Of a stretch of 32,957 nucleotides of DNA, positions 1 to 32,957 are shown in pieces. The stretch is from Alphaproteobacteria bacterium (GTDB lineage Bacteria; Pseudomonadota; Alphaproteobacteria; CAAGCB01; CAG-977), in NCBI GenBank assembly GCA_017616015.1, contig JAFZYY010000021.1, positions 1-32,957 on the forward strand, in the 5' to 3' direction. The position numbers and the translations under genes were made by a program. Every line of letters begins with the position of its first letter. Position 1 is the first letter of the stretch. Under the pieces are notes generated by a model. It saw nothing but the letters and a program-made list of their open reading frames with translations, searched no databases and was not told the DNA's origin.

Positions 1-1
1 C

Positions 2-49
2 CTTTTTTCCGCAGAAAGTCAAAAATCAAGATTTTGACTTTCAAAAAAG
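2..49. terminator. Bidirectional terminator-like hairpin before the fibre genes
   Basis: An 11-bp perfect stem (14-24 pairs with 32-42, loop 25-31) is extended by a further 7 bp (2-8 with 43-49) after a 5-nt bulge at 9-13. The outer arms are T6 on the left and A6 on the right, so the structure could end transcription on either strand. It lies in the only non-coding stretch between the HNH gene at the window end and the first fibre gene, assuming the molecule is circular. Attenuation of late transcription is an inference. Confidence 0.5.
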
Positions 50-88
50 CCGAAAAAATGGGAAAAAATGACAAAAGGGGGCAAAGAA

Positions 89-1417
89 TTGAAAAACACG
101 ATTTTTTTAAATTCTGATTTTGGCTTTACCCTTTTGGAGTGCGAAGAGAACACGCTGGACGGCATTTGGTTACAATTCCACACAAACGAAGAGACAAGCC
201 AAGTTTTGCACGTCACAGCAAACGGCGAGACGATCACGGAAGCCCTTGCAAGTGATACCGATATACTGTACGAGCTGAACCAAGCGCAATGGGTTGACGG
301 CGGCGACACGGAAATTTATTTATCAAATTCCGGAGCCACAAGCGACACGATCACAATAACATTTTCGGCGTTGCCGGTTACAAGCTTTGCGCTTAACCGT
401 GTATCAAATACGGAATTTGTCGTTCAATTTCAAGGACAAGAGGAAGCCGGATCCGGCGGAAGCGGAAGCGGAAACGCGGGCGGCAGTAGTTTCGATTTTG
501 TCGAGACAATCCGGAACATCGGGTACCGGTTGTTAGACGAGCCTACATACGTTTCGGCGGCTTTTAATGCGCGGACCTTAAACGTTGAGCTAAAGTGGAC
601 GGACCCGGCAGACATTAACACGCTGGAGCCGGTACCGTGCGCATGGGCTGGCACCGTAGTTGTCCGGAAGCCGGACGCAGCACCCAAACACAGATGGGAC
701 GGCGTAATAGTTAAAGACAGCACAACCCGCAACCAATACGCTTCCGTTGCGTTGCAAGATAGCACTATTTTGCCCAACAAAACATATTTTTACGGCATTT
801 TTCCGTATCATATCGGGCTTGACGATTTGGACAACCCTATAAAGCATTATAGATATACAAAAGTTGTAAAAGTACAAACCGGCGAAGCCGAAACCGTTCA
901 AGTTCTTTTGAAGACTTCGGAAGAGCTTGTCACCGATTTAATTCAAGATTTGATATATTTTACTGGTGAAAGTTGGACTCCGAAATGGAAAATAGGCGAC
1001 ACTGGCACTTTGCACCCCGAATTGGATTATACATTGAACGTAAACACGGGCACTGCTTCGCTTTGCTTTTTAAATAACCCGTTCGGAAAAAGTGAAGCCA
1101 CAAAAATGTATATTGATATCGAGTGTGCGAACAGTAGCGTGTATGGCATGGCACCGAGATTAGCTTGCGGCATCGCTAAAAGAAAAGGCACAAGCGAAAG
1201 CGATAGTTGGTATGTTATTTACAATGACGCATGGACAACGTACCAGTTTGTACACGATGTTCCCGCCGGTTCGGGCGGTTTTCCGAGGACAAGGATTGAA
1301 ATATCACTTGACGCAGTTGAGGGCGATTTTTATATCGGTTTTGCGGCGCAGAATATACACGATGTAATTATCCGTGAAGTCAGCTTTGACGCGCCCGTTA
1401 TAGTAAAAGGGGGTTAA
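89..1417 (+). CDS. Tail/baseplate protein with FnIII-like module
   Basis: I place the start at TTG 89 because the ribosome site AAAAGGGGGC (74-83) lies just before it; the in-frame ATG at 68 would put that site inside the gene. The product is about 442 residues. The N-terminal 120 residues are beta-rich, a Gly/Ser-rich linker (GSGGSGSG) follows, then a fibronectin-III-like segment with WTDP and a tyrosine-rich YFYGIFPYH patch, and a C-terminal beta-rich part that could bind carbohydrate. This type normally follows a Gp37-like baseplate protein in siphophages of Bacillota and joins baseplate to fibre. Here it sits before the terminase. The exact family is uncertain. Confidence 0.6.
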   Translation: MKNTIFLNSDFGFTLLECEENTLDGIWLQFHTNEETSQVLHVTANGETITEALASDTDILYELNQAQWVDGGDTEIYLSNSGATSDTITITFSALPVTSFALNRVSNTEFVVQFQGQEEAGSGGSGSGNAGGSSFDFVETIRNIGYRLLDEPTYVSAAFNARTLNVELKWTDPADINTLEPVPCAWAGTVVVRKPDAAPKHRWDGVIVKDSTTRNQYASVALQDSTILPNKTYFYGIFPYHIGLDDLDNPIKHYRYTKVVKVQTGEAETVQVLLKTSEELVTDLIQDLIYFTGESWTPKWKIGDTGTLHPELDYTLNVNTGTASLCFLNNPFGKSEATKMYIDIECANSSVYGMAPRLACGIAKRKGTSESDSWYVIYNDAWTTYQFVHDVPAGSGGFPRTRIEISLDAVEGDFYIGFAAQNIHDVIIREVSFDAPVIVKGG

Positions 1418-1420
1418 TTT

Positions 1421-2020
1421 ATGGCGTGGAAGTTCGTGCAATATTTGGCCGGGAAGTTTAGGACGACCGACGCGTCAGAAGTGCAAAGCGACTGGACGCA
1501 GAACGACAGCGACGAGCCAAGCTATATAAAAAACAAGCCCGGCAATTTTACCGGCGCAACATCACAAAGTAACGGCGCGGCGGGATTTGTCCCGGCACCC
1601 ACAACAGCCGATCGGGCAAATTTTCTTTGCGGCAATGGAGCATGGATGCCAGCCGGCGGCGGGGGCGGTGGTTCAAGTCATAACTATTCTACATCGGAAC
1701 AAGTAGTAGGAACGTGGATTGATGGGAAGCCCGTGTATGAAAAAACTATTTATTACGCTGGCGGCGAAAATGGCACTATTAGCGTACCACACGGAATTTC
1801 AAATTTTAAAAGGCATATATCATTAGATGCAACCGCAAGCGATTCCGCTGGAGCATCATTTATGGCTCAATATACTTTGGCACGAATATCATCGGATGGC
1901 GTCAATGTTGGTATCTCATCGGTAACCGATTCTGCAATAGTATACTATGTTCCATCAGCATTTGGTAGCAGAATTGTAGATTTATACTTTGTCATTAGAT
2001 ATCTTAAAACCACCGACTAA
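1421..2020 (+). CDS. Phage tail fibre / receptor-binding-type protein
   Basis: This 199-residue protein starts 3 bases after the previous stop. It contains SDWTQNDSDEPSYIKNKP, a segment common to fibre proteins of gut Bacillota phages, then a Gly-rich region around FLCGNGAWMPAGGGGGG, and a beta-rich C-terminal domain beginning near YSTSEQVVGTWIDGKPVYEK. Such proteins form the distal fibre or the adaptor to it and usually decide host range. It is short for a fibre, so it may trimerise or rely on the upstream protein. Base composition drops in GC toward the 3' end, which may reflect exchange of the receptor-binding tip. Confidence 0.65.
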   Translation: MAWKFVQYLAGKFRTTDASEVQSDWTQNDSDEPSYIKNKPGNFTGATSQSNGAAGFVPAPTTADRANFLCGNGAWMPAGGGGGGSSHNYSTSEQVVGTWIDGKPVYEKTIYYAGGENGTISVPHGISNFKRHISLDATASDSAGASFMAQYTLARISSDGVNVGISSVTDSAIVYYVPSAFGSRIVDLYFVIRYLKTTD

Positions 2021-2065
2021 AGAAAACTCACAGTTTTTCAACAGTTTCCTTAAAATAAGTAGATT

Positions 2066-2350
2066 ATGACAGACGAAAAAACGCGGCAATTGCTGGAAGA
2101 GATCGAATTTTTAGAAGGGCAGCTTGTAGAGCTGAAAAAACACCCGTTTATCAAGATAAACCCCAAGGACCCGACGCAGCAGAAAGCGACACCGGCGGCC
2201 AAGTTATACAAGGACCTTTTACAGCAATACAACAACAGCCTTAAATTGCTTTTGAAAGCACAGGGCGCGTTGGAAGAGGAAGAAGAGACAAGCCCGCTCC
2301 GGCGCTGGCTTAACGAAAGAACGGCAAAAAATGACAATGTGGACGGCTGA
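2066..2350 (+). CDS. Short P27-family-like small terminase subunit
   Basis: The 94-residue protein has a Glu/Leu-rich helical N terminus, then KINPKDPTQQKATPAAKLYKDLLQQYNNSLKLLL and a C-terminal SPLRRWL tail, the pattern seen in the C-terminal half of P27-type TerS proteins. It lacks an obvious N-terminal helix-turn-helix. It overlaps the large terminase by 20 bases, which fits a TerS-TerL pair. No strong ribosome site is visible before ATG 2066, in contrast to most genes here. The 45 bases upstream contain a weak AAAACT/AGTTTT hairpin. A second TerS-like gene lies at 31736-32227. Confidence 0.6.
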   Translation: MTDEKTRQLLEEIEFLEGQLVELKKHPFIKINPKDPTQQKATPAAKLYKDLLQQYNNSLKLLLKAQGALEEEEETSPLRRWLNERTAKNDNVDG

Positions 2351-4040
2351 CAATTGTTATTTACTGGAATATTTGGGCCGCATTGAAACGGGCGAAATAA
2401 TCGCGGGGCAGGAGCTATGGCAAGAGCTTCGCAACCTTGCGGAAGACTTTAACAATGACGAGTATTATTACGACCGGACGGCGGCGCTTTTGCGGTTTGA
2501 TTTTATGGAGCATTGTGTACGGCTGACAAAAAGCCCGTTTTACAATCAGCCCATGAAATTAATGTTATGGCAAAAGGCTTTTATTGAAACGCTTTATAGT
2601 TTCAAAATGCGCCGGGAGTTGATCGACAACGGCAAAGAGATCGACCGTTTTAAAAGGGCGCTTTTGTTGATCGCACGAAAGAACGGCAAAAGCGAAACAT
2701 GCAGCGGGCTGGCAAATGCGGAATTTATCACCGGGAATGAGGGCGCGGACATTGTTTGCAGTTCAAACGACGACGCCCAAGCGTCGATCGTGTACGACGC
2801 AATCGACACAATGCGGATCCTTTACGACCCGCAAAGCATAGACACAAAGCGGAACCAGCGCTTTATTTTAAACAAAACGACCAACACGAAAATTTTTAAA
2901 CTTTCCGACCGCACCCGGAACAAAGAGGGGCGGAACATAGATTGGGCGATTTTGGACGAAGCGCACGAAATGACACAGAACACGATCGCCAAAAGCATAG
3001 AGCAAAGCCAAAGCGTCAAAGACAACCCCAAATTTATCGAGATCACGACCGAGGGCTTCGTGATTGACGGCTATCTTGACGACGAATTGAAAAAGGCGCG
3101 GGCGATCATCAACGGAGAGGACGACAGCATAAGCGGGCAACGTTTTCTGCCGTGGCTTTATACGCAAGACAGCGAAACGGAAATTTTTACAAACCCGCGG
3201 AGCTGGCAGAAATCTAATCCGACAATCGGAATTATAAAACGTTTCGATTATTTGGCCGAACAAGTCGACCTTGCGAAAAAATCAAAAGCCGACCGCATTT
3301 TCGTGCTTTCGAAAGACTTCAATTACAAGCAGAACGGCGCACAAAGCTGGCTTAATGTTGAAGACTATGACTACGGGGCAACGTATGACATTGAAGACTT
3401 TCGCGGTTGTTTTTGCGTCGGACATGTTGACCTTGCGGAGACTACCGACCTTGTTTGCGCGAAAGCGTTAATAATAAAGCCGAACGACAAAACGAAATAC
3501 ATTTTAACCATGTATTTTTTACCGGAAAGCAAGCTGCAGCTTGAAAACGACGACCACAACGCCGGGGCGCATTACAAAGAGTGGGCGCAAGCTGGATATA
3601 TCACAGTAAACGACGGCAACGAAGCGGATTTATCAAACGTGGCGGCATGGTTTTACAAGCTTTACAAAGAACACGGGATAAAGCTATATAAATGCGGCTA
3701 CGATCAGCGGTTCGCAAAAGAATGGCTTGCCGCAATGGAAGAATACGGCTGGACGAAAGCGGCCGGGGACGTCGAAATGATATACCAAAACGCCGAAACG
3801 CTTAATAATGCAATTTCGTTATGTGAAGCGGACTTCAAAAGCCATTTAATCAATTACAACGACAACCCCGTGGACAAGTGGAATCTTTCAAACGCTTGCT
3901 TGAAAGTAAACGAAAAGCGGCAAGCGTTGATAATAAAGACCGACAACGCCAAAAAGATCGACGGCGCCGTAACGCTGGCGAGTTTATACGAAATGTTTAG
4001 ACGTTATCGGAGCGACTTAAAAAAATTAGCTGGAGGCTAA
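2331..4040 (+). CDS. terL: Large terminase subunit (TerL)
   Basis: This 569-residue protein is the packaging ATPase and nuclease that cuts concatemers and drives DNA into the prohead. The Walker A-like motif ARKNGKS is at residues 115-121, Walker B WAILDEAHE at 205-213 and the coupling segment EITTEG at 237-242. The C-terminal nuclease shows an acidic residue in VGHVDLAE (near 367) and another in CGYDQRF. Length and motif order match HK97/P27-associated TerL (Terminase_1 type). It follows the small P27-like gene and is followed after 1 base by the portal, the usual order. Confidence 0.95.
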   Translation: MTMWTADNCYLLEYLGRIETGEIIAGQELWQELRNLAEDFNNDEYYYDRTAALLRFDFMEHCVRLTKSPFYNQPMKLMLWQKAFIETLYSFKMRRELIDNGKEIDRFKRALLLIARKNGKSETCSGLANAEFITGNEGADIVCSSNDDAQASIVYDAIDTMRILYDPQSIDTKRNQRFILNKTTNTKIFKLSDRTRNKEGRNIDWAILDEAHEMTQNTIAKSIEQSQSVKDNPKFIEITTEGFVIDGYLDDELKKARAIINGEDDSISGQRFLPWLYTQDSETEIFTNPRSWQKSNPTIGIIKRFDYLAEQVDLAKKSKADRIFVLSKDFNYKQNGAQSWLNVEDYDYGATYDIEDFRGCFCVGHVDLAETTDLVCAKALIIKPNDKTKYILTMYFLPESKLQLENDDHNAGAHYKEWAQAGYITVNDGNEADLSNVAAWFYKLYKEHGIKLYKCGYDQRFAKEWLAAMEEYGWTKAAGDVEMIYQNAETLNNAISLCEADFKSHLINYNDNPVDKWNLSNACLKVNEKRQALIIKTDNAKKIDGAVTLASLYEMFRRYRSDLKKLAGG

Positions 4041-4041
4041 A

Positions 4042-5298
4042 ATGGGACTTTTTGACAGACTTTTTAAACGTGCGCCGAAAAATGCGAGCTTTGCGCCCAT
4101 GATGAATGGCTGGCTGCCGATTTACTCGCAGTTTGGCACGAACATTTACGCAAGCGACGTAGTGCAACAGGCGCTAAAGTGCATAGTTGACGAATTTAAA
4201 AAGTTGATACCGACGCACGTGCGCACAACAGGGGCAGACCCGATCCCGGTTAGCGGAAATTTGCAAGAAGTATTAAACGACCCGAACCCGCTAATGACAA
4301 CCAGCGAATTTTTAGAGAAAACGGCGTGGCTTTTGCTTTTGAATTATAACGCGTTTATCATACCGACCTATTACACGTGGATAGACGAAAAGACAGGAGC
4401 CGAACGCAGACGCTACGAAAGCCTGTACCCGATTAAACCAACCCAGGTCGACTTTATAGAAGACGCGAGCGGCAAGCTTTTCGTAACATTTTGGTTTGAG
4501 AACGCCGAAAAAACAACGATCGCATACGACGATGTAATACACATAAAATATAATTACAGCGTTTCGCAGTATATGGGCGGAAACGAGTGCGGGCAACCCG
4601 ATCACACCGCATTGCTTCAAACGCTGGAATTAAACAAGACCTTGCTTTCCGGCATAGCCAAAGCCATGAAAGCAAGCTACGCCGTAAACGGCGTTGTTAA
4701 ATACAACACCTTAATGGACGACGGAAAGACGGCCGCGGCGCTGGCAGAATTGGAACGCAAGCTGCAGAACAATGAAAGCGGATTCTTGCCGCTGGATTTA
4801 AAAGCGGACTTTACACCGTTACAGCATACCAGCCAAATAGTTGACGGCGAAACGCTGAAATTTATCGACGAAAAGATACTCCGTAATTGGGGCGTTCCGC
4901 TGGCAATACTCACCGGAGACTTCAACAAAGAACAGTACGAAGCGTTCTACCAAAAGGCGCTGGAACCGCTTGTAATTTCAACATCGCAGGCATTTACAAA
5001 AAAGCTTTTTACGAAGCGCGAGAAAGCGTTCGGCAATGCGATTAAGTTATATCCCAAAGATTTAATTTTTATGAGCATAAGCCAAACGCTGGAAATGATA
5101 AATATATTATCACCGACCGGGGCGCTATTTGAGAACGAAAAGCGCGTGGCGTTAGGATTGAAGCCGCTGCCGGAATTAGAGGGCAAGCGTTATATGAGCT
5201 TGAATTGGATTGACGCAAACAACGCGGCACAGTATCAGACCGGGGCAAACGTAAGCATTGACGTTGTGGACGAAAACAAAGAAGAAAGCGAGGTCTAA
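4042..5298 (+). CDS. HK97-type portal protein
   Basis: The 418-residue product matches the HK97-type portal family: the N-terminal region with YASDVVQQALKCIVDEFKKL, the wing/stem segment around DDVIHIKYNYS, and the late motif KFIDEKILRNWGVPLAILTG followed by a helix with FYQKALEPL. Portals form the dodecameric ring through which DNA enters and to which the tail connector docks. It lies between the large terminase and the protease/capsid pair as expected. Confidence 0.93.
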   Translation: MGLFDRLFKRAPKNASFAPMMNGWLPIYSQFGTNIYASDVVQQALKCIVDEFKKLIPTHVRTTGADPIPVSGNLQEVLNDPNPLMTTSEFLEKTAWLLLLNYNAFIIPTYYTWIDEKTGAERRRYESLYPIKPTQVDFIEDASGKLFVTFWFENAEKTTIAYDDVIHIKYNYSVSQYMGGNECGQPDHTALLQTLELNKTLLSGIAKAMKASYAVNGVVKYNTLMDDGKTAAALAELERKLQNNESGFLPLDLKADFTPLQHTSQIVDGETLKFIDEKILRNWGVPLAILTGDFNKEQYEAFYQKALEPLVISTSQAFTKKLFTKREKAFGNAIKLYPKDLIFMSISQTLEMINILSPTGALFENEKRVALGLKPLPELEGKRYMSLNWIDANNAAQYQTGANVSIDVVDENKEESEV

Positions 5299-5301
5299 AC
5301 A

Positions 5302-5535
5302 ATGGCAGACGAAAGCACAGCACAGAGCAGAAACGAACAGATACTACAGGATACAATCGACGGCGTGGAGTACACAGACCCGCCGCAAAGCCGGATAGAA
5401 GCACTATTGGTAGAGCTTAACGGAATTTTAGGCGGAAAGCTGCCGGAAGCGCCGGACGACGAGGGCGCGTACGTTTTAACGTGTACCGTTGACGACAAGG
5501 GCGCCGCTACATACAGTTGGGAAAGCACAACATAA
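5302..5535 (+). CDS. Small head-region protein, fibre-like C terminus
   Basis: A 77-residue acidic protein lying between portal and protease. The C-terminal half (PDDEGAYVLTCTVDDKGAATYSWES) has the pattern of short phage head-fibre-type proteins, resembling the one at 7541-7756 in layout. No catalytic motif is visible. It may be a capsid accessory or fibre protein; the assignment is by context and resemblance only. Confidence 0.55.
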   Translation: MADESTAQSRNEQILQDTIDGVEYTDPPQSRIEALLVELNGILGGKLPEAPDDEGAYVLTCTVDDKGAATYSWESTT

Positions 5536-5549
5536 AGGGGGACAAGATC

Positions 5550-6215
5550 ATGCCGGACTTCACAAAAGTAAAACCATTTGAAACAAGGGAATTTTGTTTT
5601 GACGTACGTGCAGCGCTGGACGAAAAGCGCGGCGCGATCATCACAGGCCAGCCGATAGTGTACGGCGATACATACGACGTGGGCGGCGAGTGGCGCGAGA
5701 CGATCGACCGCGGCGCACTTGATAGCACGGACTTGACCGACGTGCGGTTCCTTGTGAACCATGACACCCGGAGCATACCGCTTGCAAGATCGCGCCGAAA
5801 TAACGGCGGAAATAATACCATGCAAATGACCGTGAACGAATCCGGGCTGATCCTTGATTGGGTAAGCCTTGACGTTGAGAATAACGCGGACGCGAAAGCG
5901 CTTTATAGTGCCGTACAGCGCGGCGACATTTCGGGCATGAGTTTCGGCTTTTTGATCGGGGACGAGCGTTGGGACGATTTGGACAGCGACCTACCCACAA
6001 GGCACATTTTACGCATTGATACCGTTATAGAGGTTAGCGCCGTAACGTTTCCGGCGTACACCGCTACAACCATAAACGCACGCGACAAGGCGGCGCTGGA
6101 GAGCGCCCGGCATGCGCTGGAGAGCGCCCGGCAGTCAAGAGCGAAAGCGCTGGAGAGCGCTTGCAACCCGTTGGAGCTTGAAAAAGCACGTTTTGAGTTT
6201 TTATCAAAATTTTAA
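5550..6215 (+). CDS. HK97-family prohead protease
   Basis: I use ATG 5550, which is preceded by AAAGGGGGAC; the in-frame ATG at 5517 lies inside the previous gene. The 221-residue protein is the maturation protease (peptidase family U35 type) that removes the N-terminal delta region of the capsid protein. The likely catalytic His is in FLVNHDTRSIPLAR (H71), the Ser in ISGMSFGF (S131), and a Glu in IEVSAVTFPAY. The C-terminal tail carries three ALESA repeats encoded by repeated hairpin-forming DNA. Confidence 0.93.
   Translation: MPDFTKVKPFETREFCFDVRAALDEKRGAIITGQPIVYGDTYDVGGEWRETIDRGALDSTDLTDVRFLVNHDTRSIPLARSRRNNGGNNTMQMTVNESGLILDWVSLDVENNADAKALYSAVQRGDISGMSFGFLIGDERWDDLDSDLPTRHILRIDTVIEVSAVTFPAYTATTINARDKAALESARHALESARQSRAKALESACNPLELEKARFEFLSKF
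6093..6160 (+). repeat. Three hairpin-forming repeats in the protease 3' end
   Basis: The 14-mer GCGCTGGAGAGCGC occurs at 6093-6106, 6114-6127 and 6147-6160. Each copy is self-complementary (GCGCT/AGCGC around GGAG) and encodes ALESA. The tail looks like recent local duplication of a short helical segment. Confidence 0.8.
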
Positions 6216-6232
6216 CAAGGAGATTAAAAACC

Positions 6233-7522
6233 ATGAGAAAAAAATTTCTTGAAAAGAAGCTTGCAAAGCTTCAGAGCAAGCTGGCCGAGATCAGAAGCAA
6301 GGTACAGACCAGCACCGACGCTGCAGAAGTCAGAGAGTTGACAGCACGCGCGGAAGAGATCAACGACGAAATCAGCGACATTAACGAAGAGCTTGCCGCG
6401 ATCGCAGAGGAAGAGCAGCAGAGGGCAGCAGAGCAGCAGACCGAGACACGCGACGCCGTGCCCGCAAGTGCTACGCTTATCAACCCTATACAGAACAGCG
6501 GCGCAAGCTTCACAGTTGGCGAGCAGAGAAGCAACGACGACCCGTTCGCAACCATGGAATACAGAATGGCGTTCAAGAAGTTCGTACAGACCGGAACCCC
6601 GATCCCGTCACAGTATGAGCAGAGACAGGACGCCGCAAACTCACAGAGTTTAGGCGCAACGATTCCTACAACGCTTTTAAACGAGCTTGTAAACGAAATC
6701 CGCAAAGTTTACGGCAATCTTTACGCAAAGACCCGCAAGCTTAACATACAGGGCGGCGTAAAGATCCCTGTTGGTAAATTACAGGCCACCTTTAAGTGGA
6801 TAAGCGAAAAGACCGTAAGCCCGAGACAGGACGGCGGCACAACAGAAACCGTTGAATTTTCGTATAACGTTGGCGAGATCAGAGTGGCGCAGACCCTTTT
6901 GGCTTCAATCGTATCGCTTGACCTTTTCGAACGCGAAGTCGTAACGATCATGATGAAAGCCTTTTTACAGGCAATGGACACCGGAATCGTTAAAGGAACC
7001 GGAAACGGGCAGCTTTTGGGAATCCTTAACGACAGCCGCATACCCGCTGGCAATGTTATCAGCATGACCGCCGCAGACATGAGCAATTGGACGAAGTGGC
7101 GCACAAAGTTCTTTGCGAAGCTGCCTTTAGGCTATCGTTCCGGTTCGTTCATTTTCCCGCTTTCGACCGTTGAGACCTACCTTGAAACAATGGCAGACAG
7201 CAACAATAACCCCATTTTCAGACAGGCAACCGGGCTGGAAGTAAACGACGGCGACGCAGTTGCACCCAACGGCAGATTTTTTGGCCGTGCGATCGACCTT
7301 GTTGAAACGGACATTTTGCCCGATTTTGACACCGCGAACGCTAACGACGTAATCGGCATTTTCTGGCAGCCGGAAGAGTACGCGATCAATTCCAACATGC
7401 AGTTCGGAATGAAGCGCTACTTTGACGAAGAGACTAACGAGTGGGTAAACAAGGCGCTTGTTATCGTTGACGGCAAGCTGGTAAATCCCGAGGGCGTATT
7501 CCTTATCAAGAAATCATCTTGA
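6233..7522 (+). CDS. Major capsid protein, HK97 fold
   Basis: The 429-residue protein starts after AAGGAG. Residues 1-75 are a charged coiled coil (KKLAKLQSKLAEIRSKV onward) typical of the scaffold-like delta domain, followed by a low-complexity linker where the protease would cut, probably near residue 100-120. The mature part begins around SLGATIPTTLLNEL and contains the features of the HK97 fold family, including GTGNGQLLGILN and the late FWQPEEYAINSNMQFGMKRYFDE segment. It directly follows the protease. Confidence 0.95.
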   Translation: MRKKFLEKKLAKLQSKLAEIRSKVQTSTDAAEVRELTARAEEINDEISDINEELAAIAEEEQQRAAEQQTETRDAVPASATLINPIQNSGASFTVGEQRSNDDPFATMEYRMAFKKFVQTGTPIPSQYEQRQDAANSQSLGATIPTTLLNELVNEIRKVYGNLYAKTRKLNIQGGVKIPVGKLQATFKWISEKTVSPRQDGGTTETVEFSYNVGEIRVAQTLLASIVSLDLFEREVVTIMMKAFLQAMDTGIVKGTGNGQLLGILNDSRIPAGNVISMTAADMSNWTKWRTKFFAKLPLGYRSGSFIFPLSTVETYLETMADSNNNPIFRQATGLEVNDGDAVAPNGRFFGRAIDLVETDILPDFDTANANDVIGIFWQPEEYAINSNMQFGMKRYFDEETNEWVNKALVIVDGKLVNPEGVFLIKKSS

Positions 7523-7540
7523 TGAAAGGGGGCGCGCATT

Positions 7541-7756
7541 ATGACAAATGTTGAAGCATTAAAAGCCCTTTACGTTGCAATGGGCGGCGACGCGGACGAC
7601 GTTGCGAACGTATCGCTGACCGCTGACATGATCGCGGCAATTGCAACCGTTCTGCCCAAAGATACGGCATATTTGCCCGAAGTTGACGCGACCAACAATG
7701 GCGACGTTTTAACGGTAAAAGAGGGCAAGTGGCAGGCGGTAACGCCCGCACCTTAA
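7541..7756 (+). CDS. Short head-fibre-like protein
   Basis: The 71-residue acidic protein ends with LPEVDATNNGDVLTVKEGKWQAV, a pattern common in phi29-type head fibre (Phage_fiber_2-like) proteins of gut phages. It lies directly downstream of the capsid gene with its own GGGGGCGCGC ribosome site, so a role on the capsid surface is likely. The assignment is by pattern and place. Confidence 0.6.
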   Translation: MTNVEALKALYVAMGGDADDVANVSLTADMIAAIATVLPKDTAYLPEVDATNNGDVLTVKEGKWQAVTPAP

Positions 7757-7780
7757 AAACACACAGGAGGATAAAACACC

Positions 7781-8149
7781 ATGATTAACGCTAACAAGAT
7801 CGTACCCGTTACGAAAAGCGATTTACTTTCAATCTATGCAAACGCCGCCATTTTAGGCGGATCAACCGTCACCAAGCTGGCAGCGTCAGCACCCGGCGAG
7901 TTTACCGTTGCGGCGAGCATTTCAACAACATGGGGCATTGCCGCCGAACCGCTGAAAAAGCTTAATTTCGGCGCAAGCGCAAGCGCTGGCACCGTTGTAT
8001 TTATCCCGGACTATGACTACGAGGGATTTTATATCAACGGCACATTTGAGGAACCCGCGGACGGTTCCGACGACGTAGACGCAAACGGCGCGGAGCTTTA
8101 CAAGGCCGTGCTTTCAAGCGGAGACATCACAATTACAAAGCTTTATTGA
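7781..8149 (+). CDS. Probable capsid decoration or head accessory protein
   Basis: The 122-residue protein has a strong AGGAGG site. It is rich in Ala, Ser, Gly and Thr with alternating beta strands (EFTVAASISTTWGIA, GTVVFIPDYDYEGFYING) and no catalytic motif. Small beta-rich proteins at this position are often capsid decoration or head-stabilising proteins. I do not recognise a named family. Confidence 0.5.
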   Translation: MINANKIVPVTKSDLLSIYANAAILGGSTVTKLAASAPGEFTVAASISTTWGIAAEPLKKLNFGASASAGTVVFIPDYDYEGFYINGTFEEPADGSDDVDANGAELYKAVLSSGDITITKLY

Positions 8150-8211
8150 TCGGCTTAAGATTCCAATTTGTTCTCCTTAATCCATAAATTCACACAATCG
8201 GGGGCGACACT

Positions 8212-8466
8212 ATGACACAGGCACAAATGTTGGCGGGCGTAAAAGACGCTTTAGGCATTGGCGGAACGTACCAAGACAACACAATCACGCAGTACATTGA
8301 CGAAGTAATGGACTACTTAAAAGGCGCTGGCGTTGATACCAGCGACGTGAGACCGGGGCTTGTGGCGCGTGGCGTGTCCGATTTGTGGAATTATGGCACG
8401 GGAACGGGGAAGCTTTCCGAATACTTCATGCAGCGGGCAACCCAAATGAGTTATAAGGGGGCATAA
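8212..8466 (+). CDS. Head-tail connector, gp6-like
   Basis: The 84-residue mostly helical protein starts MTQAQMLAGVKDALGI and has the compact helical pattern (TQYIDEVMDYLKGAGV, then GLVARGVSDLWNYG) of HK97 gp6-type adaptor proteins that bind under the portal. It is the first gene of the connector block and is followed 2 bases later by the head-closure candidate. A 62-base non-coding gap precedes it, with no promoter I can support. Confidence 0.7.
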   Translation: MTQAQMLAGVKDALGIGGTYQDNTITQYIDEVMDYLKGAGVDTSDVRPGLVARGVSDLWNYGTGTGKLSEYFMQRATQMSYKGA

Positions 8467-8468
8467 AT

Positions 8469-8816
8469 ATGGCGGAATACAAACCACAGGCGCCGTTTTC
8501 GGTTCCGTTCAAGATCAGCACACCGACCGTTGCGACGGTTAAAGGCGTACCGACCAAGACATACACCGACGGCGAGACCGTATATTTCGGCACCTTTAGA
8601 ACATTTGGCGGCACCGAAAGCACGAAAGACGGACTTTATAGCGTTATAGACACGGCAACGCTTGAAACATGGTACACGCCTGTTTTAAAGGCGGATTGTC
8701 GCGTGAATTTGCTGGAAAGCGGCGAAGTTTACGAAGTAGTTGGAACGCCGGAAGACATACAAAAGCGGCACCAATACATGAAAGCACGTTTACAAGCCGT
8801 TAAAGGGGGCGCTTGA
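8469..8816 (+). CDS. Head closure / head-tail joining protein
   Basis: The 115-residue beta-rich protein has the form of phage head-closure (stopper) proteins: an N-terminal strand pair, the GTFRTFGGTES segment, a central ADCRVNLLESGEVYEVVGTPEDI and a short terminal helix. Such proteins plug the portal after packaging and dock the tail. The call rests on pattern plus position between gp6-like and gp10-like genes. Confidence 0.65.
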   Translation: MAEYKPQAPFSVPFKISTPTVATVKGVPTKTYTDGETVYFGTFRTFGGTESTKDGLYSVIDTATLETWYTPVLKADCRVNLLESGEVYEVVGTPEDIQKRHQYMKARLQAVKGGA

Positions 8817-8820
8817 CACA

Positions 8821-9300
8821 ATGGCAAAGAACAAGGGCTGGGGCATAAATTTCGAGGGCTTCACGAATCTTTCCGAACGCTACCAAAAATTGGGCGGCGA
8901 TTTAAAGAAGATCGCGGACGAATGTTTGGAGTTTATCCCGGCGAAAGTTAATCCCGGACTTGATAAGGCCATAAGCAAACATAAGCGCACCGGAAAAACC
9001 GCAAAATCACTTGTAAAAGGGCAGAAACCTACATGGACGGGCGACACCGCTACAATACAAGTCGGTTTTGATATATCACACGGCGGCTTGCCGTCGGTTT
9101 TTCTCATGTATGGCACGGCAAAGCACACACCGCGCAACCAATACGGCACACCAAAGCGTGCCGGGGCGAAAGATAATCCCGGCATAAAAGCCGACAAAAA
9201 TCTTTATAACGCTATTTACGGCGCACAATTCCAAAAAGAGATCAGCGCCGAACAAGAAAAGATTTACACCGACGCAATACAAAAAAGGCTAAACGATTAA
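8821..9300 (+). CDS. HK97 gp10-like head-tail joining protein
   Basis: The 159-residue basic protein starts MAKNKGWGINFEGF and has the gp10-type layout: N-terminal helix, then VNPGLDKAISKHKRTGKTAKSL, a beta region and the FLMYGTAKHTPRNQYGTP motif. Members act at the head-tail or tail-completion step. The position in the connector block agrees with this. Confidence 0.75.
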   Translation: MAKNKGWGINFEGFTNLSERYQKLGGDLKKIADECLEFIPAKVNPGLDKAISKHKRTGKTAKSLVKGQKPTWTGDTATIQVGFDISHGGLPSVFLMYGTAKHTPRNQYGTPKRAGAKDNPGIKADKNLYNAIYGAQFQKEISAEQEKIYTDAIQKRLND

Positions 9301-9312
9301 AGGGGCGGACGC

Positions 9313-9735
9313 ATGGAAGACATACTGATAGCGCTTTTAGAAGCGTTTAAATATCCCGTAATAAGGCAAGGGAGCCTGGCACCGGACGCAGCGTACCCGG
9401 CTACATTCTTTACTTTTTGGGATAGATCAGAGACAGAACACAGCGCATACGACGACGAAACGGCGCTTGTTGTTTATGAATTTGATATAAACGTTTATTC
9501 TAACGACCCGGCAATCGTTTACAGCCTATTATCACAGGCACGGGACGCAGTAAAGGCCGCGGGCTGGCAGACACCGGACAGGGGGCACGATATAGCAAGC
9601 GACGAAATCACGCACACGGGGCGGGGCTTCACGTGTACCTATATCGAGACATTAACCGAACCGGAACCGACACCGACACCAACGCCGGATCCCGAACCGG
9701 AACCGGAACCGACACCGGAGCCGGAAACACCATAA
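9313..9735 (+). CDS. Tail terminator/completion protein with Pro-Glu tail
   Basis: The 140-residue protein has an N-terminal helix, a beta-strand core (ALVVYEFDINVYSNDPAIV) and a helix SLLSQARDAVKAAGW, which resembles tail terminator proteins capping the tail tube. The last 28 residues are a low-complexity stretch made only of Pro, Glu, Thr and Asp with EPTP/EPEP repeats, encoded by gaaccg-rich DNA. This acidic tail is not needed for the fold and may be variable in length. Confidence 0.65.
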   Translation: MEDILIALLEAFKYPVIRQGSLAPDAAYPATFFTFWDRSETEHSAYDDETALVVYEFDINVYSNDPAIVYSLLSQARDAVKAAGWQTPDRGHDIASDEITHTGRGFTCTYIETLTEPEPTPTPTPDPEPEPEPTPEPETP

Positions 9736-9758
9736 AAAAACAGTAAAGGAGCAGTATT

Positions 9759-10640
9759 ATGGACGTTTTCGAATTTAGGGGCGTGGACAATCTGTACTAC
9801 GCGGAAGTTTTACAGGACGACGAAAACGGTTTTGTTTGCGCTACACCCGAAAAGCTTGCGCCCGTTGCCGAAATAGGCAAGACCACCGAATCAAGCAGCG
9901 AAGCGCACTACTATGACAACAAAGCCATGATAGTAATTAACAGCGAGGGCGCGGACACGATCACCATTACAATGGCACCCCCGGAGCTTTCCGTTCTTTC
10001 GAAGATCACGGGCAGACAGTTCGACCCCGTAACCGGAATGCTTATCGACGCAGTACGCGAAAATAAATATTTCGCTATCATGTATCGTACCAAGGGCACG
10101 GACGGCAAGTATCGCTACGTATCGCGTTTAAAAGGGCAGTTCAATATACCGGACGAAACCAACGCGACCGAGAACGACGGAACCGACACCAACAACACAC
10201 AGATCGAATTTACGGGCATTTATACCGAATACGAGTTTAACAAGGGCGTTTATAACTCGCAGTCGGAGACCTGGAGCAAGGGCAGCGCAAAGGGCATTAT
10301 TGTGGACACCCGCTACGGGCTGGCGAACGTTGCAAACTTCTTTAGCGCCGTACAGACACCCGACACCGTGAGCGCAAGCGGAAATGTGCCTGTTACGGGC
10401 GTAACGCTGACACCTTCAACCGTTTCGCTGGAGATCAACGAAGAAGTACAGCTGACCGCAACAGTTGCACCCGCAAGCGCAACCGACAAGAGCGTAAGCT
10501 ACAACAGCAGCGCGACCGGAGTCGCAACCGTAACCGCTGGCGGCAAGGTTAAAGGAATCAGCGCCGGATCGGCGGTTATCACCGTAACCACAACCGACGG
10601 CAGCTTCAAGGACGTTTGCGCCGTAACCGTTACGAGCTGA
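9759..10640 (+). CDS. Major tail protein with C-terminal Ig-like (BIG2) domain
   Basis: The first 205 of 293 residues form the tail tube subunit (beta-rich, with ITITMAPPELSVLSKITGRQ). Residues from about 210 to the end are a bacterial Ig-like group 2 domain: VTGVTLTPSTVSLEINEEVQ, then VATVTAGGKVKGISAGSAV and a final VCAVTV strand. Such domains decorate the outside of many siphophage tails and may bind surface glycans. A strong hairpin terminator follows the gene, which fits high, separate expression of this abundant protein. Confidence 0.88.
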   Translation: MDVFEFRGVDNLYYAEVLQDDENGFVCATPEKLAPVAEIGKTTESSSEAHYYDNKAMIVINSEGADTITITMAPPELSVLSKITGRQFDPVTGMLIDAVRENKYFAIMYRTKGTDGKYRYVSRLKGQFNIPDETNATENDGTDTNNTQIEFTGIYTEYEFNKGVYNSQSETWSKGSAKGIIVDTRYGLANVANFFSAVQTPDTVSASGNVPVTGVTLTPSTVSLEINEEVQLTATVAPASATDKSVSYNSSATGVATVTAGGKVKGISAGSAVITVTTTDGSFKDVCAVTVTS

Positions 10641-10689
10641 CAAAACAACCCACTATCCCCCATGTAAATACCTCAAAAACCGCGGACAG

Positions 10690-10717
10690 GGCGGCGGCAA
10701 AATGGCCGCCGCCTTTT
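10690..10717 (+). terminator. Terminator after the major tail protein gene
   Basis: A perfect 9-bp stem GGCGGCGGC (10690-10698) and GCCGCCGCC (10705-10713) closes a 6-nt loop and is followed by TTTT. It stands in a 115-base gap and probably reduces transcription into the tail chaperone and tape measure genes, giving an excess of tube protein. Confidence 0.8.
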
Positions 10718-10755
10718 CCGCAAGATCATCACAAACGAAAGAAAAGGAGCAGAAA

Positions 10756-11079
10756 ATGGAGTTAAAACTTGATATATACAGCAAGACAGAAAAGGGCAAA
10801 ATTGAGAAGACATACAGAGCAGAGGGCTACGACCTTATGTTGGGCACGATCGACGACCTTGTAAGCATTATCGACCTTGACAAAATGGACGACGAAAAGG
10901 CGGTCGCCGCAATGATCGTAAAGGGATATAGACAGATAAAGCCGCTTTTGCATGACGTTTTCGGAGCAACCGAGGAAGAGCTTAACCGGACGAAAGTTTC
11001 AGATTTGGTTCCGTGCATTATCGACATTTGCCGGGCGAGTCTTTCAAGCTTTGAAATACTTAAAAAGCAAAAAAACTGA
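10756..11079 (+). CDS. Tail assembly chaperone (gpG-like)
   Basis: I use ATG 10756 after AAAAGGAGC; an in-frame ATG at 10702 falls inside the terminator. The 107-residue helical protein sits between major tail protein and tape measure, the place of the lambda G protein analogue. It ends in the lysine-rich LKKQKN encoded over a slippery heptamer, so a share of ribosomes should continue in the -1 frame to make a G-T fusion that binds the tape measure during tail assembly. Its leader also carries ACGAAAGA at 10735-10742. Confidence 0.8.
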   Translation: MELKLDIYSKTEKGKIEKTYRAEGYDLMLGTIDDLVSIIDLDKMDDEKAVAAMIVKGYRQIKPLLHDVFGATEEELNRTKVSDLVPCIIDICRASLSSFEILKKQKN

Positions 11080-11105
11080 CAAGCGGGGTGCTTGATAACA
11101 CCCCG
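11070..11105 (+). promoter_or_regulatory. Programmed -1 ribosomal frameshift signal
   Basis: The heptamer A AAA AAC (11070-11076) is in the classical -1 slippery phase relative to the chaperone frame and lies immediately before its TGA stop. Seven bases later a perfect 7-bp stem CGGGGTG (11084-11090) / CACCCCG (11099-11105) with an 8-nt loop provides the stimulatory hairpin. Slippage enters the frame that is open to 11297. Confidence 0.88.
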
Positions 11106-11297
11106 ATTGATGAAATCTTATTTGATTTAGAAATGAATTTATCCGACCGTTTCGCGGGGACAACGCCGCTAACGTGGCGCAAAGAGAAAGCCCGGGACGT
11201 GTTTAATATGGTTGTTTATTTCAACAGGCATGCAAAGAAGCACAAAAAGGGCAAAAAGCAAATAATACGCAAACCAGCCGGGGACAATTGGTTCTGA
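11076..11297 (+). CDS. -1 frame extension of the tail chaperone (gpT-like part)
   Basis: The frame entered after slippage reads LTSGVLDNTPIDEIL onward and stays open to 11297, giving a fusion of about 180 residues. The extension is basic and ends in KHKKGKKQIIRKPAGDNWF. A separate start at GTG 11088 is possible but sits within the hairpin and has little ribosome site of its own, so I consider it mainly a frameshift product. Its role by analogy is to link the chaperone to the tape measure protein. Confidence 0.82.
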   Translation: MTSGVLDNTPIDEILFDLEMNLSDRFAGTTPLTWRKEKARDVFNMVVYFNRHAKKHKKGKKQIIRKPAGDNWF

Positions 11298-11328
11298 CAG
11301 TTGGAGCGCGAGAAAGGGCGGCTTATTT

Positions 11329-13770
11329 ATGGCTGACACGAAAAATAATATAACTACGAGTTTTAAAGTCGATATATCGAATTTAAAATCCGGAATAAGC
11401 GAAGCAAACCGACAAATAAAGCTTGCAAATGCAGAATTTAAAGCGGCGGCATCAAGCCTTGACTTTATGGCAGACAGCGCGGACGGAATCCGGACGAAGC
11501 TTGACCAGCTGACTAAAGTATTAGACGCGCAAGAGTCCATTTTGAGCGCCTACGAAAAACAGCTTGAATTGACCGTGAAAGAACAGGGCGAGGGCAGCAA
11601 AGCCGCGGACGATTTGCGGATAAAGATCGCGAACCAGCAAGCCGCCATAAATGACACAAAGAAACAACTAAAAGAATATAACGACAAGCTGGACGACGCC
11701 GAAAACGGCATGGAAGACGGAGCCAAAGCCGCGGACGATTTGGGCGATAACATGGAGCAAGCCGGAAAAGACGCGAAAGACGCGTCCAAGGGCTTCACAG
11801 TTATGAAAGGCGTTCTTGCCGACCTTGCCGCGACCGCAATCAAAGCCGTTGTAAGTGGTTTAAAGGACATGGGCAAGGCTGCCATTGACGCCTACAAAAG
11901 CTTTGATAAGGGCGCCGACAACATCATCAAGGCCACCGGAGCCACAGGCGAAGAAGCGCAAGAGTTAAAAAAGGCGTATGCAAACGTATCAAAGAGCATA
12001 GTTGCGGACGCGGAAGACATAGGCGACGCAATGGGCGATGTAAACACCCGTTTTGGTTTTACCGGATCAGAGCTTGAAAAAGCAACGACAAAATTCTTAA
12101 AATTTTCGGAGATCACCGGGAGCGACGCCGTTTCAAGTATTGACGCCGTGGCGCGTGCAATCGAGAGCGCGGGGCTTTCCTACAATGACTACGGCAAACT
12201 GCTGGACGAAATTGCGAAAGCGTCACAGGCAAGCGGCGTAAGCGTTGACAAAGTGGCGGACGGCTTGACGAAATACGGCGCACAAATGCGCGCTTTAGGG
12301 TTCGACACGGAAGACACAATCGCCATGTTTGCGCAATGGGAAAAAGCGGGCGTAAATACCGAAAGCGTTTTTGCCGGACTTTCAAAAGCCGCAATGAATT
12401 GGAGCAAAGAGGGAAAAGACGCAAAAACAGAATTTGCGAAGTTGCTGGCGGACATAAAAAAGGCACCGAACGCAACCAAGGCCGCGGAGATCGCGACAAA
12501 GAAGCTGGGCAAGGCGGGGCTTGAATTAGCGGACGCGGCATACAGCGGGCGACTTGATTTTGCGGATTTTGCCAAAGCGATCAAGGCGAGCGGCGGAACC
12601 GTTGACGATACTTTCGAAGCAACACAGGACGCCACCGACAAGTTCGAGCTTGCTATGCAAGGGCTGAAAACAGAGGTTGCACAAGTAATTGGGGAATTGT
12701 TGGACAAATACGGCGCCGACATAGAAAAGGCTATACAGGGAATCACCCAGCTATTATCCGCGTTAATTCCAAAAGTTGCGGAAATAATCGGATTTATTGT
12801 CGATCATTGGCAAATTATAGGGGCGCTTGCCGGAACCATTGCGGCAGTATTTACCGCAATCAAGGTCGGAACCGCGGTAACAGCGGCATTTAATGCAGTA
12901 TTAGCGGCGAACCCGATCACGCTTATTGTGCTTGCAATCGCCGCGCTTGTGGCGGCAATTATTGGACTTGTAACGCATTTCGAAGAGTTCACGGCGTTTT
13001 TTGCCGGGATTTGGGAAACAATAAAAGAGATCGCCCAAACAGCAATCGACGCCATTGTGGGATTTTTCCAAGCTGGCTGGGAAGCGATCAAAATCGCATG
13101 GAGCGCCGTTACTGACTTTTTTGCCGGGATTTGGGACGGAATTAAAAAAGCATTTTCCGCCGTGGGCGATTGGTTCAAGGGAATCTTTCAAGGCGCATGG
13201 GACGGAATTAAAAACATTTGGAGCAATGTTATTATATTCTTTTCGTCACTATGGAGCAAAATACAAAGCATTTTTGACGGCGTGGGCAACTTTTTCCGGG
13301 GCGTATTTGAGGGCGCGAAAAATATCGTTTCGAACATAATCGACGCTATGGTAAACGTTATCAAAACGCCAATAAATTGGATAATTAAAGGCATAAACGG
13401 CTTTATTTGGGGCTTGAATCATATCAAGATACCGGATTGGATACCGGGCGTTGGCGGTTATGGAATAAATATCGGCTATTTGTCCGAATTGAAGCGCGGC
13501 GGCGTTTTGGAGCGCGGACAAGTGGGACTTTTAGAGGGCGACGGAGCCGAAGCCGTTGTCCCGCTGGAAAACAACAAAGCATGGATAAGCGCGACCGCGG
13601 AAGCCATGAAACAGGCACTACAAAGCGAGGGCGTTTTAGGCGGAAGCGCGGCTGCTGCCGGGCAAAATATAACATTCAATCAGTACAACACAAGCCCGAA
13701 AGCATTGTCGCGGCTGGATATATACCGCAATACACAAAATCAGCTTAACTATGCAAAGGGGGCGCTATAA
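11329..13770 (+). CDS. Tail tape measure protein
   Basis: The 813-residue protein opens with FKVDISNLKSGISEANRQIK, the typical start of tape measure proteins in Bacillota phages, followed by a long coiled coil and a TP901-type core (SKSIVADAEDIGDAMGDVNTRF). Residues about 490-550 are hydrophobic and could cross a membrane during DNA injection. Then come aromatic FFAGIWE/D repeats with GAWDGIKNIWS patterns. The length suggests a tail near 120 nm by the usual 0.15 nm per residue rule. It follows the G-T chaperone and ends in TAATG overlapping the Dit gene. Confidence 0.95.
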   Translation: MADTKNNITTSFKVDISNLKSGISEANRQIKLANAEFKAAASSLDFMADSADGIRTKLDQLTKVLDAQESILSAYEKQLELTVKEQGEGSKAADDLRIKIANQQAAINDTKKQLKEYNDKLDDAENGMEDGAKAADDLGDNMEQAGKDAKDASKGFTVMKGVLADLAATAIKAVVSGLKDMGKAAIDAYKSFDKGADNIIKATGATGEEAQELKKAYANVSKSIVADAEDIGDAMGDVNTRFGFTGSELEKATTKFLKFSEITGSDAVSSIDAVARAIESAGLSYNDYGKLLDEIAKASQASGVSVDKVADGLTKYGAQMRALGFDTEDTIAMFAQWEKAGVNTESVFAGLSKAAMNWSKEGKDAKTEFAKLLADIKKAPNATKAAEIATKKLGKAGLELADAAYSGRLDFADFAKAIKASGGTVDDTFEATQDATDKFELAMQGLKTEVAQVIGELLDKYGADIEKAIQGITQLLSALIPKVAEIIGFIVDHWQIIGALAGTIAAVFTAIKVGTAVTAAFNAVLAANPITLIVLAIAALVAAIIGLVTHFEEFTAFFAGIWETIKEIAQTAIDAIVGFFQAGWEAIKIAWSAVTDFFAGIWDGIKKAFSAVGDWFKGIFQGAWDGIKNIWSNVIIFFSSLWSKIQSIFDGVGNFFRGVFEGAKNIVSNIIDAMVNVIKTPINWIIKGINGFIWGLNHIKIPDWIPGVGGYGINIGYLSELKRGGVLERGQVGLLEGDGAEAVVPLENNKAWISATAEAMKQALQSEGVLGGSAAAAGQNITFNQYNTSPKALSRLDIYRNTQNQLNYAKGAL

Positions 13771-14543
13771 TGCAAGTAAAAGTCACGAACCAATACGGAC
13801 AATACACGACATACACACTTAATGGCGCGGGCGTGGCGTTGGTAAATGTTGCCGGATTGAATCCGCCAAACGCGCGCATATCATCAAGCACGATCGCGAC
13901 CAAAGACGGGTCGATAGTGACAAACGAACAGGCGAACAATAGAAACATTGTTTTGACGTTTGCAATAACAGGGCGAGACGCCGAAAGACAGCGCACCGGG
14001 TTATATTATTATTTTAAAATCAAAGAGCCTGTATCGCTGGAGATTAAGACCGCAACACGTACGGCAACCATTGACGGCTACGTCGAGAGCATACAGGCGA
14101 ACCCGTTCGACAGAAAGCAACAAATACAAATTTCTATCATTTGCCCGAATCCGTATTTTTTAGGGAGTGAAGAGACGACGAACGTATCATACCCAAGCGG
14201 CAACGTTGTCACGCTTTCCGACACTTCACACGGCGCCGTGTTTACTGTCACATGTTTGGACGCGATCACGGGCGGATTTGTTATCGGCAACACCTTGACC
14301 GGGGAATCGTTCTGCGTGAATGGGGACTACGTTTCCGGGGACGTCGTAACGATCGACACGCGACAGGGGCAAAAGGGAATCACGCTAACCCATAACGGAA
14401 GCACAAGCAACATTTTGTCCCGCATGAATAGCACCGTACACGATTGGTTGCAGCTTTTACCGTGGCAGAATAATGGCATTACACTTTCAACGAATAAAAT
14501 TTCGGCGGTTGTGCGTTTTCAGACGCACTACGAGGGGGTCTAA
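13770..14543 (+). CDS. Distal tail protein (Dit-like)
   Basis: The start codon shares one base with the tape measure stop. The 257-residue protein has the N-terminal galectin-like beta region with a loop (SSTIATKDGSIVTNEQANNRN) and the IQANPFDRKQQIQISIICPNPYF segment common to Dit proteins of Gram-positive siphophages. Dit forms the hub between the tail tube and the baseplate. The next gene encodes its usual partner. Confidence 0.85.
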   Translation: MQVKVTNQYGQYTTYTLNGAGVALVNVAGLNPPNARISSSTIATKDGSIVTNEQANNRNIVLTFAITGRDAERQRTGLYYYFKIKEPVSLEIKTATRTATIDGYVESIQANPFDRKQQIQISIICPNPYFLGSEETTNVSYPSGNVVTLSDTSHGAVFTVTCLDAITGGFVIGNTLTGESFCVNGDYVSGDVVTIDTRQGQKGITLTHNGSTSNILSRMNSTVHDWLQLLPWQNNGITLSTNKISAVVRFQTHYEGV

Positions 14544-14545
14544 AA

Positions 14546-15619
14546 ATGGCTTTAATGTTTTACTTGCTGGACAAAGACATGGAAATAAAGAGGATAATAG
14601 AAACGTATAAAAGTGCGATATGGACGGAACGCTACTACGAGCGCGGGGACTTTGAATTGTATATCCCGGCCACCGTTGAAATTATAGCAGATTTAAATTT
14701 TGACAGCAGCGGAAGCACGCAGTACATTGTCCGGGCGGACGATACCACAAAATGCGCCATGATTGAATCCGTAAAGATCAGCACCGACGCAGACAACGGC
14801 AATTTTATCACCGTTTCGGGGCATACGCTGGACGCGCTGGCGTTTCGGCGCGTGGTAACATCACAGACGACCTACACAGGATCCGCGGCGAAGATAATAG
14901 AACGGCTAATCACGAAATCAATTGTTTCGCCGGACGCCGTAAACAGAGCAATCGCAAATTTTAGCTTCAAAAACAGCATTGAAGACTCCGACCGGGCATT
15001 AACCGCGCAATATTGTGGCGAAAATGTTGGCGAAGCCGTCGAAGCGATCAGCAAGACAATCCACACCGGGTACCGTGTAAATTTTGACATTGACAACAAA
15101 ACAATGGAATTTGAAATTTACGAGGGCGCCGACCGTTCATTGTACCAGCAAGACAACCCGCCTGTTATCTTTTCGAACGACTTCAACAACCTTTTGACGA
15201 GTAATTACACGGTAAGCGTTGAAAATTGGCGAAATAACGCCCTTGTTATCGGTGAGGGACAGGGCACAAACAGGGTTCGAGTTGAGTTTGGCGAAGATAA
15301 TGCCGGGATAGAACGCCGCGAAGTGTACGTGAACGAACAGGAATCCAGCACGAACGGCGGCGAGATCACAAAAGGGGCATACATGCAAGTGCTTTATGAC
15401 AGGGGCTACCAAGCATGCGCCGAAAACAGGCCGCTACGTGAGACGGAAGCAGACGTGGCACCAAATTACGGCTTTAAATTGGGCGTGGACTATTTTTTGG
15501 GCGATATTGTCAGCGTCGAGAACGAGTACGGCGTCAAGATCACGCCGCGAGTTGTGGAGACGATCGAAGCGCAAGACGACAACGGGTACAGTATAATCCC
15601 GACTTTCGCAATAGATTGA
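14546..15619 (+). CDS. ReqiPepy6 Gp37-like tail protein (Tal/baseplate hub)
   Basis: The 357-residue protein shows the family pattern: MFYLLDKDMEIKRIIETYKS, then ERYYERGDFELYIPA, and GNFITVSGHTLDALAFRRV, with a C-terminal DYFLGDIVSVENEYG segment. It is the tail-tip hub that carries fibres or a lytic domain; no separate peptidase domain is visible here. It is the last structural gene on this side. The fibre genes that would normally follow are instead upstream of the terminase (89-2020). The -35 box of the next promoter overlaps its stop codon. Confidence 0.85.
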   Translation: MALMFYLLDKDMEIKRIIETYKSAIWTERYYERGDFELYIPATVEIIADLNFDSSGSTQYIVRADDTTKCAMIESVKISTDADNGNFITVSGHTLDALAFRRVVTSQTTYTGSAAKIIERLITKSIVSPDAVNRAIANFSFKNSIEDSDRALTAQYCGENVGEAVEAISKTIHTGYRVNFDIDNKTMEFEIYEGADRSLYQQDNPPVIFSNDFNNLLTSNYTVSVENWRNNALVIGEGQGTNRVRVEFGEDNAGIERREVYVNEQESSTNGGEITKGAYMQVLYDRGYQACAENRPLRETEADVAPNYGFKLGVDYFLGDIVSVENEYGVKITPRVVETIEAQDDNGYSIIPTFAID

Positions 15620-15644
15620 CAAGCCGCCCGGTTGTTGATACAAT
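15616..15644 (+). promoter_or_regulatory. Sigma-A-type promoter for a small RNA
   Basis: TTGACA (15616-15621), a 17-base spacer and TACAAT (15639-15644) form a near-consensus promoter. Transcription would begin near 15651. Only 75 bases lie between this point and a strong terminator, with no plausible gene inside. Confidence 0.8.
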
Positions 15645-15650
15645 GGCATA

Positions 15651-15725
15651 AAGGTTAGCAAATATCCCGTTTGCTTTCCTTATCTTTCGTGGGGGCATGA
15701 CCAGCGCGTGGTTGTGCCCTTTTTT
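15651..15725 (+). ncRNA. Predicted 75-nt phage small RNA
   Basis: The interval between a near-consensus promoter and a terminator folds into two hairpins. Hairpin 1 has AAGG (15651-15654) and AGCAAA (15657-15662) pairing with TTTGCT (15670-15675) and CCTT (15678-15681), with a symmetric TT/TT internal loop and a TATCCCG apical loop. The linker ATCTTTCGTGG (15682-15692) is unpaired. Hairpin 2 is the terminator. The linker bases TCTTTCGTG are the exact complement of CACGAAAGA, the first part of a leader motif found before seven genes. I do not recognise a known RNA family. Transcription and pairing are predictions. Confidence 0.65.
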
Positions 15726-15726
15726 T
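15693..15726 (+). terminator. Terminator of the small RNA and late operon
   Basis: GGGCATGACCA (15693-15703) pairs with TGGTTGTGCCC (15709-15719) over 11 bp with two G-T wobbles and a 5-nt loop, followed by seven T residues. It would end both the small RNA and read-through late transcripts. Confidence 0.88.
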
Positions 15727-15763
15727 GCTGGAAAAATTTTTTTAAAAATTTTGCAATTAGTGC

Positions 15764-15792
15764 TTGACTTTATTAGCCCAATGGGCTATAAT
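15764..15792 (+). promoter_or_regulatory. Strong promoter with palindromic operator
   Basis: TTGACT (15764-15769), a 17-base spacer and a consensus TATAAT (15787-15792) make a strong promoter. The palindrome TAGCCCA-A-TGGGCTA (15774-15788) fills the spacer and touches the -10 box, so a dimeric repressor there would block polymerase. The Xre-type protein encoded at the end of the operon is a candidate regulator. The start of the transcript can form a small hairpin (15800-15805 with 15813-15818). Confidence 0.85.
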
Positions 15793-15830
15793 GTATTTAC
15801 AAGGTAAGGGAAACCTTGAAAAACAAAAAC

Positions 15831-15842
15831 ACGAAAGAGAGG
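15831..15842 (+). promoter_or_regulatory. Leader motif copy 1 (ribosome site)
   Basis: ACGAAAGAGAGG, 8 bases before ATG 15851. With the preceding C it matches the small RNA linker over 9 bases (CACGAAAGA); its GAGG part is the Shine-Dalgarno core. Confidence 0.75.
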
Positions 15843-15850
15843 ACAGCAAG

Positions 15851-16171
15851 ATGACAAACGCGCAGATTATTTTCAACAATTCACTTTCACTTATGGAGCA
15901 AGGCATTTTAAAAGGTTCCGGCATAATGGCAACCGTTGAAGACGAAAACGGCGAGAAAAAGCAGATCGAATTGCCGGAGACAATACACACCTACGCCGCA
16001 TGGAAGTCGATCGGCTACCAAGTGAAAAAGGGACAGAAAGCAAAAGCAGCCTTTACAATTTGGAAGTACACCGAGAGCAAGAAGCAGAACGACGAAGAAG
16101 AAGCCGCGGGGCGCATGTTTATGAAGCTTTCACACTTCTTTACGGCAGACCAAGTTGAAAAGATCGCATAA
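15851..16171 (+). CDS. ArdC-N-like small protein
   Basis: The start is ATG 15851, since an upstream in-frame TTG lies in the promoter. The 106-residue protein contains ETIHTYAAWKSIGYQVKKGQKA, then FTIWKYTE and FMKLSHFFTADQVEKI, a layout that resembles the N-terminal ssDNA-binding domain of ArdC-type antirestriction proteins (KxLGYQVKKGxKA, followed by a strand and a Phe-rich end). There is no metallopeptidase domain. It is the first gene of a promoter-driven accessory cassette beside attP. A role in antirestriction or DNA binding is an inference from this resemblance. Confidence 0.5.
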   Translation: MTNAQIIFNNSLSLMEQGILKGSGIMATVEDENGEKKQIELPETIHTYAAWKSIGYQVKKGQKAKAAFTIWKYTESKKQNDEEEAAGRMFMKLSHFFTADQVEKIA

Positions 16172-16186
16172 CAAAACACCAGCCGA

Positions 16187-16208
16187 CGGGCGGCGGCCAA
16201 ACCGCCCG
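16187..16208 (+). promoter_or_regulatory. Intercistronic GC hairpin 1
   Basis: CGGGCGG (16187-16193) pairs with CCGCCCG (16202-16208), loop of 8. No T run follows. It lies between two genes of the accessory cassette, just before the next ribosome site, so it may protect the upstream message or limit downstream translation. Confidence 0.6.
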
Positions 16209-16223
16209 AGAAAGTGGGATAAA

Positions 16224-16472
16224 ATGACAAAGCAGATAAAAACAGAATGGTGTGAAAACTTTATAAAGGCATATTTTAGAAAGCATGACTGCAAGGGCGT
16301 TTATACTAAACTTTTATTTGACGAAGCGGCAAAACGTGGGCTTTACGTTCCGGAGACATATGGCAGCCCGTTTTCACAGGCACTCGAGAACGTGTGCGAA
16401 GTCTACACGATCAACGACAAAGAAACAGGCGATTTTATTTACGCCGCATTTAGATTAAAGGCGGGGGCATGA
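16224..16472 (+). CDS. Hypothetical accessory cassette protein, 82 aa
   Basis: ATG 16224 follows AAAGTGGGAT; longer in-frame starts would overlap the hairpin. The 82-residue basic protein has two helices (TEWCENFIKAYFRKHDC, then YTKLLFDEAAKRGL) followed by a mixed region ending in DKETGDFIYAAFRLKAGA. No known domain is evident to me. It belongs to the operon starting at 15764. Confidence 0.6.
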   Translation: MTKQIKTEWCENFIKAYFRKHDCKGVYTKLLFDEAAKRGLYVPETYGSPFSQALENVCEVYTINDKETGDFIYAAFRLKAGA

Positions 16473-16481
16473 AACCCCGCC
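16460..16481 (+). promoter_or_regulatory. Intercistronic GC hairpin 2
   Basis: GGCGGGG (16460-16466) pairs with CCCCGCC (16475-16481); the 8-nt loop contains the stop codon of the upstream gene. No T run follows, so it is not a normal terminator. Confidence 0.6.
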
Positions 16482-16490
16482 GAACAAGAT

Positions 16491-16502
16491 CAGAAAGAGA
16501 GG
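16491..16502 (+). promoter_or_regulatory. Leader motif copy 2 (ribosome site)
   Basis: CAGAAAGAGAGG, one base different from the common form, 8 bases before ATG 16511. Confidence 0.65.
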
Positions 16503-16510
16503 GCAAAGAA

Positions 16511-16690
16511 ATGACATTTACCGAGATTTGGAACGAAGCATACAACATTTTTACAGACGGCGAGAGAACCGAGGCCGGACGTTATAACGACATGCAGCGC
16601 TTTTTGCTGGACAAGGTAAAGGCGGGCGAGCTTTCAATGGCAGACAAGTGCCACATGGTTGCGGACATTATGGAAACGGCGGGGATTTAA
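16511..16690 (+). CDS. Hypothetical accessory cassette protein, 59 aa
   Basis: The start ATG 16511 is fixed by the leader motif 8 bases upstream. The 59-residue acidic helical protein reads MTFTEIWNEAYNIFTDG onward and ends KCHMVADIMETAGI. I recognise no domain. It lies in the middle of the accessory operon between two hairpins. Confidence 0.6.
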   Translation: MTFTEIWNEAYNIFTDGERTEAGRYNDMQRFLLDKVKAGELSMADKCHMVADIMETAGI

Positions 16691-16700
16691 AACCCAGCCG
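16677..16700 (+). promoter_or_regulatory. Intercistronic hairpin 3
   Basis: CGGC and GGG (16677-16684, one mismatch at 16681) pair with CCC and GCCG (16693-16700); the loop holds the upstream stop codon. Same placement as hairpins 1 and 2. Confidence 0.45.
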
Positions 16701-16707
16701 AAAGATC

Positions 16708-16719
16708 ACGAAAGAGAGG
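16708..16719 (+). promoter_or_regulatory. Leader motif copy 3 (ribosome site)
   Basis: ACGAAAGAGAGG with preceding C, 8 bases before ATG 16728; a 9-base match to the small RNA linker. Confidence 0.75.
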
Positions 16720-16727
16720 GCGAAAAA

Positions 16728-16919
16728 ATGAACGAATACAAAAAGAGCTTTAAAAAGTTAATTGAAGAGCTGGCAAACCTTGACGAGCTGACAGACGACA
16801 CCGTGGGGGCATGGTTCGGCCGCGTCGATATGAGTTACCAGCATGACGGGATAAGCTACAACGAACAGGCGCTGTTGTTAAAGCTTGCGAACAAGATCAC
16901 AAGGGGGGCGAGAGTATGA
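16728..16919 (+). CDS. Hypothetical accessory cassette protein, 63 aa
   Basis: The start ATG 16728 is set by the leader motif. The 63-residue protein starts MNEYKKSFKKLIEELANL and has a second helix with YNEQALLLKLANKITRG. It overlaps the following Xre gene by 4 bases (ATGA), so the two are translationally coupled and may act together. No family recognised. Confidence 0.6.
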   Translation: MNEYKKSFKKLIEELANLDELTDDTVGAWFGRVDMSYQHDGISYNEQALLLKLANKITRGARV

Positions 16920-17113
16920 AAGACTTTAAAACGTTTCGGGAGTCAACAGGCATGACACAAGCCGAATTTGTCCGGCATTTTGGGATCCCGTTGCGGACGG
17001 AGACGCATTGGGAAACCGGGGACAGACAGCCACCGGAATACGTGGTAAACATGATTAAAAAAATATTGCTTTACGAAAAGGGATACACGCCCGAAGAGAT
17101 CGGGCAAGAATAG
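16916..17113 (+). CDS. Xre-type helix-turn-helix regulator
   Basis: This 65-residue protein is a single HTH: FKTFRESTGMTQAEFVRHFG, then LRTETHWETGDRQPPEYV and a terminal helix. Such small Xre proteins often repress their own operon, and the palindrome at 15774-15788 is a likely site. It is coupled to the gene before it, a layout like a toxin-antitoxin pair, though the partner has no recognisable toxin fold. A terminator follows. Confidence 0.75.
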   Translation: MKDFKTFRESTGMTQAEFVRHFGIPLRTETHWETGDRQPPEYVVNMIKKILLYEKGYTPEEIGQE

Positions 17114-17117
17114 GAAC

Positions 17118-17148
17118 CGGGGCGGCAGCAGTTGGCCGCCCTGTTTTT
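17118..17148 (+). terminator. Terminator of the accessory cassette
   Basis: CGGGGCGGC (17118-17126) pairs with GCCGCCCTG (17135-17143, one G-T pair), 8-nt loop, followed by TTTTT. It isolates the cassette from attP and, in the prophage, from host DNA. Confidence 0.82.
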
Positions 17149-17152
17149 GCGA

Positions 17153-17171
17153 GTGTCGTATAGTGTCGTAT
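17153..17171 (+). other. Integrase arm-type sites, left arm pair
   Basis: Two direct copies of TGTCGTA at 17154-17160 and 17164-17170, centred 10 bases apart (one helical turn). The same spacing recurs on the other side of the attachment core. Confidence 0.7.
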
Positions 17172-17217
17172 AGAAATTTGCGAAGCCTTGCAAATAAAGG
17201 CTTGCGAGACTCACACA

Positions 17218-17264
17218 CTTGACTTTTAATCAAGTTGTCTCGGGTTCGAGTCCCGAGTGGCTCA
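17218..17264 (+). other. attP core: 3' half of tRNA-Lys(UUU)
   Basis: The sequence carries the anticodon stem-loop (CTTGA 17218-17222, loop with TTT anticodon at 17225-17227, TCAAG 17230-17234), a 5-base variable loop, the T arm (TCGGG/CCCGA around TTCGAGT) and the 3' acceptor strand GTGGCTC with discriminator A (17264). The 5' half (D arm and GAGCCAC acceptor strand) is absent, so this is not a working tRNA. Phages that integrate into tRNA genes carry exactly such a 3' part to rebuild the gene. It lies next to the integrase gene. Confidence 0.9.
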
Positions 17265-17270
17265 GTACAA

Positions 17271-17306
17271 AAAAACCTTGAAAAATACAGCTTTTCAAGG
17301 TTTTTC
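17271..17306. terminator. Bidirectional terminator beside attP
   Basis: A perfect 14-bp stem (17271-17284 with 17292-17305, 7-nt loop) has A-rich and T-rich outer arms, so it works on both strands. It can end the leftward integrase message and rightward read-through, and may also replace the terminator of the host tRNA after integration. Confidence 0.82.
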
Positions 17307-17344
17307 TTTTTAGGTTTTTTTGTGCCCTTTTGTGTCCATTTGGG

Positions 17345-17419
17345 TGTCGTACGGACAAAAGTGCGACACGGCTCAAAGCCTTGTAAATGCTGGCTTGAAA
17401 GCCGTTTTTTTGTACGACA
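17345..17419. other. Integrase arm-type sites, inner right arm
   Basis: TGTCGTA at 17345-17351, its inverted form TACGACA at 17413-17419 and a one-mismatch inverted copy at 17363-17369. They share the motif of the outer pairs. Confidence 0.6.
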
Positions 17420-17455
17420 CCGAAAAAGCCCGAAAAAAGGCACTTTTCGAAATAA

Positions 17456-17474
17456 GTGTCGTATTTTGTCGTAT
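17456..17474 (+). other. Integrase arm-type sites, right outer pair
   Basis: TGTCGTA at 17457-17463 and 17467-17473, again 10 bases apart and in the same orientation as the left pair. It directly abuts the end of the integrase gene. Confidence 0.7.
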
Positions 17475-17480
17475 GATTTT

Positions 17481-18578
17481 TTAAAGATCAGCAGCGAAGA
17501 CGCGGTCGAGTTTTTCGGCGGCGTTTTCTTTCATTTCGTTTAAATGCGCATAAACGCGCATTAACATTGTCGTGTCCGCGTGTCCCAGCAATTGCGCGGC
17601 CTTTTTTATTGAAACTTCCGAATAAAAAAGCATTGTAGCATAATTGTGGCGGAAAATGTGCGGCGTCAGCGTTTCCGCGTCGGGAGTTTCGGCAGCAAGC
17701 GCCGATTTTATCCTGTCCCACATGCGCCGGAACGAGCTTTTAGTAAGCGGCGATCCGTCGGACATGGTAAAGAGCAAGCCGCTTTTGTCTTTCGTGTACG
17801 CTTTGAGGACGGGCAAAAACGCCGCCGGAATTGGTACCGACCTTATACTGTATATATTTTTCGGCCGTTCGATTTTAGGGGCGTTTTCGTCGAATACAAG
17901 GGCTTGCCGTACGTGTAAAAGCTTTTCTTTGAAATCAATGCGGGAGCAATCAAGCGCCAGGCACTCTTCACGCCGTAAGCCGCAATAATACAGGATAAGC
18001 ACGAACACCCGCTCTCGTTCGTCAAGATCAGCAGAGAAAAGGGCAAGCTTTTCCGGTTCCGTCAAGGGGCGCTTTTCGTTCTTTTCCCTTTTCGGCAAGA
18101 TCAGCTTTTTTATATTGACGCCGCGCCGGATATCCATTTCGAGATCGACGGCCGCCGCATAAAGCTGGCGGAGCGTTAGCTTGATTTTGTTGCACGTTTC
18201 CGGCTTTTCAAAGTTGTAATTTATCACGCCTTGCAGATCGGCTTGCGATATTTCGGAGAAGTACAGGTCACCAAGATCGGGTATTAAATGCTTTTCGATA
18301 ACGTTGCTATACATTGCCCGGGTATTTATTGCCGCATGTTGCTTTTCAGTTCGCAGCCATTGCCGGGCGAACGCGCCGAACGCCATATCATCAGACGGCG
18401 CCGCGTTTTCTGAAAGATACTGCTGCCGGGCGGCGAAAATCTTTTTTTCAAGTTCCGCTTTTGTTTTCGCATAGATCGACCGCCGCACCAGCTTGCCGTC
18501 GCGATCACGCCCAAGGGTTATCTTTTTTTCTATACGGGGCTTTTTTTCTTTTTGTGTCTTCTTTTCTTTCGCTGGCAT
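17481..18578 (-). CDS. int: Tyrosine recombinase integrase
   Basis: The start ATG at 18578 has GGAGG 7 bases before it; the TTG at 18584 is too close to that site. The 365-residue protein has a basic N terminus with an arm-binding beta domain, a SAM-like core-binding domain (FGAFARQWLRTEKQH) and a C-terminal catalytic domain. Catalytic residues: Arg 202 (GLRREE), a Lys near 240, His 307 and Arg 310 (HIFRHNYAT), His 333 (LLGHAD) and Tyr 343 (RVYAHL). It integrates the phage at a host tRNA-Lys gene. It is the last gene of the leftward lysogeny operon, 2 bases after the repressor. Confidence 0.95.
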   Translation of the reverse strand: MPAKEKKTQKEKKPRIEKKITLGRDRDGKLVRRSIYAKTKAELEKKIFAARQQYLSENAAPSDDMAFGAFARQWLRTEKQHAAINTRAMYSNVIEKHLIPDLGDLYFSEISQADLQGVINYNFEKPETCNKIKLTLRQLYAAAVDLEMDIRRGVNIKKLILPKREKNEKRPLTEPEKLALFSADLDERERVFVLILYYCGLRREECLALDCSRIDFKEKLLHVRQALVFDENAPKIERPKNIYSIRSVPIPAAFLPVLKAYTKDKSGLLFTMSDGSPLTKSSFRRMWDRIKSALAAETPDAETLTPHIFRHNYATMLFYSEVSIKKAAQLLGHADTTMLMRVYAHLNEMKENAAEKLDRVFAADL

Positions 18579-18580
18579 AA

Positions 18581-18919
18581 TCAATCCTCCGGGAGATACT
18601 TCAACATTTTGGCATATTCTAACAAGCGCTGCAGCTGGCTTTCGCTGAAATCTTTTGAAATAGTTTCAATTTCGGCTATCGGTTCCGGGAGCGGTTCGAC
18701 CGGAACCGCCGCAAGAATTTCGCTGGGCTTTACATGGAGCGCGTCAGCGAAAAGTTTAATTTTTGCTTGCGGTATATCAGCGGATCCCGTTTCAATTTTT
18801 GCAATGCTTGACCGGGACGTGTACCCGCAAAGCGCGGCGAGATCATCTTGTGACATATCGAGGGCAAGCCGTAAACGCTTTATATTTGCGCCAAATTGTA
18901 ATAGTTCGTTGTTTTTCAT
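18581..18919 (-). CDS. Xre-family regulator with shared C-terminal tail
   Basis: The 112-residue protein has an N-terminal HTH (IKRLRLALDMSQDDLAALCG, SRSSIAKIETGSADI) and a C-terminal helix EIETISKDFSESQLQRLLEY. The same tail ends the repressor encoded just upstream, so the two may oligomerise with each other. It overlaps that gene by 4 bases and is followed by the integrase. No peptidase domain is present. It may be a second immunity repressor or a regulator of integrase. Confidence 0.8.
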   Translation of the reverse strand: MKNNELLQFGANIKRLRLALDMSQDDLAALCGYTSRSSIAKIETGSADIPQAKIKLFADALHVKPSEILAAVPVEPLPEPIAEIETISKDFSESQLQRLLEYAKMLKYLPED

Positions 18920-19530
18920 AATTTGCCCTCGTTGTATTGTTTTAACATTTTCGCATATTCTACAAGCCTATTTAGCTGGCTTTCGTTCATATCTTTGGCG
19001 AGCGTTTCAATTTCAATTATAGATCCCGTTTTATTATCATCAAAAGACCAACCCATAAGCGCCTGCGGCGAGGTTTTGAGAATTTCGGCAAGTGGTTCTA
19101 TAATATCAGCCGGTATTTTTTCTATTTCGTTGCTTTCGTAACGATAATATGTGGCGCGGTTAATATTTAGCTTTTCGGCTATATAATCAACAGATATGCC
19201 CAGCGCTTGCCGCCTTGATTTTATTCTTTCGTTTATTGTTTGAGCGGAAACAATTAAAGCGGGTTCGGGACGTTCCTTGCGTTCTTTTTCGACATCATAT
19301 CCCATTAACCAAGCCTCGGAAACGTTCAAAGCACGCGCCAAAATATAAAGCTTGTTTTGCTTTGGCGTGGCTTTTCCCGCGATATATTGTGAAATATCCG
19401 AACGGTTCATTTTAATTTTGAATTGTTCAAGGTATGGCATGCAGCGTTCCAAAATATCGGCTTGTTTAATATTTTCAGTTTCAAGGATATAGCGAAGCCG
19501 TTCCGCCGTTGTTGTGGTTTTTTCTGCCAT
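18916..19530 (-). CDS. Double-HTH phage repressor
   Basis: I use ATG 19530, preceded by AAAGGGGGTG; the ATG at 19551 lies upstream of that site. The 204-residue protein appears to hold two HTH domains: residues about 8-75 (MNRSDISQYIAGKATPKQNK, ALNVSEAWLMGYD) and about 100-165 (IKSRRQALGISVDYIAEKL, RATYYRYESNEIE). A tail EIETLAKDMNESQLNRLVEY follows. It lacks an S24 peptidase domain, so RecA-driven self-cleavage is unlikely and induction must work otherwise. It is first in the leftward operon and probably the main immunity repressor. Confidence 0.8.
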   Translation of the reverse strand: MAEKTTTTAERLRYILETENIKQADILERCMPYLEQFKIKMNRSDISQYIAGKATPKQNKLYILARALNVSEAWLMGYDVEKERKERPEPALIVSAQTINERIKSRRQALGISVDYIAEKLNINRATYYRYESNEIEKIPADIIEPLAEILKTSPQALMGWSFDDNKTGSIIEIETLAKDMNESQLNRLVEYAKMLKQYNEGKL

Positions 19531-19556
19531 ATAAACACCCCCTTTATGCAAAAGTG

Positions 19557-19584
19557 ATTATAACACGCTTTTTCAAAATGTTAA
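19557..19584 (-). promoter_or_regulatory. Leftward lysogeny promoter
   Basis: On the minus strand TTAACA (19584-19579), 16 bases and an extended -10 TGTTATAAT (TATAAT at 19562-19557). It drives the repressors and integrase. Confidence 0.75.
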
Positions 19585-19588
19585 AGTG

Positions 19589-19610
19589 TTTTTTACAATA
19601 ATGTAAAAAA
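19589..19610. promoter_or_regulatory. Palindromic operator between divergent promoters
   Basis: TTTTTTACA (19589-19597) and TGTAAAAAA (19602-19610) form a perfect 9-bp inverted repeat around ATAA. Its place between the two -35 boxes suits binding by a repressor that controls both directions. Confidence 0.65.
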
Positions 19611-19624
19611 TTGAACAAAAATGC

Positions 19625-19653
19625 TTGACAACGTTTTTGTGTTGAATTATATT
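19625..19653 (+). promoter_or_regulatory. Rightward early promoter
   Basis: TTGACA (19625-19630), 17-base spacer and TATATT (19648-19653). Transcription would begin near 19660, at the edge of operator GTTCAAGATTGAAC, and run through the whole early operon. Confidence 0.85.
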
Positions 19654-19659
19654 TGAATT

Positions 19660-19673
19660 GTTCAAGATTGAAC
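19660..19673. promoter_or_regulatory. Operator copy 1
   Basis: Perfect palindrome GTTCAA-GA-TTGAAC at the predicted transcription start of the rightward promoter. The identical 14-mer recurs at 19911-19924. A half site TTGAAC lies at 19611-19616. Confidence 0.75.
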
Positions 19674-19700
19674 GAATTAAAACGAAAGGGGGTCACAAGA

Positions 19701-19922
19701 ATGGCTTTCAACTATGCAAAATTAAAAGGGCGTATAATTGAAATTTTCGGAAACAACGGATCATTTATTGACGCCATGGGCTGGAGCCGCCCGACATTTT
19801 CACGCAAGATCAGCGGCGAAAGCGAATGGACAGACAACGAAATTTTTAAAGCTGCCGAGCTTTTAAAAATTGACGTTGAAAAAATCCACATTTATTTTTT
19901 TGTCGTAAGTGTTCAAGATTGA
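19701..19922 (+). CDS. Cro-like DNA-binding protein (DUF739-like)
   Basis: The start ATG 19701 follows AAAGGGGG. The 73-residue protein reads KLKGRIIEIFGNNGSFIDAM, then WSRPTFSRKISGESEWTDNE, typical of DUF739/Cro-type proteins in Bacillota phages. As first gene of the early operon it should repress the lysogeny promoter and commit to lytic growth. Its stop codon lies inside operator copy 2. Confidence 0.82.
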   Translation: MAFNYAKLKGRIIEIFGNNGSFIDAMGWSRPTFSRKISGESEWTDNEIFKAAELLKIDVEKIHIYFFVVSVQD

Positions 19923-19924
19923 AC
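19911..19924. promoter_or_regulatory. Operator copy 2
   Basis: The same palindrome GTTCAAGATTGAAC as at 19660-19673, overlapping the stop codon of the Cro-like gene. A weak promoter (TTGACG 19870-19875, 17 bases, TATTTT 19893-19898) could lie upstream. Binding here may block elongation into the excisionase-like gene. Confidence 0.65.
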
Positions 19925-19940
19925 AAACGGGGGCAACATT

Positions 19941-20135
19941 ATGGAAAAGCTGGCGAAGTATTGGAGCGTAACCAAAACCGCGGATTTTTACGGCTTTACG
20001 CGAAAAACAGTTTTAGAAATGTGCGCCGCAAGGGGATCCCGGTTCGCTTTCAAGCTGAAAGAAAACGGGCGCTATTATATCGACCCGAAGCTGTTCAAAC
20101 AGTACATTGACCGGAAACGGAGAGAGGGGGCATAA
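19941..20135 (+). CDS. Excisionase-like small DNA-binding protein
   Basis: The 64-residue basic protein has a winged-helix/MerR-like pattern: WSVTKTADFYGFTRKTVLEMC, then FAFKLKENGRYYIDPKLFKQYIDRKRRE. Proteins of this size and form are excisionases or small regulators. Its place as second early gene fits a directionality factor for the integrase, but the assignment is by pattern. Confidence 0.65.
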   Translation: MEKLAKYWSVTKTADFYGFTRKTVLEMCAARGSRFAFKLKENGRYYIDPKLFKQYIDRKRREGA

Positions 20136-20315
20136 ATGGCACGCTTTAAAGTTTGCGAGTATTGCGGCGCCGCGCTGGATTTTGGCGAAACTTGCGATTG
20201 TAAGCGCGAAGCCGAATCGCAAGCGGAGAAGTGGCGAAGCATGACAAAACAGGAAACAACGGGGCAAATTAGACTGCTGCCGGAGATCATCACGAAAGAG
20301 AGGGACAAGACATGA
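20136..20315 (+). CDS. Small zinc-ribbon-like protein, 59 aa
   Basis: The start ATG 20136 has GAGAGGGGGC before it. The product begins MARFKVCEYCGAALDFGETC and has Cys at 7, 10, 20 and 22, enough for one zinc site (CxxC and CxC), followed by a charged helical tail ending KERDKT. It overlaps the next gene by 4 bases (ATGA). The role is unknown. Confidence 0.7.
   Translation: MARFKVCEYCGAALDFGETCDCKREAESQAEKWRSMTKQETTGQIRLLPEIITKERDKT
20292..20303 (+). promoter_or_regulatory. Leader motif copy 4 (ribosome site)
   Basis: ACGAAAGAGAGG with preceding C, 8 bases before ATG 20312. Here it lies inside the coding sequence of the previous gene. Confidence 0.7.
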
Positions 20316-20479
20316 ACAAAGAAGCAGAACAGGCAATGAACAATTTACACGTATCGGAAATGCTGGCATTGAATACCGAGGGTTTTATCCTTATTTGCGG
20401 AAACGGACAGGCGTGCGCGATCGTCGAGGAAAAGGACGCACCGCGGGCAGAAATGGAGCGCGTTAAATATGGCTATTGA
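20312..20479 (+). CDS. Hypothetical early protein, 55 aa
   Basis: Reads MNKEAEQAMNNLHVSEMLAL, then a beta segment with GFILICGNGQACAIVEEKDA and a basic end. The leader motif lies 8 bases before the start. The end overlaps the exonuclease start by 11 bases. I see no domain, but small proteins at this place are common before YqaJ genes. Confidence 0.6.
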   Translation: MNKEAEQAMNNLHVSEMLALNTEGFILICGNGQACAIVEEKDAPRAEMERVKYGY

Positions 20480-21137
20480 CGTACAAGCATACAAGACCGA
20501 AACGGCGTGGCTTGCCGCACGTAAAAGCTATATCGGTGGAAGTGAAGCAAGTTGTATCGTCGGCCGCAATCCATGGAAATCGAACGTTGACTTGTGGCGA
20601 GAGAAGACCGGACGGAAAGCGCCGGACGATTTGAGCGACAACGCCCTTGTAAATTACGGCAAAGAAGCGGAAGCACATCTGCGGGAGCTTTTCGCGCTTG
20701 ACTACAAGTCGCGCGGAATAATTACAAATTACGGCGCGTTTAATATGTGGACGAACACGGACTACCCGTTCGCACATGCAAGCCTTGACGGCTGGCTGAT
20801 AGATCAGAGCAACGACAACCGGTTCGGCGTTTTGGAGATCAAAACGGCAACCATAAACAGCGCCGCCCAAGCCGCGAAATGGCAAGACAGGATCCCGGAC
20901 AACTATTTCTGCCAAATATTGCACTATATGGCAATAACGGGCGCAACGTTCGCCATATTATCGGCGCAATTAAAAACCGAGTACGAGGGCGAAGAGATCG
21001 ACGCGAGGATCCGCCGTTACCGGATAGAGAGAACGCCGGAAATTGAAACGCAAATAAATTATCTTATGGAGCAAGAACAGCGGTTCGCGGAATACATCAC
21101 AGCGGACAAAGAGCCGCCGTTGCTTTTAAACATTTGA
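20469..21137 (+). CDS. YqaJ-like recombination exonuclease
   Basis: The 222-residue protein is a PD-(D/E)XK nuclease of the YqaJ/lambda-exonuclease group that resects double-stranded ends. Visible motifs: WLAARKSYIGGSEASCIVG, Glu 68 (GKEAE), Asp 107 (ASLDG), the catalytic pair Glu 123 and Lys 125 (LEIKT) and the helix YFCQILHYM. With RecT downstream it forms a two-component single-strand-annealing recombination system. Confidence 0.92.
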   Translation: MAIDVQAYKTETAWLAARKSYIGGSEASCIVGRNPWKSNVDLWREKTGRKAPDDLSDNALVNYGKEAEAHLRELFALDYKSRGIITNYGAFNMWTNTDYPFAHASLDGWLIDQSNDNRFGVLEIKTATINSAAQAAKWQDRIPDNYFCQILHYMAITGATFAILSAQLKTEYEGEEIDARIRRYRIERTPEIETQINYLMEQEQRFAEYITADKEPPLLLNI

Positions 21138-21154
21138 TAAAAGGGGGCATTTAC

Positions 21155-21484
21155 ATGGAAAAGCGAAAGCCGGGCGAGCTGACAACGTTGGAGACACGGG
21201 CAGCAGCTAACGAGACAGTAAACAAGGGTTTGCGTTATCGGCAAATACTTGACGTTTTAGAGAATGACGACGCCGACGGAATGACGGCCAAAGAAATCGC
21301 CGTCGTTATGTATAACCGGGGCGACATACCGACCAGCGAACGCAATTTCACGGCGCCGCGCTTGACGGAGTTAGGCGAACAGGGGATCGTGGAGCCGATC
21401 GGCAAGAAGTTCTGCACATACACCGGGCGCAAAGTTACCGTTTGGGGCTTGCGTTCGCCGTTTGAAACGAAAGAGAGGGCATAA
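21155..21484 (+). CDS. Winged-helix-like early protein
   Basis: I use ATG 21155 after AAAAGGGGGC; TTG 21134 is upstream of that site. The 109-residue protein has a winged-helix-type order: RQILDVLENDDADGMTAKEI, then NFTAPRLTELGEQGIVEPIG and a strand KVTVWGLRS. It lies between exonuclease and DUF1351 in the recombination operon. The DNA target is unknown. Confidence 0.65.
   Translation: MEKRKPGELTTLETRAAANETVNKGLRYRQILDVLENDDADGMTAKEIAVVMYNRGDIPTSERNFTAPRLTELGEQGIVEPIGKKFCTYTGRKVTVWGLRSPFETKERA
21467..21478 (+). promoter_or_regulatory. Leader motif copy 5 (ribosome site)
   Basis: ACGAAAGAGAGG, 8 bases before ATG 21487, inside the end of the previous gene. Confidence 0.7.
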
Positions 21485-21486
21485 AA

Positions 21487-22413
21487 ATGGAATTAGCGAT
21501 CATTACGACACCCGACGGCGGGTTGTCAATAAAGGACTTTGAAAGCATTAAAAAAGAGCTTGCGGAGACGCTGGCACATTATAAGACGCTTGTGGTTACG
21601 GCGGACGAGATCAAAGCCGCCAAGGAATATCGGGCGCAGCTTAACAAGACCAGCGACGCGCTAAAGGAAAACTTTAGAAACAAAAAGAAAGAGCTTTTAC
21701 AACAGCTTGACACGCTGGACGGACAGACAAGCGAGCTTGTCGGGATTGTATGGGAGTGCGCGGACGCGATCGACAAGCAAATAAAAGCTTTCGAGAACGA
21801 GGAAAAGGAAAAGAAGCTGGCGCAATGCAAGGCCATATTTGTGGAAGAGTTTGCCGGGCTTGAATGGGTAAAGTTTGAAGCGATCAGCAACGAACGCTGG
21901 ACAAATAAAACCTTTACGCTTGCCAAAGTTTCCGACGAATTGAAAGCAAAGCGCACCGAGATTGAACAGAACCTTGACACGCTGGAAAGATTGGACGCGT
22001 TCGCGTTTGAAGCCGTGGAAGAATACAAGCGCACGTTGGACATTAACAAAGCGATCACAGAGGGGCAACGGCTGGCGGACATACAGCGCCGGAAAGAAGA
22101 AGCGAAGAGACAGGCCGAAGAAGAAGCGAAACGCGCCGCGGAGATCGAAGCCCAAAAAGCCGCCCAGCGCGAAGCGGAATCGGGGCAAATTTCAAGCGAA
22201 AATAATCAGACGATGAAAAACACACCCGAAACGGCAACGGGGCAAAATGATCCGTTTTCGGACGAAATAAAGCACGTTTTAATTATGACCGTTGACGGCA
22301 AGGGGTTCCGGGCGGAGATTAGCGACGGAGCGAAAGCAGACCTTAACAACATTATCCGGGAATACATCAAGCGCAACGGCTTGCAAATGGAGAGAATAGG
22401 GGGCGAAGCATAA
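21487..22413 (+). CDS. DUF1351-like recombination-associated coiled-coil protein
   Basis: The 308-residue protein is mostly coiled coil: helices with EIKAAKEYRAQLNKTSDALK, AFENEEKEKKLAQCKAIFVE and a Lys/Glu/Ala-rich stretch (residues 200-235). The pattern matches DUF1351 proteins, which occur next to RecT/YqaJ genes in phages of Bacillota. A role in recombination or replication complexes is likely from context; the biochemical function is not known to me. Stop and next start overlap by 1 base. Confidence 0.78.
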   Translation: MELAIITTPDGGLSIKDFESIKKELAETLAHYKTLVVTADEIKAAKEYRAQLNKTSDALKENFRNKKKELLQQLDTLDGQTSELVGIVWECADAIDKQIKAFENEEKEKKLAQCKAIFVEEFAGLEWVKFEAISNERWTNKTFTLAKVSDELKAKRTEIEQNLDTLERLDAFAFEAVEEYKRTLDINKAITEGQRLADIQRRKEEAKRQAEEEAKRAAEIEAQKAAQREAESGQISSENNQTMKNTPETATGQNDPFSDEIKHVLIMTVDGKGFRAEISDGAKADLNNIIREYIKRNGLQMERIGGEA

Positions 22414-23270
22414 TGGCGAACATGAACAATAATTCAATCATACCACAGCCGAAAAGCGATGGCTTCACGGCATATTTAACAAGGGACGCCGTAAAAAACC
22501 AAATAAACAACGTTTTAGGCGGCAAGAGCGGGCAGCGTTTTATTTCGTCGATTGTTTCCGCCGTCGAGACGAACGCCCAGCTGAAAGAGTGCAAAAACAC
22601 GACAATAGTTAGCGCGGCACTTTTGGGCGAAAGTCTTAATCTTTCACCAAGCCCGCAATTAGGGCAGTACTATTTGGTACCATTCAACGATAAAGAACGC
22701 GGCAAAGTGGCGCAGTTCATTTTAGGCTATAAAGGCATGATACAGCTTGCAATCCGTTCCGGGCAATATAAAAAATTGAACGTGCTGGCGATCAAAGAGG
22801 GCGAGCTTGTCAGCTACGACCCGTTGAATGAAGAAATCAAAGTAAATTTGATACAGGACGAAGAGCAGCGCGAAGCCGCGCCCACAATCGGTTACTATGC
22901 AATGTTTGAATACGTGAACGGGTTCCGCAAGGCATTATATTGGAGCCGGGCGAAAATGGAAAAGCACGCCGAACGCTACTCCGCCGGATATAAAGCAAAA
23001 AAAGGCTACACGTTTTGGGAAAAGGATTTCGACGGAATGGCCTACAAGACCCTGTTGCGTCAGTTGATCAGCAAGTGGGGAATTATGAGCATAGACATGC
23101 AGACGGCCTATATATCAGACGGGGCGACGATCAAAGAAGACTTAACACCGGAATACGTCGAGACAATGGACGAAGAGCCGGAGATCATAGACGCGACACC
23201 CGGAACCGTAACCGCCAAAGAGATCAGAAAAGAAGCAAGGGCAGCAGCCGAAAGCGACGACATTTTTTAA
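22413..23270 (+). CDS. recT: RecT-family single-strand annealing protein
   Basis: The 285-residue protein carries the RecT pattern: IVSAVETNAQLKEC, then SLNLSPSPQLGQYYLVPFND, FILGYKGMIQLAIRSG and FDGMAYKTLLRQLISKWG. RecT binds the 3' tails made by the YqaJ nuclease and anneals them, used for phage recombination and perhaps replication start. The C-terminal 40 residues are acidic and variable as in other members. Confidence 0.95.
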   Translation: MANMNNNSIIPQPKSDGFTAYLTRDAVKNQINNVLGGKSGQRFISSIVSAVETNAQLKECKNTTIVSAALLGESLNLSPSPQLGQYYLVPFNDKERGKVAQFILGYKGMIQLAIRSGQYKKLNVLAIKEGELVSYDPLNEEIKVNLIQDEEQREAAPTIGYYAMFEYVNGFRKALYWSRAKMEKHAERYSAGYKAKKGYTFWEKDFDGMAYKTLLRQLISKWGIMSIDMQTAYISDGATIKEDLTPEYVETMDEEPEIIDATPGTVTAKEIRKEARAAAESDDIF

Positions 23271-23316
23271 TTACGGCACCACTTTCCGCAAGGGAAAAAG
23301 CATATCACAGCCCGGA

Positions 23317-23360
23317 GCGTTGCGGCGGCCTACTGTACGGCATAAGCCGCCGCCGAACGC
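23317..23360 (+). promoter_or_regulatory. Large intercistronic hairpin after recT
   Basis: GCGTT plus GCGGCGGC (23317-23329) pair with GCCGCCGC (23346-23353) and AACGC (23356-23360), a 13-bp stem with two bulged bases and a 16-nt loop. No T run follows. It occupies the 111-base gap between recT and the DUF1064 gene; no gene is visible there. Confidence 0.6.
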
Positions 23361-23381
23361 AAGGGCGGAAAAGGACACAAG

Positions 23382-23780
23382 ATGGGATTTTATAGCAGAT
23401 TTAAAAGCAATAAATACGGCAACCGTAAAATTTTGTACGGCGGCGAGATTTACGACAGCAAAGCCGAAGCCCGACGGGGCGCGGAGCTGGAAGCCATGGC
23501 AAGCGCCGGAGAGATCACCGACCTACGGCGACAAGTTTCTTTTGAGTTGATACCAGCGCAACGGGAGCCGGACACGATCGGCAAGCGCGGCGGAGTGATT
23601 AAAGGCAAGTTGATCGAGCGCGCCGTGTATTATGTGGCGGATTTTGTTTACGTCAACAGGGACGGCGACACGATCGTCGAAGACGTCAAGGGAATGAGGA
23701 CGCCGGAATACATCATCAAAAGAAAACTAATGTTATACGTTCACGGGATCCGCGTTCGTGAGATTGGGGGCAAGAAATGA
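23382..23780 (+). CDS. DUF1064-like putative nuclease
   Basis: The 132-residue basic protein shows NKYGNRKILYGGEIYDSKAE, FELIPAQ, then YYVADFVYVNRDGDTIVEDV and KGMRTPEYIIKRKLM, the DUF1064 pattern. Acidic and Lys residues (Glu of SKAEA, Asp of VADF, ED-x-K of VEDVKG) are arranged like a PD-(D/E)XK nuclease, and this family is thought to be resolvase-like. It overlaps the next gene by 4 bases. Confidence 0.82.
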   Translation: MGFYSRFKSNKYGNRKILYGGEIYDSKAEARRGAELEAMASAGEITDLRRQVSFELIPAQREPDTIGKRGGVIKGKLIERAVYYVADFVYVNRDGDTIVEDVKGMRTPEYIIKRKLMLYVHGIRVREIGGKK

Positions 23781-24625
23781 AAGACAGTTTTATTTTTTAT
23801 ACGGCCTACGCTGAAAAATTTAAAAGGCTATCGGATTTACAGTTCGGGCAATTTGTCCGGGCGCTTGTAACATATCAAGCAACGGGCAGCGTGCCGGAGA
23901 TCGCGGACACGGTTGTCGGTATGGCTTTCGACGTTGCAAAAATCGAGATCGACGCCGCAAACAGCAAGTATTTGGAAATGTGCGAGCAAAGGCGCGAAGC
24001 TGGAAGAAAAGGCGGACAGGCAAGCAAGCCGAAGCAAACCGAAGCAAACGAAAGCAAGCCAAAGCAAACCGAAGCAAACGAAAGCAAGCCAAAGCAAACG
24101 GAAACAAAACCAACCTATAATGATAATGAGAATGAGAATGATAATAATATATATACTCTCACCGCGCGCGCGCACACGCGTATAGAAGAAACAGACTCGG
24201 AACCGGAAAAACCCACCGCTATGGACTTATTTAACGAATTTTGGAGCGCCTACCCGTACAAGGTTGCGCGCATAGCAGCCGAACAGGCATGGGCACGACT
24301 TAATCCGACCCCGGAGCTTGCGGCGGAAATTATTGCGGGCGTAAAGCTACACCGCGAAAAGAACGAAAGCTGGCGAAGAGAAAAGGGGCGTTATATCCCG
24401 AAGCCGGAAACGTTCCTCGCGGATCAGCGTTGGCGCGATCAGCTACCCGAAGAGCTGCCGGAGCTGCCGGAACCGAAACCGAAATCACAGCCACCGGAAA
24501 AAGAGAAACCAAAGCCCGGGAGTTTTAGCGACTTTCCGCAAAGAGATCACGACGAAGATTATTTTGCCGAATTGGAACGGCGAAAGCTGGCTGAAAGTGT
24601 AACAAGAATAGGGGGTGCGAAATGA
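23777..24625 (+). CDS. Replication initiator (DUF6291-like N terminus)
   Basis: The 282-residue protein starts with a helical module (FYTAYAEKFKRLSDLQFGQF, FDVAKIEIDAANSKY) of the DUF6291 type, followed by RREAGRKGGQ and a linker of repeated KPKQTEANES units. The C-terminal half (FNEFWSAYPYKVARIAAEQA, WRREKGRYIPKPETFLADQR) is a replication-protein tail found in many phage initiators. The linker DNA forms short tandem repeats followed by AT-rich DNA, an origin-like structure as in lambda O. No helicase loader gene is recognisable nearby. Confidence 0.75.
   Translation: MKDSFIFYTAYAEKFKRLSDLQFGQFVRALVTYQATGSVPEIADTVVGMAFDVAKIEIDAANSKYLEMCEQRREAGRKGGQASKPKQTEANESKPKQTEANESKPKQTETKPTYNDNENENDNNIYTLTARAHTRIEETDSEPEKPTAMDLFNEFWSAYPYKVARIAAEQAWARLNPTPELAAEIIAGVKLHREKNESWRREKGRYIPKPETFLADQRWRDQLPEELPELPEPKPKSQPPEKEKPKPGSFSDFPQRDHDEDYFAELERRKLAESVTRIGGAK
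24022..24170 (+). repeat. Iteron-like repeats and AT-rich tract: candidate origin
   Basis: About eight degenerate decamers of the form RAAGCAARCS run from 24022 to 24100, also visible as a 30-base unit repeated twice. An AT-rich stretch follows (24107-24162) with AATGA/AATGATAAT runs and TATATATA. The whole lies within the initiator gene. Iterons next to an easily melted tract are the layout of theta-type phage origins. Confidence 0.65.
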
Positions 24626-24942
24626 AGCAGACCCTTGAAAACTTTGAACGGCAACAGGAACCGCAGCGCAACCAAGTGGCACTAACCGAAAGAGACGTGG
24701 ACGGGATCCGCGTTGGAGATCGGTTCGACTATCGGGGCGCCCGGACGATCACCTACGGCGCATTATACGACGCCGAAGTGGTACAGATAACAGAAAACAC
24801 GATAATTTTATCACTTGTTATAGATCAGACCAGCGCGCCCATTGAGCGTTACGGAACCGCGAGAAAATACCGGACGGCGATCGCAAAAAAGGACATTGGA
24901 CGAACGGAACGACTATACGAGAAACGGAGCTGGGACAAATGA
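24622..24942 (+). CDS. Hypothetical early protein, 106 aa
   Basis: The 106-residue protein has a helical start (LENFERQQEPQRNQ) and a beta-barrel-like core (VGDRFDYRGARTITYGALYD, TENTIILSLVID). The start overlaps the previous stop (ATGA) and the end overlaps the next gene by 4 bases. I recognise no family. Confidence 0.6.
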   Translation: MKQTLENFERQQEPQRNQVALTERDVDGIRVGDRFDYRGARTITYGALYDAEVVQITENTIILSLVIDQTSAPIERYGTARKYRTAIAKKDIGRTERLYEKRSWDK

Positions 24943-25472
24943 ACGAACGACAGGAAATAAAACGGCTTGTAAATTTGACGAAGCTTTTAGCGGTTTTATT
25001 GCTTGTTTTAATAATTGTCGAGTTTATGAGTTGCGAAAGATCAGCGCGGGCGGCGATCATCACAGGCGAGAAGCCGCTGGCCGGGGCAAGCTACTACATG
25101 CAAAAATTGATTGAAAAGGACGGCGAAATCTTCAACCATGAAGACCGGGACTTGCTGGCCGAGGTTATGTATCACGAAAATTATTGTAACGGCTACGAGG
25201 TTATGCTTTACACGGGCAGCGTTGTGCTAAACCGTGTAAAACATAAATGGTTCCCGGACACAATCAAGGGCGTTTTATATCAAAAAGGACAATACGCCAC
25301 AACGCACAAGTTTTTTACAAAAGAGATCCCGGCGGAAGTGTACGACATAGCGCTTCACTTGCTTTTATGCGGGAGCCAAGCACCCGACAACGTAATTTTT
25401 CAAAGCACCCACAAAGAGTTCGGGCACGGCGTTTGGAAGTGTATCAAGGGGGAATATTTCAACTATGAATGA
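24939..25472 (+). CDS. SleB/CwlJ-like cell wall hydrolase with membrane anchor
   Basis: The 177-residue protein has a hydrophobic segment at residues 17-30 (LLAVLLLVLIIVEF) that serves as signal or anchor, followed by the Hydrolase_2 pattern: DLLAEVMYHENYCNGYEVML (likely catalytic Glu 80), GSVVLNRVKHKWFPDTIKGV and LYQKGQYATT. Members cleave peptidoglycan as lytic transglycosylases or amidases. The gene lies in the early operon, far from the holin-endolysin cassette, so it probably does not serve final lysis. The end overlaps the next start. Confidence 0.82.
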   Translation: MNERQEIKRLVNLTKLLAVLLLVLIIVEFMSCERSARAAIITGEKPLAGASYYMQKLIEKDGEIFNHEDRDLLAEVMYHENYCNGYEVMLYTGSVVLNRVKHKWFPDTIKGVLYQKGQYATTHKFFTKEIPAEVYDIALHLLLCGSQAPDNVIFQSTHKEFGHGVWKCIKGEYFNYE

Positions 25473-25713
25473 GCAAATAGCTTTTAGCTGGAGCGGAACC
25501 AGCGCAAGCGGCGCCGTTGACTTTGAGACGTTCCGACCATATTGCAACAAGCAACAGGCATTTTTGAGTTTTGGCGAAGATCAGCCCCGCGTCGCGGCAT
25601 GCAGCTTCAAGAATGAGCGCCCGGCGCAAAGTTGGGACGATTGGCAGCCTTGCAACGAAGACAACTGCCCATTTATGCGGCAAGTTAGGGGGTTAAATGA
25701 TAAAGTTTGTTAG
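25465..25713 (+). CDS. Cys-rich hypothetical protein, 82 aa
   Basis: The 82-residue protein has Cys in FRPYCNKQQ, VAACSF, QPCNEDNCPF and a terminal VC. The order resembles a small metal-binding protein. It overlaps the hydrolase gene by 8 bases and the next gene by 17. Role unknown. Confidence 0.6.
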   Translation: MNEQIAFSWSGTSASGAVDFETFRPYCNKQQAFLSFGEDQPRVAACSFKNERPAQSWDDWQPCNEDNCPFMRQVRGLNDKVC

Positions 25714-25891
25714 AACGATCGCGCAAGCGACAATTGACGAAGTAACGGCGGACATTTGCGAACATTTCTGCAAATATCCGGACACATGGGACGAAGACTC
25801 CGAGGGCGTCGAGCTTTACGAAAGCGAAATTTGCAAGAATTGCCCGCTTAACCGCTTAACAGCGGAAGACAACGAAAGAGAGGAAAACTAA
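25697..25891 (+). CDS. Cys-rich hypothetical protein, 64 aa
   Basis: The 64-residue acidic protein holds four Cys (ICEHFCKY and EICKNCPL), consistent with a zinc site. The start overlaps the previous gene, the stop shares a base with the methyltransferase-like start. It resembles other small Cys-containing early phage proteins; function unknown. Confidence 0.6.
   Translation: MIKFVRTIAQATIDEVTADICEHFCKYPDTWDEDSEGVELYESEICKNCPLNRLTAEDNEREEN
25872..25883 (+). promoter_or_regulatory. Leader motif copy 6 (ribosome site)
   Basis: ACGAAAGAGAGG, 7 bases before ATG 25891. Confidence 0.7.
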
Positions 25892-26592
25892 TGGTTGCGC
25901 ATTGTCTTTTTGAGCAATCCGGAACATTTAAAAACGAATTTATCAAGTTGGGAGTTCCGGCGCTTGATTATGATATTTTGAACGACTATGGGCAGACAGA
26001 CCGACAAACCGACCTTTTCGTGGAGATCAACACAGCATACGCGGGGGGGGTGAGCCTATTTGATGAAATAAGCAAAGAAGACCTTATTTTGGCGTTTTTT
26101 CCGTGTACCCGGTTCGAAGACCAGGCCTTGCTACTTTTCCGGGGCGACCTGTATCAGATGAAAAACTACACCGACGCGCAAAAGCTGGAGTATGATTTAC
26201 AGATACACAAAGAGCTGGCGACCAACTACGACACAATCACAAAGCTGGCGCTTGTGGCGATCAAAAGGGGCTTGCGGCTTGTGATTGAAAACCCATATAC
26301 AACACAGCACTATTTGACGCGCTATTGGAGCATAAAGCCGGGAATAATTGACACGGACAGAACGCAGAACGGGGACTACTTCAAGAAACCGACACAATAT
26401 TTTTTTATCGGCTTCAAACCGAAAAATAACCTTGTATTTGAAGCGCTGGACTATAAAGAAACGCTTGTTATAGACAAGATCACGCGTTCAAAAGACAAAA
26501 CAAGGGCGGCAATGCGAAGTGAGATCGCGCCGCAATATGCAAGCCGTTTTATACGGCAATACTTGATAGACGAAAGAGAGGAAAGAACATGA
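25891..26592 (+). CDS. Cytosine-methyltransferase-like protein
   Basis: The 233-residue protein has a Rossmann-like arrangement with FEQSGTFKNEFIKLGVPALD and YDILND at the start, ILAFFPCTRFEDQ (Pro-Cys like C5 methyltransferase motif IV), LRLVIENPY (motif VI ENx) and FKKPTQYFFIGFKP later, then ITRSKDKTRAAM and a terminal helix. This matches the phage family annotated as DNA cytosine methyltransferase-like, with a shorter target domain than true 5mC enzymes. It could modify phage DNA against restriction. A run of eight G lies at 26043-26050 within the gene. Confidence 0.65.
   Translation: MVAHCLFEQSGTFKNEFIKLGVPALDYDILNDYGQTDRQTDLFVEINTAYAGGVSLFDEISKEDLILAFFPCTRFEDQALLLFRGDLYQMKNYTDAQKLEYDLQIHKELATNYDTITKLALVAIKRGLRLVIENPYTTQHYLTRYWSIKPGIIDTDRTQNGDYFKKPTQYFFIGFKPKNNLVFEALDYKETLVIDKITRSKDKTRAAMRSEIAPQYASRFIRQYLIDEREERT
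26570..26581 (+). promoter_or_regulatory. Leader motif copy 7 (ribosome site)
   Basis: ACGAAAGAGAGG, 7 bases before ATG 26589, inside the end of the previous gene (DEREER). Confidence 0.65.
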
Positions 26593-26816
26593 AAAACTTT
26601 GACCTTATAGACCGCGACGAAGCACTAAAAGTGACAAGCGGTTCTATTGTTTGCAATAATCACATAAAGGCGCTGCCGACGATCATCACCGCGCAGCAAA
26701 TACGGGCTTTATTCAACCGTTGCGCAGCCTTGTCTGCTTTCGCAATGTGCCCGTTTTGCAATATTAGGCACATTTGCAAAAAATTTCGCGTAGAGATAGA
26801 GGGGGACGACGAATGA
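26589..26816 (+). CDS. Cys-rich hypothetical protein, 75 aa
   Basis: The 75-residue protein starts MKNFDLIDRDEALKVTSG, a start shared with many small phage proteins (LIDRDEAL), and has FAMCPFCNIRHICKKF near its end, a CxxC...C cluster. Overlaps both neighbours by 4 bases. Function unknown; metal binding likely. Confidence 0.6.
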   Translation: MKNFDLIDRDEALKVTSGSIVCNNHIKALPTIITAQQIRALFNRCAALSAFAMCPFCNIRHICKKFRVEIEGDDE

Positions 26817-26995
26817 AACACAGGCACAACCCGAAGAAGCTGCCGTACACGATCAGCCAAACAAAAGACGGCTTGTATTGGTACTGCCACAGGCGCGGCT
26901 TTGAATATTGCCCCGTTTTCGGTTCGATCGGGGACAAGACCAAGGCGCAAAAAATATGCGACATGATGAATAAAAGCAAGGGGGCAAAAGAATGA
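26813..26995 (+). CDS. Hypothetical early protein, 60 aa
   Basis: The start ATG 26813 follows GAGGGGGAC. The 60-residue basic protein (KHRHNPKKLPYTISQTKDGL, YWYCHRRGFEYC, KAQKICDMMNKSKG) appears to be a small beta-hairpin plus helix. No family recognised. ATGA overlap with the next gene. Confidence 0.55.
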   Translation: MKHRHNPKKLPYTISQTKDGLYWYCHRRGFEYCPVFGSIGDKTKAQKICDMMNKSKGAKE

Positions 26996-27447
26996 AAACG
27001 TTGGAAGAGATAAAGGCAAGCGGGAGAATAGCAATTGATGATTTATGCGAGGACGGGTTCCAAGGTGTCGTACAGTTCCCGCGCTGGCAAGGATCGATAA
27101 TTGTATCATGGCAAGGCGGCTGGGAACATGCAAGCGTGGCACCCTTGCGGAGATCATACACACCGAGCTGGGACGACATGGCATGGCTAAAAAGTCTTAT
27201 TTGGAACGAGGAAGAAGCCGTAATCCAAGTACACCCGCCAAAGAGTCAGCACGTAAACATGGTGGGGAATTGCTTGCATTTGTGGCGTTGCTATTATCGC
27301 GAAATGGTACTCCCGCCGAGTTGTTTTGTCGGGTACAGACCGGGGCAGACACGCGCGGAGCTTATGGAAGAAGTAAAAGCCGCCTACGAGCTGGCGGGCG
27401 AGAAGTTCGAAGAATATCACACAGGCAAGGGGGAGAAACTATGCTGA
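26992..27447 (+). CDS. Phage protein, DUF7694-like
   Basis: The 151-residue protein contains WQGSIIVSWQGGWEHASVAP, a PSWDDMAWLKSLIWNEEEAV segment and SQHVNMVGNCLHLWRCY. This order (strand with WEHxS, P-S/T-WD-M helix, HP, NCLHLWR) matches a widespread family of phage proteins of unknown role. It sits in the distal early operon. The end overlaps the next gene by 7 bases. Confidence 0.7.
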   Translation: MKTLEEIKASGRIAIDDLCEDGFQGVVQFPRWQGSIIVSWQGGWEHASVAPLRRSYTPSWDDMAWLKSLIWNEEEAVIQVHPPKSQHVNMVGNCLHLWRCYYREMVLPPSCFVGYRPGQTRAELMEEVKAAYELAGEKFEEYHTGKGEKLC

Positions 27448-27608
27448 ACCGGTTCAAAATGTATCGAGAAATTGAAAAAATAATAAAAGAGTGTGAAGAA
27501 AACAAGCGCGAAAACGGGCTGGGAAATCACCCGCGTTGCGAAGAAGCAAGGGCGTACAGAGACATAAAGGCGGTATTTTTAAAGTATAGCAAGGGGGCGA
27601 AAGAATGA
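27441..27608 (+). CDS. Hypothetical early protein, 55 aa
   Basis: ATG 27441 follows GGGGGAGAAACT. The product is helical and charged (MLNRFKMYREIEKIIKECEE, ARAYRDIKAVFLKYSKG). The same reading frame is open far upstream to 27045, but that part only shadows the previous gene. No family recognised. Confidence 0.55.
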   Translation: MLNRFKMYREIEKIIKECEENKRENGLGNHPRCEEARAYRDIKAVFLKYSKGAKE

Positions 27609-28201
27609 ATTTTACAAAAGCATTGGACGCGATCAGCAACACAGACAAAAAAATAAAAGAGTTGGGCGAAGCAAGCCGAAAGCTTTCGTTAGCGCTGGCG
27701 GCAATTGCCGAAATTGAGAACGGCGCAAGCATTAGCGTGCGGCTGGAGTGTACCGGGAAAGACGACGCGGCCGAAATGAACATCGACGAAATAATCGACG
27801 GGGACAAAGTTGCAAAGTTGATTATTGAAAGCTTGAATATTGCAGCAACAAAAAATTATCTGTATTTATCCGGGGGAACGATCACAAGACCGGAAACCCC
27901 GAAAGAGGATCCCGCGCCAAAGATCAAGACGCCCGAAAAAACAAAGATTGAAACCCCGGAGCCGCCAAAGATCGAAACGCCGGAACCAGCACCCGAACCG
28001 AAACAGGATCCCGAAAAGGGCAAGCGCGTACATCATGCGGTAAACCGCAAGAAGCTGGCGGACATGTATTTCAAAGAGGGGAAGACCGCCAAAGAGATCG
28101 CGGCGGAAACCGGGCTGGGAGTCAGCACCGTTTTTAAGGTTTTACACGAATTACGAGCCGAAAAGGAAAAAGCGGCGAAGGAGTGCGTCAGTAGTAAATG
28201 A
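27605..28201 (+). CDS. Putative regulator with Pro-rich linker and C-terminal HTH
   Basis: The 198-residue protein has an N-terminal helical region, a middle beta part (ASISVRLECTGKDDAAEMNI), a Pro/Glu/Lys/Thr-rich linker (residues about 98-138, repeated KIETPEP) and a C-terminal resolvase-like HTH: KKLADMYFKEGKTAKEIAAE, TGLGVSTVFKVLHELRAE. It may bind DNA or guide other proteins. It stands near the end of the early operon, before the late regulator. Confidence 0.65.
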   Translation: MNFTKALDAISNTDKKIKELGEASRKLSLALAAIAEIENGASISVRLECTGKDDAAEMNIDEIIDGDKVAKLIIESLNIAATKNYLYLSGGTITRPETPKEDPAPKIKTPEKTKIETPEPPKIETPEPAPEPKQDPEKGKRVHHAVNRKKLADMYFKEGKTAKEIAAETGLGVSTVFKVLHELRAEKEKAAKECVSSK

Positions 28202-28388
28202 GTATTTATACGGGCGGCGCGTGGTTTGCGCGTATTGTGGCAGCGTGTTTTTCGTGGAATCCCGGCGGGATTGGGCATACAAGCGAAAAGGCAAGCACGG
28301 GCATACAAGCTATTTTTGTACGTGGGGCTGTCTTTGCAAGATCGACAAGGGCGCCCAGCTTAACCGCTGGCGAAAAGAGATAGAGTAA
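28200..28388 (+). pseudogene. Zinc-finger protein, reading frame lacks a matched start
   Basis: The frame starting at 28200 encodes VVCAYCGSVFFVESRRDWAY, then YFCTWGCLCKIDKGAQLN and RWRKEIE, a two-knuckle zinc motif (CxxC and CxxxC with WAYK between) common in small phage proteins. Yet the only ATG with a good position, 28198, is in another frame, which gives an unconvincing 61-residue product. One extra base after that ATG would join it to the zinc-finger frame (MEYLYGRRVVCAYCG). Either a one-base deletion, a sequence error or use of GTG 28221 (55 residues, weak ribosome site) explains this. Confidence 0.6.
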
Positions 28389-28400
28389 AAGGGGGCACGC

Positions 28401-28793
28401 ATGACCGACGAAACGCGGGACATAATAACCGCAACAGTAAATGAAACCGTTGAACGGCTGAAAGCGGCGGGCATGTTGCGGCAAATTGACAGAAACGCCC
28501 GGGAAAAAACGGAAGAGCTACTCCGGCAATATCCGCTGTTTAAAATGATAAAGGGCAAGCGCCGGACGACCGAGCTTGTCGCGGCGATCGAGAACGCGCT
28601 GGCAAAGATCAGCGAAGACCAATACGCCGAAATCATACGGCGGCATTATTTCGACCGTCAAGGGCTGGAGAAGATCGCCCTTGATTTGAACATATCGACG
28701 AAGACGGCGAGAAAACACAAACAGCGGCTTGTCGGGACGCTTTCGACCTTGCTTTTTTCCGACGAAATGATACAGGAAATATTTTTCAGATAA
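28401..28793 (+). CDS. Sigma-region-4/ArpU-like late regulator
   Basis: The 130-residue protein has a helical N-terminal part (TVERLKAAGMLRQIDRNARE) and a C-terminal HTH with IIRRHYFDRQGLEKIALDLN and STKTARKHKQRLVGTLSTLL, similar to ArpU/RinA-type and sigma-70 region 4 proteins. Such proteins activate late transcription in phages of Gram-positive bacteria. It is the last early gene, followed by a terminator and a non-coding region that should contain its target promoter. Confidence 0.8.
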   Translation: MTDETRDIITATVNETVERLKAAGMLRQIDRNAREKTEELLRQYPLFKMIKGKRRTTELVAAIENALAKISEDQYAEIIRRHYFDRQGLEKIALDLNISTKTARKHKQRLVGTLSTLLFSDEMIQEIFFR

Positions 28794-28820
28794 CAGGGCA
28801 CAACGCCCTGTTATTTTTTT
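28791..28820 (+). terminator. Terminator of the early operon
   Basis: TAACAGGGC (28791-28799) and GCCCTGTTA (28805-28813), a perfect 9-bp stem with 5-nt loop, followed by seven T. The stop codon of the late regulator is part of the stem. Confidence 0.92.
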
Positions 28821-29172
28821 ACCCTTGCCGCGCAAACGACGTAGGGGCAAATTTAGCGCCCAGCACTATGACTCGATAAAATACACGCTGAAAACTTAAA
28901 AACGATTTTAGGGGCGTTTTGGAATGATTGTGGGGCATACGTGAAAAATTTATTTTATAAATTTTTAGGCGTTCACAGTTCTGACACATTTAAAAACACG
29001 CTTTCGCCCTGGCATTAAAACCGCGCAAAGCCGCATAAATACAGAAAAGTTATAAAAACATAGTGCCGCAAAAAGTTCCTTTTTGGGGTTCGAAAGTGTC
29101 CCTTTTCGGTTCCTTGTCAAAATGGGGGCTATTTGTTACTTTTGAGAAAATAGAGGAAAAGGGGCGCTAATT
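28821..29172. promoter_or_regulatory. Non-coding late control region
   Basis: This stretch of about 350 bases has no credible gene. It holds a perfect AT hairpin (AAAAATTTA 28944-28952 with TAAATTTTT 28958-28966), a small stem AAAACG/CGTTTT (28899-28904 with 28915-28920) and two related direct repeats, AGTTCCTTTTTGG at 29074-29086 and AGTGTCCCTTTTCGG at 29095-29109, about two helical turns apart. The last may be binding sites for the late regulator encoded just upstream. No consensus sigma-A promoter is evident, which would fit an activator-dependent late promoter. Confidence 0.5.
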
Positions 29173-29472
29173 ATGACCGTTGAAGTTAGCTTGATGATTA
29201 GTATTTTATCCGTGGGGTTTGCGATCGCGTTCGGCATTATAAACACAATGCGAAATAAGAAGACCGACGACCAGCGCGAAGCGGCGGACATGACCGCCGT
29301 TATGATAAAGCTGGAGAAGATCGCGGACGACACAAGCGAAATAAAAAACGATTTGAAGAGCTTAAAAACAGACGTTAGACACAACAGCGAGTCAATTATC
29401 CGCCTTGATGAAAGTTTAAAAAGCGCATGGAAGCAGATCAACGAAATAAACGCACAGCTAAAAAGGGGGTAA
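29173..29472 (+). CDS. XhlA-like membrane protein of the lysis cassette
   Basis: The 99-residue protein has an N-terminal membrane segment (SLMISILSVGFAIAFGII) and then a long coiled coil (AVMIKLEKIADDTSEIKNDL, RLDESLKSAWKQINEINAQL). This resembles XhlA/hemolysin-like accessory proteins, which act with holins. First gene of the late operon, 5 bases ahead of the holin. Confidence 0.7.
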   Translation: MTVEVSLMISILSVGFAIAFGIINTMRNKKTDDQREAADMTAVMIKLEKIADDTSEIKNDLKSLKTDVRHNSESIIRLDESLKSAWKQINEINAQLKRG

Positions 29473-29477
29473 AGAAC

Positions 29478-29708
29478 GTGAAAAATTGGAAAAAGTGGCT
29501 TAAAGCGGCAATAATACGCGGCGTTCGCACTTTTGCCGAATCCGCGCTGGCCTATATCGGAACCGGGGCAATAGTTCTCGGGGACGTTAATTGGTTAGGC
29601 GTTCTTTCCGCCGGGGCGTTCGGTTTTATTATTGCCATATTGATCGCATTAACAGGGCTGCCGGAAGTTGACGACGACGAAGACACAGAGGAAAAGGCGA
29701 ACACATGA
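29478..29708 (+). CDS. r1t-type holin
   Basis: The start is GTG 29478 after AAAAGGGGGT; a start at 29427 lies inside the previous gene. The 76-residue protein matches the r1t holin family: AAIIRGVRTFAESALAYIGT, DVNWLGVLSAGAFGFIIAIL and GLPEV, with two membrane segments and an acidic tail. It forms the membrane lesion that lets endolysin reach the wall. Overlaps the endolysin gene by 4 bases. Confidence 0.9.
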   Translation: MKNWKKWLKAAIIRGVRTFAESALAYIGTGAIVLGDVNWLGVLSAGAFGFIIAILIALTGLPEVDDDEDTEEKANT

Positions 29709-30475
29709 CAGACGAAATAAAAGCATTTTGCGATTATCTGAAAAAGCAAGTCGCAGACTACAGCCTGTATTTATGGGGCGGACAGGGCGAACCCGTCGAG
29801 GAATCCGGGCTGGTAAATATGCGATATATTTGCCGGAAAGAACAGAACCAAAACCGCGCCGAACAAGTCGCGGCGAAGATCGTAGACTGCTACTACCATA
29901 GCTACGACATGAGCGAAGCAAAATTTTTTGATTGCAGCGGTTTGGGCACGGCCTACTTCATGGGAAAAGGATACATAAAAGACGATTTGACCGCCGCGGG
30001 GTTATATAACATTTGCCCGACGCACCCGGACTTGTCGCAAGTCAGACCCGGCGACATGGTTTTTAAAAACAAGACGACCAGCGGCTGGGGGCATGTTGGT
30101 TACGTATCGGGAACCAGCGCCACAGGCGAAACCCTTGTAACGGAAGCCCGCGGGCGTTCGTATGGAGTCGTAACGCGGACGCTTGCGAATGGGGAGTGGC
30201 AAGCAACAGGCCGCCCGGGATTTTGGAGCGACGAAACACCCGCCCCGGAATTTGTCCGGAATCTGTACTACCGAAAAGGCAATTTAATGCGCGGCGACGA
30301 CGTGCGCGCGGTTCAAGTCAGATTAACAGAGTTGAACATAGAAACGGGCGAGATTGACGGCGTTTTCGGATTGAAGACAAAAGAAGCGGTAATAGACTAC
30401 CAAATAATAGCGGGCTTGACCGTTGACGGCATAGTCGGCCGCAATACATGGAACGCACTATTTGGCGAGGATTGA
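29705..30475 (+). CDS. Endolysin: NlpC/P60-type peptidase with PG-binding domain
   Basis: The 256-residue protein has an NlpC/P60-like cysteine peptidase: Cys 77 (FFDCSGLG), His 130 (WGHVGYV) and the RPGDMVF strand. Residues about 190-256 form a peptidoglycan-binding domain (RGDDVRAVQVRLTELNIETG, DGVFGLKTKEAVIDYQ, VDGIVGRNTWNALFG). No signal peptide is seen, so it relies on the holin for export. Lies directly after the holin. Confidence 0.92.
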   Translation: MTDEIKAFCDYLKKQVADYSLYLWGGQGEPVEESGLVNMRYICRKEQNQNRAEQVAAKIVDCYYHSYDMSEAKFFDCSGLGTAYFMGKGYIKDDLTAAGLYNICPTHPDLSQVRPGDMVFKNKTTSGWGHVGYVSGTSATGETLVTEARGRSYGVVTRTLANGEWQATGRPGFWSDETPAPEFVRNLYYRKGNLMRGDDVRAVQVRLTELNIETGEIDGVFGLKTKEAVIDYQIIAGLTVDGIVGRNTWNALFGED

Positions 30476-30481
30476 TAAAAC

Positions 30482-31720
30482 ATGCGAAAGAGTAAAAGCA
30501 GCGACGCGCTACAAATTGAATATTTACCCGTTGACAGCTTGCAATCATACGAGAACAACGCGAGAGCGCACGCGGACGCGGATATAAATGCAATATGCGA
30601 AAGTATTGCACAATTTGGCTTTTCCGACCCGATCGGCATTTGGAGCGAAAACAATCTGATAGTTGAGGGGCACGGGAGACTTGAAGCCGCCAAGCGTTTG
30701 GGGCTTGACGCCGTACCCTGTATCCGTTTAGATCATCTCACGGACGAAGAGCGCCGGGCGTACGCGATCGCCCACAACAAAACCGCGGAGCTTTCAAAGT
30801 GGGACTTTGAAAAGCTGGATTTGGAAATTGCAAGCTTGCCGCAGATCAACTTCACGGCGTTGGGCTTTGAACCCGTCGAGGGGGGGCGGCATGAATGGTT
30901 CGACCGGGAAGACAAAGACGGCAACCAGCACCAAGAGGGAAACGACGAATACAACGCATTTGTTGACAAGTTCGAGCAGCCGAAAACCACCGACGATTGT
31001 TATACGCCCGAAAATGTTTATAACGTGATTGCGGATTGGGTTGCCAAAGAGTACGGAAAAAACAAAAAGGACTTTGCAAGACCGTTTTATCCCGGCGGAG
31101 ATTATCAAAACGAAAAATATAAAAAGGGTTGCACCGTCGTAGACAATCCGCCTTTTAGCATATTGTCGGAAATCATAAAATACTATAACGCCAAAAAGAT
31201 AGATTATTTTTTGTTTTGTCCGGGTTTGCTTTTGGGTTCGCCGTGCCGCAATAACGCCTGTATCATTTGCACCGACGCACAGATCATGTACGAGAACAAG
31301 GCAATTATTAAAACCAATTTTGTCACGAACATGGAACCGGGGCTGATAGCGCGAACGGTTCCGGAGCTTTTCGAGATCATCAAAGAAGAGGACGCGAAAA
31401 ACCGGGCGGAGCTGACACGCACGAATCCCGTTTATAAATACCCGCCGCACTTACAGACAGCGGCAAGCTTGAATTATATGGCGCATTATGGGATCCCGTT
31501 TTCAATCCGCAAAGAATCTGCCGTGGTTGTTGATGATTTGGACGCCATGAAAGAATATAAAAAGACTATTTTCGGCGACGGGCTTTTGCTTTCAGAAGCG
31601 GCAGCAGAAGCGGCAGCAGAAGCGGCAGCAGAAGCGGCAGGCATTGAGGGCAGCGCAAAAAATCCGATCGTTTGGGAATTAAGCGAAAGAGAAAAGGAAA
31701 TTATAAAAGGGCTTAAATAA
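30482..31720 (+). CDS. ParB-like domain fused to EcoRI-type adenine methylase
   Basis: The 412-residue protein has an N-terminal ParB/Srx-type domain (residues 12-110; EYLPVDSLQSYENNAR, VEGHGRLEAAKRLG) followed by a region resembling EcoRI-type adenine methyltransferases: DDCYTPENVYNVIADWV and the catalytic-type DNPPF at 221-225. Near residue 372 there is an (EAAA)-repeat helix. The fusion may scan DNA and methylate it, protecting packaged DNA or marking packaging sites. It stands between lysis genes and the TerS-like gene. Confidence 0.82.
   Translation: MRKSKSSDALQIEYLPVDSLQSYENNARAHADADINAICESIAQFGFSDPIGIWSENNLIVEGHGRLEAAKRLGLDAVPCIRLDHLTDEERRAYAIAHNKTAELSKWDFEKLDLEIASLPQINFTALGFEPVEGGRHEWFDREDKDGNQHQEGNDEYNAFVDKFEQPKTTDDCYTPENVYNVIADWVAKEYGKNKKDFARPFYPGGDYQNEKYKKGCTVVDNPPFSILSEIIKYYNAKKIDYFLFCPGLLLGSPCRNNACIICTDAQIMYENKAIIKTNFVTNMEPGLIARTVPELFEIIKEEDAKNRAELTRTNPVYKYPPHLQTAASLNYMAHYGIPFSIRKESAVVVDDLDAMKEYKKTIFGDGLLLSEAAAEAAAEAAAEAAGIEGSAKNPIVWELSEREKEIIKGLK
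31595..31640 (+). repeat. 12-base tandem repeat encoding an EAAA helix
   Basis: GAAGCGGCAGCA occurs three times and a partial fourth time. Each unit encodes EAAA, so changes in copy number keep the reading frame but alter the length of a rigid helix in the methylase fusion. Confidence 0.9.
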
Positions 31721-31735
31721 AAAGGAGTGGTTATT

Positions 31736-32227
31736 ATCGGGGACAAAAAGAACGCAGGCCCGCCAAAGAAGCGCGGCCGCAAGAGCGCATACGAACAAAA
31801 GATAAGACCAAACCTTGCACAAATAGCAGAATGGGCGAAAGAGCGCACGGACGAACAGATAGCGCGATTATTGGACGTCACGCCGCAAACATTTTGCAAA
31901 TACAAACAAGAAAAAACGGAATTGTTTGAAGCCTTAAAACATGGCAGAACAGCGCTTGTTGAGAATTTATATAATACGCTTATAAAAAAAGCCCAAGGCT
32001 TTCAATACACGGAAAGCAAGACGATCGAGGAAGCAGACCAAAACGGCAATTTAACAATAACGCGAAAAGAGACATACACCCGCACGGCCTTGCCGGACGT
32101 TGCGGCAATTCACTTGTTATTAAAGAATTACGATCGCGAAAATTGGAGCGAAAACCCGCAAATGTTAGAGTTGAAGCGGCAAGAGCTGGAGATACAGAAA
32201 CAAAAAGCCGACGCCGCAGCATGGTAA
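31736..32227 (+). CDS. TerS-like HTH protein with unusual start codon
   Basis: The protein has a basic N terminus (AGPPKKRGRKSAYEQK), a HTH (IAEWAKERTDEQIARLLDVT, FCKYKQEKTELFEAL), and a C-terminal region typical of phage small terminases (LYNTLIKKAQGFQYTESKTI, RTALPDVAAIHLLLKNYDRE). The ribosome site AAGGAG is at 31722-31727. No ATG follows; GTG 31727 overlaps the site itself, so ATC 31736 (8 bases on, where ATG would be expected) or ATT 31733 is the likely start. Length from 31736 is 163 residues. It would bind the packaging site. Confidence 0.7.
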   Translation: MGDKKNAGPPKKRGRKSAYEQKIRPNLAQIAEWAKERTDEQIARLLDVTPQTFCKYKQEKTELFEALKHGRTALVENLYNTLIKKAQGFQYTESKTIEEADQNGNLTITRKETYTRTALPDVAAIHLLLKNYDRENWSENPQMLELKRQELEIQKQKADAAAW

Positions 32228-32234
32228 AAGTAAT

Positions 32235-32918
32235 ATGTTTACACTTGAAAATTTTTATCATTCAAAAGAATGGGAGCGCTTTCGTTTGACGATCATCAGC
32301 GACCGCACGAAAGACGATGGCTTTATTTACGACGAAGTAACCGGGCGGCCAATATTGCGCATGTATGATTTAATCCTGCATCACAAAAAAGAGCTGACAC
32401 CCGAGAACGTAAACGATTATAACGTAAGCCTTAACCCGGAAAATATAATGGTTGTAAGCCACAAGACGCACAACCTTATACACGACAATTTCAACACATA
32501 CCGGCGCCAGCAAGTTTTCCTTGTGTACGGCGCACCGCTTTCCGGGAAATCTATATGGGTTGAATCAAACAAAGGGCCAGGCGATTTAATTGTTGATATT
32601 AATAATATTTGGCAATGTATATCCGGCGACGCTGGCACCAAAGACAACAGACTTAAAAGCGTTGTGTTTAAGATCAGGGACACGGAGCTCGAAGCGGTCC
32701 GGTACCGGTTAGGCAAATGGAACAATGCGTACATTATTGGCGGCTATCCGTCAAAGATCGAGCGCGAAAGAATACTGCAGGAAATGGGAGCGCGGGAAAT
32801 ATTCATAGACGAGACGCGCGACACATGCATGGAGCGAGCGGAGACGACAGCGGATCCGGAAGCAATGAAAAAATATATTGCGGAATGGTTCGACCGGTTC
32901 GAGATCGGGCAGGCATGA
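32235..32918 (+). CDS. HNH endonuclease fused to P-loop kinase-like domain
   Basis: The 227-residue protein has an HNH-type nuclease in residues 1-88: LILHHKKELTPENVNDYN (His 49-50), NPENIMVVSHKTHNLIHDNF (Asn 70, His 76, 79 and 83). Residues 93-227 form a P-loop domain with Walker A GAPLSGKS (99-106), IVDINNIWQ and IIGGYPSKIERERILQ, close to AAA_33/polynucleotide-kinase-like enzymes. HNH proteins next to terminases help cos cleavage in HK97-type phages. The kinase-like part is an addition whose substrate is unknown. Confidence 0.78.
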   Translation: MFTLENFYHSKEWERFRLTIISDRTKDDGFIYDEVTGRPILRMYDLILHHKKELTPENVNDYNVSLNPENIMVVSHKTHNLIHDNFNTYRRQQVFLVYGAPLSGKSIWVESNKGPGDLIVDINNIWQCISGDAGTKDNRLKSVVFKIRDTELEAVRYRLGKWNNAYIIGGYPSKIERERILQEMGAREIFIDETRDTCMERAETTADPEAMKKYIAEWFDRFEIGQA

Positions 32919-32957
32919 CACCCCCCGGTACCGCGGAAAAAAAACGCGTTGAGGGAC
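32919..32957. other. Non-coding end of window; possible cos or junction region
   Basis: After the HNH fusion gene the sequence runs C6-GGTACC then GCGGAAAAAA (32933-32942). The first bases of the window contain TTTTTTCCGC (3-12), which is the exact complement, so a 10-bp stem with a 17-nt loop forms if the ends are joined. This supports circularity and may mark the packaging cut site. Confidence 0.45.

Follow-up and report, generated by a model that had tools for sequence, protein, structure and literature searches.

A temperate siphophage carries a putative short transcription unit, a gene-free stretch of about 76 nt flanked by a near-consensus promoter and an intrinsic terminator. The predicted RNA contains an unpaired linker complementary to a leader shared by several genes of the same phage. 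Antisense silencing of this leader group is the best mechanism that can be named, with a probability of a little under four in ten, and a real RNA whose match to the leader is coincidental is about equally likely. The initial annotation of this DNA is confirmed in its observations, as promoter, terminator, leader family and complementarity are all present, and its interpretation is partly supported.

The window analyzed here is one whole contig of 32,957 bases from a 2.09-Mb assembly and represents a temperate siphophage. It encodes a terminase (2331), a portal protein (4042), a tape measure protein (11329), a distal tail protein (13770) and a Gp37-like tail protein (14546-15619), the latter being the last gene ahead of the RNA unit. 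An integrase gene (17481-18584, minus strand) adjoins a tRNA-Lys-like sequence, and repressor-like genes are located at 18581-19551 on the minus strand. Furthermore, a Q/ArpU-like regulator is encoded at 28401-28793, and endolysin and small terminase genes are found at the right end of the contig. On one side of the RNA unit is the Gp37-like gene; on the other, adjoining the integration site, is a small accessory cassette (15851-17113) with genes for an ArdC-N-like protein, unknown proteins and a helix-turn-helix protein. The tRNA-Lys-like sequence (17206-17264) corresponds to a tRNA 3′ part (Rfam tRNA, 29.1 bits), ARAGORN detected no complete tRNA gene there, and a 40-bp segment aligns at 93% with contig C4, the site of an intact tRNA-Lys; it is probably the phage attachment site, the contig not being inserted there. 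The middle part of the endolysin-like gene at 29705-30475 is minor-tail-like, and this gene is located ahead of the terminase genes and not behind the tail genes.

The promoter (15616-15644, plus strand) is of the sigma-70 type (TTGACA-N17-TACAAT) and shows 11 of 12 consensus bases, a spacing of 17 nt and the TG of an extended -10 region; it overlaps the stop codon of the preceding tail gene. The intrinsic terminator on the same strand (15691-15726) consists of a 13-bp stem (15691-15721) and a T-run up to position 15726. With a first base deduced from the -10 region to lie at about 15651, the promoter-terminator pair and the fold define a predicted non-coding RNA of about 76 nt on the plus strand (15651-15727). 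Nowhere else in the window, on either strand, is a second promoter of at least 9/12 followed by a comparable terminator within 140 nt, and among 60 dinucleotide shuffles of the window none contained a pair with at least 10/12, while one was found at 9/12. The description of a near-consensus promoter and a strong terminator around some 75 nt without a gene was thereby corroborated.

From 15651 to about 15726, the predicted RNA adopts a fold of -32 kcal/mol (z -4.06) with two hairpins joined by a linker. Hairpin 1 (AAGG-UU-AGCAAAU...GUUUGCU-UU-CCUU; 15651-15681, plus strand) appears in both the minimum free energy and the centroid structure. The linker AUCUUUCGUG (15682-15691, plus strand) is unpaired except for its last base, as had been proposed, and is the complement of CACGAAAGA; a pattern search located TCTTTCGTG exactly at 15683-15691, in agreement with the complementarity noted before. 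Since the promoter-terminator pair is unexpected by chance and the fold is stable, a stand-alone short RNA, and with it a separate transcription unit with a predicted transcript, is well supported at the level of sequence. No start codon usable with a ribosome-binding site was found inside 15651-15727. Two coding alternatives were rejected: for an encoded peptide, the sole ATG lies in the terminator stem and is improperly spaced from a ribosome-binding site, and for a gene on the minus strand with the complement serving as its leader, a start codon at a suitable distance is absent.

The 12-mer ACGAAAGAGAGG occurs in exactly six copies in the window (15831, 16708, 20292, 21467, 25872 and 26570), all located 7-8 nt ahead of start codons (15851, 16728, 20312, 21487, 25891 and 26589), and it is absent from the other approximately 2.06 Mb of the assembly. 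All copies are on the plus strand. In the longer form CACGAAAGAGAGG the leader precedes the ArdC-N-like gene 15851-16171 (Pfam ArdcN; leader at 15830-15842), gene 16728-16919 (16707-16719) and gene 20312-20479 (20291-20303). As ACGAAAGAGAGG it precedes the DUF1351 gene 21487-22413, which lies beside the YqaJ and RecT recombination genes (21467-21478), the DNA methyltransferase-like gene 25891-26592 (25872-25883) and gene 26589-26816 (26570-26581). The one-base variant described before 16511 is real (CAGAAAGAGAGG, 16492-16503, plus strand, before gene 16511-16690). A leader motif had been claimed for six genes, which holds for the 12-mer at all six, whereas only three of them contain the full 9-mer CACGAAAGA. 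For the shorter motif ACGAAAGA, 14 copies were counted in the window, where 2.6 were expected. At 20312, 21487, 25891 and 26589 the leader copy shares sequence with the 3′ end of the reading frame before it. The plus-strand genes fall into two leader classes, AAGGGGGC-type for most and ACGAAAGAGAGG for seven, one of these being the variant. The designation of the latter as early genes is not established, as 15851, 16511 and 16728 belong to the accessory cassette, which separates the tail genes from the integration site; the leader genes are accessory and recombination genes and not clearly one early set.

In the proposed mechanism, the unit would yield a terminated non-coding RNA whose unpaired linker UCUUUCGUG, continued through CCUU past a bulged A, would pair with the shared leader (C)ACGAAAGAGAGG and cover the GAGG core of the ribosome-binding site. 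This extended pairing with a single bulge is also returned by duplex prediction. Translation of the neighboring gene 15851 would be lowered first, followed by that of up to six other phage genes, and the RNA would be expressed in the lysogen. Against such a role counts that the leader genes are presumably already under repressor control.

Duplex strength was calculated as partition-function dimer energies, and selectivity as the mean preference over GGGGG-type leaders. Predicted binding to the seven leaders ranges from -6.2 to -16.3 kcal/mol, the strongest value belonging to the leader of the neighbor 15851, and the mean preference over the GGGGG-type leaders of the phage amounts to -5.1 kcal/mol. 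This preference was reached by 13 of 700 dinucleotide shuffles, by one of 700 sense-strand windows, by 5 of 150 random phage windows from either strand, and by none of 150 random linkers or 82 real phage terminator regions. The absolute affinity is ordinary: 445 of 700 shuffles bind equally well or better, because they lack the strong internal fold of the RNA. The comparison with shuffled controls proposed in the initial annotation is favorable for selectivity and unfavorable for affinity. In addition, genes outside the leader group, such as 28401 and 9313, score as high as its members in duplex prediction. The selectivity is modest, nominal evidence at the 1-3% level (0-3% depending on the null), uncorrected and for a relation picked after the fact. 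The 9-mer CACGAAAGA or its complement occurs at more than 20 chromosomal sites; none of the 20 that were read showed a convincing ribosome-binding leader, so that the pairing would be phage-specific.

The low level of this selectivity before correction is one argument for the reading to which we give the same weight as to antisense silencing, namely that a real short RNA has other targets or no function, that its match to the leader is coincidental, and that the leader is an extended ribosome-binding site of several phages. Unrelated phages carry two to four leaders of the GATCACGAAAGAGAGGGC family per contig, and the terminase of one such phage is only about 26% identical. In 17 other leader-bearing phage records, the 8-mer complement TCTTTCGT was never found on the leader strand (0/17) but only opposite it, including a 34-kb record with ten sense copies of ACGAAAGA. 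As these phages have the leader without a complementary sense-strand sequence, the leader needs no such RNA. This shows that the leader is not shaped by the RNA in general, and it does not thereby refute an action of the RNA here. Coincidence is opposed by the position of the complement, which coincides exactly with the unpaired linker, and by the real terminator regions, none of which is equally selective.

No homologue of the RNA emerged from the searches. No Rfam family reaches its gathering score at this position, the best weak match being TarA with 16.3 bits where 80 are needed. Blastn found no homologue in phage records; in 191 host relatives its matches were short and confined to the AT-rich sequence that follows the RNA. 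IMG/VR contained no exact match to a 17-nt pattern, and a covariance model found no homologue in 61 genomes or in related phage loci totaling about 2.5 Mb. The candidate appears to be an orphan with no conservation behind it. A search with the portal protein yielded 80 related loci with up to 89% identity, the closest of which are fragments ending short of the RNA position. The 12-mer leader was found in none of 30 longer portal relatives, and among 182 relatives only this genome has the leader at a spacing of 6-8 nt to an ATG. Of the longer portal loci that were read in the correct orientation, most show a fibre-like gene directly 3′ of the Gp37 gene; here, the RNA unit comes next instead.

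The same position bears on a second alternative, according to which there is no separate RNA gene: the hairpin would terminate the late (tail) operon, and what looks like a promoter would be fortuitous or weak. The hairpin stands directly behind the last tail gene, the expected place for such an element, and in a related phage (G201/L240) this gene is likewise followed closely by a terminator. We nevertheless regard this explanation as unlikely, since the promoter with its TG is among the best of the scanned region and its pairing with a terminator exceeds chance expectation.

Downstream of the RNA, a further predicted promoter (TTGACT-N17-TATAAT; 15764-15792, plus strand) contains the palindrome TAGCCCAATGGGCTA, which reaches into the -10 region; from this promoter, the 15851 cassette would be expressed without dependence on the RNA. 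Relatives of the 15851 gene in other phages (L005, L017) are likewise preceded by palindromes between -35 and -10, which differ in sequence. This variation from phage to phage suggests dedicated repressors. A single exact match to the 15764 operator lies in an unrelated contig and is due to chance.

Another phage lineage with the same leaders shows a strong promoter, a near-invariant short hairpin-terminator RNA, a second terminator and then leader genes (L054 at 9260, L084 at 1035, L089 on the minus strand at 6606, L145 and L356). The complement of the leader was not found in the hairpin-terminator RNA of these five loci. In lambda, pR′-tR′ yields a short 6S RNA. A corresponding arrangement, in which a phage antiterminator passes the early terminator and transcription reads into the 15851-17113 cassette, would fit the Q/ArpU-like regulator of this phage and the conserved promoter followed by two hairpin terminators in that lineage, but it is very improbable, as a separate predicted promoter with an operator-like palindrome precedes the cassette, and the late genes are found on the upstream side instead of further downstream.

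Several known systems are comparable to the proposed antisense silencing. According to a review (PMC12197685), c4 RNA of P1/P7 blocks the ribosome-binding site of ant, and sar of P22 blocks ant translation. The candidate is similar to c4 as a small phage RNA for which a ribosome-binding-site block via unpaired parts of a structured RNA is proposed, and by this analogy a c4-like, immunity-type role is imaginable. Unlike c4, which targets the ant mRNA and matures from a longer precursor transcript, the candidate would match seven leaders over 11 kb with one linker, and it has no Rfam match. Like sar, it is a short RNA that would reduce translation initiation at a phage gene; sar itself comes from the region of its own target, whereas most candidate targets here are remote and share a common repeated leader. 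Lambda OOP RNA (77 nt) has a similar size and likewise its own promoter and terminator, but it is cis-antisense to cII, while no recognized gene lies opposite the RNA here. RoxS/RsaE and FsrA of Firmicutes and GcvB of enterics also use a single-stranded stretch for pairing at or near the Shine-Dalgarno sequence of many mRNAs. In contrast to the candidate, these RNAs are host-encoded and conserved and act on host metabolic or transport genes, and the pairing stretch of RoxS and FsrA is C-rich, as compared with UCUUUCGUG here. The proposed multi-target design resembles that of RoxS/FsrA (PMC10433868) or GcvB (PMC3879156).

An RNA made in the lysogen that silences a set of phage genes via one leader could also hit incoming phages, an RNA-based superinfection immunity that is conceivable because the same leader recurs in unrelated phages, and to which we give a small chance. 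Should the pairing prove real, a repeated ribosome-binding leader would place a scattered set of phage genes under the control of a single small RNA. The candidate would then join the phage antisense RNAs directed against ribosome-binding sites with an unusual multi-target design, and such a regulon is absent among the examples in the available part of the review, which are mostly single-target or host-directed RNAs (PMC12197685). Even if the pairing is not real, the analysis shows that one phage uses two distinct classes of leader and that unrelated phages have a leader family in common.

Follow-up and report, generated by a model that had tools for sequence, protein, structure and literature searches.

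The window, that is the whole stretch of 32,957 nucleotides analysed here, contains a locus which, judged from its sequence, is a CI/MOR switch of the TP901-1 type, an identity that an earlier note on this DNA had overlooked. We tentatively read it, with somewhat less than even confidence, as a temperate phage's lysogeny module whose repressor has been made multivalent, so that additional DNA readers would repress superinfecting phages. In the textbook case, immunity relies on one repressor acting against one operator family.

The predicted anatomy of the two repressors is well supported. The CI-like repressor rep1 (18916-19530, minus strand; 204 aa), identified by Pfam and by phmmer searches of the PDB, consists of HTH1, HTH2 and a C-terminal tail termed hook 1; rep2 (18581-18919, minus strand; 112 aa; Pfam) consists of HTH3 and hook 2. 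The genes are neighbours, and the stop codon of rep1 and the start codon of rep2 share an ATGA overlap. Of the three HTH_3 stretches detected by Pfam, two lie in rep1 and the third in rep2, which confirms the earlier proposal of two adjacent repressors, one of them with two HTH domains. HTH1 (rep1 residues 7-83; 19282-19512, minus strand) belongs to the class of the TP901-1 CI N-terminal domain, HTH2 (rep1 residues 97-162; 19045-19242, minus strand; helix INRATYYRYE) to the class represented by the stand-alone IMEP5 phage repressor, and HTH3 (rep2 residues 6-71; 18707-18904, minus strand) to the SSIAKIE class. The HTH parts of the two proteins, which had been described as differing, thus represent three separate classes. 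The hooks, a CTD1-like putative dimerisation tail in rep1 (residues 171-200; 18931-19020, minus strand) and its counterpart in rep2 (residues 81-107; 18599-18679, minus strand), both supported by tail alignment, AlphaFold2 and a hook profile, lie close to the C-terminal ends of the chains.

As had likewise been stated, neither protein carries a peptidase domain. Pfam yielded no peptidase family in rep1 or rep2 up to E = 1, a local search with an S24-peptidase profile and an ImmA-type profile gave no ORF of the window below E 0.01, and the HExxH motif occurs in none of the 281 window ORFs tested. The S24 peptidase domain required by a LexA/lambda-type self-cleaving CI is therefore absent here by both Pfam and the local profile. 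An ImmR/ImmA system is not indicated either, as no ImmA adjoins the repressors and the integrase gene directly follows rep2, and a SinI-type hook domain gave no Pfam match up to E = 1 in the two proteins. The further claim that induction proceeds by something other than RecA-stimulated cleavage holds only in part: the peptidase is indeed lacking, but this feature is not specific, since the CI protein of TP901-1 has no peptidase and its induction nevertheless requires RecA, in a way not yet understood (PMC11149083). A RecA-dependent induction is therefore not excluded by the missing peptidase.

The assignment to the CI/MOR type is based on several features. HTH1 is homologous to the TP901-1 CI protein (PDB 6tri, 5a7l and 3zhm by phmmer; 7.7e-20 for 6tri), and divergent from rep1 lies a mor homologue of the DUF739 family (19701-19922, plus strand), which matches Pfam PF05339 with 1.5e-19 and the MOR structure 6to6 with 6.2e-10. 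A PL-like promoter (TTGACA-17-TATATT; 19625-19653, plus strand) and a PR-like promoter (TTAACA-16-TATAAT; 19557-19584, minus strand) each match the consensus at 11 of 12 positions. TP901-1 employs the operators OL, OR and OD with the half-site AGTTCAYR (PMC8516035; PMC11149083). Correspondingly, the perfect palindrome GTTCAAGATTGAAC is found directly past the PL-like promoter (OL-like; 19660-19673) and again at the end of mor (OD-like; 19911-19924). These are the only two GTTCAA..TTGAAC palindromes in the window and both lie inside the switch; in 20 simulated sequences 0.05 perfect class-1 sites were expected. A third perfect site that would correspond to OR was not found, and only half-sites are present near position 19611.

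A switch of this kind appears workable without the additional readers, as indicated by L003, a viral contig of 4.6 kb. Here, an HTH1 with 95% identity is fused directly to the hook and followed by the integrase, MOR is 85% identical, and the palindromes GTTCAATCTTGAAC and GTTCAACTTTGAAC take the same positions as in the window, while both HTH2 and HTH3 are missing. HTH1, MOR and the operators hence form a complete set, and HTH2 and rep2 are best regarded as additions.

The remainder of the module is in keeping with a temperate phage. A tyrosine integrase gene (17481-18578, minus strand; Pfam) directly follows rep2 in the same orientation, and a small HTH_17-like protein encoded at 19941-20135 (plus strand), which falls below the Pfam cut-off and matches PHROG 66 with E 0.026, is a possible excisionase. 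Beside the integrase gene, a candidate attP core (17216-17255, plus strand) shares 37 of 40 bases with a host tRNA-Lys gene, the first 20 exactly; the counterpart is an intact tRNA-Lys(TTT) gene (C4:107455-107530), and the exact 20 bases are its anticodon arm. As attP is whole in the phage contig, the phage was, it appears, assembled in its non-integrated form. Next to attP and reading towards it is a small XRE gene (16916-17113) with weak MqsA-type and VC1465-type matches, and a short ORF at 15857-16168 matches the N-terminal domain of the anti-restriction protein ArdC (PF08401, 4.4e-05). Elsewhere in the window, translations reveal in-frame tandem peptide repeats in two ORFs, SKPKQTEANE at 23777-24625, which we take to be a replication-type ORF, and AAAE at 30482-31720, presumably a ParB/methyltransferase-like ORF.

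We then assigned operator codes to the HTH classes from the upstream regions of related loci on viral contigs, a biased sample comprising the best 80 of 490 (class 1), 225 (class 2) and 177 (class 3) confirmed relatives. The table included dereplicated loci with at least 250 bases upstream, counted paired half-sites and excluded L247 and L248. One code dominates per HTH class. Among the loci from the best 80 of 490, class 1 is associated with GTTCA in 59 of 78. For class 2 (best 80 of 225), loci with the helix N-R-A-T show TCGCA in 27 of 37 cases, those with S-R-A-T show TCTCA (6/11) or TCGCA (4/11), and N-R-T-T goes with TTGCA in 3 of 4. Within class 3 (best 80 of 177), the 3A type (SSIAKIE) is accompanied by GTGAA at 16 of 29 loci, and the 3N type by GTAGA (22/37), TGTAG (15/37) or GGACA (6/37). 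Matches to the wrong code were rarer than those to the own code, and looser filters resulted in similar counts. Viewed along the class-2 loci L113-L192, N-R-A-T pairs with TCGCA and S-R-A-T with TCTCA or TCGCA, and helices in which T replaces A have mostly TTGCA.

Each HTH can thus be assigned to a class whose predicted operator is readable from its relatives, which is new here: GTTCA..TGAAC for HTH1, TCGCA..TGCGA for HTH2 from its helix INRATYYRYE, and GTGAA..TTCAC for HTH3 from its helix YTSRSSIAKIE. These predicted codes agree with the earlier view that the two proteins read different operators. Besides rep1, the Y variant of class 2 occurs at L131 and L172, both of which have S instead of N together with TCTCA sites, so that it indicates no clear separate code.

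Sites for the two additional readers are nearly lacking in the phage as well as in its host. Neither TCGCA..TGCGA nor GTGAA..TTCAC occurs in the 33 kb window, and with one mismatch allowed we counted one and zero, respectively, which is below chance; TCTCA..TGAGA is absent from the window, too. The host genome contains no TCGCAN4TGCGA, one TCGCAN5TGCGA and no GTGAAN5TTCAC, with 3, 2 and 2 occurrences of the reversed-pattern controls, and owing to these near-zero counts a host regulon for HTH2 or HTH3 was rejected. An example of the class-2 arrangement is provided by L121, a phage recovered from the metagenome that also yielded L003; it encodes a class-2 repressor (HTH 65% identical) and has, in a record of 33 kb, exactly two TCGCA sites, both near the repressor gene. 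The class-2-type site from L121 reads TCGCATTTATGCGA, and the class-3A-type site from L247 reads GTGAATTTAATTCAC. The expected site is, however, also missing at 10 of 37 class-2 N-A loci and 13 of 29 class-3A loci (best 80 of 225 and 177, respectively), so that the absence of a site is weak evidence; even if HTH2 and HTH3 acted on this phage, both would be absent by bad luck with a probability of about 0.27 x 0.45 = 0.12 in what is a post hoc test. The apparent lack of cognate sites for HTH2 and HTH3 in their own phage is thus no more than suggestive.

The earlier note had also pointed to related C-terminal tails and considered them as an oligomerisation element. Indeed, the tails of rep1, EIETLAKDMNESQLNRLVEYAKMLK, and rep2, EIETISKDFSESQLQRLLEYAKMLK, are identical at 19 of 25 residues, and their local alignment score of 101 was equalled by none of 2000 shuffles, so that the likeness is not due to chance. 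They are best interpreted as a two-helix dimerisation hook. AlphaFold2 places two helices past a linker in rep2 (H81-88 and H93-107; mean pLDDT 88.3) and likewise in rep1 (H171-178 and H183-200), the latter model being of low confidence (mean pLDDT 70.5, pTM 0.42). A hook profile built from nine sequences, TP901-1 being left out, and searched against 177,635 PDB sequences returned 6FXA, the CTD1 of TP901-1 CI, as the top match with E 0.001; as unrelated designed proteins follow from 0.006, this support is real but modest. In pairwise comparisons the tails score weakly against TP901-1 (equalled by 15 and 43 of 1000 shuffles) and more strongly against IMEP5 (0 and 1 of 1000). The presence of a CTD1 helical hook is thus indicated by weak to moderate sequence similarity together with the two predicted helices. 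In TP901-1 CI, dimerisation is mediated by CTD1 (PMC4941734), and the resemblance of the tails to it makes homo- and heterodimers of rep1 and rep2 through their hooks plausible. CTD2, the hexamerisation region, is absent, as both proteins stop a few residues past the hook. At the DNA level hooks 1 and 2 are 70% identical, hook 2 and that of L003 68%, and hook 1 and that of L003 66%; these values show no recent tandem copy, and a recent in-place duplication of the tail was rejected.

The full rep1-rep2 pair was not found in scans of viral sequences, relative genomes, the phylum and genome contigs. L003 was the sole match when viral sequences were scanned with rep1, and viral scans with rep2, HTH2 plus hook and the integrase gave no matches. 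Rep1 had matches in four of 143 relatives, namely in the host and in three more (L004-L007) where the match was confined to HTH2. A match was obtained in one of 398 in the phylum and, in a separate search with rep2, in one of 136, in both cases the host itself. A search of genome contigs gave three weak HTH1-like loci. Moreover, within the host genome rep1 matched only rep1 and rep2 at E<=10, which gives no indication of a second prophage of these classes.

Combinations of repressor HTHs do occur elsewhere. L247 and L248 each encode three co-directional repressors, a 3A protein, a 3N protein and an XRE plus class-1 protein with a hook-like tail, and their operators are of the first class (3A, GTGAA) only. 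Class-1 sites and GTAGA-type class-3N sites are both lacking from the whole records (24.4 and 23.9 kb), and GGACA-type class-3N sites were absent from the locus sequences; based on the same operator table, the chance of missing both other codes is about 0.06. At least two repressor HTH classes combined with own operators of one class only are hence found in the window as well as in L247/L248. The three repressor genes of different operator classes are contained in one lysogeny module (L247 2986-4599), followed by lipoprotein-like and serine-recombinase-like ORFs, both candidates named by eye. Repressors with several HTHs account for 4 of 81 class-1, 1 of 73 class-2 and 3 of 75 class-3 distinct proteins; further examples are L082, L088/L092, L157, L219, L267, L270 and L078. 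Among nine such loci scanned (L078 not included), six have own sites of one code each, and L088, L092 and L270 have none; most of the extra domains have no assignable code. In L082, a 477-aa repressor frame (2824-4257), reckoned from an in-frame upstream start, contains four HTHs and a hook-like end, and class-1 operators occur only at its own switch within the record of 49.6 kb. L019, L079 and others were not counted as arrays, as the class '1' regex matches on opposite strands look like other XRE genes.

We propose that HTH1 would occupy GTTCAAGATTGAAC at both operators flanking mor and thereby shut the phage's own lytic promoter, with MOR countering rep1 by binding HTH1. HTH2, placed between HTH1 and the hook, would serve as a second DNA reader, and the coupled rep2 gene would bring a third, HTH3, on a matching hook. 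Through the hooks the chains would come together in homodimers and probably also in heterodimers. HTH2 and HTH3, whose classes serve as repressors in other temperate phages, would bind the switch operators of other immunity groups (TCGCA..TGCGA and GTGAA..TTCAC), whereby foreign temperate phages would be silenced. Given that phage and host are practically devoid of HTH2 and HTH3 sites, the repression of superinfecting phages of other groups appears to be their likeliest job.

The main result against multivalent immunity is the AT-rich perfect palindrome TTTTTTACAATAATGTAAAAAA at 19589-19610, between the PR-like and PL-like promoters, which has class-2 geometry (TnnCA N4 TGnnA) with 9-bp arms and could serve HTH2 or HTH3 as a binding site on their own phage. 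The extra domains would then tune their own switch combinatorially, one or both of them acting on diverged own sites such as this one, an alternative that we consider rather unlikely. The palindrome is perfect here and not in L003, which is devoid of HTH2 and HTH3, and its core is absent from the other switches scanned (0/77, 0/58 and 0/71 for the three classes); moreover, a repressor with two XRE HTHs, that of the Clostridioides difficile phage phiCDKH01, is known to bind the control region of its own phage (PMC11172241). On the other hand, TCGCA rather than TTACA is predicted by the class-2 recognition residues N and A, and a perfect arm of 9 arose by chance in about 5% of simulated switches (16/300).

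It is less probable still that rep2 acts mainly as a hook partner in a SinR/SlrR-like manner, heterodimerising with rep1 so as to weaken it or direct it to other sites, while the DNA code of rep2 itself would matter little. The likeness of the tails, their resemblance to a known dimerisation hook, the matched synthesis of both proteins that the ATGA overlap would provide and the SinR-SlrR precedent (PMC3163267) argue for such a role; yet the HTH of rep2 has kept a class-3A recognition helix, and the hook is common to many otherwise different CI proteins, so that its presence alone is no sign of pairing. Equally improbable in our estimate, the extra domains could be pieces derived from the immunity regions of other phages, linked by recombination via the common hook sequence and now functionless. 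The module is mosaic, L003 has HTH1, hook and integrase with no insert between them, and the similarity of the three hook DNAs is consistent with this origin. Against a lack of function, both extra frames are intact and ATGA-coupled with intact recognition helices, and a similar set recurs in the independent lineage L247.

If multivalent immunity is correct, immunity groups would no longer be separable, and a prophage could protect its host from heteroimmune phages with no defence system dedicated to that task. With still more reserve we suggest a generalisation, namely that multivalent immunity repressors occur in some temperate phages, their lysogeny modules having gained readers for the operator codes of other immunity groups; one prophage would thereby silence several unrelated kinds of incoming phage through ordinary repression, with targets predictable from the recognition helix: TCGCA for N-R-A-T, mostly TCTCA for S-R-A-T, mostly TTGCA when T replaces A, GTGAA for SSIAKIE, and TGTAG or GGACA for SSINKIE. 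The class-operator table makes the basis of immunity specificity in phages of Gram-positive bacteria directly testable.

In the open-access literature, as searched by title and the beginning of the abstract, no paper was found on repressors to which the operator specificities of other phages have been added. With the CI/MOR systems of TP901-1 and phi13 the locus shares the CI N-terminal domain, the divergent MOR, the helical hook and GTTCA-type palindromes, one of them at the end of mor, and with TP901-1 also a CI devoid of peptidase. In contrast to them, it has an extra HTH before the hook, a coupled second repressor gene, two perfect operators only and no metalloprotease gene adjoining cI, and it lacks the CTD2 of TP901-1. 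A two-HTH phage repressor is in itself not new, as phiCDKH01_17 is of similar size and has two XRE HTH domains; for this protein, binding to its own region is reported, and the available part of the report proposes no site consensus and describes neither separate domain specificities nor a coupled second repressor (PMC11172241). ICESt1 and ICESt3 likewise combine two different HTH repressors, the cI-like Arp1 and the ImmR-like Arp2, in one mobile-element module, but they include a metalloprotease gene, and the source passages mention neither a tail common to both repressors nor a protein with two HTHs (PMC3234194). In the Bacillus SinR/SlrR/SinI system, an HTH is similarly joined to a two-helix hook, through which SinR forms homo- and heterodimers, including those with SinI (PMC3163267). 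SinR (1b0n) also ranks eighth among the Foldseek matches of rep2; unlike rep1 and rep2, in which Pfam finds no SinI match, these proteins are chromosomal biofilm regulators. Finally, the repressor of Staphylococcus phage IMEP5 (KX156762), a protein of 112 aa that is 48.6% identical to residues 98-197 of rep1, corresponds to HTH2 and tail alone, and, in contrast to rep1, it has a single HTH and TCGCA-type operators of its own.
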